Assembly: GCA_002773355.1 (NCBI GenBank)
Contig: PFBL01000021.1
Location: 6,734-59,706 of the forward strand
Length of the DNA: 52,973 bases
Source: Candidatus Kaiserbacteria bacterium CG10_big_fil_rev_8_21_14_0_10_56_12
Lineage (GTDB): Bacteria > Patescibacteriota > Minisyncoccia > Phycocordibacterales > Phycocordibacteraceae
Reading direction: 5' to 3'
Made by a program: the position numbers and the translations under genes
The notes under the pieces: model-generated
What the model was told of the DNA's origin: nothing
Seen by the model: the letters and a program-made list of their open reading frames with translations, nothing else
The model's database searches: none
In this document: piece by piece, positions 1 to 52,973 of the stretch
How the letters are laid out: each line of letters starts with the position of its first letter
How positions within the stretch are numbered: position 1 is the first letter of the stretch

Positions 1-39
1 AAGGTTAGTATGTCAGCACTAGCGTGCTACGATTTCCAC

Positions 40-1503
40 ATGAAACACAGCATCCCAGAGGAGGTGAAGGCGGTCTCCACCGCTCTGCGCGAGGCTGGAT
101 ACGAGGCGTATCTCGTAGGTGGGTGCGTTCGCGATCTGCTTGTCGGCAGAGAGCCCAAAGACTGGGATGTGACCACAAACGCAACCCCAGAGCAGATTCA
201 GGCCGTATTTACTGACTCATTCTATGAAAACGACTATGGCACCGTGGGGGTGAAGACGGGCTCGCCAGCGCCAGTACTCGCGATTGTCGAGGTAACTCCG
301 TATCGCACCGAGTCGGGGTACTCAGATAAGCGCCGACCCGACACGGTCGAGTTTGGCGTCTCACTCGAGGAGGATCTCGCGCGTCGAGACTTTACGATTA
401 ACGCAATTGCGCTCGACGAGGCTAAAGGACACGTCGTAGACCCCTATGAGGGCCAAAAGGACATCAAGGACAAGTTGGTGCGAGCGGTGGGTGACGCCAG
501 AGCACGCTTTGCAGAAGATTCTCTCCGGATGTTACGGGCCGTACGCTTCGTCGCGGAACTCGAGTTCGGTATTGATGGAGGAACTGCGAGTGCCATTGCA
601 GAGAATAGTGAGCATTTACGGGGGGTTTCACGTGAAAGGGTGCGAGATGAGTTCTCACGGATTCTAGAATCGCCCCAGCCAATGAAGGCTCTGGTGTTGG
701 CTCATCAGCTCGGCATGCTGGTTCACGTGGCGCCTGATCTCGTTCGTGGTGTTGGGGTGGAGCAGAACCAGGCCCACAGCTATGATGTCTTTGAACACCT
801 GATGCGTACCATGCAGCATGGTGCAGACAAGAAGTACGGCTTTGACGTGGCCTTGGCAGGGCTCTTTCACGATGTGTCTAAGCCAGAGACGAGGCGCTGG
901 GACGAGTCCCGTAAACAGTGGACCTTTCATGGTCACGACGTCGTTGGTGCACGTGTAACAAGGAAGGCGCTTGAGGACTTGCGCTTTTCACGCGAAACAA
1001 TTGATAAGGTGGTCAAGCTCGTCCGCTGGCATATGTTCTTCTCTGATCCGGATCAGATCACTCTCTCGGCAGTTCGTCGGATGATTACTAATGTGGGCGA
1101 GGAGAATATATGGGATCTGCTCAACCTTCGCATATGCGACCGCATTGGCACTGGGCGGCCCAAGGAGCAGCCATTCCGCTTCCGTAAGTATAAGGCCATG
1201 GTTGAGCAGGCTCTACGCGACCCGATATCGGTGAAGATGCTTAACACCGATGGAGAACACATTATGAGCACGTTCCACGTGAACCCGGGCCCAAGAATCG
1301 GTTATATTTTGAATGCATTACTAGAGGAGGTCCTTGACGATGCCGCCAGAAACACTAGTGACTACCTCGATAAACGCACAGCTGAGCTACTTACATTGCC
1401 CGATGACGATCTCCGCAAGCTTGGGGAGGCAGGTAAGGCGAGAAGGGAGGCTGCAGAGGACGCTGAAGTCCAGCAAATATTGGAAAAACATCACGTTTGC
1501 TAG
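40..1503 (+). CDS. cca: CCA tRNA nucleotidyltransferase (class II, with HD domain)
   Basis: Adds or repairs the 3' CCA end of tRNAs in the cytoplasm. The N-terminal nucleotidyltransferase core has the YLVGGCVRDLL motif near residue 25, followed by KDWDV with the metal-binding aspartates; the RRDFTINAIA signature follows. An HD phosphohydrolase-type segment (GLFHDVSKPETRR) lies near residue 275. At 487 aa it fits the HD-containing bacterial family. I place the start at the ATG at 40 rather than the in-frame ATG at 10, because TACGAT (28-33) sits 6 nt upstream as a leaderless -10. Poly(A) polymerase is the related alternative; sequence alone does not fully separate the two. Confidence 0.9.
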   Translation: MKHSIPEEVKAVSTALREAGYEAYLVGGCVRDLLVGREPKDWDVTTNATPEQIQAVFTDSFYENDYGTVGVKTGSPAPVLAIVEVTPYRTESGYSDKRRPDTVEFGVSLEEDLARRDFTINAIALDEAKGHVVDPYEGQKDIKDKLVRAVGDARARFAEDSLRMLRAVRFVAELEFGIDGGTASAIAENSEHLRGVSRERVRDEFSRILESPQPMKALVLAHQLGMLVHVAPDLVRGVGVEQNQAHSYDVFEHLMRTMQHGADKKYGFDVALAGLFHDVSKPETRRWDESRKQWTFHGHDVVGARVTRKALEDLRFSRETIDKVVKLVRWHMFFSDPDQITLSAVRRMITNVGEENIWDLLNLRICDRIGTGRPKEQPFRFRKYKAMVEQALRDPISVKMLNTDGEHIMSTFHVNPGPRIGYILNALLEEVLDDAARNTSDYLDKRTAELLTLPDDDLRKLGEAGKARREAAEDAEVQQILEKHHVC

Positions 1504-1856
1504 CGTTTACGCCTACGACGTTCTACGTGCAACATACTGAAATACAAAAAGCCACCCGGTGGCGTTAGGGGCGTTAGGCAAAAAATGGAGAAAGGGCGAT
1601 TTGGGGCCTAACGCCGAGAATGGTGGGCGGCTTTATGAACGAACACGGATGAACACGAAAGAACTGTCGAGTTGCCTCTCATGTGCACAGCGCCGAGGGG
1701 CTTAATTGCGAATCGTCGCAGACGCTGGCGCGTGCCACGAGGCGCGAGTTTGACTCACAACTGAACTGATGAAAGATCGCGAGGAACTGTCTGCCCAGTA
1801 GTAATCATAGATCTATAAAGGACACTGTAAAGGACACCACTGTGGATAACTGACCT
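1504..1856. other. Gene-free 353-nt gap with inverted and direct repeats
   Basis: No convincing gene. It holds a perfect 10-bp inverted repeat (ggcgttaggc 1570-1579, gcctaacgcc 1606-1615), an extra direct copy of ggcgttagg at 1561-1569, a 9-nt direct repeat aaaggacac at 1817-1825 and 1829-1837, and one consensus DnaA-box-like nonamer (1841-1849). A small hairpin with a T-run on the minus strand (1546-1563) could end transcription from the exonuclease III gene. Confidence 0.6.
1546..1563 (-). terminator. Possible terminator downstream of exonuclease III gene
   Basis: On the minus strand gccac-cgg-gtggc is followed directly by TTTTT. The stem is only 5 bp and lies about 300 nt past the xth stop, so the assignment is tentative. 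Confidence 0.35.
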
Positions 1857-2624
1857 TTAACTAAGCGTGATTGAGACTGGGCAGTGGTCGGAGCCGTAGA
1901 CATCGGCGTGGATCTCCGCCTTTTTGACCCTTTTTATAAACTCGCTCACTACAAAGAAATAGTCGATGCGCCATCCCACATTCCGGTCACGTTCGTGAGT
2001 AAACTGATCCCAATAGGTGTACGCGTCCTTAGTGTTGGGATGGAGGTGGCGGAAGGAGTCTATATAGCCAAAATCGATGACCTCGTCTACCCAGGCGCGC
2101 TCCTCGGGGAGGAAGCCGGTGTTCTCCTCATTTTCCTTCGGTCTGGCGAGATCGATCTCCTCGTGGGCGGTGTTGATATCGCCACAGAAGATAACGGGCT
2201 TATCCTCCCGCAATTTCTCGGCGAAGGTGAGGAAGGCGTCGTAGAAGCGCATCTTGTAGTCGAGGCGGTGTGGGCCCTGGCCGCCATTGGGGAAGTAGGC
2301 ATTGAGGAGCCAGAAGTCGTCGTACTCCGCACCAATAATGCGCCCCTCCTGATCGAACTCTTTTATACCCATGCCGTAGATGACCGAAAGCGGCTCGATC
2401 TTGGAGTAGAGGGCGACGCCGCTGTAGCCCTTCTTGATCTGGCACGATGAAAAAAACGCAGTGTAGCCAGCAGGGGAGAGGAATTGTTTGGTAAGCTGAT
2501 CAGGATTCGCCTTGGTCTCTTGAAGACAGAAGATGTCCGGCTTCATCTCGCGGAGGAACTTCTCCCAGTACTCGCCCTTGGCAAGCGAGCGCAGGCCGTT
2601 CACATTCCACGAGACGAGTTTCAT
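1857..2624 (-). CDS. xth: Exodeoxyribonuclease III / AP endonuclease
   Basis: Base-excision repair nuclease cutting DNA 5' of abasic sites, with 3'-5' exonuclease activity. The EEP-fold signatures are in order: WNVNGLRS at the N terminus, FCLQETK with the catalytic Glu, YSGVALYSK, CGDINTAHEEIDL with the Asp/Asn pair, YTYWD, GWRIDYFFV, and SDHCPV near the C terminus with the catalytic Asp-His. Length 255 aa is normal. On the minus strand TACACT lies 8 nt before the ATG, so the mRNA is probably leaderless. A forward gene starts about 170 nt away in the opposite direction. Confidence 0.95.
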   Translation of the reverse strand: MKLVSWNVNGLRSLAKGEYWEKFLREMKPDIFCLQETKANPDQLTKQFLSPAGYTAFFSSCQIKKGYSGVALYSKIEPLSVIYGMGIKEFDQEGRIIGAEYDDFWLLNAYFPNGGQGPHRLDYKMRFYDAFLTFAEKLREDKPVIFCGDINTAHEEIDLARPKENEENTGFLPEERAWVDEVIDFGYIDSFRHLHPNTKDAYTYWDQFTHERDRNVGWRIDYFFVVSEFIKRVKKAEIHADVYGSDHCPVSITLS

Positions 2625-2696
2625 TGGAGTATAGTGTAACTAGCACAGCGTCTTTAAACCAGGCAAGGACCGAGGTATTGAACCACTACGGGAGGG

Positions 2697-2724
2697 TTGA
2701 CAAGTACGATAAGCGGTGTATCAT
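2697..2724 (+). promoter_or_regulatory. Canonical promoter of the orphan 129-aa gene
   Basis: TTGACA (2697-2702), a 16-nt spacer and TATCAT (2719-2724). Transcription would start near 2731, giving a leader of about 64 nt that ends in a strong Shine-Dalgarno. Confidence 0.65.
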
Positions 2725-2794
2725 ATGCGCAGAGCGCACTGATTGACCCGCTGGGGTCCACAAACGGAACCCGGCACTAGCCAGGGAGGGAAAT

Positions 2795-3184
2795 ATGCAG
2801 AACCTGATGGAGGCCCTCACGAGGGCTCTGAACACCGTCGAGATAATCGATGGTACGACGACGCTGAGCCAGCCGAGCTGCGAGGAAGAGCTGGTGAGCC
2901 ACGAAACACCGCTCGAGGTGGTGCAGTTGCAGTCTCTGCACCACCACTGCACGTTCGATGGCGGTCTGAAAGGCCTCGTGCGGTGGTGGTTCAACATGGA
3001 GACGCGCGGGAACGACCGGGAGGGTCGCGCACACTTCGAAAGTGTCGTGATCGCGCACGCGACCACGGAACTGATCCAAACGGCGTGCGCGTGGCACTTT
3101 CCGGACCACGCATACGACGGCGAGGGACGGCCGATGAAGTTCGCCATCCGCCAGGGCTGGAGGGTATTCAAGGCCCCCAGCTGA
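2795..3184 (+). CDS. Hypothetical protein in an isolated cassette
   Basis: Not recognised. The 129-aa product has no signal peptide or membrane segment. The middle is rich in His and Gln (a VQLQSLHHH stretch near residue 45) and the C-terminal half has several Trp and Arg. The start is well supported: GGGAGGG (2784-2790) lies 4 nt before the ATG, one of very few strong Shine-Dalgarno sequences in this window. A consensus promoter precedes it and a 13-bp perfect hairpin follows, so it is a self-contained transcription unit. The same layout recurs at the pyrF-pyrE pair, which suggests both were acquired. No function can be assigned. Confidence 0.7.
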   Translation: MQNLMEALTRALNTVEIIDGTTTLSQPSCEEELVSHETPLEVVQLQSLHHHCTFDGGLKGLVRWWFNMETRGNDREGRAHFESVVIAHATTELIQTACAWHFPDHAYDGEGRPMKFAIRQGWRVFKAPS

Positions 3185-3194
3185 CAGCCACGTG

Positions 3195-3240
3195 GGTGGC
3201 CCGACACAGGAGTGTCGGGCCACCGCGGAGGGTGTTTTTT
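3195..3240 (+). terminator. Strong rho-independent terminator
   Basis: A perfect 13-bp stem (ggtggcccgacac, 3195-3207, with 3212-3224) has an AGGA loop. A short spacer and TTTTTT at 3235-3240 follow. It closes the 129-aa gene unit. Confidence 0.85.
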
Positions 3241-3311
3241 GTACACAGATGGCAAATGGATAGTGGCGACGTATCAGTGATGCTACTCCACGTTCTGGTA
3301 TAGTGGTTGGC

Positions 3312-4220
3312 ATGGAAGGTCGTCAAGAACGTGCGCGTGCTAAGACAGAACCATCTCTTGTCGAGCAGTTTGACGCACCAGAGACTATCGAGATAGCGGG
3401 CGAACAGGTACCAGTCGTTGACATCGAGCCAAAAGAAAAGAAGAGTGATATCCCCACGGTATTTGTGACTGGGTTTTCTGCCACACCGACCACGCTTAAG
3501 GACGCGATGATTCGCACGGCTGAGGCCGGGCGTCGCGTTATCGCGGCTAAAGCGCCGCATGGGGTGACAATTGAAAAAGACGATCCGGCGCTCGAAGGAG
3601 TTGACCTACCTTCTGCCCACCTGCGCAAGCTGAAAGCCTTGCTCGGGGTTATTGAGGCGAAGGATCTTACAGAGGTCAATATTATTGCGGATTCTGAGGG
3701 GGCGATTATTGCACTCGCGGCGGCCGCACTCGAACCCGAGAAATTTAAGAACCTCGTGCTGGTGTCGCCCGCGGGCCTGATTGGAGAGGACACCTTCTTT
3801 CAGATTCTCCATCGCACGATCGCCGACATAACGCTCGAACAAAAGTTAGGAAAAGATATGCAAAAGGTGGAGTATCCCTCTCCCGGCTCGGAAGGTGCGA
3901 CTTCGATACTCTCTAACATACCCGCCTCGATAAAGGAGATCCAGGCAATCGCGCACTCAGACATCACCGGAGTACTGAAATACTTGAAGGAAAAAGGTGT
4001 TCTGGTTTCGATTATCCATGCAGTAGATGACAAGCTCTTCCCGATGGAGCGGGTACAAGAGATGACGAAGGCCGACATGATAACTGGCTTCTATAGCGTC
4101 AAGGGTACCCATAACATGATCTATAACTACGAACCCTTTGGCCGCGCGGCAGAGGCCGCGCTCTCTGCGCTTGAGGACAAGCGAAAGAAACTTACCAAAG
4201 ACAATGATGGCGTGGGCTAG
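3312..4220 (+). CDS. Alpha/beta-hydrolase family protein
   Basis: A 302-aa soluble protein with an alpha/beta-hydrolase core. A VFVTGFSATP strand-loop is the likely oxyanion region, the nucleophile elbow reads ADSEG with Ser in place, HAVDDKLFP supplies the acid, and GTHNMIYN supplies the catalytic His near the C terminus. The elbow lacks the first Gly of GxSxG (Ala instead). About 45 charged residues precede the domain. Substrate unknown. The ATG at 3312 is preferred over an upstream in-frame GTG at 3303 because TATAGT (3299-3304) ends 7 nt before it, implying a leaderless mRNA. Confidence 0.75.
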   Translation: MEGRQERARAKTEPSLVEQFDAPETIEIAGEQVPVVDIEPKEKKSDIPTVFVTGFSATPTTLKDAMIRTAEAGRRVIAAKAPHGVTIEKDDPALEGVDLPSAHLRKLKALLGVIEAKDLTEVNIIADSEGAIIALAAAALEPEKFKNLVLVSPAGLIGEDTFFQILHRTIADITLEQKLGKDMQKVEYPSPGSEGATSILSNIPASIKEIQAIAHSDITGVLKYLKEKGVLVSIIHAVDDKLFPMERVQEMTKADMITGFYSVKGTHNMIYNYEPFGRAAEAALSALEDKRKKLTKDNDGVG

Positions 4221-5092
4221 TGTCTAAATTCAGTCTCAATAGCAGAAGCGATTTCGCTTGCAACTCTGTCTTGTAGGAGTGCGGGTGACTTGTATTTCAG
4301 TTTACTGTTGTGGATTGGGCGGATCGAGGCGAGCGCTTGTGTATATGCTTGCACCACGCCGTGTTGCCCTCGAGCGACGGCATAGTCGTGCATGGCACTG
4401 AGCTGGGTCTCAATTTCTCTAATGAACAGATGTTGTACAGGATGAGTGCTTAGCTCCTTGTTTTTCTTCTGCACCCAGAGATCAGCAAGTTCTTCGACCA
4501 CTGATTCGCTTACGCCAACGACCGCGCGTGGCACATTGTTTCTCGTGCCCATGAAATCTTTTCGTTCGTCACGGAAGTATTTAATCGACCCAAGCTTGTC
4601 CCCATCAATTTCCGATTTTATATCTGCAAGTTTCCTGCGGATGCTCATGGTGCCAAAGGTCACATCAACGGCGAGTGCCAAGACTCTTGATCCATCAGTC
4701 GGCGTAGACCACTCTGCGATCATGTCCACTTTGTTTATAAAGTCTTCATACGGAGATGTCTTGAGCGTTTGTGCGCCGCCGAGCCATTCATTTGACTCGG
4801 ACTGCACAAGCACAATAGCCTCAAAAATATCAGCGACTTTTTTCTGCCGCTCTTCTTCGGGTGAATTGCGTGCCTTGAATTGCTCTTTGAGGCGATTGGT
4901 GAGCGCGATATCTTGTTGTACGGCAGTGTCCCCGTAGAGTGAGGCGAATTCAGATTCCTGAATAGTGTAATCAGGATTTTCAAGTAGCGCCTGCGCTTCG
5001 GTGTACGCGCGTTTCATAAGTGGAGAAAGCTCCGTTGAGCTATGCCGTCGTTCGTTGTCGATGTTTCTTATTAGCCTGTCCTCGATGCTCAT
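4217..5092 (-). CDS. Hypothetical protein, 291 aa
   Basis: Not recognised. It is soluble and charged, without signal peptide or membrane helix. A central stretch, DMIAEW to VLALAVDVTFG followed by a RRKL-x-DIKSEID segment and IKYF, has spaced Asp and Lys residues that faintly recall PD-(D/E)xK nucleases, but this is a guess. On the minus strand a perfect TATAAT ends 7 nt before the ATG at 5092, the clearest leaderless promoter in the window, and it fixes the start 10 codons inside the longest frame. Its stop overlaps the 3' end of the convergent hydrolase gene. Confidence 0.7.
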   Translation of the reverse strand: MSIEDRLIRNIDNERRHSSTELSPLMKRAYTEAQALLENPDYTIQESEFASLYGDTAVQQDIALTNRLKEQFKARNSPEEERQKKVADIFEAIVLVQSESNEWLGGAQTLKTSPYEDFINKVDMIAEWSTPTDGSRVLALAVDVTFGTMSIRRKLADIKSEIDGDKLGSIKYFRDERKDFMGTRNNVPRAVVGVSESVVEELADLWVQKKNKELSTHPVQHLFIREIETQLSAMHDYAVARGQHGVVQAYTQALASIRPIHNSKLKYKSPALLQDRVASEIASAIETEFRH

Positions 5093-5152
5093 AGAAACGA
5101 TTATAACGCACCGGGGCAACATACATATGTTCGACCAAGCCTGGTAGTAAGG

Positions 5153-5168
5153 TTCTCAGCGATGAGAA
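5153..5168 (-). terminator. Small hairpin after the recombinase gene
   Basis: A 6-bp stem (ttctca / tgagaa) with a 4-nt loop lies immediately past the xerC-like stop. There is no clear T-run, so it may only be an RNA 3'-end stabiliser. Confidence 0.3.
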
Positions 5169-6089
5169 TCATTGACGGCTCTTGCCGTGGAACTTCTTAT
5201 GCACCTCGCGGAGGTGCGCGTCCGTGATGTGGGTGTAGATCTGGGTCGTACTGATTGAGGCGTGGCCGAGAAGCTGTTGCACCGAGCGGATATCAGCGCC
5301 GTTGTTCAAGAGATCGGTGGCGAAGGCGTGGCGGAGTGTGTGGGGCGTGACAATGTTCGTGATACCTGCGATGGCGACATAGCGCTTCAAGTGCCGTTGG
5401 ACATCACGGGGCGTGATCCGGTGGAGCTTGTTGGGCCGACCCTCGACAAAGAGTGCCTCCTCCATATCCTTGCGGGCCTTCAAATACTCTCGCACCTTCT
5501 CTTTGGCCTCGTCAGAGATGAAGACCACACGCACCTTCTCGCCCTTACCGCGCACGCTCATCTCGTCGCGCGAGAGGTCGATGCCGCTGTTAAGCGCACA
5601 AAGCTCTGAGACGCGTAGCCCGGTAGAGAAGAGGAGCTCGAGGATCGCCGAGTCGCGCAGATATTGGAGCTTCTTGCCATCATCATCCTCTTTTTCATAC
5701 GCGTCGTGCGGTGCGCGCATCAGGCGGCCGAGCTCGGCCGAGGTGATGAGGTCGAGATGTCGCTCGGGGAGCTTAGCGAGCTCAATCTTCTCCGGTGAGG
5801 TGGCGGCAATATCGCGCTTGCGCAAGAATTTGAGGAAGGCGCGCAGGGCGATCATGTAGTAATTCTGCGTGCGGCGCTTCATCGAGTCGCGGCCGCTACC
5901 GTGTTGGCGATTGAGCCAGAGTCGGAAGTCGCGCACGCTCTGCTCGGTAATGTTTGAGACTTGCTTGACGCCCATCTGGGCGAAGTAGCGGGTGAGGTAG
6001 CGGTCATAGTTCTCGACTGTCTTGACCGCACGCCCGCGCTCGATCTCGATATATTCCAAGAATTGCCTCTTGGCTGTCTCTGCGTCCAT
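5169..6089 (-). CDS. Tyrosine site-specific recombinase, XerC/XerD family
   Basis: Resolves chromosome dimers at dif-like sites, or acts as an integrase. The N-terminal SAM-like core-binding domain occupies about residues 1-95. The catalytic domain shows TGLRVSEL (Arg near 157), a GKGEKVR beta-hairpin Lys, HTLRHAFA (His and Arg near 250), GHASISTTQIYTH with the final His and the nucleophilic Tyr near 285. Length (306 aa) is typical of Xer proteins and no mobile-element context surrounds it, so a housekeeping Xer role is likeliest; CPR genomes often carry a single Xer. TATACT ends 7 nt upstream of the chosen ATG (6089), giving a leaderless start. Confidence 0.9.
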   Translation of the reverse strand: MDAETAKRQFLEYIEIERGRAVKTVENYDRYLTRYFAQMGVKQVSNITEQSVRDFRLWLNRQHGSGRDSMKRRTQNYYMIALRAFLKFLRKRDIAATSPEKIELAKLPERHLDLITSAELGRLMRAPHDAYEKEDDDGKKLQYLRDSAILELLFSTGLRVSELCALNSGIDLSRDEMSVRGKGEKVRVVFISDEAKEKVREYLKARKDMEEALFVEGRPNKLHRITPRDVQRHLKRYVAIAGITNIVTPHTLRHAFATDLLNNGADIRSVQQLLGHASISTTQIYTHITDAHLREVHKKFHGKSRQ

Positions 6090-6192
6090 AGCGCTAAGTA
6101 TAGAGCAATATTGTGCGCACAATACGCATCGTTGCAACATCGTTACAAAAACATAATTCGGGGAGGAGCTTGTCCTGTGATATAGTGACTCT

Positions 6193-6405
6193 ATGTATAC
6201 GGCGATTTATAAAAAGGTGCGTTCTGGGTACCTCGCGTGGATTGAGGAGATTCCAGGTGTCAATACGCAGGGCGCGTCAAGGAAAGAGGCTCGCGCCAAC
6301 CTCGCGGATGCTCTCTCCGAGTTTCTTATCGCACGTCGTGCACTTACCAAGCGTGCCCGCTCGCGTGGCGCGTCCATTGCACGCGAGCGTCTCTCCACCG
6401 CATAG
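6193..6405 (+). CDS. hicB: HicB-family antitoxin
   Basis: Antitoxin of a HicBA module. The 70-aa protein matches the partial RNase-H-like HicB fold: YTAIYKKVRSGYLAWIEEIPG, then TQGASRKEARANLADALSEFL. The tail is basic (residues about 50-70) and there is no obvious C-terminal helix-turn-helix, so autoregulation may depend on the toxin complex. TATAGT (6181-6186) ends 6 nt before the ATG, predicting a leaderless mRNA. The toxin gene follows after 5 nt, in the antitoxin-first order seen in many HicBA loci. Confidence 0.85.
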   Translation: MYTAIYKKVRSGYLAWIEEIPGVNTQGASRKEARANLADALSEFLIARRALTKRARSRGASIARERLSTA

Positions 6406-6410
6406 GTCAG

Positions 6411-6605
6411 ATGAAACGTGCTGATCTTCTGCACCACTTGCGAGCGCGTGGTTGTCGGCTTGTGCGCGAAGGGAGCAAGCACTCAGTTTTTACGAACACC
6501 AAAAATGATTGTATGAGCACGATACCGCGGCATGGCGAGCTCCATCCATTTCTCGTGCGCAAGATTTGTAAGGATCTAGGTATCGTGCCACCACGGGGTA
6601 AGTGA
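6411..6605 (+). CDS. hicA: HicA-family mRNA interferase toxin
   Basis: A ribosome-independent mRNA endonuclease with a dsRBD-like fold. The 64-aa sequence has the family signatures: an N-terminal LLHHLRARGCRLVREG segment, then GSKHSVF with the catalytic His, and a HPFLVRKICKDLGI C-terminal helix. It is co-transcribed with and neutralised by the upstream HicB. Both proteins look intact, so the module is probably functional. Confidence 0.88.
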   Translation: MKRADLLHHLRARGCRLVREGSKHSVFTNTKNDCMSTIPRHGELHPFLVRKICKDLGIVPPRGK

Positions 6606-6655
6606 TTACAGCAAACTTGCGTAAATAGGCAAGGCGTGGTAAGGTTGGGTTGTCT

Positions 6656-6922
6656 ATGCTTACTACCAAGAAAAAGGCGGCGGTTATTAAGACAACCGCC
6701 CGGCACGACACAGACACCGGCTCAGCCGATGTTCAGGTCGCGTTGCTTTCCAAACAGATCGACGAACTCGCAAAACATTTGAAGAAGAACCCGAAGGACG
6801 TGCATTCACGACGTGGACTCCTGCAGATGGTGGCAGATCGCCGCACGCACCTCCGCTATCTCGAAGCCAACGACAAGCGCCGCTATAGCGCAGTCATCAA
6901 GAAGCTCGGGTTGAAGCGGTAG
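6656..6922 (+). CDS. rpsO: Small ribosomal subunit protein uS15
   Basis: Binds the central domain of 16S rRNA early in 30S assembly. The 88-aa product has the conserved TGSADVQVALLSKQI and SRRGLLQMVADRRTHLRYL segments and ends in KKLGLKR. The ATG at 6656 is chosen over an upstream TTG. It stands alone: pnp, its usual neighbour, is not adjacent. Confidence 0.96.
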   Translation: MLTTKKKAAVIKTTARHDTDTGSADVQVALLSKQIDELAKHLKKNPKDVHSRRGLLQMVADRRTHLRYLEANDKRRYSAVIKKLGLKR

Positions 6923-7001
6923 GGCCCTCTGGGGGTGTATGATAGGCGCGTAACCTCGGGTTGCGTTTTAATTACCTTGTTTTTCATAAGCTATTATTTA
7001 T

Positions 7002-7514
7002 ATGGCCGTTATAAAACACTCAGCTCAGCGTGTGGGCGTATTCATCGACACGCAAAATCTCTATCACAGTGCGAAGCATCTCTTTAAAGCACGCGTCAAC
7101 TTCGGGAACATTCTCGAAGAAGCGGTCGGTGGCCGCACGCTCGTGCGTGCTATCGCCTACGTCATCTCCACCGAGAGTGGGGAAGAAAAGAACTTCTTTG
7201 AGGCGCTGACCAAGATGGGCATCGAGACTAAGGTCAAAGACCTGCAGATCTTTTCTGACGGAGCTAAGAAGGCTGACTGGGACGTTGGCATCGCTGTCGA
7301 CGCGATTAAGCTCGCTCCCAAGCTCGACACGGTCGTGCTCGTGACCGGTGATGGCGACTTTGTCCCGCTGATACAGTATCTCGATCTACACGGTATCCAA
7401 GTTGAGGTAATCTCGTTTGGTAAATCTTCGTCGGGCAAACTCAAGGAGGCGACACAGGCCTTCACCGATATGGGCGAAGACCCTAAGCGCTACACGATCA
7501 CCGCGCGCTGGTAG
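7002..7514 (+). CDS. NYN domain (LabA/DUF88-type) putative RNase
   Basis: A 170-aa single-domain protein of the PIN-like NYN superfamily. It shows VGVFIDTQNLYH at the N terminus (first acidic metal ligand and Asn), KKADWDVGIAVDAI in the middle, and VTGDGDFVPLIQYL with the conserved Asp pair. The family members are predicted metal-dependent RNases; substrate unknown. An A/T-rich tract with TATTAT (6992-6997) lies 4 nt before the ATG. Confidence 0.85.
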   Translation: MAVIKHSAQRVGVFIDTQNLYHSAKHLFKARVNFGNILEEAVGGRTLVRAIAYVISTESGEEKNFFEALTKMGIETKVKDLQIFSDGAKKADWDVGIAVDAIKLAPKLDTVVLVTGDGDFVPLIQYLDLHGIQVEVISFGKSSSGKLKEATQAFTDMGEDPKRYTITARW

Positions 7515-7571
7515 AACACCCCGCGGATAAAGGCGCACGACGTTGCGAACGTGCGGTACTATGAGTACTGC

Positions 7572-8792
7572 ATGGATACCGACGGCAACGCACCGCAAGC
7601 AGACGAACGTCCGTCTGAGAAAAAGTACATTCGCACCTTTGCGGGTGATATGGCGACCGCGAAGCGAGCCGGCACGAGTGAACCTGCGGCAGCAGCGCTG
7701 CCGCCCGCTCCGCCGAGCAAGGAGGCGCCGCCACAGAAACCGCCCCCTGTGCCGCTCTGGGACACAAATGCGCGCGAGGCGGCGCGGGAGAAGGTGCGCA
7801 ACCAAATTGCGTTCGACGAGGCGCACGCGATACATCGTGAGACCGAGCGGCCTGCCCCTCCGATCGAGCGTGCCGAGGAGATGCTTCTGAACACCGCGTC
7901 GCCTCTGCATACCTATGCCGACGACTTCTCTCAGAAGGTAAAAGAGGAGCAGGCGTCACCCGCGACCGTGCTGGCCGCCGAGCAGGACGCGGCGGCGCGC
8001 GGCGGTGCGACCGTCGAGGCCGTCTCTCCCGCGTGGAATTGGTTCGCCATTGGTGGCGGTGTTGTGCTCTTAGTACTCGGCGGCGTAGGCATCTACTACG
8101 GATACACCACCTACCAAGCGCAACATAAGCCGGTGGTGCTCGCGCCGGTTATCTCGGCCCGTATTTTCGCGGAGTCTGAGGAGCTTGTGGGGGGAGAAGG
8201 GCCGACCATGCTCACGGCGATGCAACAATCGCTCGAACGCCCGCTTACGCCAGGGACGATTAGACACCTCGCGAGCCCGAGTGCCACCACCACGCGTAAA
8301 AGCATTTTCGTCGCGCTCGATCTCCCGGCGCCAAACATCCTGGTGCGCAATGTACAGGGAGCAGGCAGTATGGCCGGCGTCATTGCCACCGAGGGCACCC
8401 AGAGCCTATTCTTCATTCTTTCGGTAAGTTCTTATAGCGATACGTTCGCGGGGATGTTGCAGTGGGAGCCGCGTATGCAAAAGGATATGGAGACTCTCTT
8501 CCCACCTTATCCACAAGCGCCGGCGGGTTATGTAAGTGCTTCGGCTACCAGTACCGAGAAGGTGGCGAACACGGCATCATCGACTCCAGCTCACAACACA
8601 GCGCCGACGGTGTATGTGCCTACCTTCCGCGACGAAGTCGCGGCGGACCATGATGTGCGCGTGCTCAAAGATGCAGAGGGACGTAGTTTGATCATCTATG
8701 GGTATTGGAACAATGACACGCTCATTATTGCCCGTACGGGTGCAGCCTTTACCGAGATTGTCGATCGGCTCGCACGTGTCCGCACGCAGTAG
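7572..8792 (+). CDS. Single-pass membrane-anchored protein of unknown function
   Basis: Not recognised. The 406-aa product has a cytoplasmic-looking N-terminal region of about 150 residues with a Pro/Ala-rich stretch (about residues 40-65), a single transmembrane helix near residues 156-178 (GGGVVLLVLGGVGIYYGY), and an extracytoplasmic domain of about 225 residues with a Ser/Thr/Ala-rich linker near residue 325. The start is placed at 7572, where TACTAT (7557-7562) lies 9 nt upstream; an in-frame GTG at 7551 is the alternative. The topology is typical of CPR envelope proteins. Confidence 0.65.
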   Translation: MDTDGNAPQADERPSEKKYIRTFAGDMATAKRAGTSEPAAAALPPAPPSKEAPPQKPPPVPLWDTNAREAAREKVRNQIAFDEAHAIHRETERPAPPIERAEEMLLNTASPLHTYADDFSQKVKEEQASPATVLAAEQDAAARGGATVEAVSPAWNWFAIGGGVVLLVLGGVGIYYGYTTYQAQHKPVVLAPVISARIFAESEELVGGEGPTMLTAMQQSLERPLTPGTIRHLASPSATTTRKSIFVALDLPAPNILVRNVQGAGSMAGVIATEGTQSLFFILSVSSYSDTFAGMLQWEPRMQKDMETLFPPYPQAPAGYVSASATSTEKVANTASSTPAHNTAPTVYVPTFRDEVAADHDVRVLKDAEGRSLIIYGYWNNDTLIIARTGAAFTEIVDRLARVRTQ

Positions 8793-8812
8793 ATATCTGC
8801 TACCATTTGTCC

Positions 8813-9163
8813 ATGAAGACGCAACACTTTAAAAAGAAGCTCGAAGCTGAAAAGGATAAATTGGAGGCAGGGATGCGGGGCGTAGGGCGTAAAAGTGCTG
8901 TGGTGCCCGACGACTGGGAGGTGGCTCCCGCAGAGGAGGGGCGTGAGACTGACTCCGTCGATCAGGCTGACGTAACCACAAGCAGAGAAAACGAGGCCGC
9001 GGTACTCGATGCGCTCGAGTCTCATTATGACAATGTGCTAGCCGCACTCCGGAGAATAGAAAAGGGAACCTATGGACACTGCGAAGTGTGTGACACGCTC
9101 CTGCCTGAGGCGCGACTTGAGGCGAATCCTGCGGCGACGACGTGTGCAGAGCACATGCGCTAG
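8813..9163 (+). CDS. TraR/DksA-type zinc-finger protein
   Basis: Probable RNA-polymerase-binding regulator. A coiled-coil-forming N-terminal half (KKKLEAEKDKLEAGM and ESHYDNVLAALRRIEKGTYG) precedes a finger that reads CEVC, about 17 residues, then C-x2-H; the last Cys of the standard four-Cys finger is His. At 116 aa it is shorter than E. coli DksA. TACCAT (8801-8806) ends 6 nt before the ATG. The comM-like gene starts 2 nt after its stop, so the two are probably co-transcribed. Confidence 0.85.
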   Translation: MKTQHFKKKLEAEKDKLEAGMRGVGRKSAVVPDDWEVAPAEEGRETDSVDQADVTTSRENEAAVLDALESHYDNVLAALRRIEKGTYGHCEVCDTLLPEARLEANPAATTCAEHMR

Positions 9164-9165
9164 GC

Positions 9166-10727
9166 ATGGCCGAGCATGCACCACAGACTCGCAAGAAGAG
9201 TGCACCGCTGAAGAAGCACGGCTATGCCAAAACACTCGCGGCCCAGCCGCTCGGGTCAGCCGCGGAGCTTGTCGTCGTCGAGGCTGACCTAACGCGCGGG
9301 CTCCACTCCTTTTCGATTGTAGGGCTGGCGGACAAGGCGGTGGCCGAGGCAAGCGATCGGTTGAGCGCCGCTTTACGGCATTCCGGCATCAAGTCGCCCA
9401 AACAGCAGAACAAACGCATCGTGCTCTCGCTCTCACCAGCAGATCTTAAGAAGGAGGGTGCGCACTACGATCTCGCGCTTGCGATAGCCTACCTTATTGC
9501 GGCTGACGAACTCACGGGCGATTTCGACGACAGTCTCTTTATCGGTGAACTCGCGCTCGATGGCACGTTGCGTGCGGTGCGCGGCGTACTTCCACAAGTT
9601 CTCGCCGCCAAGAAGAAGGGTATCGGCACTATCTACGTGCCGCCGGGCAATGCGCGCGAGGCACTGCTCGCTGAATGGGTTGTCGTCTATGCACCAGCGT
9701 CGATCGCAGACCTCATTGCTCATTTTAAAAAAGAGAAACCGCTCCCGCGGCTTGTCAGCGACAAGAAGAAAACGACTCCACCGCCCGCCATCGACCTTTC
9801 AGAGGTCAAAGGCCAAGAGAGCGCGAAGCGCGCACTCGAGATCGCGGCGGCAGGGCGGCACAACATTGTGTTCTATGGGCCGCCCGGCACCGGCAAGACA
9901 ATGCTGGCCCGCGCGCTGGCAGGGATACTACCGCCGCTTACGAGCGACGAGATGCTCGAGGTGACGGCTATACATTCCACCGCGGCGCTCCTAAAGGATG
10001 GCGAAGCAGTGCAGTGGCCGCCCTTTCGTGCACCGCATCACTCGGTTTCGCACGTCGCTATCGTGGGTGGAGGAGCGTTCCCCAAGGCCGGGGAAGTGAC
10101 GCTCGCACATAAGGGCGTGCTGTTTCTGGACGAATTTCCGGAGTTTGACTCGCGGGCGCTCGAGGCGCTCCGTCAGCCGCTTGAGGATCGAGTCGTCACG
10201 GTATCGAGAGCGCGTGCTACGGTCACCTTTCCCGCTGACTGCATGATAGTTGCGGCTATGAACCCGGCGACACTCTCTCAGACGACGCGCGTGTTGCGGT
10301 ACGGGCGGCCGCGAAGCAGGCGAGACGCATCTCGCGCCCGATTGTCGATCGCCTGGATTTGTGGATCGAGGTGCCGCTCGTGCCACACGAGACGCTCACC
10401 AAACTCTCTACGGGAGAATCGTCAGCGCGCGTACGCGAGCGCGTCGTTGCCGCGCGTGCGCGGGCCGAGAAGCGTACTGGCACAAAAGGGAGCGCCAACG
10501 CATTACTCACCGGCCGCGAGCTCGACGAGAAGAGCGGCTTCACTATCGCCGCAAAGGAGGCGCTCACAACCGCCGCTGCGCGCTTACATCTTTCGCCACG
10601 CAGTTACCATCGGACTATGCGCGTTGCCCGCACTATCGCTGATCTTACCGGTGCCGACTCGGTTACGCCGGCCTTTGTGCACGAGGCACTTCAGTATCGC
10701 CCACGCGGTCTCTTCGGCTTCGAGTAA
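9166..10727 (+). pseudogene. comM: ComM-like magnesium-chelatase family AAA+ ATPase, frameshifted
   Basis: ComM is a hexameric helicase promoting branch migration in natural transformation. The first frame encodes the Lon-S5-like N-terminal domain, a Walker A (GPPGTGKT, near residue 243), Walker B (VLFLDEFPEF) and the segment up to AAMNP. It then runs into an unrelated basic sequence, while the C-terminal part ([16 protein letters not shown] to RPRGLFGFE) continues in the -1 frame from about 10275. One missing base, a programmed -1 shift or a sequencing error would explain this. The CPCG zinc-finger loop normally after AAMNP is absent in every frame. No heptameric slippery site is obvious. 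Confidence 0.8.
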
Positions 10728-10736
10728 CGTACAAAA

Positions 10737-11831
10737 CTAGTGTGCAAAAGGATTCGCGGCGCCACGGACCTCGAAGTGGATGTGATTACCTGTTGACTTA
10801 CCCGTGCTACCCACGTAGCCGATAACCTGACCCGCGCTCACTGCTTGGCCGGGCGTTACGATACCGTGCGTCATGTGCGCATAGAGCGTTTGCGTACCAT
10901 TTTTATGCGATATAACCACGTAGTTACCGTACCCACCGTTCCAACCGCTATTGCGCGCGATGATCACGGTACCGTCAGCCGCCGCGTGGATCGGCGTCCC
11001 TCGTGAGGCGCCAAAGTCTACGGCGTTGTGGCCATGCAAACCTTGGCTGAGGCGTGCACCCGGAAGGGGATTACTGTAGTAGCCCTTCAGCGCGGGCCCG
11101 CCGCCGCCGAGGTACGGTTCTGCACCGACGCTGTGTGACGAAGACGGCTTCGCAGACACCGATGGCGCCACTTCGCCACCCGGGATAATGATGGTCGAGC
11201 CGACCGCGAGAGAGGAAGCGGGGTCAAGCCCGTTGAACTGTGCGATTTCATTAGCATCTGCATCGTACTTCTTGGCAATGGACTTAAGGGTGTCTCCCTT
11301 GACGATGGTGCGCTTCACTCCTGAGATCGGCAGGATGACAAGCGTCTGACCGACGTGGATGTCCTTGGCGCTTTTCAGATTGTTTGCCCAGATAATCGTG
11401 TTTACCGAGACACGGAACATTCTGGCAATAACAGAAAGGGTGTCCCCCTCGCGCACCACGTAGACAGAGATGGTGTCCGACTGCGGCGCGTCGGCGACGT
11501 CGGCGAGCGTCCCGGACGGACCGCTATAGGAAACGAGGGCGCTGTCACCCGATGTGGTGAGTGGTACCTCGAGCCCTGCGTTTGGGTCGCTATTGGTGGT
11601 CGCGACGAGCGCGGGCGTCGTCGAGCTCGGTACGAGCGAGTCGGCAGCGGCGTCCGCGCTTTTATAAAATGGCCAGAATGCACTGGTGGTATGAGGCAAG
11701 ACTGCCGCGGCAAAAGCCAGGCTAGCCACTCCTAGGATGAAAAAGTTTCGGGTTGATTTAATAGATAAACCAGGATGCGCGGCAGTTCTGAACATACAAG
11801 AATGGCCTACATACTCGCGTATATAAGCCAT
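10737..11831 (-). CDS. LysM domain M23 peptidoglycan endopeptidase
   Basis: An exported cell-wall hydrolase. The N terminus carries a signal or anchor helix (FFILGVASLAFAAAVLP) and a Ser/Thr-rich linker. Two LysM motifs follow (YVVREGDTLSVIARMF and TIVKGDTLKSIAKKYD, each ending in a GQTLVILP-like strand). The C-terminal M23 domain has the zinc ligands in HNAVDFGASRG, the YAHM segment and HIHFEV. The ATG at 11831 is used because the promoter just upstream would start transcription about 27 nt before it; a second ATG at 11795 is possible. Lysostaphin-type activity is inferred from intact ligands. Confidence 0.9.
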   Translation of the reverse strand: MAYIREYVGHSCMFRTAAHPGLSIKSTRNFFILGVASLAFAAAVLPHTTSAFWPFYKSADAAADSLVPSSTTPALVATTNSDPNAGLEVPLTTSGDSALVSYSGPSGTLADVADAPQSDTISVYVVREGDTLSVIARMFRVSVNTIIWANNLKSAKDIHVGQTLVILPISGVKRTIVKGDTLKSIAKKYDADANEIAQFNGLDPASSLAVGSTIIIPGGEVAPSVSAKPSSSHSVGAEPYLGGGGPALKGYYSNPLPGARLSQGLHGHNAVDFGASRGTPIHAAADGTVIIARNSGWNGGYGNYVVISHKNGTQTLYAHMTHGIVTPGQAVSAGQVIGYVGSTGKSTGNHIHFEVRGAANPFAH

Positions 11832-11864
11832 TCCTTGAAGTCTTTCGTATCAGGCGATAGGTCG

Positions 11865-11892
11865 AGTATAGCGTGAGCGAGGGCAGAGTCAA
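11865..11892 (-). promoter_or_regulatory. Promoter of the M23 peptidase gene
   Basis: On the minus strand TTGACT (11892-11887), a 16-nt spacer and TATACT (11870-11865). The predicted start near 11858 gives a leader of about 27 nt. Confidence 0.55.
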
Positions 11893-11942
11893 TCGTCTCT
11901 CGGGATGCCTGTGGAGAGCGCTTTTTAGGGTATATTCGATAG

Positions 11943-13895
11943 GTGAATTATCTTGATGGATTGAACGCGGCGCAGGCCCAGGCGGTACAGAGCACTGAAG
12001 GGCCGGTGTCCGTAATAGCAGGCGCAGGGTCGGGGAAGACCCGCGTGCTCACGACGCGTATCTATCACCTCATACGCAAAGGGATACCGGCTAACGAGAT
12101 CCTGGCGGTCACGTTTACAAATAAGGCGGCGCGAGAAATGCGCGAACGCGTGCGCGCGATGCTTGGCGACGTCGCCCTAAACGATACGCCGTTCATTGCC
12201 ACCTTTCATGGTCTTGGTCGGGAATTGCTCGAAAGCTACGGGAAGGTTATTGGCGTACCGCGATACTTCTCAGTCTATGATCGGGACGATTCTGAGAAGG
12301 TCGTTGCTTCTGCGCTAAAGGCGCTCGACGTAGAGACCAAAGAGCTCTCGCCGCGGGCGGTGCTGGGGCGCATCTCGCGCGCGAAGGGGGAGGGGCTGCG
12401 CGCGAGCGATTATCATGAACGCCACGGGCGCTCGAGCTTTGGTAACCGCATCACGAGCGAAGTGTGGCTCCGCTATGAAAAAACGCTTGCGGCAGAAAAG
12501 GCGCTCGATTTTGATGATCTCATCGCACTGCCGGTGCATATGCTCGAAGAGCACGCCGACGTGCGTGCGCGCGCACAAGAGCGGTGGCGGTATATCCACA
12601 TTGATGAATACCAGGACACCAATAACTTGCAGGAGAAGCTTGCGGGCTTGCTCGCCGAGAAGCACCGAAACATCTTCGTCGTAGGTGACGGCGATCAAGC
12701 GATCTATGGCTGGCGAGGGGCCAAGATGGAAAATATTCTCAACTTTGAAAAAAGGAATCCCGGTGCCGAGACGATCGTGCTCGAACACAACTATCGTTCT
12801 ACGAGAAATCTCGTCGACGCGGCAAACGGCGTCATCGAGAAGAACAAAAATCGCAAGAACAAGATCTCTACCACAGAGAACGCGCGCGGAGAACCGATTG
12901 TCATACACATTGCCGTGAACGCAGAGGATGAGGCGCACTGGATCGCACACAAGATACGCGACCTGATGCGAGATGGCACGAAGCCGGAACAGGTCGCGAT
13001 ACTCTTCCGCACCAATTTCCAGTCACGTGCCCTCGAAGAGGGACTTCTGCACGCCGGGATCCCCTACAAACTTCTGGGCACACACTTTTTTGCTCGCAAA
13101 GAAATCAAGGATGTTCTCGCATGGATTCGACTCGCACTTGATCCCACGCGACAGGTCGACATGGTGCGTGCAGTCGCGAGCCCGCCGCGGGGCATCGGTA
13201 AGGTCACTCTGGGTAAACTCGTCGCGGGCCAGCGGGAGAGTCTGCGGTCGAGCGAACGCAGTAAGGTCGAAACATTTGAAAAGCTCGTAGCAGAGATCGG
13301 CCGCGCAGTCGACAGTCTCTGTGCATCTGAGTTTGTAAAATTGGTCATCGAGAAGAGTGGGATGCGCGCCGCACTGGCAGAGGGCAACGAGGAAGAACGA
13401 GAACGCTTTGAAAACATCGAGGAGCTGGCATCGGTCGCGACGCGCCACGATGGACTCCCGGGACGCGAGGGGATCGCAGCTTTTTTGGCAGATGCAGCGC
13501 TCTCGAGTGATCAGGACGAAATGGACCTACCAGCCAAGGCTGGTCAAAAGGAGAAAGGTGGAGTGACGCTCATGACGGTGCATGCGGCGAAAGGGCTTGA
13601 ATTCGACACGGTGTTTGTGAGTGGTATGGAGGAAGGGCTTTTCCCTCACCATGGGATGGGCAACGATGTGAATCGAGACGAAGAAGAGGAGCGTAGACTT
13701 TTCTACGTGGCGATGACGCGCGCCAAAACACGCCTCTTCCTCACGCTCGCACGGATTCGTAAGATTTATGGCAGTGATTTCCTCTCTGAGCCGTCATCGT
13801 TTCTCGCTGATATCGACAACACTCTCCTACTTCTCGACGAGACGACGGGAGAGTCGTTCGGTAGCTATAGTAGCGAGGACGTTATCGAGGTCTAG
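11943..13895 (+). CDS. UvrD/PcrA/Rep-type superfamily 1A DNA helicase
   Basis: A 3'-5' DNA helicase for repair and replication restart. All SF1A motifs are visible: Walker A AGAGSGKT near residue 28, TFTNKAAREM (Ia), DEYQDTN (II) near 220, GDGDQAIYGWRGA (III), EHNYRSTRN (IV), VTLMTVHAAKGLEFDTVF (V) and RRLFYVAMTRAK (VI). It is 650 aa, shorter than E. coli UvrD, and ends soon after motif VI. The start is GTG at 11943: TATATT (11931-11936) ends 6 nt before it and there is no Shine-Dalgarno. Its TAG stop overlaps the stop of the convergent gene. Confidence 0.95.
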   Translation: MNYLDGLNAAQAQAVQSTEGPVSVIAGAGSGKTRVLTTRIYHLIRKGIPANEILAVTFTNKAAREMRERVRAMLGDVALNDTPFIATFHGLGRELLESYGKVIGVPRYFSVYDRDDSEKVVASALKALDVETKELSPRAVLGRISRAKGEGLRASDYHERHGRSSFGNRITSEVWLRYEKTLAAEKALDFDDLIALPVHMLEEHADVRARAQERWRYIHIDEYQDTNNLQEKLAGLLAEKHRNIFVVGDGDQAIYGWRGAKMENILNFEKRNPGAETIVLEHNYRSTRNLVDAANGVIEKNKNRKNKISTTENARGEPIVIHIAVNAEDEAHWIAHKIRDLMRDGTKPEQVAILFRTNFQSRALEEGLLHAGIPYKLLGTHFFARKEIKDVLAWIRLALDPTRQVDMVRAVASPPRGIGKVTLGKLVAGQRESLRSSERSKVETFEKLVAEIGRAVDSLCASEFVKLVIEKSGMRAALAEGNEEERERFENIEELASVATRHDGLPGREGIAAFLADAALSSDQDEMDLPAKAGQKEKGGVTLMTVHAAKGLEFDTVFVSGMEEGLFPHHGMGNDVNRDEEEERRLFYVAMTRAKTRLFLTLARIRKIYGSDFLSEPSSFLADIDNTLLLLDETTGESFGSYSSEDVIEV

Positions 13896-14173
13896 TCAGC
13901 GTCCTTAATGCCCAGGTGCTCCTTCAGTGTCGTCTCGAGGGCTCCGCCGGACGAATAGGTATGTTGCCAGCGCGGGTCTTTATGTGCGGCCTCCATAACC
14001 TTTGCGAAGTTCTTAGCAGTGAGGTGTTCATCGCCATGTCTCGCAAGAGCGTCACTTAAAATCAAATGAGCACGGTCGAGGTGAGTGGTATCGATATGAG
14101 GATTGTTTTGGCGGAGTGTCTCGCGGAAGTGCGTACCGTGGGCAAGATCTGAGGGATGAAACTGATGCAACAT
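13892..14173 (-). CDS. Hypothetical protein, 93 aa
   Basis: Not recognised. A small His-rich soluble protein (HQFHPSDLAHGTHF at the N terminus, then a helical DRAHLILSDALARHGDEHL segment). There are no Cys residues and no membrane helix. Its stop codon overlaps the helicase stop on the other strand through a shared CTAG, leaving no intergenic space between the convergent genes. Coding status rests on an uninterrupted frame filling the gap and its ATG start. Confidence 0.55.
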   Translation of the reverse strand: MLHQFHPSDLAHGTHFRETLRQNNPHIDTTHLDRAHLILSDALARHGDEHLTAKNFAKVMEAAHKDPRWQHTYSSGGALETTLKEHLGIKDAD

Positions 14174-14226
14174 GGATCGTTGATTAGAATTATGGCAATA
14201 ATGCTATTCTCGTGTAGTGTACCACT

Positions 14227-14979
14227 ATGCACGCCAAGAAATCACTCGGCCAGCACTTCCTGATGCACGCACGTATCGCCGAGCGTATTGCGCTCGTGTC
14301 GGGCGTGACCAGTGACGACGTGGTTTTTGAAATCGGGCCTGGGACCGGCATGCTGACGCGGGAGCTACTCAAGCGCGCGAGGAAAGTGATCGCGCTCGAG
14401 GCTGATCAAGAACTTTTTGACAAACTGAAAGGCGAATTTGAGAGCGAGATTCGACAAAACCGTCTGGAACTTCTACAAGGAGACATACGAGCGTTCGACA
14501 TCAGTACGCTCTCCAAGGGTTACACATTGGTGGCAAACATCCCCTACTATCTCACGGGTGAAATTTTTAGAATGTTTCTCGAGAGTGAGAACCAGCCCGC
14601 GACCTTGACTCTCTTGGTGCAAAAGGAAGTGGCCGAACGTATCGCACGGAGCAAGAAGGAGAGCCTCCTCTCCCTCTCGGTGAAGGTGTACGGCGATCCG
14701 CACCACGAGTTCACGGTACCCCGTGGCGCGTTTGTGCCTGCACCGGCCGTAGACTCTGCGGTGCTGACCGTGCGTAACATTTCCCGCAAGAAATTCAGCT
14801 CTCGCGAGGAGGAAGAGCGTTTTTTTGTTATGTTGCGGGCCGGGTTTGCTCATAAACGCAAGTTTCTGGGCACTAATTTGAAGGAGGCAGGATTCCAAGC
14901 GAGCACGTTGCGAGCACAAGTCCGTGCTGAGGATGTGAGCGTAGAGGAGTGGCTCTCAGAGCTACGAGCAGGTGTGTAG
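14227..14979 (+). CDS. ksgA: 16S rRNA (adenine1518-N6/adenine1519-N6) dimethyltransferase
   Basis: Dimethylates two adjacent adenosines in the helix 45 loop of 16S rRNA, a late 30S maturation checkpoint. KSLGQHFL at the N terminus, the SAM-binding FEIGPGTGMLTREL motif near residue 35, the acidic VIALEAD, LQGDIRAF, and the catalytic NIPYYLTGEI are all present. The C-terminal domain has FVPAPAVDSAV and FAHKRKFLGTNL. Length is 250 aa. TAGTGT (14215-14220) ends 6 nt before the ATG, so translation is probably leaderless. Confidence 0.96.
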   Translation: MHAKKSLGQHFLMHARIAERIALVSGVTSDDVVFEIGPGTGMLTRELLKRARKVIALEADQELFDKLKGEFESEIRQNRLELLQGDIRAFDISTLSKGYTLVANIPYYLTGEIFRMFLESENQPATLTLLVQKEVAERIARSKKESLLSLSVKVYGDPHHEFTVPRGAFVPAPAVDSAVLTVRNISRKKFSSREEEERFFVMLRAGFAHKRKFLGTNLKEAGFQASTLRAQVRAEDVSVEEWLSELRAGV

Positions 14980-15026
14980 AGCGGGACCGATTTCTGCAAA
15001 ACCACTGATATACTGAGAGGTATATC

Positions 15027-16064
15027 ATGGCGATAATTCCAGCACATTGGCGTACAGGTGTGGCGGCTGTGTTCGCTCTCGCGCTAATCGCAGGAGCGTA
15101 CGTAGTGGCGCGCGGCATCGAGTCGCCAGAGCCGGCTCAAGCGTCTACTGAGACCGCCCTCTTGAAGCAGATTGCAGCACGAGACAGTGACGGAGACGGT
15201 CTTCCCGACTGGGAGGAGGCATTGTACGGCACAAATCCACAGGTCGTGGATACCTTTCATCTGGGGATGACTGACAGCCAGGCGGTCGCCAAGGGGCTCA
15301 TTGTGCCCAAGGCGGTGACGGCGACCCTCGCTTCAACCACACCCAAGGGAAACGTGGTGAGCACTGATCCGGCGCTCCCGCCGGCACCAGCTGAGGGCAC
15401 GCTCACCGCCGGCTTTGCAGAGAACTTCTTCTCTCTCTATCTGGCGGCGCTTCGCGCAAGTGGGGACGGGAATCTGTCTGATACCGATTTGCAAAACATT
15501 GCCACGCAAGCGCTTGCTGACCTCGCACAATCGGTCGTACTCACGCCGGACTACAAGTCGCTTCGGAATCTGCATACAGAGGGTTCTGGACCCGATGCTC
15601 TGAGGCGGTTTGCCGCGGCGGCGGATGCGGTATTCATAGCGAATAAAAATACCGCCACCAAGAGTGAGATTTATTATCTCCAGGCTCTGGTAGAGCAGAA
15701 GGGCGATGATGCAGCCGCAAAGCTCCTTGCTATTTCAAAGCTCTACCGCACGACTGCGGCAGGTCTTGCTGTATTGCCTGTGCCAGCAGAATTGGCACCG
15801 GACTATCTCCAGCTGATTAACGCGATGGCACGTCTGTCTAATCTCACCGAAGATTTTACGCGTGTTGATACCGATCCGCTCACGACGATGCTCGCACTGC
15901 AGCAATACCCGCAGACAGTATTAAATATGGGCAAGGCGCTGATTCAGATCGGAAACGTATATAAGACAGAAGAGGTCACCTTTAGTGCGGACGAGCCCGG
16001 GGCAATGTTTGCCAATGTAATGAGTGCCATCGCGGCAGAGCAAGGCAAGAAACAAACGCCATGA
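15027..16064 (+). CDS. Membrane-anchored protein with a thrombospondin-3-like calcium motif
   Basis: Function unknown. The 345-aa product has an N-terminal helix (AAVFALALIAGAYVVARG, about residues 11-30) that should export and anchor it. A D-x-D-x-D-G-x-x-D-x-x-E calcium loop (DSDGDGLPDWEEALYGTNP, residues about 53-71) follows, as in thrombospondin type-3 repeats of exported CPR proteins, then an Ala-rich helical domain. GAGAGG (15015-15020) lies 6 nt before the ATG as a Shine-Dalgarno, and TATACT (15009-15014) is a possible -10. It overlaps the next gene by an ATGA and heads the four-gene envelope run. Confidence 0.7.
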   Translation: MAIIPAHWRTGVAAVFALALIAGAYVVARGIESPEPAQASTETALLKQIAARDSDGDGLPDWEEALYGTNPQVVDTFHLGMTDSQAVAKGLIVPKAVTATLASTTPKGNVVSTDPALPPAPAEGTLTAGFAENFFSLYLAALRASGDGNLSDTDLQNIATQALADLAQSVVLTPDYKSLRNLHTEGSGPDALRRFAAAADAVFIANKNTATKSEIYYLQALVEQKGDDAAAKLLAISKLYRTTAAGLAVLPVPAELAPDYLQLINAMARLSNLTEDFTRVDTDPLTTMLALQQYPQTVLNMGKALIQIGNVYKTEEVTFSADEPGAMFANVMSAIAAEQGKKQTP

Positions 16065-17794
16065 GACAGCATCTTTCTACACGGATACTAGTGATGACAG
16101 TCGGCCTGGTGCTCTGTACCTCTTCGTCACTGCTCGTACCACAGCCCGCACGAGCATCTGGCCTCCCCGTGTTTGATGCTGCAGCTTTCACGAACACGAG
16201 CTGGAGCGCACTCAAAAATACGCTTACGGCAGTGTCAACGGTCTCGTCGGCCGCCTCTAATATTGCTATGAAGATTAACCAATACGTACTTGAGCCACTT
16301 GCGTTTGTCACATCTGGCAATCTTATACGCTCTATTACTGCGGGGGTCGTGTCGTTCATAACTGACGGCACGGCCAACGGTACGGGGAAGCCACTGTTTG
16401 TCCAAGACTTGCCGGGGAACCTGCAAGGAGTGGGAGACACCCAGGCTAATGCCTTTTTGATACAGTTCGGCAAAAATTCACATTCGCCGTTCTCACGCGC
16501 GATTGCGGCTTCACTGAGGGCGAACTATTACCAGCAGACCAGCTTAGCCGGCTTTTTTGCAGAATATCGGGACACATTGCCGCAATACTCGCAAAACCCG
16601 CAGGCCTTCCTCCGCGGAGATTGGTCTCAGGGAGGTATAGGTGCCTGGATGGCGCTCACCACACAGCCAGAAAACAATCCCTACCTCTTGCACGAGAGAG
16701 CACAGGCCGAGCTCGCCCTCATGGTGTACGATCAGACGTCTGCCAGACTCAATGAGCTTGCGTGGGGTGGGGGGTATCTCTCGTGGTGCGGCGGTACTGC
16801 AGCCAACAATGCGTGTAAGACAAGCGACGGCGTTGCTGGCATGCTTGCCGGAGATGGGAGCTGTACATCAAACGCAAGCTCCGCCCCTGGGGCGACGGTC
16901 TCTTCCGTTGCGGGTGACTCCTGCATAAAAGCAGATGGCACCATGGGGAGTGTCCAGACTCCGGGCTCGACGATCAAAGCCTCACTCGATAAGGTACTGG
17001 GGTTGGCGTCAGACAAGGTGGTCGCGATGGGCAATGCGTCTTCGCAAATCAACAGCATCCTGGGTGATATCGCGAAGGTTATGAACACGGTGAATTTTGC
17101 ATCTCAAATACTCGGTAGCGCGAGTGTCTCCGGTGCCACGGGAGGGCTCGCTGGGTCGAGCCAGCCGCGCCCTTCAGGAACATCATTCCTGAATGACTAC
17201 CAGAACACGCCGGGCGCCTTTGGCGTCACAGAAACCGGCGTGTTGGCAGATGCGGCCGCGAACCCGTCGACAAATGGTCAGCAATTACTCGACACCGCGA
17301 AGGAATACGAGACCGCGTGGGGCACGACACGCACGATGGCCGAGACGACGGCAGGTACACTGAACGAACTAATACAAAGACTCGGCACGAGATCGTGCAA
17401 AGACAAGGGGTACTACCTTGATGCCGCTGTCGTGCAAGGTGTTCTTTCAGACGTGGTGGCTCCAGTGCTGGCACATGCCGATGCGGCCGACACGGCCATT
17501 GCAAACGCTCGATCCTTCGTGCAGACCCTGCAGACAGAAGCGGTTGCCACCGGCGCCGATGCGCATACACAATATCTGCGGGATTTGCAGACATTGCAGA
17601 ACATGTCCCCGACGACCGCCGAACTTGCACAGATACAGCAAGAGACTCTTCTCACGGACCGGGCAGTTGTCGATCCGGAAGGTTCATTTGCGCTCTCCGT
17701 GTCGGACGGCACTTTAGCAGACCGACTCACGCTCATTACCGCAAACGCGAAGAAGCTCGAGTCACGCTGTTATCTGCCCGCAACGTCATTTTAA
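16061..17794 (+). CDS. Secreted or envelope protein preceding a TrbL/VirB6-like gene
   Basis: Not recognised by motif. The 577-aa product has a signal peptide (ILVMTVGLVLCTSSSLLVP, cleavage possible after the Ala-Arg-Ala-Ser near residue 33). The long mature region has predicted helical stretches, Gly/Ser-rich linkers and about five Cys residues clustered near residues 243-290 and at the C-terminal end. The start ATG overlaps the stop of the previous gene and the TrbL-like gene begins 2 nt after its stop, so the three are one operon. By position it may be a periplasmic partner of the membrane channel, as VirB5-type proteins are in type IV secretion loci; sequence does not prove this. Confidence 0.65.
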   Translation: MRQHLSTRILVMTVGLVLCTSSSLLVPQPARASGLPVFDAAAFTNTSWSALKNTLTAVSTVSSAASNIAMKINQYVLEPLAFVTSGNLIRSITAGVVSFITDGTANGTGKPLFVQDLPGNLQGVGDTQANAFLIQFGKNSHSPFSRAIAASLRANYYQQTSLAGFFAEYRDTLPQYSQNPQAFLRGDWSQGGIGAWMALTTQPENNPYLLHERAQAELALMVYDQTSARLNELAWGGGYLSWCGGTAANNACKTSDGVAGMLAGDGSCTSNASSAPGATVSSVAGDSCIKADGTMGSVQTPGSTIKASLDKVLGLASDKVVAMGNASSQINSILGDIAKVMNTVNFASQILGSASVSGATGGLAGSSQPRPSGTSFLNDYQNTPGAFGVTETGVLADAAANPSTNGQQLLDTAKEYETAWGTTRTMAETTAGTLNELIQRLGTRSCKDKGYYLDAAVVQGVLSDVVAPVLAHADAADTAIANARSFVQTLQTEAVATGADAHTQYLRDLQTLQNMSPTTAELAQIQQETLLTDRAVVDPEGSFALSVSDGTLADRLTLITANAKKLESRCYLPATSF

Positions 17795-17796
17795 CC

Positions 17797-19641
17797 ATGC
17801 AACACTCTGGCGCACATTCTAAAACGAAGCGACCACTCATCCATTTGTTGGTGCTCGGTGTGCTCGCGATGGGCGCCTTCGCGCCGCTCGCGTCGGCACA
17901 GTCGACGCCGTGCACCAACGGATCGCTCGACCCGCAAGGTATTTGCGTACCCGATAACGCCGCGCCGACCACACCAGCCCCCGACAATGGCACTGCCAAC
18001 AAGATCTCAACCTCGCTGCAGTGGGCTACGGTGACTGGCGGACAAGGCATCGCTTCGGTTATGAACGTCATTATGCAGCTTTTCGCGTGGATGCTCGGCG
18101 TGGCTGCCATCACGCTCGACAATGCCGTCTATTACACCGTGGTGACGATGGGAGGCGTGGTGAACCAGCTCTCGGCGATCGGCGTGAGTTGGCGCATCTT
18201 GCGTGATATCGGGAACATCGCACTCATCTTCGGCTTCTTGGTGATTGGTATCTCGATTATTCTCGACACCGAACGCCTCGGCTACGGCAAGAAGATGTTG
18301 CCGACCCTCCTCTTCGTTGCAGTCACACTCAATTTCTCGCTCTTCGTGGCGGAGGGCGTGATAGATGTGAGCAACCTTTTCGCAACGCAATTCTACACGC
18401 AGATAAACGGCGGCCAACTGGCGGGTACGAAGGAGTACAGCGACATCGCGTCTGGAGGCATCTCGAACAAGGTCATGGCCCAGCTCGGATTTGCAAATAT
18501 ATACAATGCAGGGAATGTTAATCCGAATGTCTTTAAAGACAATAACAATATCCTTATCGATTTCATGGGCATCATCCTATTTGTCGTGACGTCGTTCGTC
18601 TTCTTCTCACTCGCATTTATTCTCATCTTCCGGTTCGTAGCTCTCGTGCTCCTCATTGTGTCTTCTCCGGTGGGCTTCGCTGGGCTCGCGGTGCCGAAGC
18701 TCGAGAATGTAGCGCATAAATGGTGGAGTGAACTCGTGGACCAGGCGATTACCGCTCCTGTGTTGCTTCTCCTGCTCTATGTCGCCCTTGCAGTTATCAC
18801 TGACGTTAATTTCTTGTCTGGCTTCGGTACGTCAAGTAGTGGATGGTATGATTTCTTCAACCCAAGCCAGCAAAATCTCAGTAGTTTTGCCGGCACGATT
18901 CTCTCGTTCGTCGTCGCGATGGGGCTCTTGCTTAGCGTAACGGTGGTGGCCAAACGCATCGGCGCGGCGGGAGCCGACCGTGCCATGAAATGGGCCGGCA
19001 AAGCCTCGTTTGGAGTGGCGGCTATTGGGGCACGCACTGCGATTGGCTGGCCATCGAATTACCTCGCCAGAAAGGTACGCACGACGGCCCTTGGCCGTAC
19101 TGCAACTGGGCGTCTCCTCGCCAGCGGGTTCGATCGCGGCGCCAAAGCCACCTTCGATGTTCGCAGTACGAGCTTGTTGAAAGACCTACCTATAGGCGGT
19201 ATCAACGCCGGCGAAGCCGCCAAGGATGGATACCGCGGCATTCTTGAGCGAGCCACCAAAACACATGAAGAGTACGGAAAATCGCTCAGAGCGGCACATA
19301 CTGAGGCTGGTCATGAAGCTGCTGTGGGTGTGGCCGCACAGGAGCGCTACGGCACGAACTTGCAACGTGACGCTCTGCGAAACTGGATACTTTTCGGCCC
19401 GGGTGGCACGACTGCCGGTAGAAAGATCGCAAAGGCGGCTCAGAAGTCCACGACACCAGAAGGTCAATTTGAGGAAGCAGCTAAAGAGTATCTCGCTCAC
19501 CAGACTGCAAAAATCAAGGCCGAAGCAACGTCTGCCGCTCGAGCAACGACACCGCCTCCGGCAGCTGCTCCCGCGCCAGTCGCAGCTGCCCCCGCGCCAG
19601 CGGCCGCGGCGCCAGCAGGCGGAACGGGGCACACGCCATAA
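17797..19641 (+). CDS. TrbL/VirB6-like polytopic membrane protein
   Basis: A 614-aa protein with a signal peptide (residues about 13-35) and about six to eight hydrophobic helices between residues 85 and 400. These include ILRDIGNIALIFGFLVIGIS, MLPTLLFVAVTLNFSLFVAEG, a double-length helix pair ending in RFVALVLLIVSSPVGFAGLA, and ITAPVLLLLLYVALAVI. The layout and the VSSPVGF-type loop resemble TrbL/VirB6 inner-membrane components of type IV secretion systems. The C-terminal 200 residues are soluble, ending in an Ala/Pro tail. No VirB4 or VirD4 ATPase lies in this window, so a transport role is an inference. Confidence 0.7.
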   Translation: MQHSGAHSKTKRPLIHLLVLGVLAMGAFAPLASAQSTPCTNGSLDPQGICVPDNAAPTTPAPDNGTANKISTSLQWATVTGGQGIASVMNVIMQLFAWMLGVAAITLDNAVYYTVVTMGGVVNQLSAIGVSWRILRDIGNIALIFGFLVIGISIILDTERLGYGKKMLPTLLFVAVTLNFSLFVAEGVIDVSNLFATQFYTQINGGQLAGTKEYSDIASGGISNKVMAQLGFANIYNAGNVNPNVFKDNNNILIDFMGIILFVVTSFVFFSLAFILIFRFVALVLLIVSSPVGFAGLAVPKLENVAHKWWSELVDQAITAPVLLLLLYVALAVITDVNFLSGFGTSSSGWYDFFNPSQQNLSSFAGTILSFVVAMGLLLSVTVVAKRIGAAGADRAMKWAGKASFGVAAIGARTAIGWPSNYLARKVRTTALGRTATGRLLASGFDRGAKATFDVRSTSLLKDLPIGGINAGEAAKDGYRGILERATKTHEEYGKSLRAAHTEAGHEAAVGVAAQERYGTNLQRDALRNWILFGPGGTTAGRKIAKAAQKSTTPEGQFEEAAKEYLAHQTAKIKAEATSAARATTPPPAAAPAPVAAAPAPAAAAPAGGTGHTP

Positions 19642-19650
19642 TACTATAGT

Positions 19651-20547
19651 ATGGACACTGAACAATATTCAGACGCAGAGCTAAGAGCCGACATGGCGGC
19701 GGTAATGCGTGAATTGCCCTCAGCTGCTCGAGAGTATATTGGCAACGAGCAATATTCGCCTTTGATTAAACAACTCGTCACCAAATATCGGCTCGAGTCC
19801 TATCAAGAGGATCTTCTTACTGTGAATGTACTGTTTCTTCTCCTAAACATACGTTCGGTTAATGAAGTTAGCGCGGATCTAGCTGAGAGGGCACAACTCG
19901 ATCAGGGTACGCTTTCGGCGCTCACGCAAGACATACAGACTCGAATATTTGCTCCCTTTCTCAATCAAGTGCGAGCTGGTGTAGAAAAAAAGGAAACTCC
20001 TGTGCAGAAAAGTGCTCCTCAAAGGCCACCAGAACGTGTTGTGCCGCCTGTACAGGTACCGACGCCGAGCTACAGCGCGCCGCCACTGCAGTCGCCTCGG
20101 TATGTTCGCGTAGATGAGGACAGTGTCGTAACAAAGGCCGCCCCATTGCCACCAAAGGTGGCGATGCCCGCCAGACCGACAAAAACGCTGGCACCTATCG
20201 CGGCGTCGCCGATCCCACCGCACGTAACCCAACAACAATCAGTGCAAGCATTGCCCGCGCACGAGAACAGAGCGACGCCCCAAAAAGCGTTGCCGCCCGC
20301 CGAGGAACCCGCGATGCCGCCCCCTCCTGTACGTCCTGTACCCGAACCCGTGGTGACGCCGACGCCGTCTGATCCAACAACACCGCCCGTGCCGGCGCGA
20401 GACTCTGTGCCAGTCACGCCAGAGCCAAAGCTCCGGCTCGCCGATCCTGTGGTACAAGCCCCACCCGCAAAAACTCTTGTTACCCCGCCGGTGCCAGTGC
20501 GGCCACCGAACGCTGAGGATCCGTACCGAGAGCCGATCGAGCCGTGA
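19651..20547 (+). CDS. Hypothetical protein with a proline-rich C-terminal half
   Basis: Not recognised. Residues 1-115 form a helical, acidic domain (SDAELRADMAAVMREL, then LIKQLVTKYRLESYQEDLL). From about residue 120 the sequence is dominated by Pro, Ala, Val and Thr and looks disordered. There is no signal peptide, so it is probably cytoplasmic, and the tail may bind a partner. It sits 9 nt after the TrbL-like gene but may also have its own start: CATAAT (19637-19642) ends 8 nt before the ATG. Confidence 0.6.
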   Translation: MDTEQYSDAELRADMAAVMRELPSAAREYIGNEQYSPLIKQLVTKYRLESYQEDLLTVNVLFLLLNIRSVNEVSADLAERAQLDQGTLSALTQDIQTRIFAPFLNQVRAGVEKKETPVQKSAPQRPPERVVPPVQVPTPSYSAPPLQSPRYVRVDEDSVVTKAAPLPPKVAMPARPTKTLAPIAASPIPPHVTQQQSVQALPAHENRATPQKALPPAEEPAMPPPPVRPVPEPVVTPTPSDPTTPPVPARDSVPVTPEPKLRLADPVVQAPPAKTLVTPPVPVRPPNAEDPYREPIEP

Positions 20548-20557
20548 GGTCGGTCTC

Positions 20558-20610
20558 TTGCGTTCTTCTTCACTATTATATATAGTGCCTGTATCCCGCT
20601 GAGGCGGGCT
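20558..20610 (+). promoter_or_regulatory. rpsL operon promoter and 5'-terminal hairpin
   Basis: TTGCGT (20558-20563), a 17-nt spacer and TATAGT (20581-20586). Transcription should start near 20593, directly before a GC hairpin (cccgc-tgag-gcggg, 20595-20608). The leader is about 28 nt and has no Shine-Dalgarno. Confidence 0.7.
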
Positions 20611-20620
20611 TTCTAAATAG

Positions 20621-21037
20621 ATGGCAACCATAAATCAGCTCACCAAGAAAGGTCGCAAGGATAAAACCCGCAAGACCAAGGTCGTCGCGCTCACGCGCGG
20701 TTTCAACGCGCTCACGAACCGACCGACCTTCTATTCTTCACCCTTCAAACGGGGGGTCTGTACCAAAGTGACGACCAAGACGCCAAGGAAGCCAAACTCA
20801 GCTATTCGTAAAATCGCTCGCGTCCGACTCACCAACGGCATGGAGGTTACCGCGTATATTCCCGGCGAGGGGCACAACCTACAAGAACACTCAGTGGTAC
20901 TTCTTCGTGGAGGCCGCGTGAAGGACATTGGTGTCCAGTACACCATCGTGCGCGGTAAGCTCGATACGACCGGGCTCGAGAAGCGACGCAAAGGCCGCTC
21001 ACGATACGGTTCCAAGCGCCCCACGGCCGCTAAATAA
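20621..21037 (+). CDS. rpsL: Small ribosomal subunit protein uS12
   Basis: A decoding-centre protein controlling fidelity. The 138-aa sequence carries the RGVCTKV and [20 protein letters not shown] blocks. A segment of about 14 residues before KRGVCTKV ([14 protein letters not shown]) matches the longer S12 form of Gram-positive bacteria. Two points are unusual: the KKPNSA loop reads TPRKPNSA, so the Lys at E. coli position 43 is Arg, and the proline of KDLPGV is missing (KDIGVQY). It is the first gene of the str operon, 3 nt before rpsG. Confidence 0.97.
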
Positions 21038-21039
21038 GT

Positions 21040-21504
21040 ATGCGCGGACCAGTCAAACACAAGCGAGTATGGCGAGCCGATCTCAAATACGGCTCTGAGA
21101 CACTCACACGGTTCATTAACGCAGTCATGTGGGACGGGAAGAAAGATACCGCGCGCGCGGTCGTGTATGCCGCACTAGAGAAGATTAAAGAAGTGGGTGC
21201 CGATCCTCTCGAGACCTTTGAATCGGCTCTGCGCAACGTGTCGCCACTCATGGAGGTGCGTAGTCGTCGTGTGGGTGGTGCCAACTATCAGGTACCACGC
21301 GAGGTGCCGCAGAACCGCCGCCTCGCGCTCGCGTTCCGCTGGATTATCAATGCGGCACGCACCAAGAAGGGCAAGCCGATGGCCGAGAAGCTCGCAGACG
21401 AGATCCTCCTCGCCGCGAAGAACGAAGGGGACGCTATCAAGAAGAAGGACGACATGCACCGCATGGCAGAGAGCAACAAGGCCTTCGCCCACTTTGCGTG
21501 GTAA
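21040..21504 (+). CDS. rpsG: Small ribosomal subunit protein uS7
   Basis: Nucleates assembly of the 30S head and lines the E site. The 154-aa product has the conserved FINAVMWDGKKDTA, SPLMEVRSRRVGGANYQVP and MAEKLADEILLAAKNEGDAIKKKDD blocks and ends at FAHFAW. It starts 3 nt after rpsL with no Shine-Dalgarno, so it depends on coupling or A/T-rich initiation. Confidence 0.97.
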   Translation: MRGPVKHKRVWRADLKYGSETLTRFINAVMWDGKKDTARAVVYAALEKIKEVGADPLETFESALRNVSPLMEVRSRRVGGANYQVPREVPQNRRLALAFRWIINAARTKKGKPMAEKLADEILLAAKNEGDAIKKKDDMHRMAESNKAFAHFAW

Positions 21505-21549
21505 TTTTACGTAGTAAAATTATCCCGAGTCCTGTCGAGGGATTTTTAT
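21504..21549 (+). terminator. Hairpins with T-tract between rpsG and fusA
   Basis: A 7-bp stem (attttac / gtaaaat, 21504-21520) is followed by a weaker stem (atccc / gggat, 21522-21543) and TTTTTATTTT. It could partly terminate or process the message inside the str operon. Confidence 0.45.
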
Positions 21550-21573
21550 TTTAATCTTTAGCAAACATTATTT

Positions 21574-23721
21574 ATGAAACGTGACTATCCACTAGAGAAA
21601 GTGCGCAACTTCGGCATCATTGCCCACATCGATGCGGGGAAGACGACCGTGAGCGAGCGCATTCTCTTCTACACGGGTAGTCAGCACAAGATCGGTGAGG
21701 TGCACGAGGGTGAGACCACCACCGACTGGATGGAGCAGGAGCGTGAGCGCGGGATCACCATTACCGCCGCGGCTATCACCTGCTTCTGGAGCAAGACCGA
21801 TGAACCAGACAAGAAGGATCTCGCCAAGAAATATCGATTCAATATTATCGACACACCGGGGCACATCGACTTTACCGCTGAGGTGAAACGATCGATGCGC
21901 GTCCTCGACGGCGCCATCGTCGTCTTCGATGGTGTCGCGGGCGTGGAGCCGCAGAGCGAGACGAACTGGCGCTACGCCGACGAGGCGTCAGTGCCACGTA
22001 TTTGTTTCATTAACAAGCTGGATCGCACGGGGGCATCCTTTGAGGACTCATACGCAAGTATTCTCGACCGACTTTCGCACAAGGCGATTCGAATGCAGAT
22101 TCCTATTGGTCTTGAGGCGGTGCACGAAGGTGTGGTGGATCTACTTGCCATGAAGTCGTACACCTTCACCGGCAACATGGGGGAAGAGGTGGTCGAAGGC
22201 GAAGTGCCAGCAGAGCTTATGGACCAAGCAAAGGAGTATAGAGCGGCCCTCGTCGAACGGATCGTTGAGCAGGACGATGAGGTTATGAGCGCCTACCTTG
22301 ACGGGAAGGAGCCTGACCTACAAACACTCAAGAAGCTACTTCGTAAGGCGGTCATCAACAACGACGTATTCCCGGTCTATTGTGGTAGCGCGCTCAAGAA
22401 CAAAGGGGTCCAGCTCACGCTCGATGCGGTAGTTGACTATCTCCCGAGTCCGCTCGACCTCCCGCCGGTAACGGGGACCAATCCCAAGACGGAGGAGCCG
22501 ATAGAGCGTCACGCGACCGACGATGACCCGTTTTGCGCCCTCGCCTTCAAGCTCCAGACAGACCCCTTTGTTGGCGCTCTGACCTTCTTCCGGGTGTACT
22601 CGGGTTCTGTCTCGGCCGGATCGTATATTTACAACGCAACGACGGGCACCAAGGAGCGCGTGGGCCGCATCGTGCGTCTCCAAGCAGACAAGCGCGAAGA
22701 GGTGGAACAGGTCTTTACTGGTGAAATCGCTGCCGCGGTGGGCCTGAAAGATACGAAGACATCACACACGCTCTGCGACGAGGCCAACCCCATTATCCTC
22801 GAGCAGATCACGTTCCCTGAGCCAGTGGTGTCGCTCCGTATCGAACCAAAGACCAAAGCAGACCAGGAGAAGATGGGTGTCGCGCTTCGCAAGCTTTCTG
22901 ACGAGGATCCTACCTTCAGAGTTACCTCAGCCGAGGAGACGGGGGAGACCATTATCTCAGGCATGGGCGAGCTCCATCTCGAGATCCTCGTGGACCGCAT
23001 GAAGCGCGAGTTTAATGTGAGCGCGGACGTCGGTAAGCCGCAGGTTGCCTACCGCGAAACGATACTTGGTTCGGCCGATGCCGAGGGTAAGTACATTAAG
23101 CAGACCGGCGGTCGCGGCCAGTATGGCCACGTCAAGATCAAGATGAAGAAGTTGGAGCCAGTCGATCCCGAGGCGAAGATACCAAAGAACGTCACACGAG
23201 AAGAGCACTTCGAGTTCATCAATAACATCAAGGGTGGGGTCGTGCCGCAAGAGTACATCCCCGCTGTTGAAAAGGGTGTACGTGAAGCAATGGCGCGCGG
23301 CTTTCTCGCCGGCTATCCTATGGTCGACATCTCGATCGATCTCTACGATGGCTCGTACCACGATGTTGACTCGAGTGAGATTGCCTTCAAGATTGCGGCC
23401 TCGATGGCATTTGGCGAGGCGGCCGGTAAAGCAAAGGCGGCCCTCCTTGAGCCGATCATGCGAGTGGAAGTGGTCGTACCCGAGCAATTTATGGGGGACA
23501 TCACCGGCAATCTCTCGGGCAAGCGTGGCCAGATTGAAGGCATGGAGGATCGCGGTATGAACAAGGCCATTCATGCGAAGGTCCCGCTCTCTGAGATGTT
23601 TGGTTACACAACCACTCTGCGCTCAATGACTGAGGGACGCGGCAATATGGTGATGGAATTCGACCACTATGAGGTCGTACCACAGAACGTTGCCGCAGAT
23701 ATCATCGCGAGCCGTAAATAA
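21574..23721 (+). CDS. fusA: Elongation factor G
   Basis: Translocation GTPase. At 715 aa all five domains are present. G1 AHIDAGKTT (residues about 16-24), switch [12 protein letters not shown]3 DTPGHIDF, G4 NKLD, G5 GSALKNKG, then domain IV with [10 protein letters not shown] and the C-terminal [23 protein letters not shown]. It follows rpsG in the usual str order, but a hairpin and T-tract separate them. No Shine-Dalgarno precedes the ATG, only an A/T-rich tract. Confidence 0.97.
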
Positions 23722-23733
23722 GCCACCGTTTAG

Positions 23734-23752
23734 AACAAGGTTGAACCTTGTT
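23734..23752. repeat. Perfect hairpin downstream of fusA
   Basis: An 8-bp perfect inverted repeat (aacaaggt / accttgtt) with a TGA loop, without a T-run on the coding strand. It probably marks the 3' end of the fusA message. Confidence 0.45.
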
Positions 23753-23773
23753 GCAAAAACAAAACACGGGGGC

Positions 23774-23801
23774 TTGCGTGTTACCATGCGGGATATATAA
23801 C
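23774..23801 (+). promoter_or_regulatory. Promoter of the four-helix membrane protein gene
   Basis: TTGCGT (23774-23779), a 16-nt spacer and TATAAC (23796-23801), giving a leader of about 11 nt before the ATG at 23819. Confidence 0.5.
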
Positions 23802-23818
23802 CCTAATAATTTCTTCGT

Positions 23819-24409
23819 ATGCCTCCAACGAATCCTGTCGTGAACCAATACGTGCCCCCAAGCCCTCAGACACCCACGCCCCCACAGAGCTCAGCTAAGC
23901 ATGTGATACAGAACAGCGCGGCCGGCTTCTTTATTGTTGCGGTAGTGATTCTTTCTTTCGTAGCTATTCTTGGTGTTTGGGACTTTTTCTCCAGTGACGT
24001 GATTACCAAGTCATTCGAAACCCTCGGTCTCCTCGCGATGGTTGCACTCGTGGTCATGGTGGCGAGCAAATTTGTTGGTGATCCGACAGATCCCACAACC
24101 ATCGTAGTGGCGAACCCACTCTTTCGTGCCATGCGCAACATAACGCTCGGGACCCTTATCGTCTCGTCGGCGTTCCTCGCCCTGCTCGGCGTGATGGCCA
24201 TATGGGACGTGATTACTGACCATCAAGTTTTGGCAAAATCGCTCAGTTCTCTGGCAATTCTGGCGTTCGCCTCGCTCGTCATCGTTATTACCTGTCTCGA
24301 CCGCGAAGGATCTGAGTTCTGGGAGAAGCGTGGTAAAGAGATCTCAGGGGGCGCGATATTTGTGGCGATTATCCTCGTATGGATTATGGCCGCTTTTCTG
24401 TGGCACTAG
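23819..24409 (+). CDS. Four-helix membrane protein with internal duplication
   Basis: Unknown function. After a Pro/Gln-rich N-terminal stretch of about 30 residues, two similar halves follow. Each has a hydrophobic helix ending in a WD motif (ILGVWDFFSSDVITKS and LLGVMAIWDVITDHQVLAKS), a second helix (LGLLAMVALVVMVA and LSSLAILAFASLVIVIT) and a polar loop, and a last hydrophobic segment (ISGGAIFVAIILVWIMAAFLW) ends the 196-aa protein. It has its own promoter and sits inside the str operon between fusA and tuf, an insertion relative to the standard order. Confidence 0.65.
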   Translation: MPPTNPVVNQYVPPSPQTPTPPQSSAKHVIQNSAAGFFIVAVVILSFVAILGVWDFFSSDVITKSFETLGLLAMVALVVMVASKFVGDPTDPTTIVVANPLFRAMRNITLGTLIVSSAFLALLGVMAIWDVITDHQVLAKSLSSLAILAFASLVIVITCLDREGSEFWEKRGKEISGGAIFVAIILVWIMAAFLWH

Positions 24410-24421
24410 CCCAGCACGATA

Positions 24422-24442
24422 TAGGGACTTCGTAAGTCCCTA
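24422..24442 (+). terminator. Hairpin after the four-helix membrane protein gene
   Basis: A perfect 9-bp stem (tagggactt / aagtcccta) with loop CGT, followed by an A/T-rich stretch but no real T-run. A likely 3'-end hairpin. Confidence 0.5.
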
Positions 24443-24512
24443 ATTACTGGTGCACAGAAGTGGCTCGTTCGCGTTATGCCACACTAGGGGGATTTGTGCT
24501 ATGGTGTGAATT

Positions 24513-24698
24513 ATGGTGATTCTCGAAGTCATCGGTGTAGGCATCTTCTGGGTCGTGTGGTGGTTTGGCTCGGCATTCATTGCTGAGCAAGCAGCAGATG
24601 ATAAGGGTGCAGAAAAGCGCGAAGTATCCTCGCGTGTGGCCGCCATACTGGTCACTATTCCCGTCGTCGTGCTTCCGGGCTACCGCTTAGTAGGTTGA
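24513..24698 (+). CDS. Small membrane protein, 61 aa
   Basis: Function unknown. Two hydrophobic segments (VIGVGIFWVVWWFGSAFI near residues 6-23 and VAAILVTIPVVVLPGY near 42-57) flank a charged loop (EQAADDKGAEKREVSS), a hairpin topology. TATGGT (24500-24505) ends 7 nt before the ATG, the leaderless spacing seen for many genes here, which supports it being real despite its size. Confidence 0.55.
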   Translation: MVILEVIGVGIFWVVWWFGSAFIAEQAADDKGAEKREVSSRVAAILVTIPVVVLPGYRLVG

Positions 24699-25006
24699 GA
24701 AGCGCTTGTGTATAGTCCAAGCGATGCAGTATTTCTCTTCCTCCCCTATGTGTGTGTGCTTGCCCTGATCTATCATCGGTAGCACCCGCCGGTGTAGCTG
24801 TGCCGAGAGAAGCGTTGCTCGGCGCATCTCCCTTGCATTTACAATCCAGCTCTCGTATAGTGTCTACAACGCATCTTGGCGTCGCTCTTTGGCTTGTCTG
24901 CTTTTGTGAGTCGGCAAGCTCTTGAGTATTGTCCGATTCGCACCTGTCATTCGGTAGGTAGGTCGGATAATTCGTGAACTTTATTATCTAGATTAACCGA
25001 TTTACT
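24699..25006 (+). other. tuf upstream region: possible 14-aa ORF, hairpins and leader
   Basis: This 308-nt gap holds a TATAGT (24711-24716) 7 nt before a 15-codon frame (ATG 24724 to TGA 24768), a hairpin (gccgag / ctcggc near 24802-24823), the tuf promoter, and a leader of about 140 nt. The leader can form a 9-bp helix with one wobble pair (attgtccga near 24927 with tcggataat near 24961). No Shine-Dalgarno precedes tuf. Confidence 0.5.
24833..24861 (+). promoter_or_regulatory. tuf promoter
   Basis: TTGCAT (24833-24838), a 17-nt spacer and TATAGT (24856-24861). The predicted start is near 24868. Confidence 0.7.
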
Positions 25007-26212
25007 ATGGCAGCAGCAGAATTCAATCGTGCAAAGCCGCACATGAACGTCGGCACCATCGGTCACGTTGACCACGGCAAGACGACGCTCACCGCAGGCA
25101 TTCTTCATGTGCTCTCGATGCTCTCTGGCGATGGATATAGTGCCCGCGTCGAGAACGTAGACAAAATTGACAGTGCTCCTGAGGAGAAGTCGCGCGGTAT
25201 TACCATCGCGCTCCACCACTCGGAGTATGAGACCCCTAATCGTCACTACGCGCACATCGATGCGCCGGGGCACGCAGACTACATTAAGAACATGATCACG
25301 GGTGCCGCTCAGATGGACGGCGCCGTACTCGTGGTTGCCGCAACTGACGGCGTGATGCCGCAGACGCGCGAGCACATCCTGCTTGCAAAGCAGGTGGGTC
25401 TCAAAAAGCTGATCATCTTCTTGAACAAGGTAGACATGGTCGCTGAACAGGACCTCATCGACCTCGTCGAAGAGGAGATTCGTGAACTTCTCACTGCACA
25501 GGGGTATGACGGCGCAAATACGCCGATTATTCGAGGTTCTGGCTTGAAAGCGCTCGATGCTAAGGATGTATCAGACGAGTGGGCACAAAAGGTTAAGGAG
25601 CTCGTCGACACGATGGACACGTACTTCGACATGCCCGAGCGCGATGTCGCGAAGCCGTTCCTCATGCCGATCGAGGACATCTTCTCTATTGAAGGCCGCG
25701 GCACCGTGGTGACTGGCCGCATCGAGCGCGGTGTGGTGAAGGTGGGCGAGGAAGTTGAGATTGTCGGCATCAAGCCTACGACCAAGACGACCGTTACGGG
25801 TATCGAAATGTTTAACAAGCAGCTCCAGGAAGGACAGGCTGGTGACAACGCAGGCATCCTGCTTCGTGGTACCAAGAAAGATGACGTACATCGTGGTCAA
25901 GTGCTCGCAAAGAGTGATTCTGTCACGCCGCATACCGACTTTGACGCAGAGGTCTACATCCTGAGCAAAGAGGAAGGGGGTCGACACACGCCGTTCTTCA
26001 CTGGTTACAAGCCGCAGTTCTACATCCGAACCACGGACGTGACCGGAGAGGTGACGCTTCCAGAGGGGAAGGAGATGGTTATGCCGGGAGACACCGTAAC
26101 CTTCACGGTGAAGCTCACAGCGCCGGTGGCGCTCGAGGCTGAGCAACGCTTCGCTATCCGCGAGGGTGGCAAGACCGTGGGGGCTGGCGTGGTCACCAAG
26201 ATCACGGCCTAA
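25007..26212 (+). CDS. tuf: Elongation factor Tu
   Basis: Delivers aminoacyl-tRNA to the ribosome. The 401-aa protein has G1 [10 protein letters not shown]3 [12 protein letters not shown]4 NKVD and a conserved C-terminal barrel ([25 protein letters not shown]). Switch I is unusual: [14 protein letters not shown] replaces the near-universal RGITINTxHVEYET; the Mg-contacting Thr is kept, but the next residues, which approach the aminoacyl end, differ. The Cys of DCPGHAD is Ala. Upstream is a strong leadered promoter, and rpsJ follows after 6 nt. Confidence 0.97.
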
Positions 26213-26218
26213 GTGTTC

Positions 26219-26620
26219 ATGGCTACCGAGACGAAAAAAGAAAAGAGTGCGTCTGCCGGGAAACCAGCGGCGACAAAGCGCGCGAAAAAGTCGGCGACGT
26301 CGGCGGCACCGACAGAGCATAAGCTCCGTATTCGTGTCCGCGCGTATGAGCATAAGATTCTTGACCTCTCGGTAAAGCAGATTATGGAAACCGCCGCTCG
26401 TTTTGACGCGACGATTGTCGGCCCCGTGCCGCTCCCGATCGAGGTCAAGCGCTGGACCGTCAACCGCTCCAGCTTCGTGCATAAGGATGCACGCGAGCAG
26501 TTCGAGATGCGCATTCACAAGCGTCTCATCGACATCATGAACCCGTCGCCGAAGGTGATCGAGGCCCTCACGAACCTCAATCTCCCAAGCGGTGTCACGA
26601 TTGACGTAAAAATGGTTTAA
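26219..26620 (+). CDS. rpsJ: Small ribosomal subunit protein uS10
   Basis: A 30S head protein (and NusE in antitermination). Residues from about 38 match the family (KLRIRVRAYEHKILDLSV, GPVPLPIEVKRWTVNRSSFVHKDAREQFEMRIHKRLIDI). Before it lies an extra Lys/Ala/Ser-rich N-terminal extension of about 30 residues, so 133 aa compared with about 102. The ATG at 26219 follows the tuf stop directly. A strong bidirectional hairpin then separates it from rplC. Confidence 0.96.
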   Translation: MATETKKEKSASAGKPAATKRAKKSATSAAPTEHKLRIRVRAYEHKILDLSVKQIMETAARFDATIVGPVPLPIEVKRWTVNRSSFVHKDAREQFEMRIHKRLIDIMNPSPKVIEALTNLNLPSGVTIDVKMV

Positions 26621-26670
26621 GGTGCGCCAAGACACCTGCCATGCGTAGCTTTAGCGAAGCAGGGGCCAAG

Positions 26671-26709
26671 AACACAAAACCGCCCATCCCGGGGCGGTTT
26701 TGTGTTTGA
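26671..26709. terminator. Bidirectional terminator after rpsJ
   Basis: A perfect 15-bp stem (aacacaaaaccgccc, 26671-26685, with 26692-26706) with a 6-nt loop and U-rich 3' arm. It ends the tuf-rpsJ message and isolates the pyrF-pyrE unit. Confidence 0.8.
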
Positions 26710-26727
26710 GGGCGCAATTTGCTGCTG

Positions 26728-26761
26728 TTGACCCGGACAATCAGTAGGAAATATCTCCTAC
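26728..26761 (+). promoter_or_regulatory. pyrF promoter region with overlapping palindrome
   Basis: TTGACC (26728-26733) with a weak TATCTC 18 nt downstream. A perfect inverted repeat GTAGGA-N6-TCCTAC (26744-26761) covers the -10 and is placed like an operator. Confidence 0.4.
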
Positions 26762-26793
26762 CGATTTAGACGTTCGTCACAGGAGCGAGAGTT

Positions 26794-27528
26794 ATGGGAA
26801 ATACGATAGAGGAGCCGAAGAAAATCATCGTTGCCGCAGACAACCTCACACACAAAGAGTGTCTGGAACTGACTACTAAGATCGGGCACAGAGTGCACGC
26901 AATCAAGGTGCACGAGGTGGTCGACCGGCATGGGCCGACTGTGGTCGGCGAGATCCGCAAGGCGGGGGCCTGGCGCGTCTTTGACGACGCGAAGCTCCAT
27001 GACATCCCGAAGACGGTGGAATTGCGCGCCAAGGCGATCGCCGAGCCGGGTGCCTCAATCATTGCCGTACACGCTTCGGGCGAGGTCGACATGATGATGG
27101 CGGCCGTGCGGGGTGTTCGGAACGTGAGTGACGCCGAGATCTTCGCGATCACGGTCCTTACCTCCTTGGACGAAGAACGGGCGCACCTGACTTTCGGCCA
27201 GCCCGCCAAGGCAGCCGCACTCTACCTTGCGCGCCTCGCCAAGCTGGCGGGCGTTCACGGGGTCGTGTGTTCTCCGAAGGAAGTCGGAATGCTCGCGAAG
27301 CGCCCTGAGCTCAGAGGCCTCAAGTTCGCCACGCCGGGCGTCCGTTCGTTGGGGCAAGACGCGGGTGATCAGAAACGTTTCGATACCCCGGCGGCAGCCG
27401 TCAAGGCCGGCGCGACGTACCTCGTTGTCGGTCGGCAACTCACCGAAGCTCACGACCCGGTCTTCGCTCTCGATCAGATTGAGGCGGAGATCGCCGAGGC
27501 TCTCAACGACATGGCCGCCAGCAAGTAA
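26794..27528 (+). CDS. pyrF: Orotidine 5'-phosphate decarboxylase
   Basis: Converts OMP to UMP, the last step of UMP synthesis. The 244-aa TIM barrel shows IIVAADN at strand 1, the catalytic tetrad FDDAKLHDIPKTV near residue 70, TPGVRSLGQDAGDQKR as the phosphate loop, and YLVVGRQLTEAHDPVF near the C terminus. AGGAG (26781-26785) lies 8 nt before the ATG, a real Shine-Dalgarno that ribosomal genes around it lack. Its TAA overlaps the pyrE-like ATG (TAATG), implying coupled translation. The pair splits the S10 operon between rpsJ and rplC. Confidence 0.93.
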   Translation: MGNTIEEPKKIIVAADNLTHKECLELTTKIGHRVHAIKVHEVVDRHGPTVVGEIRKAGAWRVFDDAKLHDIPKTVELRAKAIAEPGASIIAVHASGEVDMMMAAVRGVRNVSDAEIFAITVLTSLDEERAHLTFGQPAKAAALYLARLAKLAGVHGVVCSPKEVGMLAKRPELRGLKFATPGVRSLGQDAGDQKRFDTPAAAVKAGATYLVVGRQLTEAHDPVFALDQIEAEIAEALNDMAASK

Positions 27529-28292
27529 TGAGGATTACCGAGATGCAAGCATCGAGACTGATACCACTGCTGCCTGTTGGGGAAGCGCCACTCGATCTCC
27601 TCGGGCGCTGTGGTGGCTTCTACGCCTGTCCGCGGTCCAATGGACAACGCACGGGCCCATTGGTCGGCTATGCCGGCCGCTATGAAAGCGAAGACGGCTC
27701 GTCCATGCAGTACGTCGGCGAGGTCTATGCGAACTTCGCCGCTGCAGAGCCGTACCCGCATGTCATGTGGTACGTCGCCGAACTCATGTGGAGAATGTAT
27801 TCAGGATTTTTCCACGGACAGGATGTCCATGTCTTCTGCGGAGCACCGATCGGCGGCTACAGCTTCTCGGACGTTCTGGCCCGAGTATGCGACCGCAAGG
27901 TCGTCAAGGCGGAGAAGAAGGTGGTCGCTCTGGCGACCGGAACGAGCCGAGAGCGCGCAGATCTCGTTTTCGGGCGGCACAGGGTCGACCCTGGCGAGGG
28001 GGTGGTGATCGTCGAGGATGTTTGTAACAACTTCTCTACCACCGAGAAGCTGATCCGGCTCATCCAGGAGTGCGGTGCCACCGTTGTGAGGATCGCCTGC
28101 CTGCTCAACCGGTCACTCTACGTCGAGGGTGCGTACTTCTCCGAAACTCTCGGGCGACGCGTGCCCGTACTCGCTCTGGTACGACGTCGGATCGAGGAGT
28201 ACCGTCAGGACGATCTGTTCGTCTACGACGATGCCGCCGCGGGCAACGTTGTCTGGAAGCCTAAGGACGAGTGGGAAAAGCTCCCTCGTTAG
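27528..28292 (+). CDS. pyrE: Orotate phosphoribosyltransferase-like protein
   Basis: Probably makes OMP from orotate and PRPP, feeding the coupled pyrF. The PRPP-binding motif appears as GVVIVEDVCNNFSTT near residue 163, with the acidic pair kept, but Asn-Asn-Phe stands where most type I PRTases have Thr-x-Gly. The hood region (GPLVGYAGRYES) and a Lys-rich KVVKAEKKVVAL segment agree with an OPRT-like fold. Length 254 aa is longer than E. coli PyrE (about 213). A different PRTase specificity is possible; the pairing with pyrF is the main argument for orotate. Confidence 0.65.
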   Translation: MRITEMQASRLIPLLPVGEAPLDLLGRCGGFYACPRSNGQRTGPLVGYAGRYESEDGSSMQYVGEVYANFAAAEPYPHVMWYVAELMWRMYSGFFHGQDVHVFCGAPIGGYSFSDVLARVCDRKVVKAEKKVVALATGTSRERADLVFGRHRVDPGEGVVIVEDVCNNFSTTEKLIRLIQECGATVVRIACLLNRSLYVEGAYFSETLGRRVPVLALVRRRIEEYRQDDLFVYDDAAAGNVVWKPKDEWEKLPR

Positions 28293-28316
28293 TCCTGAGA
28301 TTCTTCCGCCAACAAA

Positions 28317-28347
28317 GGGACCGGCACGCAGGAGGCGTGCCGGTCCC
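28317..28347 (+). terminator. Strong terminator of the pyrF-pyrE unit
   Basis: A perfect 13-bp stem (gggaccggcacgc with 28335-28347) and loop AGGAG, followed by agatttgtt. Stem length and loop resemble the terminator of the 129-aa gene at 3195. Confidence 0.8.
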
Positions 28348-28359
28348 AGATTTGTTAAT

Positions 28360-28388
28360 TTGCATAATTTTGAGGATCCGTGTACAGT
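28360..28388 (+). promoter_or_regulatory. rplC (S10 operon) promoter
   Basis: TTGCAT (28360-28365), a 17-nt spacer and TACAGT (28383-28388). It restarts transcription of the S10 operon after the pyrF-pyrE insertion. Confidence 0.65.
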
Positions 28389-28428
28389 ATCCGGGTCGCT
28401 ATGTCCCGAGCGTGAGTGAGGGACCTCC

Positions 28429-28471
28429 AGCAAATCGCACGACGCGATTGCTGTCGTGCGATTTGCTTTTA
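28429..28471 (+). promoter_or_regulatory. rplC leader hairpin, terminator-like
   Basis: A perfect 15-bp stem (agcaaatcgcacgac, 28429-28443, with 28453-28467), a 9-nt loop and a short U-run, lying 8-11 nt before the rplC ATG. It could be an attenuator or an autoregulatory r-protein site, as L4 controls the S10 leader in E. coli. Confidence 0.55.
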
Positions 28472-28478
28472 CATAACA

Positions 28479-29105
28479 ATGAAATTCATCCTCGCCACAA
28501 AAGTTGGAATGACCCGTATCTACGGGGAGGACGGCCGTGCACACGCAGGGACGGTTCTTGCTGCAGATTCGGTGATCGTGACGCAGGTTAAGACGGCAAA
28601 GGGTAAGGATGGCTATGCCGCGTTGCAGGTAGGGAGCGGCACGCGCAAGACCAAAAATATTTCAAAGGCGGTCTTGGGCCACACGAAAGGGAAGGCATAC
28701 AAAACCATTCGTGAATTTAAGGCCATTGAGCCGGTGGAAGTAGGGAGCACTATTGATGTAGGGACGTTCGCGGTAGGCGATATGGTGCGCGTCTCGGGCC
28801 TAACCAAAGGGAAGGGCTTCGCGGGTGTCGTGAAGCGGCACGGCTTTCACGGAGGGCCGCGCACACACGGCCAAAAGCACTCTGAGCGTGAGGCCGGATC
28901 GATCGGCGGCGGCGGTGGCCGCGCGGGTGGTCGGGTGGCCAAGGGTATCCGTATGGCCGGTCGTATGGGTGGTGAGCGCGTTACGGTCATGAACCTCAAG
29001 GTCCTGGTGGTCGATCCGGCTACTGGCGAGATGGTCGTATCGGGGGCAGTACCGGGACGTCGCGGGACGTTGCTCGAGGTGGTAACAATGCAAAAGAACG
29101 GCTAA
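28479..29105 (+). CDS. rplC: Large ribosomal subunit protein uL3
   Basis: Binds near the peptidyl-transferase centre. The 208-aa product has the start LATKVGMTRIY, RVSGLTKGKGFAGVVKRHGFHGGP, and MAGRMGGERVTVMNLKVL. The ATG at 28479 lies just after the leader hairpin; longer frames upstream would run through that hairpin and are rejected. First gene of the S10 operon after the inserted unit. Confidence 0.97.
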   Translation: MKFILATKVGMTRIYGEDGRAHAGTVLAADSVIVTQVKTAKGKDGYAALQVGSGTRKTKNISKAVLGHTKGKAYKTIREFKAIEPVEVGSTIDVGTFAVGDMVRVSGLTKGKGFAGVVKRHGFHGGPRTHGQKHSEREAGSIGGGGGRAGGRVAKGIRMAGRMGGERVTVMNLKVLVVDPATGEMVVSGAVPGRRGTLLEVVTMQKNG

Positions 29106-29115
29106 CTTGATTGTC

Positions 29116-29859
29116 ATGGCAACAACAACCACAACTCAGAAGACCCCCACGACGCCAGCACCAAAGGCGGAGAAGAAGGCAGTGGCCGCACGAGAGCTGA
29201 CCGTCTACGCGATGGATGGTAAGAAAGTGTCGACTATCGCACTCCCGCCCGAGATCTTCGGGGCTCCGTGGCGCGCCGACTTGGTGCACCAGGTCACGAC
29301 CGGTATGCAGGCAAATGCGCGTCAGAACCGCGCACACACCAAGGATCGAGCTGAGGTCTCAGGTGGCGGCAAGAAGCCGTGGAGGCAGAAGGGGACCGGC
29401 CAGGCGCGCCACGGCTCAAGTCGGTCACCTATCTGGCGACACGGCGGGGTAACCTTCGGTCCGCGCAACGAACGTGACTACAGCGAGAAGATTAATCGCA
29501 AAATGCGCGCCGGAGCGCTCGCTTCGGTGCTCTCGCGTAAGGCAAAAGACGGTGAGATCATCTTGGTCGACAAGTTTCACTTCGCCGCCCCGAAAACGGC
29601 TGAGGCGAAGGGTTCACTCGTGGCTCTTGCTAAAGAGGCTAGTGTCGCCAAGCTCGTAACCAAGCGCAAGAACGCCGCACTTCTTGCAACGGCTGCGTAT
29701 GACGCAAACACGCTTAAGAGCTTCAAAAACCTTTCCAGCATAGCTACTGAGGAGGTGCGCAACTTGAACCCGGTCGATCTGCTCTCGCACACCTACCTCA
29801 TCATCGAGAATCCGGAGGTGGCCTTTAAGACCCTCATTGCCCGAGTAAAGAACGTATAA
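29116..29859 (+). CDS. rplD: Large ribosomal subunit protein uL4
   Basis: Lines the exit tunnel and in many bacteria autoregulates the S10 operon. From about residue 29 it is family-like (LTVYAMDGKKVSTIALP, ARQNRAHTKDRAEVSGGGKKPWRQKGTGQARHG split across blocks). The first 28 residues are a Thr/Pro/Lys low-complexity extension, giving 247 aa compared with about 205. The ATG at 29116 lies 10 nt past rplC. Confidence 0.96.
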   Translation: MATTTTTQKTPTTPAPKAEKKAVAARELTVYAMDGKKVSTIALPPEIFGAPWRADLVHQVTTGMQANARQNRAHTKDRAEVSGGGKKPWRQKGTGQARHGSSRSPIWRHGGVTFGPRNERDYSEKINRKMRAGALASVLSRKAKDGEIILVDKFHFAAPKTAEAKGSLVALAKEASVAKLVTKRKNAALLATAAYDANTLKSFKNLSSIATEEVRNLNPVDLLSHTYLIIENPEVAFKTLIARVKNV

Positions 29860-29863
29860 CGGT

Positions 29864-30220
29864 ATGGCTATTTTTGACACAAAAAAGGAAAAGAAGACGG
29901 CGAAGGCCCGCCACGCACGCGCCTCTAAGCGCGGCACCAAGGCGGCGCACGACATTGTCCGCGCGCCGTGGTTTTCCGAGAAGGCACTCATTGCCACAGA
30001 AAAGGGCGTGTATACGTTTGCGGTACCACCGCGCGCCACGAAGGCAGACATTGCGGGCGCCATCAAGCAGGTATATAACGTCGAACCGCGACTCGTACGT
30101 GTTGTCAACCTGCCTGCGAAGCGTAAGCCTATGCGCACCAAGCACGGGATGGGCACGCGCGCCGCGCGCACCAAGGCCTACGTGTATCTCAACGAGGGCG
30201 ATACCATCACCTTTGCATAA
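29864..30220 (+). CDS. rplW: Large ribosomal subunit protein uL23
   Basis: A tunnel-exit protein that docks trigger factor and SRP. The core begins at APWFSEKALIATEKGVYTFAV near residue 35; KRKPMRTKHGMGTRAARTKAYVYL follows. An N-terminal basic extension of about 25-30 residues (KKEKKTAKARHARASKRG) is unusual and brings it to 118 aa. It starts 4 nt after rplD. Confidence 0.95.
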   Translation: MAIFDTKKEKKTAKARHARASKRGTKAAHDIVRAPWFSEKALIATEKGVYTFAVPPRATKADIAGAIKQVYNVEPRLVRVVNLPAKRKPMRTKHGMGTRAARTKAYVYLNEGDTITFA

Positions 30221-30225
30221 ACTGT

Positions 30226-31074
30226 ATGAAAACCTACAAACCGACAACCAAAAGCCGCCGCCACATGAGTACGCTCCCGTACCGAGAGTTGCTCTCGGGC
30301 GACACGCCGCACAAACCCTTGCTTAAGCAGAAGAGCGGGCAGGGAGGCCGAAACAATGCCGGTCGCGTGACCACGCGCCACCATGGTGGTGGCCACAAGA
30401 AGCGTCTTCGTGCGGTGGACTTCAAGTATGATAAGAAAAATATCCCAGCCAAGATCGAGACCGTCGAGTACGACCCCTTCCGTAGCGCTTTTATCGGGCT
30501 CGCGCTCTACGCCGATGGCGAACGACGATATGTGATACTACCGAAGACGGTTAATGCCGGATCGAAGTTTATTGTCGCCGAAGACGCACCGCTCCTCGCG
30601 GGTAATCGCCTCCCGCTCGGCTCCATACCGGTAGGCACCTTCGTATATAACATCGAGCTCTCTGCTGGCGCCGGTGCATCCTTGGTACGCTCTGCGGGGA
30701 ACTACGCGGAGGTGGTGGCGCATGACGCGGGGTATGCGCAGATCAAGCTCCCTTCAAGCGAGATACGTAAGATTTCTGATCTCGCGTGGGCATCAGTGGG
30801 TGCTGTTGGCAACGAGGAGTATAACCTGGTCGTACTTGGCAAGGCAGGACGCTCTCGCTGGCGAGGCATTCGTCCGACGGTGCGCGGTACGGCTATGAAC
30901 CCCGTTGATCACCCACACGGCGGCGGTGAGGGTCGCCAGGGTCGTGGTTTGAAGCGTGCCAAGAGCAAATGGGGCAAGCCGACAGGCAAGGGCCAAAAGA
31001 CGCGTACGCCCAAGAAATATTCAAATGTCTTTATCGTGTCGCGACGCAAGGTTGGAAAGAAACGGAAGGGGTAA
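30226..31074 (+). CDS. rplB: Large ribosomal subunit protein uL2
   Basis: Essential for subunit association and peptidyl transfer. The 282-aa protein has GRNNAGRVTTRHHGGGHKKRLR-type start blocks, the RSAGNYAEVVAHDAGYAQIKLPS segment, and the functional VRGTAMNPVDHPHGGGEGR loop with the conserved His. It is the last gene before a strong hairpin and an oppositely oriented gene. Confidence 0.97.
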   Translation: MKTYKPTTKSRRHMSTLPYRELLSGDTPHKPLLKQKSGQGGRNNAGRVTTRHHGGGHKKRLRAVDFKYDKKNIPAKIETVEYDPFRSAFIGLALYADGERRYVILPKTVNAGSKFIVAEDAPLLAGNRLPLGSIPVGTFVYNIELSAGAGASLVRSAGNYAEVVAHDAGYAQIKLPSSEIRKISDLAWASVGAVGNEEYNLVVLGKAGRSRWRGIRPTVRGTAMNPVDHPHGGGEGRQGRGLKRAKSKWGKPTGKGQKTRTPKKYSNVFIVSRRKVGKKRKG

Positions 31075-31077
31075 TCA

Positions 31078-31124
31078 CCAATAACAAAGGCCCGGCACCC
31101 AAGGTGTCGGGCCTTTGTTATTGG
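31078..31124. terminator. Shared bidirectional terminator of rplB and the convergent gene
   Basis: Two 22-nt arms (31078-31099 and 31103-31124) pair with a single G-T wobble around a 3-nt CAA loop. It overlaps the stop codon of the minus-strand gene at 31118. Confidence 0.85.
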
Positions 31125-31888
31125 TATGTCGGCTTCAACAGCGTACGGAGCTCGCTCACGGGTATTGCCAGCGTCTGAGAACCCGCACTGTATGGCGCGA
31201 CTGCATAAGGTGGGAAAAGAAGGACCAGGGAGGTACCGTCGAGGAAAAAGTTCTCGAAGTTTGCTTCGATGGGTGCAGTGCCCATGTCAACCATTGACGT
31301 ATCATACGAGTCATTCCCAAGAATATCTGGTAGACGAGCGCTACTTAGACGTGAGAGTGTGCCAAGATAATCGGCGTGCGCCACAAAGAGATCCTCGAGG
31401 CCAAGAGCCGCGCCGCTTTTTAGGTCGTAGGTAAACGTATGAAAGGTAGAATTGCCGTGCGCGCCGAGTGTGTCAACGTATAGGTTAAAAATATACGATA
31501 CAGTCGGTGTTGACGAAGCACTGAAGTAACTAATTCGTAAGGTTTCCTTGCGGCCCTGATCGAATCCCATCAGATGAATATCTTCAGGGGTGAGATGGTC
31601 AAAGTTGCCTTCCTGCTTAAATTCCGCAACGGCCTCGTCGACATACGAGCGCATCTGCGTAATCGCGGCTCGATCAGCCTCTCTACCCACGCTGTCAGCC
31701 AGGGGCGTGACGGTGGGGTACGAGGCGTCTATGTCGTAGTAGGTCGCGTGGTCGACCACAGAGCCCGTGGGGGCTGACTCGAGTGGGACTCGTACTGCAT
31801 AGGGGCGCAGAAGTATGGCGGCGAGGACAGCAACCACCACCAGGAGACCGACAACAAGCAAAAAAGTCCCCTTTCGTCCTATCGGCAT
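31118..31888 (-). CDS. Membrane-anchored DUF3298/RsiV-like protein
   Basis: Envelope protein of unknown role. A short basic N terminus precedes one helix (GTFLLVVGLLVVVAVLAAILL, residues about 7-27), then an extracytoplasmic domain. The segment FHTFTYDLKSGAALGLEDLF and the later FFLDGTSLVLLFPPYAVAPYSAGSQTLAIP match the DUF3298 pattern found in RsiV-like and PdaC-like proteins. The start at 31888 is set by TATACT ending 7 nt upstream on the minus strand. It lies antisense inside the S10 operon and divergent from rpsS. Confidence 0.72.
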   Translation of the reverse strand: MPIGRKGTFLLVVGLLVVVAVLAAILLRPYAVRVPLESAPTGSVVDHATYYDIDASYPTVTPLADSVGREADRAAITQMRSYVDEAVAEFKQEGNFDHLTPEDIHLMGFDQGRKETLRISYFSASSTPTVSYIFNLYVDTLGAHGNSTFHTFTYDLKSGAALGLEDLFVAHADYLGTLSRLSSARLPDILGNDSYDTSMVDMGTAPIEANFENFFLDGTSLVLLFPPYAVAPYSAGSQTLAIPVSELRTLLKPTYQ

Positions 31889-31985
31889 ATGCCTCAGTAT
31901 ACCAGACGCAGTGTTTGTTGACGATTCCACGCACTTCCTGTATCTTTCAACTATCCCTTAGCTCGTCGGATTGGCTTGCGCCTTG

Positions 31986-32011
31986 CGCCTGCCTGCCGGT
32001 AGGCAGGGGCT
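31986..32011. repeat. REP-like palindrome upstream of rpsS
   Basis: The sequence gcctgcctgccggtaggcag (31987-32006) and its flanks form a compact GC palindrome centred on ccgg. Similar CCTGCC...GGCAGG palindromes are frequent in intergenic DNA of Parcubacteria (general knowledge). It lies in the rpsS leader about 20 nt before the ATG. Confidence 0.5.
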
Positions 32012-32026
32012 TTTCATTGCTTACTA

Positions 32027-32368
32027 ATGGCACGCTCACTTAAAAAAGGCCCCTTCATAGACGCAAAGCTCTTGAAGAAGGTCAAACTACTAAAACCATC
32101 TACAGCTGGGGTTGTTAAGACGTGGGCGCGCCGGAGCCAGATTAGCCCCGAGATGATTGGTTTTACTTTTGGAGTCCATAACGGGAAAACACACGTAGAG
32201 GTGTTGGTTTCTGAGGAAATGGTCGGACACCGCCTGGGTGAGTTCTCACCCACAAAGAAGTTTGTGCGTCACGGCGGCAAGATGCAGAAGGAGCTCGAGG
32301 CGAAGAAACAACAGGCAGAGATTGATGCCGCGAAGGCCGCCAAGGCAGCCCCCGCACCCAAGAAATAA
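32027..32368 (+). CDS. rpsS: Small ribosomal subunit protein uS19
   Basis: Contacts tRNA and the 50S through the head of the small subunit. [19 protein letters not shown] at the start and [21 protein letters not shown] near residue 65 are diagnostic. A C-terminal tail of about 25 residues ([19 protein letters not shown]) is extra, giving 113 aa instead of about 92. It starts the second segment of the S10 operon and has no Shine-Dalgarno. Confidence 0.96.
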
Positions 32369-32371
32369 TCT

Positions 32372-32707
32372 ATGGCAACCGCAATCCTAAAAAGTCACAA
32401 CCAACCGCCGCGCAAGATGCGCTTGGTGACCGAGTTGGTCAAAGGTAAAAAGGTGCCAGAGGCGCTTGCCGCGCTACAGTTTCTACCGAAGCGCGGTGCA
32501 GAGCCTGTCGCGAAGCTTATCAAAAGTGCCGCGGCGAATGCCAAACACAAAGGTGAATCTATCGACGATCTTACCGTCGAGAACATCATCGTCGAGAGCG
32601 CAGAGATATTGAAGCGCTACATGCCTCGTGCCTTCGGGCGCGCATCGATGATTCGACACCGCAAGAGCCGCGTCAAGGTGATCGTGTCGTCGACGAAATC
32701 CAAATAA
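32372..32707 (+). CDS. rplV: Large ribosomal subunit protein uL22
   Basis: A tunnel-lining protein, 111 aa, with SHNQPPRKMRLVTELVKGKKVPEAL-type start, AKLIKSAAANAKHK, and the tunnel beta-hairpin in the segment around YMPRAFGRASMIRHRKSRVKV. Its ATG follows rpsS by 3 nt. Confidence 0.96.
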   Translation: MATAILKSHNQPPRKMRLVTELVKGKKVPEALAALQFLPKRGAEPVAKLIKSAAANAKHKGESIDDLTVENIIVESAEILKRYMPRAFGRASMIRHRKSRVKVIVSSTKSK

Positions 32708-32713
32708 TCTTTT

Positions 32714-33427
32714 ATGACACACACGGCACATCCCTACGCACACCGTCTTGGAATCATCCGTGGATGGAGGAGTCGCTGGTTTGCGGGCGACAAGAAGAGC
32801 TATCGTGAAAATATTCAAGTTGATGAAACCATTCGTCGCTTCTTGACCAAGCGCCTACGCGGCTCATACACGAGCAGTATCGAGATCGAGCGTTCGGCGA
32901 GTGAATTGCACGTGGTGATCTCCACAGCCCGCCCGGGTATTGTGATCGGACGTTCTGGAGAAAACGCCGCAAAACTTCGTAAAGAGCTGGCGGCAGTGGT
33001 GCGTACCGTCGCTCCAGACGATCGTCGCACACTCAAGCTCGACGTCAACGAGATACGTCAGGCAGAAGCAGATGCGGCCGTGGTTGCCTACATGGTGGCA
33101 GAGGGCCTCGAGAAGCGCATGCCTTTTCGCCGCGTGCTTAAGCAAACCATCGAGAAGGTCATGGCGGTTAAAGAGGTCGAGGGGGTACGTATCGCCGTCT
33201 CAGGTCGTCTCGGTGGCGCTGACATGAGCCGTAAAGAGCAGCTCCGCAAGGGCCGCATTCCTCTCCAAACGTTCGCGGCGGATATCGATTTTGCACAGGA
33301 GCGCGCCTACCTTTCCTATGGCGTGATTGGCATCAAGGTCTGGATCTACAAAGGAAACATCTACGATAAAAAAACTGTAGCAAAGCCACTTGCACAGCGA
33401 GTAATGTCCAACGGACAGAGCGCCTAA
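32714..33427 (+). CDS. rpsC: Small ribosomal subunit protein uS3
   Basis: Part of the mRNA entry site. The 237-aa product has HPYAHRLGIIRGWRSRWF, the KH-domain motif PGIVIGRSGENAAKLRKEL, and a C-terminal domain with ISGRLGGADMSRKEQ-like sequence (read here as VSGRLGGADMSRKEQLRKGR) and YGVIGIKVWIYKG. The intergenic space to rplV is TCTTTT, without Shine-Dalgarno. Confidence 0.97.
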   Translation: MTHTAHPYAHRLGIIRGWRSRWFAGDKKSYRENIQVDETIRRFLTKRLRGSYTSSIEIERSASELHVVISTARPGIVIGRSGENAAKLRKELAAVVRTVAPDDRRTLKLDVNEIRQAEADAAVVAYMVAEGLEKRMPFRRVLKQTIEKVMAVKEVEGVRIAVSGRLGGADMSRKEQLRKGRIPLQTFAADIDFAQERAYLSYGVIGIKVWIYKGNIYDKKTVAKPLAQRVMSNGQSA

Positions 33428-33433
33428 TCTCTT

Positions 33434-33856
33434 ATGTTATTTCCTAAAAAAGCAAAGCATCGCAAATGGCAAACACAGCGCAAGAGCGCACGGCGTTTGG
33501 CGCGCCCAGACACGCGGGGGACGACGGTTGCCTTCGGCTCGTTTGGTCTCAAGGCACTTACGAGTTCACGTATGACAAGCAACCAGATTGAGGCGGCACG
33601 AAAGGTGCTCACCCGCGCTACCGCCAAGACAGGCAAGCTCTGGATCCGTATTTTTCCCGACCGTCCGGTTACAGCCAAGCCCGCAGAAGTCGGCATGGGT
33701 AAGGGTAAGGGAGATCCGAAGCACTATGTGTTTGAGGTACGTCCGGGACGGGTGCTCTTCGAGCTCGACGGCGTCGCCGAGGATGTGGCCCGCGCCGCTC
33801 TGCGTCGCGCGGGGATGAAGCTCCCGGTGAATACGTCAGTAATCGCGCGCCGCTAG
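33434..33856 (+). CDS. rplP: Large ribosomal subunit protein uL16
   Basis: Positions tRNA in the A and P sites. The 140-aa sequence opens with LFPKKAKHRKWQ, has FGLKALTSSRMTSNQIEAAR and KTGKLWIRIFPDRPVTAKPAEVGMGKGKG split over the central region, and ends with LPVNTSVIARR. It starts 6 nt after rpsC. Confidence 0.97.
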   Translation: MLFPKKAKHRKWQTQRKSARRLARPDTRGTTVAFGSFGLKALTSSRMTSNQIEAARKVLTRATAKTGKLWIRIFPDRPVTAKPAEVGMGKGKGDPKHYVFEVRPGRVLFELDGVAEDVARAALRRAGMKLPVNTSVIARR

Positions 33857-33862
33857 ACTTTT

Positions 33863-34069
33863 ATGACAAAAAAGAACACAATCAACACCTTGGGAGATGC
33901 TGAACTCGAGAAGATGCTCGAGGAAACTCGTGCCGCACTGCGTACCGAACGGTTTGCTGCCGCCGGAGCCCGCCCCAAGGACCCAAATGCGCCAGCAAAG
34001 ATGCGTAAGACCATTGCGCGCATTTTGACAGAACAGCACGCTCGCAAGACCAAAGCGCCCACAATCTAA
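33863..34069 (+). CDS. rpmC: Large ribosomal subunit protein uL29
   Basis: A two-helix tunnel-exit protein, 68 aa. It has the family LGDAELEKMLEETRAALRTERF helix and the second helix around KMRKTIARILTEQHARK. Between them is a slightly long AAAGARPKDPN-type linker. It lies between rplP and rpsQ as in the standard operon. Confidence 0.92.
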   Translation: MTKKNTINTLGDAELEKMLEETRAALRTERFAAAGARPKDPNAPAKMRKTIARILTEQHARKTKAPTI

Positions 34070-34072
34070 ATT

Positions 34073-34321
34073 ATGGAAAAGAACACCGCACGTCCCCAAT
34101 CATTTGTTGGAACTGTCGTTAAGACGGCGATGACTGATACGGCCACAGTCCGTGTTGATCGTTATGAAAAGCACCCCAAATACAAGAAGTACCGTACCCT
34201 TTCAAAGAAATATTTGGTTCACAACCCTGGTAACACCGCTCAGGTGGGAGATCGAGTGACGATCGTGGCGGTACGACCTGTCTCGAAGAACAAGTCCTTC
34301 GCCATTCAGATGGCCAAATAA
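34073..34321 (+). CDS. rpsQ: Small ribosomal subunit protein uS17
   Basis: An OB-fold 16S-binding protein, 82 aa. FVGTVVKTAMTDTATVRVDRY, HPKYKKYRTLSKKYLVHNP and GDRVTIVAVRPVSKNKSF are characteristic. It follows rpmC after 3 nt, with a leader too short for a Shine-Dalgarno outside the upstream gene. Confidence 0.96.
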   Translation: MEKNTARPQSFVGTVVKTAMTDTATVRVDRYEKHPKYKKYRTLSKKYLVHNPGNTAQVGDRVTIVAVRPVSKNKSFAIQMAK

Positions 34322-34322
34322 T

Positions 34323-34700
34323 ATGTTGCAGACCCAATCCATCGTTAAGGTAGCAGACAACTCGGGCGGCAAGATCGCACGTGTGTTCAAGGTGCCGGGA
34401 GGCTCCAAACGTCGCTACGCGCGCATTGGAGATGTGGTCATTGTGTCCATTCAAACAGCCGAACCGCGTAAGGCGGTAAAAAAGAAGGACATTTTCCGTG
34501 CCGTCGTCGTCCGTCAGACCAAGCCATTCGCCCGCAAAGACGGCTCATACATTCGTTTCGACGAGAACGCCGTGGTACTCATCGAGAAGCAGGGCAAGGA
34601 CATGGGACCGAAGGGCAACCGCGTGTTTGGGCCCGTACCGCGGGAGCTCTCCGAGCGCGGATGGCACACGATTTCCTCCCTTGCGCCGGAGGTCGTATAA
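34323..34700 (+). CDS. rplN: Large ribosomal subunit protein uL14
   Basis: Forms an intersubunit bridge. The 125-aa protein has [52 protein letters not shown] and [25 protein letters not shown]. One nucleotide separates it from rpsQ. Slightly longer than the usual 122 aa. Confidence 0.97.
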
Positions 34701-34710
34701 CTATATCGGT

Positions 34711-34929
34711 ATGCACATAAAGAAAGGCGACACAGTCAAGGTAATCTCCGGGAAGGACAAAGGTAAGTTCGGGGTGGTACTGCGTGCATTGCCGAGCGAG
34801 AATCGTGTCGTGGTTGAAGGCGTTGCGGTAGCTAAGCGTCACACGAAGGGTCGCTCAGGCGAGGTTGGACGTATCGTCGAGCGTCCACGCGCGATCGATG
34901 CTTCAAATGTTGCCCACGTAGAAAAATAA
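34711..34929 (+). CDS. rplX: Large ribosomal subunit protein uL24, short form
   Basis: An assembly initiator near the tunnel exit. The KOW motif is intact ([20 protein letters not shown]), followed by [15 protein letters not shown] and [18 protein letters not shown]. It stops there, so the family's C-terminal 25-30 residues are missing (72 aa versus about 103). The ATG at 34711 lies 10 nt after rplN; an upstream reading frame overlapping rplN is only a shadow. Confidence 0.92.
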
Positions 34930-34931
34930 TC

Positions 34932-35483
34932 ATGAGTATTTCAAAACAACGCCAGCAAGAAGCCTATGCCGCACTCGCGGAGACCTTTGGCTATACGAGC
35001 CCGATGCAGGGTCCGCGTATTAATAAGGTGGTCGTGTCGACAGGGGTCGGCAAGAAGCGCGACAAGAAGCAGATCGAGCTCATCTCGGACCGTCTTTCAA
35101 AAATTACGGGCCAAAAGCCGTCAGAGCGTGCGGCAACGATGTCGATCGCCTCGTTCAAGCTTCGCGAGGGGGAGATTGTTGGTCTCCAGGTCACGCTACG
35201 CGGCACGCGTATGTACGACTTTCTCGACAAGCTCATTCACGTAGCACTCCCGCGCACGCGAGACTTCCGCGGTCTTTCTGCCAAGTCGATCGACGAGATG
35301 GGCAACATGACCGTGGGACTCAAGGAGAGCACCATCTTCCCCGAGACCTCAGACGAAGACCTCAAGGATGTGTTTGGACTCGCGGTGACTATCGTCACGA
35401 CGGCCAAGTCGAAGGCCGAAGCCGAGGCATTCTTCCGTCATCTGGGCATGCCGCTCATCGTTGACTCGAGCGTAAAACGCTGA
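34932..35483 (+). CDS. rplE: Large ribosomal subunit protein uL5
   Basis: Binds 5S rRNA and contacts P-site tRNA. The 183-aa product shows PRINKVVVSTGVG, ITGQKPSERAA, FKLREGEIVGLQVTLRGTRMYDFL split by normal spacing, RDFRGLSAKSIDEMGNMTVG and a C-terminal TAKSKAEAEAFFRHLGMP. It starts 2 nt after the rplX stop. Confidence 0.97.
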   Translation: MSISKQRQQEAYAALAETFGYTSPMQGPRINKVVVSTGVGKKRDKKQIELISDRLSKITGQKPSERAATMSIASFKLREGEIVGLQVTLRGTRMYDFLDKLIHVALPRTRDFRGLSAKSIDEMGNMTVGLKESTIFPETSDEDLKDVFGLAVTIVTTAKSKAEAEAFFRHLGMPLIVDSSVKR

Positions 35484-35519
35484 TATTCTGAGCACACGCT
35501 CCTCGGAGCTTTATTTTTT
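35484..35519 (+). promoter_or_regulatory. Hairpin with T-tract in front of rpsN
   Basis: The short stem gctc-ctcg-gagc (about 35500-35511) is followed by TTTATTTTTT and then directly by the rpsN ATG. It resembles a weak terminator or pause inside the spc operon. Confidence 0.35.
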
Positions 35520-35789
35520 ATGGCCAAAAAATCGCAACTCGCCCGACAGAACAAGAAGGAAAAGCTGGTTAAAAAGTACGCGGCAAAGCGTGCGGCTTTG
35601 AAGGCGGCTGGCGATATGGAAGGTTTGCAGAAGCTCCCCAGGAACTCATCGCCCGTGCGCCTCAAGAATCGCTGTGCGATCTCAGGACGCTCACGAGGGT
35701 ATATGCGCACCTTTGGCCTCTCACGGATCCAATTCCGCGAGCTCGCACTCGAAGGGCGCATCCCGGGCGTAAAGAAGGCATCATGGTAA
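35520..35789 (+). CDS. rpsN: Small ribosomal subunit protein uS14
   Basis: A 30S head protein, 89 aa, of the long form without zinc fingers: [21 protein letters not shown] carries only one Cys. [21 protein letters not shown] opens it and IPGVKKASW closes it. A weak hairpin and T-tract precede it, and its stop overlaps the rpsH start. Confidence 0.96.
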
Positions 35790-36187
35790 CCGACCGCGTT
35801 GGAGATTTTATCATTCGTTTGCAAAACGCTTCTGCGGTAGGTAAGCGCGACGTGCAGGTTGCATACTCTGGGTATCTGTTGGCCATCGCACACAAATTAA
35901 AAGAACTCGGGTTCATCGAAAGCGTGGAGGTCAAAGAAAAGGATTCTGCAGGGATACGCAAGAACATACTGGTTACTCTTGCGTATAACGACCAAGGAGT
36001 TCCTCGATTGCAGGGCGTGCGACGGGTGAGCAAGCCCGGGCGACGTCTCTACGCCCCGCACACCTCTGCGCACCGCGTTCGCGGAGGCGTGGGCGCGCGA
36101 CTCATTTCAACCTCAGCGGGCATTCTCTCTGACAAGGAAGCGCAGACACAAAAGATTGGTGGTGAGAACCTGTTCGAAATCTGGTAG
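35783..36187 (+). CDS. rpsH: Small ribosomal subunit protein uS8
   Basis: A central-domain 16S binder, and in E. coli the spc-operon repressor. The 134-aa product begins [15 protein letters not shown], has [25 protein letters not shown] in blocks, and [13 protein letters not shown] near the C terminus, ending GENLFEIW. The start overlaps rpsN by 7 nt, suggesting coupling. Confidence 0.96.
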
Positions 36188-36189
36188 CT

Positions 36190-36720
36190 ATGAGTCGTCT
36201 CGCAAAAAAACCAATCGCAGCGGGGAAAGCCGAAGTGTCGGTTGCTGGGGGTACGCTCACGGTGAAAGGCTCCAAGGGGACCTTGACGAAAAGGGTGCAT
36301 CCGACAATCAGTATCGTCGTTGACGACACTGGTATCGTCGTCACGCCAAAGGACTCGTCACGCCTGGCGAAGGCGCTAACGGGCACCTTTGCCTCACACG
36401 TCCGTAATATGGTTCAGGGCGTGGAGACACCTTTTACCAAAACGTTGGTTCTCGAGGGCGTGGGGTATCGCATGGAATTAAAGGGTAAGGAGCTCGTACT
36501 GAGCGTCGGCTTCTCTCATACGGTCTCGCTCACGGTCCCGGACGACGTGACCGCAACGCTTGAGAAGAACACCCTGACCCTCTCGAGCTACAACAAAGAA
36601 TCGGTTGGGCAATTTGCGGCCAACGTGCGTCGCGTCAAGAAGCCTGAGCCATATCTTGGCAAGGGCATCCGCTATTCTGATGAAGTGGTACGCCGAAAAC
36701 AAGGCAAGAAAGCAGTATAA
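36190..36720 (+). CDS. rplF: Large ribosomal subunit protein uL6
   Basis: Sits near the GTPase-associated centre. The 176-aa protein has two repeated domains; MSRLAKKPIAAG, GTFASHVRNMVQGVETPFTKTLVLEGVGYR in blocks, and the hallmark PEPYLGKGIRYSDEVVRRK near the C terminus. It starts 2 nt after rpsH. Confidence 0.97.
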   Translation: MSRLAKKPIAAGKAEVSVAGGTLTVKGSKGTLTKRVHPTISIVVDDTGIVVTPKDSSRLAKALTGTFASHVRNMVQGVETPFTKTLVLEGVGYRMELKGKELVLSVGFSHTVSLTVPDDVTATLEKNTLTLSSYNKESVGQFAANVRRVKKPEPYLGKGIRYSDEVVRRKQGKKAV

Positions 36721-36726
36721 ACATCT

Positions 36727-37077
36727 ATGAACCACGGACCAAAAAGCAAATCGGAGCTACGCGTACACAGACACGCGCGTGTTCGCGCACGTATCACTGG
36801 GACTAAAGAGCGACCACGCCTCGCGGTGTACCGCAGTAACCGCTTTATCTCAGCACAACTCATAGACGACTCGGTGGGCAAGACTATTGCCGCGGCCCAC
36901 GGACGAGAATGTAAGGGCGCGGCCTCGGCCCAAGCGCGCTTTGTTGGCGAGACGATGGCGTCGAAGGCTAAGGCCGCGGGCGTGACGACGGTCGTGTTCG
37001 ATCGTGCGGGGTATCGCTACACAGGGCAAGTGAAGACACTTGCCGATGCGGCTCGCGAAGGCGGATTAATTTTCTAA
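36727..37077 (+). CDS. rplR: Large ribosomal subunit protein uL18
   Basis: Binds 5S rRNA in the central protuberance. The 116-aa sequence has RARITGTKERPRLAVYRSNRFISAQLIDD-type blocks, KAAGVTTVVFDRAGYRYTGQVK and a C-terminal LADAAREGGLIF. It starts 6 nt after rplF. Confidence 0.96.
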   Translation: MNHGPKSKSELRVHRHARVRARITGTKERPRLAVYRSNRFISAQLIDDSVGKTIAAAHGRECKGAASAQARFVGETMASKAKAAGVTTVVFDRAGYRYTGQVKTLADAAREGGLIF

Positions 37078-37083
37078 TCGACT

Positions 37084-37674
37084 ATGGATACCATGCATGA
37101 ACCATCATCCAAGAAGCCAGACGCAGCACCGGCAACAGCAATCACGCCGAACGAGCCAGCGACCCGTACGCGAGACGAGCGCGCGCCACGTACTGCAATG
37201 CGTGGACGCGCCCCGCGTTCTCGTGCCCCACGAGAACGCGGCGAGTTTGACTCGGTAACTATCGACGTGCGACGCGTCGCACGTGTTATGGCCGGCGGAC
37301 GACGCTTTAGCTTCAGTCTGGTTATTGTGGTGGGCGACAAAAAGGGGCGTGTAGGTGTTGGCTTGGGGAAGGGCGCAGATACGGCCCTTGCGATTGAGAA
37401 GGCCACGCGCGATGCGCAGAAGCGCCTCTTCACGATTGTACGCACCAAGAATAACTCAATTCCACACGCTGTTCTGGCAAAATATGCGTCCTCAACAGTG
37501 GAGATAATCCCCTCCAAGGGGCGGGGCCTCGTTGCCGGCTCTGCGGTGCGTACGGTGCTTGATCTTGCTGGCGTCACAGATGTGGTAACGAAGATCCACA
37601 CCCGTTCGAAGAACAAGCTCACGATCGCGCGGGCCACGGTCGCAGCTCTCAAGAAGCTTTCTGTGACAAAATAA
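37084..37674 (+). CDS. rpsE: Small ribosomal subunit protein uS5
   Basis: Shapes the mRNA entry channel and affects accuracy. The double-stranded-RNA-binding fold begins near residue 55 (FDSVTIDVRRVARVMAGGRR), followed by VVGDKKGRVGVGLGKGADTALAIEKATRDA in blocks and GRGLVAGSAVRTVLDLAGVTDV. A Pro/Ala/Arg-rich N-terminal extension of about 40 residues makes it 196 aa rather than about 166. The ATG at 37093 is an alternative start. rplO follows after 4 nt: no rpmD gene lies between. Confidence 0.95.
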   Translation: MDTMHEPSSKKPDAAPATAITPNEPATRTRDERAPRTAMRGRAPRSRAPRERGEFDSVTIDVRRVARVMAGGRRFSFSLVIVVGDKKGRVGVGLGKGADTALAIEKATRDAQKRLFTIVRTKNNSIPHAVLAKYASSTVEIIPSKGRGLVAGSAVRTVLDLAGVTDVVTKIHTRSKNKLTIARATVAALKKLSVTK

Positions 37675-37678
37675 TTTT

Positions 37679-38122
37679 ATGCAACTACACACGCTTACAT
37701 CTGCAACCAAACGACACATCCCCGAACCGGTTGGCCGGGGAGGTAAACGAGGCAAAACCAGTGGTCGCGGGGGAAAGGGACAGACGGCCCGAGCGGGCCA
37801 CAAAATCCGTCCTGAGGTCCGTGATCAGATCAAGAAGATACCGAAGCGTCGGGGACACGGTAAGAACCGTGCGCACACCGTGCGTAGCGAACGCTTGGTA
37901 TATGCGGGAGTGAACCTGGCGACGCTCGAAGCGCACTATAAGGCGGGTGAGACAGTCTCACCGGCATCACTGCTCGCCAAAGGATTGGTTCGTCGCACCA
38001 AAGGCCGCGTCCCAAAGGTCAAGATCCTCGGCACGGGCACACTCTCGCAGAAGCTGGTTGTGAAAAACTGCACACTGTCAGCGAGCGCGCGTGTAGCGCT
38101 TGGCCTTAAGGAAAATGCTTAA
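37679..38122 (+). CDS. rplO: Large ribosomal subunit protein uL15
   Basis: A late 50S assembly protein, 147 aa. It carries the Gly-rich GRGGKRGKTSGRGGKGQTARAG region in its first 45 residues, then KKIPKRRGHGKNRAHTV and the C-terminal KILGTGTLSQKLVVKNCTLSASA. The last 8 nt overlap the start of secY, suggesting translational coupling. Confidence 0.96.
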   Translation: MQLHTLTSATKRHIPEPVGRGGKRGKTSGRGGKGQTARAGHKIRPEVRDQIKKIPKRRGHGKNRAHTVRSERLVYAGVNLATLEAHYKAGETVSPASLLAKGLVRRTKGRVPKVKILGTGTLSQKLVVKNCTLSASARVALGLKENA

Positions 38123-39389
38123 TTCATTTATACGAAAATTACAGCTGGCATTTGGCGACACTGAGATACGCCGCCGCATGTTCTTCCTAGCGGGGGCACT
38201 TGCCCTCTTCCGTCTCCTCGCGGCGGTCCCGATCCCTGGCGTTGACCACAACGCCCTCGCCGCCTTCTTTGCACAGAATCAGTTCTTCGGTCTCCTGAAT
38301 CTCTTCTCTGGTGGCGGCCTCGCGCAACTTTCGATTGTGATGCTCGGCGTCGGTCCTTATATCACTGCATCAATTATCATGCAGCTCGGCACGATCGTGT
38401 TCCCTCAGGTGAAGGAGGCCTATTTTGAAGAGGGGGAGGCGGGTCGCGCAAAATTTATTCAATGGAGCCGATTGCTCTGCATCCCGATCGCGGTGCTCCA
38501 GTCAGTCGCCTTCCTCTTCTTGCTGGAGAGTCAGGGGGTCATCGCGCATCTCGGGTCAGTCGCCTTCGTGGCAAACATCTCGATCATTGTTGCTGGCTCG
38601 ACCCTCTTGATGTGGCTCGGTGAGTTGGTCACAGAGTTCGGTATTGGGAACGGCGTATCACTCATCATCCTCGCGGGCATTCTTGCACGCGTGCCCTCAA
38701 GCATCTCAGAAGCCATCTTCGCCTCATCGGCGGCCAACATTCCAGCGTACCTAGCCTTCTTGGTCCTTGCCCTCGCTATGATCTATGCGGTGGTGGTGGT
38801 GTCTGACGCTGAGCGCTCGATACCGATCGCCTACGCACGCGCGACGCGCGGCGTAGCGATGCAACAGGGCGCGGCAACCTACCTCCCGATCCGTCTCTTG
38901 CAGGCCGGTGTAATCCCCATCATCTTCGCTCTCTCGCTATTGTTACTGCCTCAGATGGCGCTGTCTGCGGTCAGCGCGCTCCATATACCGATTGCGACCA
39001 GCGCCGCCGCCTGGTACTCAGCATTTCTCTCCAACCCGTGGAAATACGGTGCGATTTACTTCATCCTGGTGGTGATATTTACCTACTTCTATACGGCAGT
39101 GACCTTCGAGCCGCACCGCGTGGCAGAGAACTTGCAGAAGACAGGAGCCTTCGTCCCTGGGGTACGACCGGGACGCGAGACGGAAGAATTTATTCACAAC
39201 GTCGTCAACCGCGTGACGCTCCCCGGCGCAGTTTTCCTGGGTCTGATTGCGGTCGCACCATCCATCATCCAAGGGATTACGGGTATCACGACACTGGTGC
39301 TCGGCGGCACCGCACTCCTCATCGCAGTGCAGGTGGCACTCGAGCTTGCTCAGAAAGTCGACGCCCAAGTGTCGTTACGGGAGTATTAG
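38115..39389 (+). CDS. secY: Preprotein translocase subunit SecY
   Basis: The channel subunit of the Sec translocon. The 424-aa protein has ten hydrophobic segments. Signature regions include FRLLAAVPIPGVD at helix 1, the plug-side segment after FGLLNLFSGGGLAQLSIVMLGVGPYITASI, FGIGNGVSLIILAGI, and TYFYTAVTFEP with a following GAFVPGVRPGRETEEFI cytosolic loop. The ATG at 38115 overlaps the end of rplO; an in-frame TTG at 38100 is less likely. It ends the ribosomal cluster; adk and map come later, after unrelated genes. Confidence 0.97.
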   Translation: MLNSFIRKLQLAFGDTEIRRRMFFLAGALALFRLLAAVPIPGVDHNALAAFFAQNQFFGLLNLFSGGGLAQLSIVMLGVGPYITASIIMQLGTIVFPQVKEAYFEEGEAGRAKFIQWSRLLCIPIAVLQSVAFLFLLESQGVIAHLGSVAFVANISIIVAGSTLLMWLGELVTEFGIGNGVSLIILAGILARVPSSISEAIFASSAANIPAYLAFLVLALAMIYAVVVVSDAERSIPIAYARATRGVAMQQGAATYLPIRLLQAGVIPIIFALSLLLLPQMALSAVSALHIPIATSAAAWYSAFLSNPWKYGAIYFILVVIFTYFYTAVTFEPHRVAENLQKTGAFVPGVRPGRETEEFIHNVVNRVTLPGAVFLGLIAVAPSIIQGITGITTLVLGGTALLIAVQVALELAQKVDAQVSLREY

Positions 39390-39425
39390 CCCGCACTCTC
39401 TACGGTGCGGTGATATACTCTCGTC

Positions 39426-40166
39426 ATGACTTCAGAAACCATGCCTGGGAATCGAGAAGCAATGCCAAAGCTGCTGGCTCGAATCACATTTTCACGGCAC
39501 GAGGAGACGAATTACACGGGTATCGGAAGGGATATAACCGATCGAGGAGTAGAGCGAGCCAGAATGAAAGGGCGGGCGATCGCTAAAGAAAAGGGAGCGC
39601 CCGTCTTTTATGCGCACTCCCCTCGAGAGCGCGCCAGAGGTACAGCCGAATCGATCGCAGAAGGAGTTCAAGAGGCGCTGGGCGACGATCGCGCGGCTTT
39701 TTGGATGGAATCACCTGGGCTACGAAGCACAGACTTTTACGATGAAGAGTTCCGAACGCATCTTCAGGAAGTGCTTGGCGACTCGCAAGAGGCGTGGGCG
39801 AAGGCGCATTACAACCGACCTGAGTACTATAACAACCCGGGCAAGCTCGAAACAAACGAGGACCGCAGAGCGCGATTGTATGATGAGATGGGAAAGCTCC
39901 TCCGTTTTTTAGAAAAGCAAGAAACACAAGATGAAGTGCCCCATCTTGTGTTCGTGTCGCACTATGAGCTCATAACACTTTTTTTGGACGACGTATTTGG
40001 AATTAATGCAATTGGCGGTCCGGATGCACCCACGTTCGGCGAACATATTGACATCGATGTCCAGCGCCCGCTCCCAAATGGCGATGTCCCGATGCAAGTT
40101 CACTACAATGGGCACACGCAGCGTGTCGTCTTCGACCGACAGCTTCGTCGAGTTGTCGCACCGTAG
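39426..40166 (+). CDS. Histidine phosphatase (phosphoglycerate-mutase-like) protein
   Basis: A 246-aa member of the histidine phosphatase superfamily, but substrate unknown. The phosphohistidine motif appears as FSRHEETNYTG, the second Arg in YAHSPRERARGTAESIAEG, and the second catalytic His in VFVSHYELI. The spacing of the latter and a large insertion (residues about 100-140) differ from metabolic phosphoglycerate mutase. TATACT (39414-39419) ends 6 nt before the ATG, so it is transcribed on its own as a leaderless mRNA. The broken kinase-like gene starts 2 nt after its stop. Confidence 0.8.
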   Translation: MTSETMPGNREAMPKLLARITFSRHEETNYTGIGRDITDRGVERARMKGRAIAKEKGAPVFYAHSPRERARGTAESIAEGVQEALGDDRAAFWMESPGLRSTDFYDEEFRTHLQEVLGDSQEAWAKAHYNRPEYYNNPGKLETNEDRRARLYDEMGKLLRFLEKQETQDEVPHLVFVSHYELITLFLDDVFGINAIGGPDAPTFGEHIDIDVQRPLPNGDVPMQVHYNGHTQRVVFDRQLRRVVAP

Positions 40167-40168
40167 AC

Positions 40169-41179
40169 ATGGTTTATTCACAGCGACCGCTTGTCAGACT
40201 TATTCAGGAGGGGCAGCTAACGGGCGAATCGGGGAAACCAGATCATGTTGAGACAGTCATCTCGAACGTCTTCCTTTTTTCGGACAAAGTATACAAAATC
40301 TATAAGAGCGATAATGATTTTTTTAATCGAAACTTTAACGATATTTCCGCTAAAGCAAGGCGATTTGACTTCACAACAGCGGATTTCGAATGGAACCATC
40401 AATTATCGCAAGAGGTATATACAGCATTGCGCGGGGTGCGCATTATTGAGAAGCGGTGTGCGTTCGTCGATGCGTTAGAGGAGGCATAGGAATTGGTTAT
40501 AGTTTCTAATAGAATGCCGCGTGGGACAACGGTGTTTGATCACTTGTGCAAGCAAGATCTCTCGAATGAAGACTTCTATGGCATCGGGTGGCAATTTGCT
40601 AAACGAGAAAAACGTTGCCGACAGACTACAGGCATTCAATACTCGTCCTTGAGGGCAGACATTGCAGAGAGACAAAAGGATTTGATGGATTGGCTTACTG
40701 ACGCCGAGGAACATTTGCCGGTCGATGAAAGGCAACAGTACGGAAAGACTCTTGCAGAGCTCGGTGCCCACGCATATGCCAATAGTGATGCGAAGGTATC
40801 AACGGGCCTCGATTTTCACAATCTTAATGCTTTTTACGTAAACAAAACATTACTTCCATTTGATACGTACTCGCCAAAAGATTCTTGGAGACTCGCACCG
40901 CCTTTTTTGAATATCTATCGTCTTGCCACAGACGTGTATGCGCTCGCCGGGAAAGCGGCATATACAGAAGTCTTAAAAGGCTACTTTGATCGAAGCGAAA
41001 CGGCTAAGCCGCAAGATGTGACTGAACGGTTCTTAGTACTGTACTCAGCCCTTATCATGGTGTCGTACCTCTACATGCTTGCTCGCACGGACGCAAATAA
41101 GCGAAATGCGGCCGATGTGTATATCGCATTCACCAGAAAATACGCCTGCAGACAGGCAGATTTTGTTGCGAAATTATAA
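40169..41179 (+). pseudogene. COG2187-like aminoglycoside-phosphotransferase-fold kinase, interrupted by an in-frame TAG
   Basis: Two parts in the same frame are separated by TAG at 40487-40489: 106 codons, then 229 more from Glu-Leu onward. The first part (HVETVISNVFLFSDKVYKIYK, then FNRNF-FDF) resembles the N-terminal lobe of COG2187 APH-like proteins, and the sequence right after the stop (VIVSNRMPRGTTVFDHL) reads as a direct continuation of that fold. The HxxxxN and DFD signature of the catalytic loop is not clearly seen. It may be a pseudogene, a sequencing error or a suppressed amber. Lower GC than its neighbours suggests transfer. Confidence 0.7.
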
Positions 41180-41193
41180 TCATCCCGTACACT
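41166..41193 (+). promoter_or_regulatory. gmk promoter
   Basis: TTGCGA (41166-41171), a 16-nt spacer and TACACT (41188-41193), 6 nt before the gmk ATG. It has both a TTGC-type -35 and the leaderless spacing. Confidence 0.6.
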
Positions 41194-41199
41194 CGTGAT

Positions 41200-41760
41200 A
41201 TGGGTAAGCTGGTAGTCATATTGGGTTCTACAGGGAGCGGGAAAGGCGTGCTCATACAGCACATCCGAGAAGTGAGGCCAGACTTTCTCTATCCGCGTAG
41301 CTGTACTACGCGAGAAATGCGCGCAGGAGAGATAGACGGTGACCAATATTTCTTTCTTGCTAAAGAGGAGTTTGAGCGGCGTATTGCCGCGGGAGACTTT
41401 CTTGAGTGGGCACATTTTGGTGAAAATCTCTACGGCTCGCTCAAGAGCGAGATACTACTGCCCCTCCAGGAAGGCAAAACACTGCTTCTGGAACTCGACG
41501 TGCAAGGAGTGCGGAGCCTGCAAAAGATGATACCGTCAGAGCAAATCATTACGATATTCGTCGACGCCGGTTCGTGGGCGGAGCTCGAGCGGCGCGTTCG
41601 CGCCCGTGCTCCCATCAGCGATAGCGAGCTTGCAAAGCGCAAAAAACGATATGAAGACGAGGTGACCTTCAAGGATGAGGCGACACATGTCGTCGTTAAT
41701 GCGACCGGCAAACTCGATGAGGCAAAAAGAGAGATTGACGCTATAATAAATGCATTATGA
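41200..41760 (+). CDS. gmk: Guanylate kinase
   Basis: Phosphorylates GMP to GDP. P-loop GSTGSGKGVL near residue 8 (with Gly in place of the usual Ser after GK), the GMP-binding SCTTREMRAGEIDGDQYFFL, FLEWAHFGENLYGS, LLLELDVQGVRSLQ and RVRARAPISDSELAKRKKRY are present in order. Length 186 aa is typical. The start overlaps nothing upstream; its stop overlaps the adk start by 4 nt (ATGA), so gmk-adk-map form an operon for nucleotide kinases and methionine aminopeptidase. Confidence 0.93.
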   Translation: MGKLVVILGSTGSGKGVLIQHIREVRPDFLYPRSCTTREMRAGEIDGDQYFFLAKEEFERRIAAGDFLEWAHFGENLYGSLKSEILLPLQEGKTLLLELDVQGVRSLQKMIPSEQIITIFVDAGSWAELERRVRARAPISDSELAKRKKRYEDEVTFKDEATHVVVNATGKLDEAKREIDAIINAL

Positions 41761-42341
41761 CCGACACCCGATCGCGTAACGTGCTTTTTGTCGGGCGACC
41801 AGGGTCGGGAAAGGGTACGCAGTCGCGGTTGCTCGCTGAGAGTCTTGGCTGTAAGCGTTTCTCCTCGGGCGAACACCTGAAGGCGCTTATTGATGCCGGT
41901 GGCCCGCTTTCTGAGCGTATTCGCCGCGACTACGATCGGGGGCAACTTTCTCCCGACTGGCTCGCGTCCTATTTCTTTAAAGAAGCCGTCATACATCTAG
42001 CTCCCGAAGAGAGCTTCGTCTGCGAAGGCTTCCCGCGCTCACTGCCACAGGCACACATCGCCGATGAGATTCTCACGTGGCTCGACCGCTCGTATGTCTT
42101 GCTCAACCTCGTGGTCGGAGAAGAGGAGGCCCTGCGCCGCCAACTACACCGTGCCGCGACAGAGCATCGGCCTGATAGCGACGATGAGGAGAAGATCCGG
42201 GCACGATTTGAGGTCTACCAGAACCGCATCGAACCGCTCATAGCCTTCTTTAAAGAGAAAGGTACTCTGCTTGAGATTAACGGCGAACAAACTCCAGCCG
42301 CCATCGCAGAGGACATACGAGCGGCGCTGAAGATAGCATGA
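41757..42341 (+). CDS. adk: Adenylate kinase, short-lid form
   Basis: Interconverts AMP, ADP and ATP. P-loop GRPGSGKGTQSRLL near residue 13, the AMP-binding SSGEHLKALI (Ser-Ser-Gly-Glu in place of Ser-Thr-Gly-Asp), EGFPRSLPQA, and RFEVYQNRIEPLIAFF are in order. The LID domain is reduced to a few residues (RAATEHRPDSDDEEKI), no Cys zinc site is present, and the length is 194 aa. In standard bacteria adk follows secY directly; here it sits after gmk. Confidence 0.9.
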   Translation: MTDTRSRNVLFVGRPGSGKGTQSRLLAESLGCKRFSSGEHLKALIDAGGPLSERIRRDYDRGQLSPDWLASYFFKEAVIHLAPEESFVCEGFPRSLPQAHIADEILTWLDRSYVLLNLVVGEEEALRRQLHRAATEHRPDSDDEEKIRARFEVYQNRIEPLIAFFKEKGTLLEINGEQTPAAIAEDIRAALKIA

Positions 42342-43105
42342 CCATTACCAGCGAGGAACAGCGAGTGACTCTGGTTGAGGCAGGCCGTCGCCTGGCACAG
42401 GTACTCGCCGCACTGCGGACAAAAATCGCCCCAGGTGTAAGCACCGAGGATCTCGACGATCTGGCAGAAGCGCAGATTCGCGATGGCGGCGATGAGCCCT
42501 GCTTTCTCGGGTATACCCCCGATGGAGCTGTGCGCCCATATCCCGCTACGCTCTGTGTCTCAATTAACGACGAAGTGGTGCATGGCATACCCAACGAATC
42601 GCCCAAGATACTCAAGGAGGGCGATATTGTGAGTCTGGATCTTGGTCTCACGCATAACGGGATTATCGTGGATGCGGCGATCACTGTGCCGGTGGGGGTG
42701 GTCGACGCCGAGTCGACCAAGCTCATGCGCGCGACCGAGGAGGCGCTTGCCGCGGGCATTAAGGTAGCTAAGGCAGGCGTCAATCTGGGTAACGTGTCCC
42801 ATGCGATTCAGGACGTGGTTGAACGAGCGGGCTTTAAGGTGGTGCGCGATCTTGGCGGACACGGCGTAGGGGAGCGCGTGCATGAAGAGCCTTTTATTGC
42901 TAATTTCGGGCGGGTCGGAGAGGGTCCGGAGCTAAAGGAAGGCATGGTGCTCGCGCTTGAGCCCATCTCGACCGCAGGAAAGGCGGCAGTGGTGCTCGCA
43001 TCAGACGGATACACCTATCGCACCAAGGACGGCTCGCGGAGCGCGCACTTCGAACACACCATCTTGATAGAAAAGGCCGGAGCGTGCATCGTCACGGAGT
43101 TATAA
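42338..43105 (+). CDS. map: Methionine aminopeptidase, type I
   Basis: Removes N-terminal Met from nascent proteins. At 255 aa, all five metal ligands are visible: Asp in IVSLDLGLTHNG, Asp in IIVDAAITVP, His in LGGHGVGERVHEEP, Glu in LALEPIS and Glu in HFEHTILIEK. GYTPDGAVRPYPATLCVSINDEVVHGIP supplies the substrate pocket His. The start overlaps adk by 4 nt. infA, rpmJ and the rpoA group, which often follow map, are not in this window. Confidence 0.96.
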   Translation: MTITSEEQRVTLVEAGRRLAQVLAALRTKIAPGVSTEDLDDLAEAQIRDGGDEPCFLGYTPDGAVRPYPATLCVSINDEVVHGIPNESPKILKEGDIVSLDLGLTHNGIIVDAAITVPVGVVDAESTKLMRATEEALAAGIKVAKAGVNLGNVSHAIQDVVERAGFKVVRDLGGHGVGERVHEEPFIANFGRVGEGPELKEGMVLALEPISTAGKAAVVLASDGYTYRTKDGSRSAHFEHTILIEKAGACIVTEL

Positions 43106-43115
43106 CAATTAGAGT

Positions 43116-43694
43116 ATGAAGAAAGCAATCCTTGTGCATGGTTGGGACGGCACTCCAGAAACTGGTTGGTTCCCATGGCTTGCAAAAGAGTTGGAGGGGA
43201 AAGGATTTGAAGTAGTGGCCCCACAGCTTCCAGAGTCGGGGGCGCCAAGGATTGAAAAATGGGTCCCCACGCTTGCATCGTGTGCGGGGACGGTGGATGA
43301 GCATACTTATTTCGTCGGGCACTCTCTTGGATGCCAAACTATTGCGCGATATCTCGAGACCCTGCCCAATGGAGTTACGGTGGGAGGGGTAGTATATGTT
43401 GCTGGGTTCTTCAAACGACTTACGAATCTCGAAGGACCAGAGGCGGAAGCCCTCGCTGAGCCGTGGCTACAATACCCACCAAACCTTACCAGTGTAAAAG
43501 CTCATTCACCGAAAACTATTGCGTTTTTCTCTGACGACGATCCGTGGGTGCCACTCGACAACACAAACGATTTTGCGGAGAGGCTCGATTCAGAGATCAT
43601 CATTAAACATGGCATGAGTCATTTTAACGAAGGCGCTGGCTATCTCGAGCTCCCTATCGTGCTCGACGCGGTGCTGAAACTTGCTCAAAGCTGA
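43116..43694 (+). CDS. RBBP9/YdeN-type serine hydrolase
   Basis: A small alpha/beta-hydrolase of 192 aa. AILVHGWDGTPETGWFPWL at the N terminus, the nucleophile motif YFVGHSLGCQTIARYL near residue 70, acidic FSDDDPWVPLD and the catalytic His in GMSHFNEGAGY form a complete Ser-Asp-His triad in the YdeN/RBBP9 arrangement. Substrate unknown. TATAAC (43101-43106) ends 9 nt before the ATG and overlaps the map stop. Confidence 0.85.
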   Translation: MKKAILVHGWDGTPETGWFPWLAKELEGKGFEVVAPQLPESGAPRIEKWVPTLASCAGTVDEHTYFVGHSLGCQTIARYLETLPNGVTVGGVVYVAGFFKRLTNLEGPEAEALAEPWLQYPPNLTSVKAHSPKTIAFFSDDDPWVPLDNTNDFAERLDSEIIIKHGMSHFNEGAGYLELPIVLDAVLKLAQS

Positions 43695-43732
43695 TTCGTC
43701 GCTATACTGCGTGTATTAACCGCCCATGGCGG
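43681..43732 (+). promoter_or_regulatory. ndk promoter and leader hairpin
   Basis: TTGCTC (43681-43686), a 16-nt spacer and TATACT (43703-43708). The transcript would begin near 43714 and form a 5-bp GC hairpin (ccgcc-cat-ggcgg, 43720-43732) ahead of an A/T-rich stretch before the ATG. Confidence 0.55.
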
Positions 43733-43748
43733 AGATTTATTTAAAAAC

Positions 43749-44333
43749 ATGGCCAACAGAAACCCCAAGGAAGAGAAGACCTACGTGATGATTAAGCCTG
43801 ATGGCGTAAAGAAGGGCCTCATCGGTGAGATCATCAAAAGATTTGAACAACGTGATCTCAAGATCGTCGCGCTCGAGATGTTTCAACCCACACACGCTGA
43901 AATAGATAATCATTACCCTAAGGACGAGGCGTGGATTACTCGGCTAGGCCACAAGACACTCGCAACCTACGAGAAGTACGGATTCGATCCTATGGAAGAT
44001 TTCGGCACCACAGATCCAGCTAAGCTCGGCCCAGAGATTAGAAAATGGCTGGTGGACTATATGCTCTCGGCGCCCCTTGTAAAGATGGTTGTCGAGGGGA
44101 CACACGCCGTCGACATGGTACGCAAGATCGCTGGGCCAACGATGCCGTACTTGGCCGACATGGGCACTATTCGTGGCGACTTCTCAAACGACTCTCCGGC
44201 GGTTGCGAACGCGGAAAAACGTGCTGTTGCCAACATCCTCCACGCGTCGGAGACGCCCGAGGAGGCACAGCACGAAATCGAACACTGGTTTGGCAAGACC
44301 CCCACGCACAGCTACAAGCGCCACGGCGAATAA
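43749..44333 (+). CDS. ndk: Nucleoside-diphosphate kinase
   Basis: Balances NTP pools by phosphate transfer through a His intermediate. EKTYVMIKPDGVKKGLIGEIIKRFE opens it; KMVVEGTHAVDMVRKIAGPT, MGTIRGDFS, and the catalytic His in VANILHASETPEEAQHEI follow. It is 194 aa rather than about 140, because about 45 residues (YGFDPMEDFGTTDPAKLGPEI and neighbours) are inserted before the nucleotide-binding region. Preceded by its own leadered promoter and followed by the 6S-like RNA. Confidence 0.94.
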   Translation: MANRNPKEEKTYVMIKPDGVKKGLIGEIIKRFEQRDLKIVALEMFQPTHAEIDNHYPKDEAWITRLGHKTLATYEKYGFDPMEDFGTTDPAKLGPEIRKWLVDYMLSAPLVKMVVEGTHAVDMVRKIAGPTMPYLADMGTIRGDFSNDSPAVANAEKRAVANILHASETPEEAQHEIEHWFGKTPTHSYKRHGE

Positions 44334-44366
44334 AGGCTTGTCCCCAGCCGGGCTTGACAGTGGGTG

Positions 44367-44372
44367 TATAGT
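44367..44372 (+). promoter_or_regulatory. -10 element of the 6S-like RNA
   Basis: TATAGT, 5 nt before the first base of the predicted closing helix. A TTGACA at 44354-44359 is too close (7 nt) to be its -35. Confidence 0.5.
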
Positions 44373-44377
44373 TATAA

Positions 44378-44524
44378 GTGGGGTTGTCTTTGAAAACGCA
44401 ACTTGCCTACCTCTCGGGAGTAGTGCAGTAAGGCACGCTTGGTGAACTCCTCTGGGAGATCCGATAGCTGCCGTTGCCTATCCCACCTGGCTTCATTAAG
44501 TTGCAATACTTGGGACAACTCCAC
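44378..44524 (+). ncRNA. Candidate 6S RNA (ssrS-like), about 147 nt
   Basis: The 5' end gtggggttgtc (44378-44388) pairs with gacaactccac (44514-44524) as an 11-bp closing helix with one G-U pair. After an internal loop, gcaactt pairs with aagttgc (7 bp). A large bubble follows, then a bulged helix (aaggcacgc with gctgccgtt) and a short apical stem (ctcc-tctg-ggag). One long hairpin with a central bubble is the 6S RNA layout, in which the bubble mimics open promoter DNA. A -10 element precedes it and a 17-bp terminator follows. Identity rests on hand-made pairing only. Confidence 0.6.
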
Positions 44525-44562
44525 GAGAAAACCGCTCTCACGAGAGCGGTTTTCTCGTGTGC
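44522..44562 (+). terminator. Terminator of the 6S-like RNA
   Basis: A perfect 17-bp stem (44522-44538 with 44543-44559) with a 4-nt loop and a TTTT tract inside the 3' arm. The first bases overlap the RNA's closing helix. Confidence 0.75.
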
Positions 44563-44574
44563 TAGAGTGGCTCT

Positions 44575-45972
44575 ATGTCGCTCAAGCTTAGTTTCTACGG
44601 AGGTGCCGGCCAAGTAACCGGATCTAATTTTTTAGTAGAGAGCGAGAAGGGGAAGGTATTGGTTGACTGCGGCATGGAGCAGGGGGCCGATCTGGTAGAG
44701 GAGCACCTCTACGGCCCGTTTCCGTATGATGCGACAGCTATCGATGCGCTCGTCGTGACGCATTCGCATCTTGATCACGTGGGGCGCATCCCCAAGCTCG
44801 TGCGAGACGGCTTCAAAGGCAAGATATACCTCACGCCACCTACTAAGGACCTCGCGACGCTTATACTGCTCGACTCGGTTGGTATCCTCGCCGAGGAGGC
44901 ACGCATGGAGGGTAGGGACCCCCTCTACGAAACGTCAGACGTTGAGGGGGCCTTCGCGCTCATGGAAGAGCTTGAATATCACGTCGAGAAGCCCGTTGCA
45001 CCCGGCGTCTCGGCCTATTTGCGCAATACGGGGCATATCCTGGGAGCTGCCAGCGTGCGCCTCTCGGGAGAAGACGGGACGACCATCGTGCTCACGGGCG
45101 ATATCGGCAACTCGCCCTCGCCGCTCCTCACTGACTGGGAGCCGACACCGGACGCCGACGCGCTGGTCATGGAGAGCGTGTATGGCGACCGTCTGCACCC
45201 GCGACACAAGGATCGTGTCGAGACCCTCCTCAAGGTCCTCGCGTGCGCGATCGAGCGCGGCGGGACTATCTTGATCCCCGCCTTCTCTCTCGAGCGCACC
45301 CAGCTCATGCTCTATGAGCTCTCGAACTTTTTTAGCGCGAAGCAGTTACCAGAGATCCCCGTGTTCCTCGATTCTCCACTCGCGATCAAGGTGACTGCGG
45401 TGTACGAAAAATGGGGGAGCACCTACTTCAATCCAGAGGCCGAAGCCGAGATGAAGAAGGAGAAAAGTCTCTTCGAGTTCCCCTTCCTCAAGGCGACACC
45501 GTCAACGCAGGAGTCAATGGAGATAGAGCAGGTGAAGGGCCAGAAGATTATTATCGCTGGCGCCGGCATGAGCCATGGTGGCCGTATCGGGGGCTGGGAG
45601 TCCCAGTACCTCCCAGACCCCAAGACCACGCTCATTATGGTCGGGTATCAGGCTCCAGGGACCCCGGGCCGGCGTATGCTCGAGGGTGCACGCGAGATAC
45701 GTCTTGGCGGACATCCGGTCAGGATTCGTGCGAAGGTGGAGAATGTGGAGGGATGGTCAGCACACGCAGACCGAGACGAACTGCTCAAGTTTGCCGAAGC
45801 GGCGCTTGCCAAAAAGCGCCCCCAAGCCATCTTCACAGCCCTTGGGGAGCCCGCTACCGAACGTTTCCTCGCGCAACGTATACATGACTACCTCGGCGCA
45901 CGCGCAATCGTCCCTGAGTATGGCCAAACGTGGGAGATTACGAAGGAATCAGTGAAGGAAGTTCAACATTAA
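44575..45972 (+). CDS. Metallo-beta-lactamase/beta-CASP ribonuclease (COG1236 type)
   Basis: A predicted RNA-processing nuclease of the CPSF/YSH1-like group. Metal ligands: THSHLDHVGRIP (motif 2), HILGAASV (motif 3) and LTGDIG (motif 4). The beta-CASP domain has ESVYGDRLH, IPAFSLERTQLML, FLDSPLAIKVT, AGMSHGGRI and the final GWSAHADRDEL. The length of 465 aa is typical, with no N-terminal KH domains. TAGAGT (44563-44568) ends 6 nt before the ATG, directly after the 6S-like terminator. It may mature RNAs such as its structured neighbours; that is speculation. Confidence 0.93.
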   Translation: MSLKLSFYGGAGQVTGSNFLVESEKGKVLVDCGMEQGADLVEEHLYGPFPYDATAIDALVVTHSHLDHVGRIPKLVRDGFKGKIYLTPPTKDLATLILLDSVGILAEEARMEGRDPLYETSDVEGAFALMEELEYHVEKPVAPGVSAYLRNTGHILGAASVRLSGEDGTTIVLTGDIGNSPSPLLTDWEPTPDADALVMESVYGDRLHPRHKDRVETLLKVLACAIERGGTILIPAFSLERTQLMLYELSNFFSAKQLPEIPVFLDSPLAIKVTAVYEKWGSTYFNPEAEAEMKKEKSLFEFPFLKATPSTQESMEIEQVKGQKIIIAGAGMSHGGRIGGWESQYLPDPKTTLIMVGYQAPGTPGRRMLEGAREIRLGGHPVRIRAKVENVEGWSAHADRDELLKFAEAALAKKRPQAIFTALGEPATERFLAQRIHDYLGARAIVPEYGQTWEITKESVKEVQH

Positions 45973-46003
45973 AATAGCCCCCGTTGATGCTATCTCAGGG
46001 GGC
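45970..46003 (-). terminator. Terminator of the unidentified minus-strand RNA
   Basis: On the minus strand a 6-bp GC stem (gccccc / gggggc, 46003-45977) with a 15-nt loop is followed by TATTTTAA. On the plus strand no T-run follows, so it serves the minus strand. Confidence 0.6.
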
Positions 46004-46235
46004 GTATCGAACGTGTTCCACGTGCGGGAATGTCTCGCTTATGTGGTCTTAGGACGTTTCTCCACCATCTCACCGGGCTTACTGACACCTGTCAATGCGG
46101 GGTGGTTTTCGGACTTTCGTCCTCCATTTCCCTCTTACGAGGGTAGTACCGGCTGTGGCAGCGTCACCATTAGACGCAAGGGAGCAACACTTGTCCCAGT
46201 ATAGGCTGTTGCTCAACACCATACACGTTCGACCC
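45977..46235 (-). ncRNA. Unidentified structured RNA, about 260 nt
   Basis: The 316-nt gap between the nuclease gene and rplT holds no convincing ORF but a highly structured minus-strand segment. The 5' end (tcgaacgtgt, 46232-46223) and 3' end (acacgttcga, 46016-46007) form a perfect 10-bp closing helix. Inside are gagcaac/gttgctc (7 bp), gcgtc/gacgc (5 bp, 7-nt loop), ccctc-GTAA-gaggg and ggac-GAAA-gtcc (both GNRA loops on this strand only), and a ccacc/ggtgg helix. TATGCT lies 7 nt before the 5' GGG, and a terminator follows. I could not match it to RNase P, tmRNA, SRP RNA or a known riboswitch. Confidence 0.6.
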
Positions 46236-46253
46236 AAAGAAAGCATAGCAAGA

Positions 46254-46278
46254 AAGCCGCCCCGTGAGGGGCGGTTTT
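46254..46278. terminator. Terminator downstream of rplT
   Basis: ccgcccc-gtga-ggggcgg, extended by wobble pairs, with T-rich flanks on both strands. It ends the infC-rpmI-rplT message and separates it from the unidentified RNA gene. Confidence 0.7.
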
Positions 46279-46288
46279 CTACCGCCTG

Positions 46289-46636
46289 CTAGACAATCTT
46301 TTTGGCGATGCGTTCGAAGATTTCTGGGTACTCGCTCGCGAAGGTTGCGAGAGATTTGCGATCGAGTTCGATACCAGCCTTCTTCACCTTACCGATAAAC
46401 GTGCTGTATGACTGGTGGCCATTCTCGCGGACGGCGGCGTTCAAACGCACGATCCACAGCTGACGAAAGTCGCCCTTCTTGTCGCGACGATGGGCGAAGG
46501 CGTAGCGTCCTGCACGCATGAGGCTCTCATGAGCCTGCTTGATCTTGGTGGAGCTCCCGTGGCGATAGCCCTTGGCCCTCTTTAGTATGTTGGTGCGACG
46601 TTTGTTCGCGCTCAATCCTCCTTTGACTCGTGCCAT
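46289..46636 (-). CDS. rplT: Large ribosomal subunit protein bL20
   Basis: An early 50S assembly protein; in several bacteria it represses its own operon. The 115-aa product starts ARVKGGLSANKRRTNILKRAKGYRHG and has RDKKGDFRQLWIVRLNAAVRENG and LDRKSLATFASEYPEIFERI. It closes the infC-rpmI-rplT operon, 20 nt after rpmI on the minus strand. Confidence 0.97.
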   Translation of the reverse strand: MARVKGGLSANKRRTNILKRAKGYRHGSSTKIKQAHESLMRAGRYAFAHRRDKKGDFRQLWIVRLNAAVRENGHQSYSTFIGKVKKAGIELDRKSLATFASEYPEIFERIAKKIV

Positions 46637-46656
46637 AAATAGTTAAATATCAGTTA

Positions 46657-46851
46657 TTATTTTGCTCCGGTGCCGGGCAAGAAACGTCGGCGCACCCGCG
46701 CAGTGAGCGCCACGCCCACCTGACGGCGTTTTGCACTACGGCTTGAGCCGCTCTGCTTGGCATTGAAATGGTTCTGGCCCTTGGCACGGGCGACAAGCTT
46801 CCCGTTCTTGGTGACACGGATGCGTTTGGTGTATGACTTGTTAGTTTTCAT
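46657..46851 (-). CDS. rpmI: Large ribosomal subunit protein bL35
   Basis: A 64-aa basic protein. MKTNKSYTKRIRVTKNGKLVARAKGQNH and KRRQVGVALTARVRRRFLPG match the family. The start overlaps the infC stop (ATGA), so it is translationally coupled to infC. Confidence 0.95.
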   Translation of the reverse strand: MKTNKSYTKRIRVTKNGKLVARAKGQNHFNAKQSGSSRSAKRRQVGVALTARVRRRFLPGTGAK

Positions 46852-47411
46852 GTGGTTGGTTTTGCTGCAGTCTCTTTTTCACGCTTCTGCTGGGCTACGA
46901 GGTCTCGTTCGATAACACCCGCGAAGCCCTTAGGGCTCTTGGCGATGGGCTCCGCGACTTTGTACGCGTATGGGATGCGGACGAGGAACTTCTCAAGACG
47001 TTCCTTGAGGAATTTCTCATCCATGCCCTTGTAGCGCCCCTTGAGGAAAAGTTCTGCCCGCACGCGATGACCCTCAGCGAGCCAGTCAGCGGCCTTCTTA
47101 GCCTTGAGCATCATATCGTTCTCGCCGGTGCCCACCTTGATCTGGACCTCCTTTGTCTCCGATATCTTAACCTTGGCCTTGGCTACCTTCTCCTTCTTGC
47201 TACGTTCGTACTCAAATTTACCATAATCCATGATCTTAGCAACTGGCGGGGTTGCCGAGGGCGATATCTCGATCAGGTCCATTCCCGCAGTCTTTGCGGC
47301 GTCGAGCGCGCCGTCGAGGCTTATAACGCCCAGGTTCTCGCCCTGTGCGCCAATAACGCGCAACTCGCGTGCGCGTATCTCGTTATTGATTAGTAGTCGT
47401 TCTGTAGCCAC
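46848..47411 (-). CDS. infC: Translation initiation factor IF-3
   Basis: Keeps the subunits apart and checks start-codon pairing. The 187-aa product opens ATERLLINNEIRARELRVIG, has DLIEISPSATPPVAKIMDYGKFEYE, then the C-terminal domain with KEVQIKVGTGENDMMLKAKKAADWLAEGHRVR in blocks. No ATG is available near the conserved N terminus. I choose GTG at 47411, about 10 nt downstream of the predicted transcription start; a GTG six codons earlier is the alternative. A rare start codon for infC is a known regulatory device, since IF-3 discriminates against non-AUG starts on its own mRNA. Confidence 0.93.
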   Translation of the reverse strand: MATERLLINNEIRARELRVIGAQGENLGVISLDGALDAAKTAGMDLIEISPSATPPVAKIMDYGKFEYERSKKEKVAKAKVKISETKEVQIKVGTGENDMMLKAKKAADWLAEGHRVRAELFLKGRYKGMDEKFLKERLEKFLVRIPYAYKVAEPIAKSPKGFAGVIERDLVAQQKREKETAAKPTT

Positions 47412-47427
47412 CGGAAATGTTTCTATC

Positions 47428-47456
47428 ACTGTACCAAAAAACAAGCATCTGCGCAA
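47428..47456 (-). promoter_or_regulatory. infC promoter
   Basis: On the minus strand TTGCGC (47456-47451), a 17-nt spacer and TACAGT (47433-47428). Start of transcription near 47421 leaves a leader of only about 10 nt. Confidence 0.65.
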
Positions 47457-47458
47457 CT

Positions 47459-47617
47459 AAAACAGAGCCGCCTGAAGAGCGCGGCTCCTCAGGCGTCATG
47501 ACCATGGCCGTTCAATGGAAATGGTCTTGGCACCTTTTGGTGCTGTGAACCACCTCTTGAGAATAACAATTGGCATGAAGTAGTTCACGACGACGTCGCG
47601 GCCTACTCGCCACACAT
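47459..47617 (-). ncRNA. Four-hairpin element with terminator upstream of infC
   Basis: This minus-strand stretch forms consecutive hairpins: gtgaactac/gtggttcac (47588-47545), gcacc-AAAA-ggtgc (47543-47530), gaccat/atggtc (47526-47500) and gagccgc/gcggctc (47487-47465) followed by TGTTTT. The last stem can alternatively pair as gcctga/tcaggc (47494-47471), a mutually exclusive form. TATACC at 47623-47618 is a possible -10. It may be an independent small RNA, the 3' end of the PLD message, or a bL20-type attenuator. Confidence 0.5.
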
Positions 47618-47678
47618 GGTATAAGAAATTCACCATGAAGGAACTTCCTCTCGCAGCGTATCGCAAGGCCGAGAAAAT
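47618..47678. other. Remainder of the gap between infC element and PLD gene
   Basis: Nothing convincing apart from the weak -10 (47623-47618, minus) of the hairpin element. Confidence 0.4.
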
Positions 47679-48590
47679 TCAAGGTCTAGAGATTTGCGAT
47701 GGGGTATTGAGGACAATTTCGGCTTTGCCTTGGTAGGAGGAGATTTTGCCGGTGAGAGTGATTGTTTTACCTACGTAGGTCTCCAAGTCAGGGAACTTCT
47801 TTGCGTCACTCGAGAAGATGACGCCCGAGAACGGGCAATTTTTATAAGACTGGCAGAAGTCGAGGAAGACCGTGCTAGTTTTTGAGGTGTAGGTATCGAC
47901 AAGGACGCCGCGCACCGACGCGATCTCCCCGATATGTTGTGGGGCCTCAGTATAGTTGATCGTGCCGATAGAAACGGCCGCTTGCGCGGCCGTGTTGCCT
48001 CGATAGGCATGGAGGAGCTTTAGCAAAATATCCTCGTAGATTTTGCGCGTGGCAGGGTCGGTGCCAATTTCGAGAATCTCGTCATTGATGTTGGTCGCCG
48101 AGGCAGTCCAGTTGTAGCTGCCAAGCGCGTAGGCTCTGTCGGTAACGATCATTTTGATATGCATGATGCCGTTACCGGTCGCGTGTCGCTCGACTACGAT
48201 CGGGATGTTGGCGGCGTTAAGGATCTGCATCACAGGTGCGCTAAACTTCTCAACTGCCTGCCCGCTGTCGACGACGCCACGCACGTCGACGCCGCGCGCT
48301 TTCGCGCGCGCGAGTGCCTCCGCGATGTCAGTGAGTGTGAAGGTGTAGATGGCGAAATAGATGTGTGTCTTGGCGCCATCGATGAGCGCGATAATCTCTT
48401 TGTCGTTCTGTTTCTGGTCGAGGCTATAGATAATACGCAGGGAGCCGGGCGAAGGTGCGGTGACCGTGCTCGCTGCGATGTGTGGTGCGCCTGCGGGCGG
48501 TACGGTCGCCACGCCGAGGCTGTACCCAATGACGCCCGCGGCCGCACAGAGTATGAGCGCAGCGATAACGCGTTTGCGGAGCGCGGTCAT
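47679..48590 (-). CDS. Exported phospholipase-D-family nuclease with OB-like C-terminal domain
   Basis: A 303-aa protein with an N-terminal signal or anchor helix (VIAALILCAAAGVIGYSLGV). One HxK(x)4D motif is visible, HIKMIVTDRAYALGSYNWT near residue 143, so it resembles single-motif Nuc/BfiL-type PLD endonucleases that dimerise. From about residue 215 a separate domain begins (IASVRGVLVDTYTSKTSTVFLDF ... GKTITLTGKISSYQGKAEIVL) with the look of the OB-fold found in nucleic-acid-binding proteins. An extracytoplasmic DNA-degrading role is plausible. Its ATG overlaps the DedA stop (ATGA), so the two are coupled. Confidence 0.82.
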   Translation of the reverse strand: MTALRKRVIAALILCAAAGVIGYSLGVATVPPAGAPHIAASTVTAPSPGSLRIIYSLDQKQNDKEIIALIDGAKTHIYFAIYTFTLTDIAEALARAKARGVDVRGVVDSGQAVEKFSAPVMQILNAANIPIVVERHATGNGIMHIKMIVTDRAYALGSYNWTASATNINDEILEIGTDPATRKIYEDILLKLLHAYRGNTAAQAAVSIGTINYTEAPQHIGEIASVRGVLVDTYTSKTSTVFLDFCQSYKNCPFSGVIFSSDAKKFPDLETYVGKTITLTGKISSYQGKAEIVLNTPSQISRP

Positions 48591-49195
48591 ATCTTATCCT
48601 TACTTGTCAAGAAGCCCTCTCGAAGTTTCTTGCTGAGAACGTTAAAGCGACTAATGAATAAGAGCGCGACGATGAATACGCCCGCGATCACCCAGCGCTC
48701 GTTGTGCAGCCACTGGCCCGTCACACTGCCAAACCAATACGAAAGGATGAAGAGGATGGTGGTCCAGACCGACGTGGCAAGAATCACGGTCATAAAGAAG
48801 GTGGTGAACGATTTGCCGAAGAAGCCACTCGCGGCGTAGGTGGGCAGACGAGAGCCGGGGATGAAGCGTGCCGAGAAGACGGTGAGCACGTAACGTGTCT
48901 CAAGCCAGGTGCGAAAAGTGGCAATATAATCGTGGTCGACGTACTGGGCGAAACGCGGGTGGGTGCTCGCGTATCGACCGAGCGAAAAAAAGGCGATATC
49001 GCCCAATACAACGCCCGCATAGAGCGAGAAGAGTGCGAGGGGTATCGAGATCAGGCCGTCTGAGGCGAATACGCCGACGAGAATGATAGTCGGATCCTCG
49101 AGGATGAGTGTGCCGACGATGATGGTGACGGCGAGGACGATGGGGTGACCAAGAGCGCCACCGATGAAGCTCGCGAGCAATGGAGGAGGGAGCAT
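48587..49195 (-). CDS. DedA/VTT-domain membrane protein
   Basis: Members of this family flip or move lipid carriers such as undecaprenyl phosphate. The 202-aa protein has about five hydrophobic segments, the FFSLGRYASTHP motif, and the diagnostic FSARFIPGSRLPTYAASGFFG with the conserved Arg-Phe-x-Pro-Gly-x-Arg. The ATG at 49195 is chosen over a TTG at 49216. It is upstream of and coupled to the PLD nuclease gene. Confidence 0.85.
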   Translation of the reverse strand: MLPPPLLASFIGGALGHPIVLAVTIIVGTLILEDPTIILVGVFASDGLISIPLALFSLYAGVVLGDIAFFSLGRYASTHPRFAQYVDHDYIATFRTWLETRYVLTVFSARFIPGSRLPTYAASGFFGKSFTTFFMTVILATSVWTTILFILSYWFGSVTGQWLHNERWVIAGVFIVALLFISRFNVLSKKLREGFLTSKDKI

Positions 49196-49311
49196 ACGTT
49201 CGCTCAAGTCTACCAAATGTAGAATAGAATGTAGAGATAATTAATACACCGACTGCAGGTTCCTCGGTCGAGGCATCTTGTACGCCCGGTTCCTCGAGGT
49301 GCTAGGGAACG

Positions 49312-49340
49312 TTGCATAAGGGCAAAAGAGCGCGTATTGT
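49312..49340 (+). promoter_or_regulatory. VKOR gene promoter
   Basis: TTGCAT (49312-49317), a 17-nt spacer and TATTGT (49335-49340), 7 nt before the ATG: a complete promoter for a leaderless message. Confidence 0.65.
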
Positions 49341-49347
49341 ATGGGAT

Positions 49348-49806
49348 ATGAAGCGACTAGGGGTGATCGCGATTGTGGTGCTCGCTTTCTTTGGCATCGC
49401 GGTATCGGCGTATCTCTCGCAGAGCGAGACCAATGGCGACCCTCTGATTTGTAATGTGCAGAGCCTATCGGGGTGTAACACTGTGGTGACGAGTCAGTAT
49501 TCGCATCTCTTCGGGATCTCGTTGGCCGATTACGGCATCCTCTTCTACACACTGCTCTTTGTAATCGCGGCATTTGAGGTATTCCTCGTCAATCAGCTCC
49601 TCCGACGGCTGTTGCAACTCTTTGCTGTAGTGGGGATTCTGAGTTCAGCCTATTCGGTCTACACACAGACCTATCTCATTAACGCCATCTGTATCTACTG
49701 TATGACGTCGGTACTCCTCACGCTCCTGATTCTCATCGCGGCCGGTGCGATCGAACCAATGCGCCGTTCAGTACCACCGCGGCTAGATACCAAACTACTG
49801 CCATGA
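49348..49806 (+). CDS. Vitamin K epoxide reductase (VKOR) family protein
   Basis: A membrane quinone reductase that reoxidises a DsbA-like thiol oxidase. The 152-aa, four-to-five-helix protein has the outer Cys pair (LICNVQSLSGCNTV, residues about 34-45), the conserved Ser (TSQYSHLFGISLADYG) and the active-site CIYC near residue 122. It is the bacterial DsbB substitute common in CPR. No DsbA partner is adjacent. TATTGT ends 7 nt before the ATG. Its stop overlaps the next gene's start (ATGA). Confidence 0.9.
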   Translation: MKRLGVIAIVVLAFFGIAVSAYLSQSETNGDPLICNVQSLSGCNTVVTSQYSHLFGISLADYGILFYTLLFVIAAFEVFLVNQLLRRLLQLFAVVGILSSAYSVYTQTYLINAICIYCMTSVLLTLLILIAAGAIEPMRRSVPPRLDTKLLP

Positions 49807-50966
49807 GACAGCTCACCCTCGCTACGGTGCTCGTGCTCCTACTGCCGTCCACTGCGTTCGCGGCCGGTGCCGCGTCGTTCTCAGCCGGCCACGAGCTCTT
49901 TGCGACCAGTTCAGCGCCAGGCAATGCTTATACGGCCGGCACGTCGGTCGTCATTACCGCACCGACGGCTGGAGATCTCTCAGTTGCCGGTGGCTCCATC
50001 GTGTCAGCAGGTGTGGTCGGAGAGGATGCCCTGCTTCTCGGAGGCTCGGTCAATTCGCGCGCGGCGGTGAAGGGGGACTTCAGGGCCGTGAGCGGCACGA
50101 TTACCATAGAAGACACTGTTGGAGGGGATCTTGTGGCGATCGGGTATCGTGTCGACGATGCGGCGCGGGCCGGTGGAAGCGTGCTCGTGATTGCAGGTAA
50201 TGCCTCCATTACCAATGGGGCGATGGGGCCTGTGGTCATCTACGCCAACAACGTGTTCCTCTCTGGCAACTTCGCCGGCAATGTGCACGTTGTTTCTGGC
50301 GGTGCAGTTACGCTCGCTCCCGGCACCACTATTCACGGCACCTTTTCATACCAAGCGCCCGAGATTGCTCGCGGGCTCGATGCGGCCGTCATTGACGGTG
50401 GGACACAATACACCAACGCTTCCTTGATACCTGACGTAGGCACCTCAAGAGCTCTTGCGGTTGCAAGTCTCGGGATCTTCCTGCTCATCCGCATCTTGGG
50501 GGCGCTCATTCTTGCTGGCCTCCTCGCCGGGCTCTTCCCGCGCTTTGCGGGTGTCATCGCTGAGCAGGCGGTGTCTAGGAGTACCAGGAGCTTCTTGCTC
50601 ACCACATTACTCGGGTTGGCGGCGCTCATCGCGACACCGATCGTGCTTATGATCATCGCGCTCACCTTTGTGGGGTTTGGCGTGGCGCTCTTGCTCGGCA
50701 TCCTCTACGCGCTCCTCGTGGTGCTCTCGATCATGTACGCTGGTATCCTTCTCGGCAACCTCTGCGTGCGACGCTTCCTCCACCGCACCACGGTAGAATG
50801 GCATGACGGCGTTCTCGGCATGCTCGTACTCTCACTCATTGTCCTCGTGCCCGTGATTGGCTGGCTGGTGGCGGCAGTACTGACGGCTTTTGTTGCTGGC
50901 AAGATCCTCTCACTGTCTTTTTATGCCGCGTTTCCTCACGATGGGCGAGAGGAGGGTGGGGTATAA
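49803..50966 (+). CDS. Bactofilin-like domain plus polytopic membrane protein
   Basis: Function unknown. A signal peptide (LATVLVLLLPSTAFA, residues 4-19) precedes a beta-rich region of about 170 residues with repeated short turns (GDLSVAGGSIVSAG, GEDALLLGGSVNSRA, VKGDFRAVSGTITI), like the right-handed solenoid of bactofilin or polymer-forming cytoskeletal domains but placed outside the membrane. From about residue 218 there are four or five transmembrane helices. It is coupled to VKOR by a 4-nt overlap. The TATAAT that drives the next gene overlaps its stop codon. Confidence 0.65.
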   Translation: MRQLTLATVLVLLLPSTAFAAGAASFSAGHELFATSSAPGNAYTAGTSVVITAPTAGDLSVAGGSIVSAGVVGEDALLLGGSVNSRAAVKGDFRAVSGTITIEDTVGGDLVAIGYRVDDAARAGGSVLVIAGNASITNGAMGPVVIYANNVFLSGNFAGNVHVVSGGAVTLAPGTTIHGTFSYQAPEIARGLDAAVIDGGTQYTNASLIPDVGTSRALAVASLGIFLLIRILGALILAGLLAGLFPRFAGVIAEQAVSRSTRSFLLTTLLGLAALIATPIVLMIIALTFVGFGVALLLGILYALLVVLSIMYAGILLGNLCVRRFLHRTTVEWHDGVLGMLVLSLIVLVPVIGWLVAAVLTAFVAGKILSLSFYAAFPHDGREEGGV

Positions 50967-50974
50967 TCATCTGC

Positions 50975-51448
50975 ATGAAGATACCAATGGCCGGTGACGC
51001 CGCACCCGCCTTCACCCTTAGAGATCAAGACGGCAAAGAGCACGCGCTCAAGGACTACAAGGGTTCTTGGGTGCTCCTCTGTTTCTATCCTAAGGACGAT
51101 ACGCCGGGCTGTACCATCGAGGCATGTACGATTCGCGACCAGCTCAAAGATTTCAAGAAGATCGGCGCGACGGTGCTTGGTGTCTCTACTGATAGTGTGG
51201 CGAGTCACAAGAAGTTTGCGACAGCATACGAACTCCCCTTCACGCTCCTCGCAGACGAGAACAAAGAGGTGGTAGGGCGCTACGGGGTCTTTGGCGAGAA
51301 GAAGTTTATGGGTCGCACCTATATGGGTACTACCCGCACCTCATTCTTGATTGATCCCAAAAGCAAGATTGCGAAGGTGTACGAGAAGGTGAAGCCGCTC
51401 GCGCACGCGGCAGAAGTGATAGCCGATTTGAAAGAGTTGTCCAAATGA
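50975..51448 (+). CDS. Peroxiredoxin, BCP/PrxQ type
   Basis: Reduces hydroperoxides using thiols. The peroxidatic Cys lies in FYPKDDTPGCTIEACTIRD, residue about 46, with the PrxQ-type resolving Cys five residues later. LGVSTDSVASHKKFATAYELPFTLLAD in blocks and the Arg in GTTRTSFLID complete the active site. Length 157 aa is typical. A perfect TATAAT (50962-50967) ends 7 nt before the ATG. It overlaps nth by 4 nt. Confidence 0.94.
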   Translation: MKIPMAGDAAPAFTLRDQDGKEHALKDYKGSWVLLCFYPKDDTPGCTIEACTIRDQLKDFKKIGATVLGVSTDSVASHKKFATAYELPFTLLADENKEVVGRYGVFGEKKFMGRTYMGTTRTSFLIDPKSKIAKVYEKVKPLAHAAEVIADLKELSK

Positions 51449-52107
51449 GTACGCAAGAGGAGAGGAAAGCCCGGGCAAAAAAGATGGTCGCGTATCTTAA
51501 GAAGACGTACCCTGTGCCTAAGAGCGAGCTCACCTATCGCACGCCGTATCAGTTTGTCGTTGCGGTGATACTCTCTGCGCAGTGCACCGACAAGGCCGTG
51601 AACAGGCTTACCGAATCGCTTTTTAAGAAATACAAGACACCGCACGATTTTGCCACAGCAGACGCCGCGGTCTTTACCAAGGAGATTTCCTCGATCCCGT
51701 TTTTCAATAACAAAGCCAAGGCGATCCTCGGTGCAGCGAGGGAGATTGTTGATAAACATCGTGGCGTTGTGCCGAGAACCGAAGCAGAGCTCGTTGCCCT
51801 CCCAGGCATTGGCTACAAGACCGCGCACGTGATCTTGGGAGAGCTCTATGACGTGTGGGAGGGGATCGCGACCGACACACACGTCAAGCGCTTCGCGAAG
51901 CGCTTCGACCTGACCGATCAAGACGACCTCACTAAGATTTCAAAAGAGCTCGAGGAGCTCATACCGAAAAAAGATTGGAAATACGTCAACAACGGCCTCG
52001 TGCTCTACGGGCGCTACGTTTGCCACGCACGCCCGCATGACTGCTCTCTGCACCCTCTGACCAAGCTCTGGCCACCCGCTGCTCTCCGATGGCCGAAGGC
52101 GAAATAG
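51445..52107 (+). CDS. nth: Endonuclease III (HhH-GPD), iron-sulfur motif degraded
   Basis: A bifunctional DNA glycosylase and AP lyase for oxidised pyrimidines. The helix-hairpin-helix LPGIGYKTAHVIL carries the catalytic Lys, and TDTHVKRFAKRF carries the catalytic Asp. The C-terminal [4Fe-4S] loop, normally C-x6-C-x2-C-x5-C, reads C-x6-C-x2-H-x5-W here (YVCHARPHDCSLHPLTKLW), so only two of four Cys remain and a cluster is unlikely. Length 220 aa is otherwise normal. The start overlaps the peroxiredoxin gene, so the two form an oxidative-damage operon. Confidence 0.92.
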   Translation: MSTQEERKARAKKMVAYLKKTYPVPKSELTYRTPYQFVVAVILSAQCTDKAVNRLTESLFKKYKTPHDFATADAAVFTKEISSIPFFNNKAKAILGAAREIVDKHRGVVPRTEAELVALPGIGYKTAHVILGELYDVWEGIATDTHVKRFAKRFDLTDQDDLTKISKELEELIPKKDWKYVNNGLVLYGRYVCHARPHDCSLHPLTKLWPPAALRWPKAK

Positions 52108-52130
52108 CCGAGATGCGGTAGCATAGGGGC

Positions 52131-52835
52131 ATGAGGCAGATTGTCGCTGAGGTACGGAAAGTTGCAGTGTTCGATATCGACGGGACCATATTCCGCTCCT
52201 CGCTCTTGATCGAGCTTATCGAGCGCCTCATTGAGAAGGGTCATTTCCCCAAGAACTCTCGTGCGGCCTATGAAAAGGAGGAGACCGAGTGGCTCGACAG
52301 GAAGGGCGACTATGAAGCCTACATTAATCGCGTCGTGGAGGTCTTCGCCAAGCAGATCAAGGGCCTGCCGTATGACGAGGTGGCATATATCGCGGGCGAG
52401 GTGATCGAGGCGAAGAAGAATCGGGTGTATCGCTTCACCCGCGATCTGATAGAAGAATTGAAGAGCAAGGGATATTACCTTCTCGCTATCTCGCACTCAC
52501 CGCGCTTCATCGCCGACGGGTTTGGTTACGAGATGGGGTTCGACAAGGTCTACGGCTCCTTCTACGCCTCGGGCCCTAATGACCAGTTCACCGGCGAGAT
52601 CGAAGACAAGGAGATTATCTTCAACAAGAACGCGGTATTGCAGAGAGCGATTCGTAAGGAGAACCTGACTCTCGAGGGGTCAGTCGGAGTGGGTGATACC
52701 GAGAGCGATATCCCAATGCTCGAGATGGTAGAGCGCCCGATTGCCTTTAACCCGAACGCCAAGCTCTACAAACACGCCAAGATCCGCCAATGGGAAGTGG
52801 TGGTCGAGCGTAAAGACGTTATATACAGGTGCTAG
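52131..52835 (+). CDS. HAD-IB family phosphatase (SerB-like)
   Basis: A HAD-superfamily hydrolase of 234 aa. Motif I is AVFDIDGTIFRSS, motif II the Ser in LLAISHSPR, and motif III/IV is GVGDTESDIPMLE. A helical cap of about 90 residues lies between motifs I and II, as in the HAD-IB subfamily (PSPase and polar-phosphate hydrolases). Substrate unknown; phosphoserine is only one possibility. TAGCAT (52119-52124) ends 6 nt before the ATG, indicating a leaderless mRNA. Confidence 0.88.
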   Translation: MRQIVAEVRKVAVFDIDGTIFRSSLLIELIERLIEKGHFPKNSRAAYEKEETEWLDRKGDYEAYINRVVEVFAKQIKGLPYDEVAYIAGEVIEAKKNRVYRFTRDLIEELKSKGYYLLAISHSPRFIADGFGYEMGFDKVYGSFYASGPNDQFTGEIEDKEIIFNKNAVLQRAIRKENLTLEGSVGVGDTESDIPMLEMVERPIAFNPNAKLYKHAKIRQWEVVVERKDVIYRC

Positions 52836-52856
52836 CAGGCGTGGTGGAAATGTGGC

Positions 52857-52884
52857 TTGACGGATGAGGTCGATACGATAAAAT
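52857..52884 (+). promoter_or_regulatory. Promoter at the right edge
   Basis: TTGACG (52857-52862), a 16-nt spacer and TAAAAT (52879-52884). It points towards the window end; a 14-codon frame (ATG 52894 to TAA 52938) follows, and the rest is truncated. Confidence 0.45.
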
Positions 52885-52973
52885 CGAACCAACGTATGGG
52901 AGGCAAATTCACCCCTGAATTAGGACACTCTCACTTTTAATAATACCCAATCGTACGGCCTCTTCACGTGAGG

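Follow-up and report, generated by a model that had tools for sequence, protein, structure and literature searches.

What kind of gene occupies the minus strand between rplT and the MBL exonuclease gene of Candidatus Kaiserbacteria bacterium CG10_big_fil_rev_8_21_14_0_10_56_12? Within the window (the whole stretch of DNA analysed, 52,973 nucleotides), a preliminary description had proposed a structured RNA on this strand, and the proposal is borne out by the stability of the fold (z −3.5) and by a homolog, referred to below as L102, that carries compensatory changes. The segment 46235-45970 (-) represents a predicted RNA gene of about 230-260 nt between rplT and the convergent MBL gene, the neighbouring genes being those for the MBL exonuclease, rplT, rpmI and infC. 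Its features are as follows.

46257..46274, no strand assigned: separate terminator hairpin at the rplT end, upstream of the RNA, found on the minus strand
46242..46247, minus strand: weak −10-like hexamer TATGCT, read directly, 6 nt before the predicted start GGG (46235)
46007..46235, minus strand: body of the structured RNA (fold z −3.5, homolog L102, compensatory changes)
46223..46232, minus strand: 5' strand of closing helix P1, TCGAACGTGT, pairing with 46007-46016; 6 two-sided compensatory changes to L102
46217..46221, minus strand: conserved UGGUG after P1, identical in L102 (1510-1514)
46182..46214, minus strand: P2 hairpin, GAGCAACA/UGUUGCUC; predicted pairs, one of them changed on both sides (GC to AU) in L102
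46161..46177, minus strand: P3 hairpin with 7-nt loop UAAUGGU (46172-46166); loop identical in both members, stem UA changed to CG in L102
46147..46160, minus strand: P4 element, UGCC/GGUA, pair probability 0.77-0.96
46130..46143, minus strand: P5 hairpin, CCCUC-GUAA-GAGGG with GNRA loop; changed on both sides at two pairs in L102, which does not keep the loop
46051..46123, minus strand: variable P6 arm; local hairpin GGACGAAAGUCC (46122-46111) competes with GGACG/CGUCC (46056-46051)
46018..46046, minus strand: P7 hairpin, CCAC/GUGG, then a single A and P1; matching arrangement in L102
46007..46016, minus strand: 3' strand of P1 (pair probabilities, compensatory changes, independent recovery in L102)
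45970..46003, minus strand: intrinsic terminator, GCCCCC...GGGGGC (hairpin 46003-45977) followed by UAUUUUA

The terminator on the minus strand is present as previously proposed, with a tail that overlaps the convergent MBL gene at its stop codon. As to the promoter, the −10-like hexamer was confirmed but at a spacing of 6 nt instead of 7, and no sigma-70-like pair was detected in a formal promoter scan. The hairpin at the rplT end shows, by eye, a T-run on the plus strand as well. From its own terminator and the weak −10-like site, the window RNA is predicted to be transcribed independently.

The full segment, 46235-45970 (-), was predicted to fold with a minimum free energy (MFE) of −98.8 kcal/mol, and none of 200 dinucleotide-shuffled sequences folded as well. 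The architecture is multi-branched, being closed by P1, with the terminator at the end. The 10-bp closing helix recognized beforehand was recovered with its inner nine pairs at a probability of 0.88-1.0, and the several internal helices noted together with it are present in the MFE structure. Of the two GNRA hairpins in the preliminary description, the one with the GUAA loop stands in the MFE structure, while the GAAA hairpin is absent from it and folds only locally, when taken alone, since the MFE favours the long-range pairing of GGACG with the distal CGUCC. Within P6, GGAC is able to pair either locally (GUCC) or distally (CGUCC), and by eye the same choice exists in L102, where GGAU may pair with AUCC or with the distal UAUCC; the two alternative pairings could possibly form a conformational switch. 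A sequence resembling the start of P6, GGACGAAAGTCCGATACCACCCC followed by a terminator-like hairpin, was noted at another locus (L039, G038:C7:11850-11872), probably by chance.

A covariance model (R1), constructed from the window sequence alone and its predicted fold, was run against 397 genomes of the order, and two matches were obtained, L101 and L102. L101 is an RNase P gene. L102 (G256:C32:5343-5544), which R1 detected in its full length, belongs to a genome from another family of the same order, and lies in the intergenic region that separates a hisS-like gene from an S21-like gene (named by eye; no Pfam match), upstream of the latter and on the same strand. A pattern scan of genome contigs gave only one contig, CAIQCQ010000032.1, which is taken to be that of L102 on the basis of contig number and position. 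The helices of L102 are arranged in the same order as those of the window RNA, including UGGUG after P1, P2 (GAACAAC/GUUGUUC), the UAAUGGU loop, UGCC/GGUA, CUCC/GGAG and AUGGA, and the motif UGGAA is common to both. At the position of P6, L102 carries GGAUUCUAGAUCC and then an A-rich stretch similar to that of the window RNA, while its P7 (CCAAAC/GUUUGG) is followed by a single A and the 3' strand of P1. P1 of L102 opens with a G, 6 nt upstream of which stands the hexamer TACACT, and the RNA's own terminator follows directly after P1.

In the automatic alignment of the two members (MAFFT with RNAalifold), the 3' half was misaligned even after trimming of P6, and therefore compensatory pairs were counted on a hand-anchored alignment, in which helices were anchored by the motifs. 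A total of 11-12 pairs were changed on both sides with pairing kept, 6 in P1, one each in P2 and P3, two in P5 and 1-2 in P7. P4 is identical in sequence in L102, and hence receives no support from covariation; the P6 arm of the MFE structure is not conserved in L102 and shows no compensatory changes. The 3' strand of L102 P1, lying outside the sequence-aligned part, forms 11 of 12 Watson-Crick pairs, a value equalled by one of 5000 shuffles. By themselves, the E-value of L102 with R1 (5e-4 per genome, 397 genomes searched) and the expectation from sequence only (0.13 such similarities per 400 genomes) are modest and similar in magnitude. Because a similarity of this kind is expected 0.13 times, sequence alone is insufficient, and our confidence in L102 comes from P1, P7, the terminator and the position, all of which add to the scores. 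L102 alone folds unremarkably (z −1.1). The fold is real, because both strands of several helices changed together in the second genome. The secondary structure is conserved between two members at unrelated loci, independent of rplT, these being the only two members known of the class. A protein-coding gene was rejected: substitutions are flat over the codon phases (8/8/5), each of the six frames of the window RNA is broken by at least one stop, and the overlapping ORFs gave no Pfam match.

The window gave no match to known RNA families by cmscan at Rfam gathering thresholds. The low-threshold cmscan recommended in the preliminary description yielded, at E up to 10, neither RNase P nor any convincing known family, the matches within the RNA region being short or weak; likewise, L102 gave no RNase P and nothing convincing at E up to 10. 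The longest weak match of the window RNA was to group II intron domains D1-D4-5 (RF02004), with 15.7 bits (E 0.42) versus a threshold of 34.5 bits, and this family was not among the matches of L102. Neither member matched SRP RNA or 6S RNA at E up to 10. The window RNA shares paired ends with tmRNA (RF00023) but is without a tRNA-like end or tag: ARAGORN detected no tmRNA in the window, neither a tRNA-like domain nor a tag ORF was found, and a separate tmRNA gene exists elsewhere in the genome (G000:C20:127-533, 105 bits). Retron msr-msd RNAs resemble the window RNA in having paired ends, several hairpins and one long variable arm; here, in contrast, no reverse transcriptase gene was present among the neighbour genes examined at the window locus or L102. 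OLE, raiA and other large structured bacterial ncRNAs are stand-alone RNAs whose ends pair and whose junction nucleotides are conserved. The window RNA is comparable to them only in the way they work, and none of them was matched when Rfam was scanned at E up to 10. No prior description of this RNA class was found in a limited literature search.

For the distribution of the RNA, an rplT gene was identified in 89 out of 99 related genomes. Among the loci that were read, many relatives have 24-62 nt between rplT and the MBL gene, and in others unrelated ORFs fill this gap, so the window RNA is not a conserved feature of the rplT locus, and the regions downstream of rplT did not serve as the source of homologs that had been anticipated. 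Within the genus, the rplT-MBL junction (window 45970-46290) is a hot spot for insertions. In the nearest relative (G050; L004, 540-1200), a kinase-like ORF, named by eye, is inserted at this junction, followed by what seems to be a duplicate of the MBL 3' end.

The RNA is present as a single copy in its genome, and R1 detected it in none of the 92 further genus genomes. By blastn, no homolog was detected in 93 genomes of the genus, in 99 genomes of relatives or in phages and plasmids; the phage and plasmid matches were short pieces, taken as chance, and several blastn and covariance-model matches fell on RNase P genes. A second model (R2), representing the 5' domain, was applied to the family of G256, to genomes sampled from the order, class and phylum and to viral contigs, setting aside matches inside ORFs (L149, L150, L151 and L152) and those without the conserved loop (L105, which lacks the P3 loop), and nothing further was accepted. 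Five pattern scans of viral contigs, with 80 loci rescored by R2, gave weak matches only and no accepted homolog; among these loci, L182/L180 and L188 are inside ORFs, and L131/L139, L116, L137 and L175 were read as coding by eye. All these searches start with a quick first look, by which very divergent members could be missed. Within the genomes sampled, the RNA class is rare and patchy and is not tied to rplT. This patchiness could have arisen through loss in most lineages or through horizontal transfer.

Taken together, we consider that 46235-45970 (-) is probably a stand-alone ncRNA gene, acting in trans and belonging to a rare new class with two members. The product would be an RNA of approximately 230-260 nt, its ends paired by P1 around a multi-helix junction, and its transcript would end at its own terminator. 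The junction would carry the conserved motifs UGGUG, the UAAUGGU loop, UGCC/GGUA, AUGGA and UGGAA, with P6 as a variable arm. Since the next gene downstream is convergent, the window RNA cannot be its leader, and action in trans is suggested by the same arrangement. The identical loops, combined with the variable arm, are probably the site of protein binding or else a catalytic or tertiary core. An RNP or a ribozyme would accordingly be the most likely mechanism.

Several other explanations were weighed against this reading. The preliminary description had left the choice between a very divergent known RNA and a new class, pointing to a segment reminiscent of conserved region I (CRI) of RNase P RNA. 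The local likeness holds, as the match GGACGAAAGTCCGAAAAC..CCCCGC to the RNase P RNAs of relatives scored 39, while the best of 300 shuffles reached 34, and as noted above some matches fell on RNase P genes. Apart from this single 33-nt stretch and the multi-branch form, however, the window RNA differs from bacterial RNase P RNA (RF00010): it falls short of the model length by about 140 nt, it contains no other conserved region among the features looked for, and the class A model gave no match in the region at E up to 10 (criterion, at least 100 bits). The region V motif ACAGAA is absent, exactly as first reported, and with it the P4 formed by CRI and CRV; L102 has the rest of the fold without the CRI string. 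RNase P RNA is normally encoded by a sole gene, yet a normal copy exists elsewhere in this genome (G000:C18:3306-3673, 120 bits). A degenerate or very divergent RNase P RNA, as second copy or pseudogene, is therefore extremely improbable. The window RNA is not RNase P, and of the two options the new class is retained.

Action in cis, as a leader or riboswitch or as an attenuator at the 3' side of rplT, would agree with the order of junction and terminator, with the competing GGAC/GGAU pairings in P6 that are possible in both members, and with the fact that L102 precedes the S21-like gene in the same orientation. This explanation is nevertheless unlikely, given the convergent gene downstream of the window RNA, the separate terminator between rplT and the RNA, and the different genes adjoining the two members. 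The patchy distribution, the different inserts carried by the rplT-MBL site in relatives and the perfect 10-bp inverted repeat at the ends might instead point to a small mobile element of MITE type, inserted at this hot spot with P1 as its terminal repeats. Such an element would be expected in several copies with conserved terminal sequence, whereas here a single copy is found, the 6 compensatory changes in P1 indicate ends conserved as a helix and not as a sequence, the terminator is strand-specific, and no target duplication was seen by eye; we regard this possibility as quite unlikely, slightly more so than a leader. A lineage-specific regulatory sRNA, pairing with targets in trans and folded mainly for stability, would account for the size, the terminator cassette, the rarity and the accessory-like distribution. 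The conserved parts, however, are the junction and loop motifs, and a closed multi-helix architecture is unusual among regulatory sRNAs, leaving a small though appreciable chance for this explanation.

There are few classes of large structured ncRNA, and unusual biochemistry has come to light with several of them. For the stand-alone RNA favoured here, the novelty lies at the level of the RNA class, with two members, no Rfam relative and its own architecture. An accessory RNA kept in a genome of 0.63 Mb and not found in close relatives raises the question of its role in an otherwise minimal cell. The chances are about even that this class, perhaps with a ribozyme or RNP core, occurs sporadically in tiny-genome bacteria of the Patescibacteria type and has been passed between lineages.

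At the L102 locus, another very stable element (z −7.9) was observed upstream of the S21-like gene, at 1775-1935 on the plus strand, without an Rfam match at the gathering threshold. There UUUUUGCCCCA/UGGGGCAAAAA close a long hairpin, which is possibly a ribosomal protein leader or another RNA.
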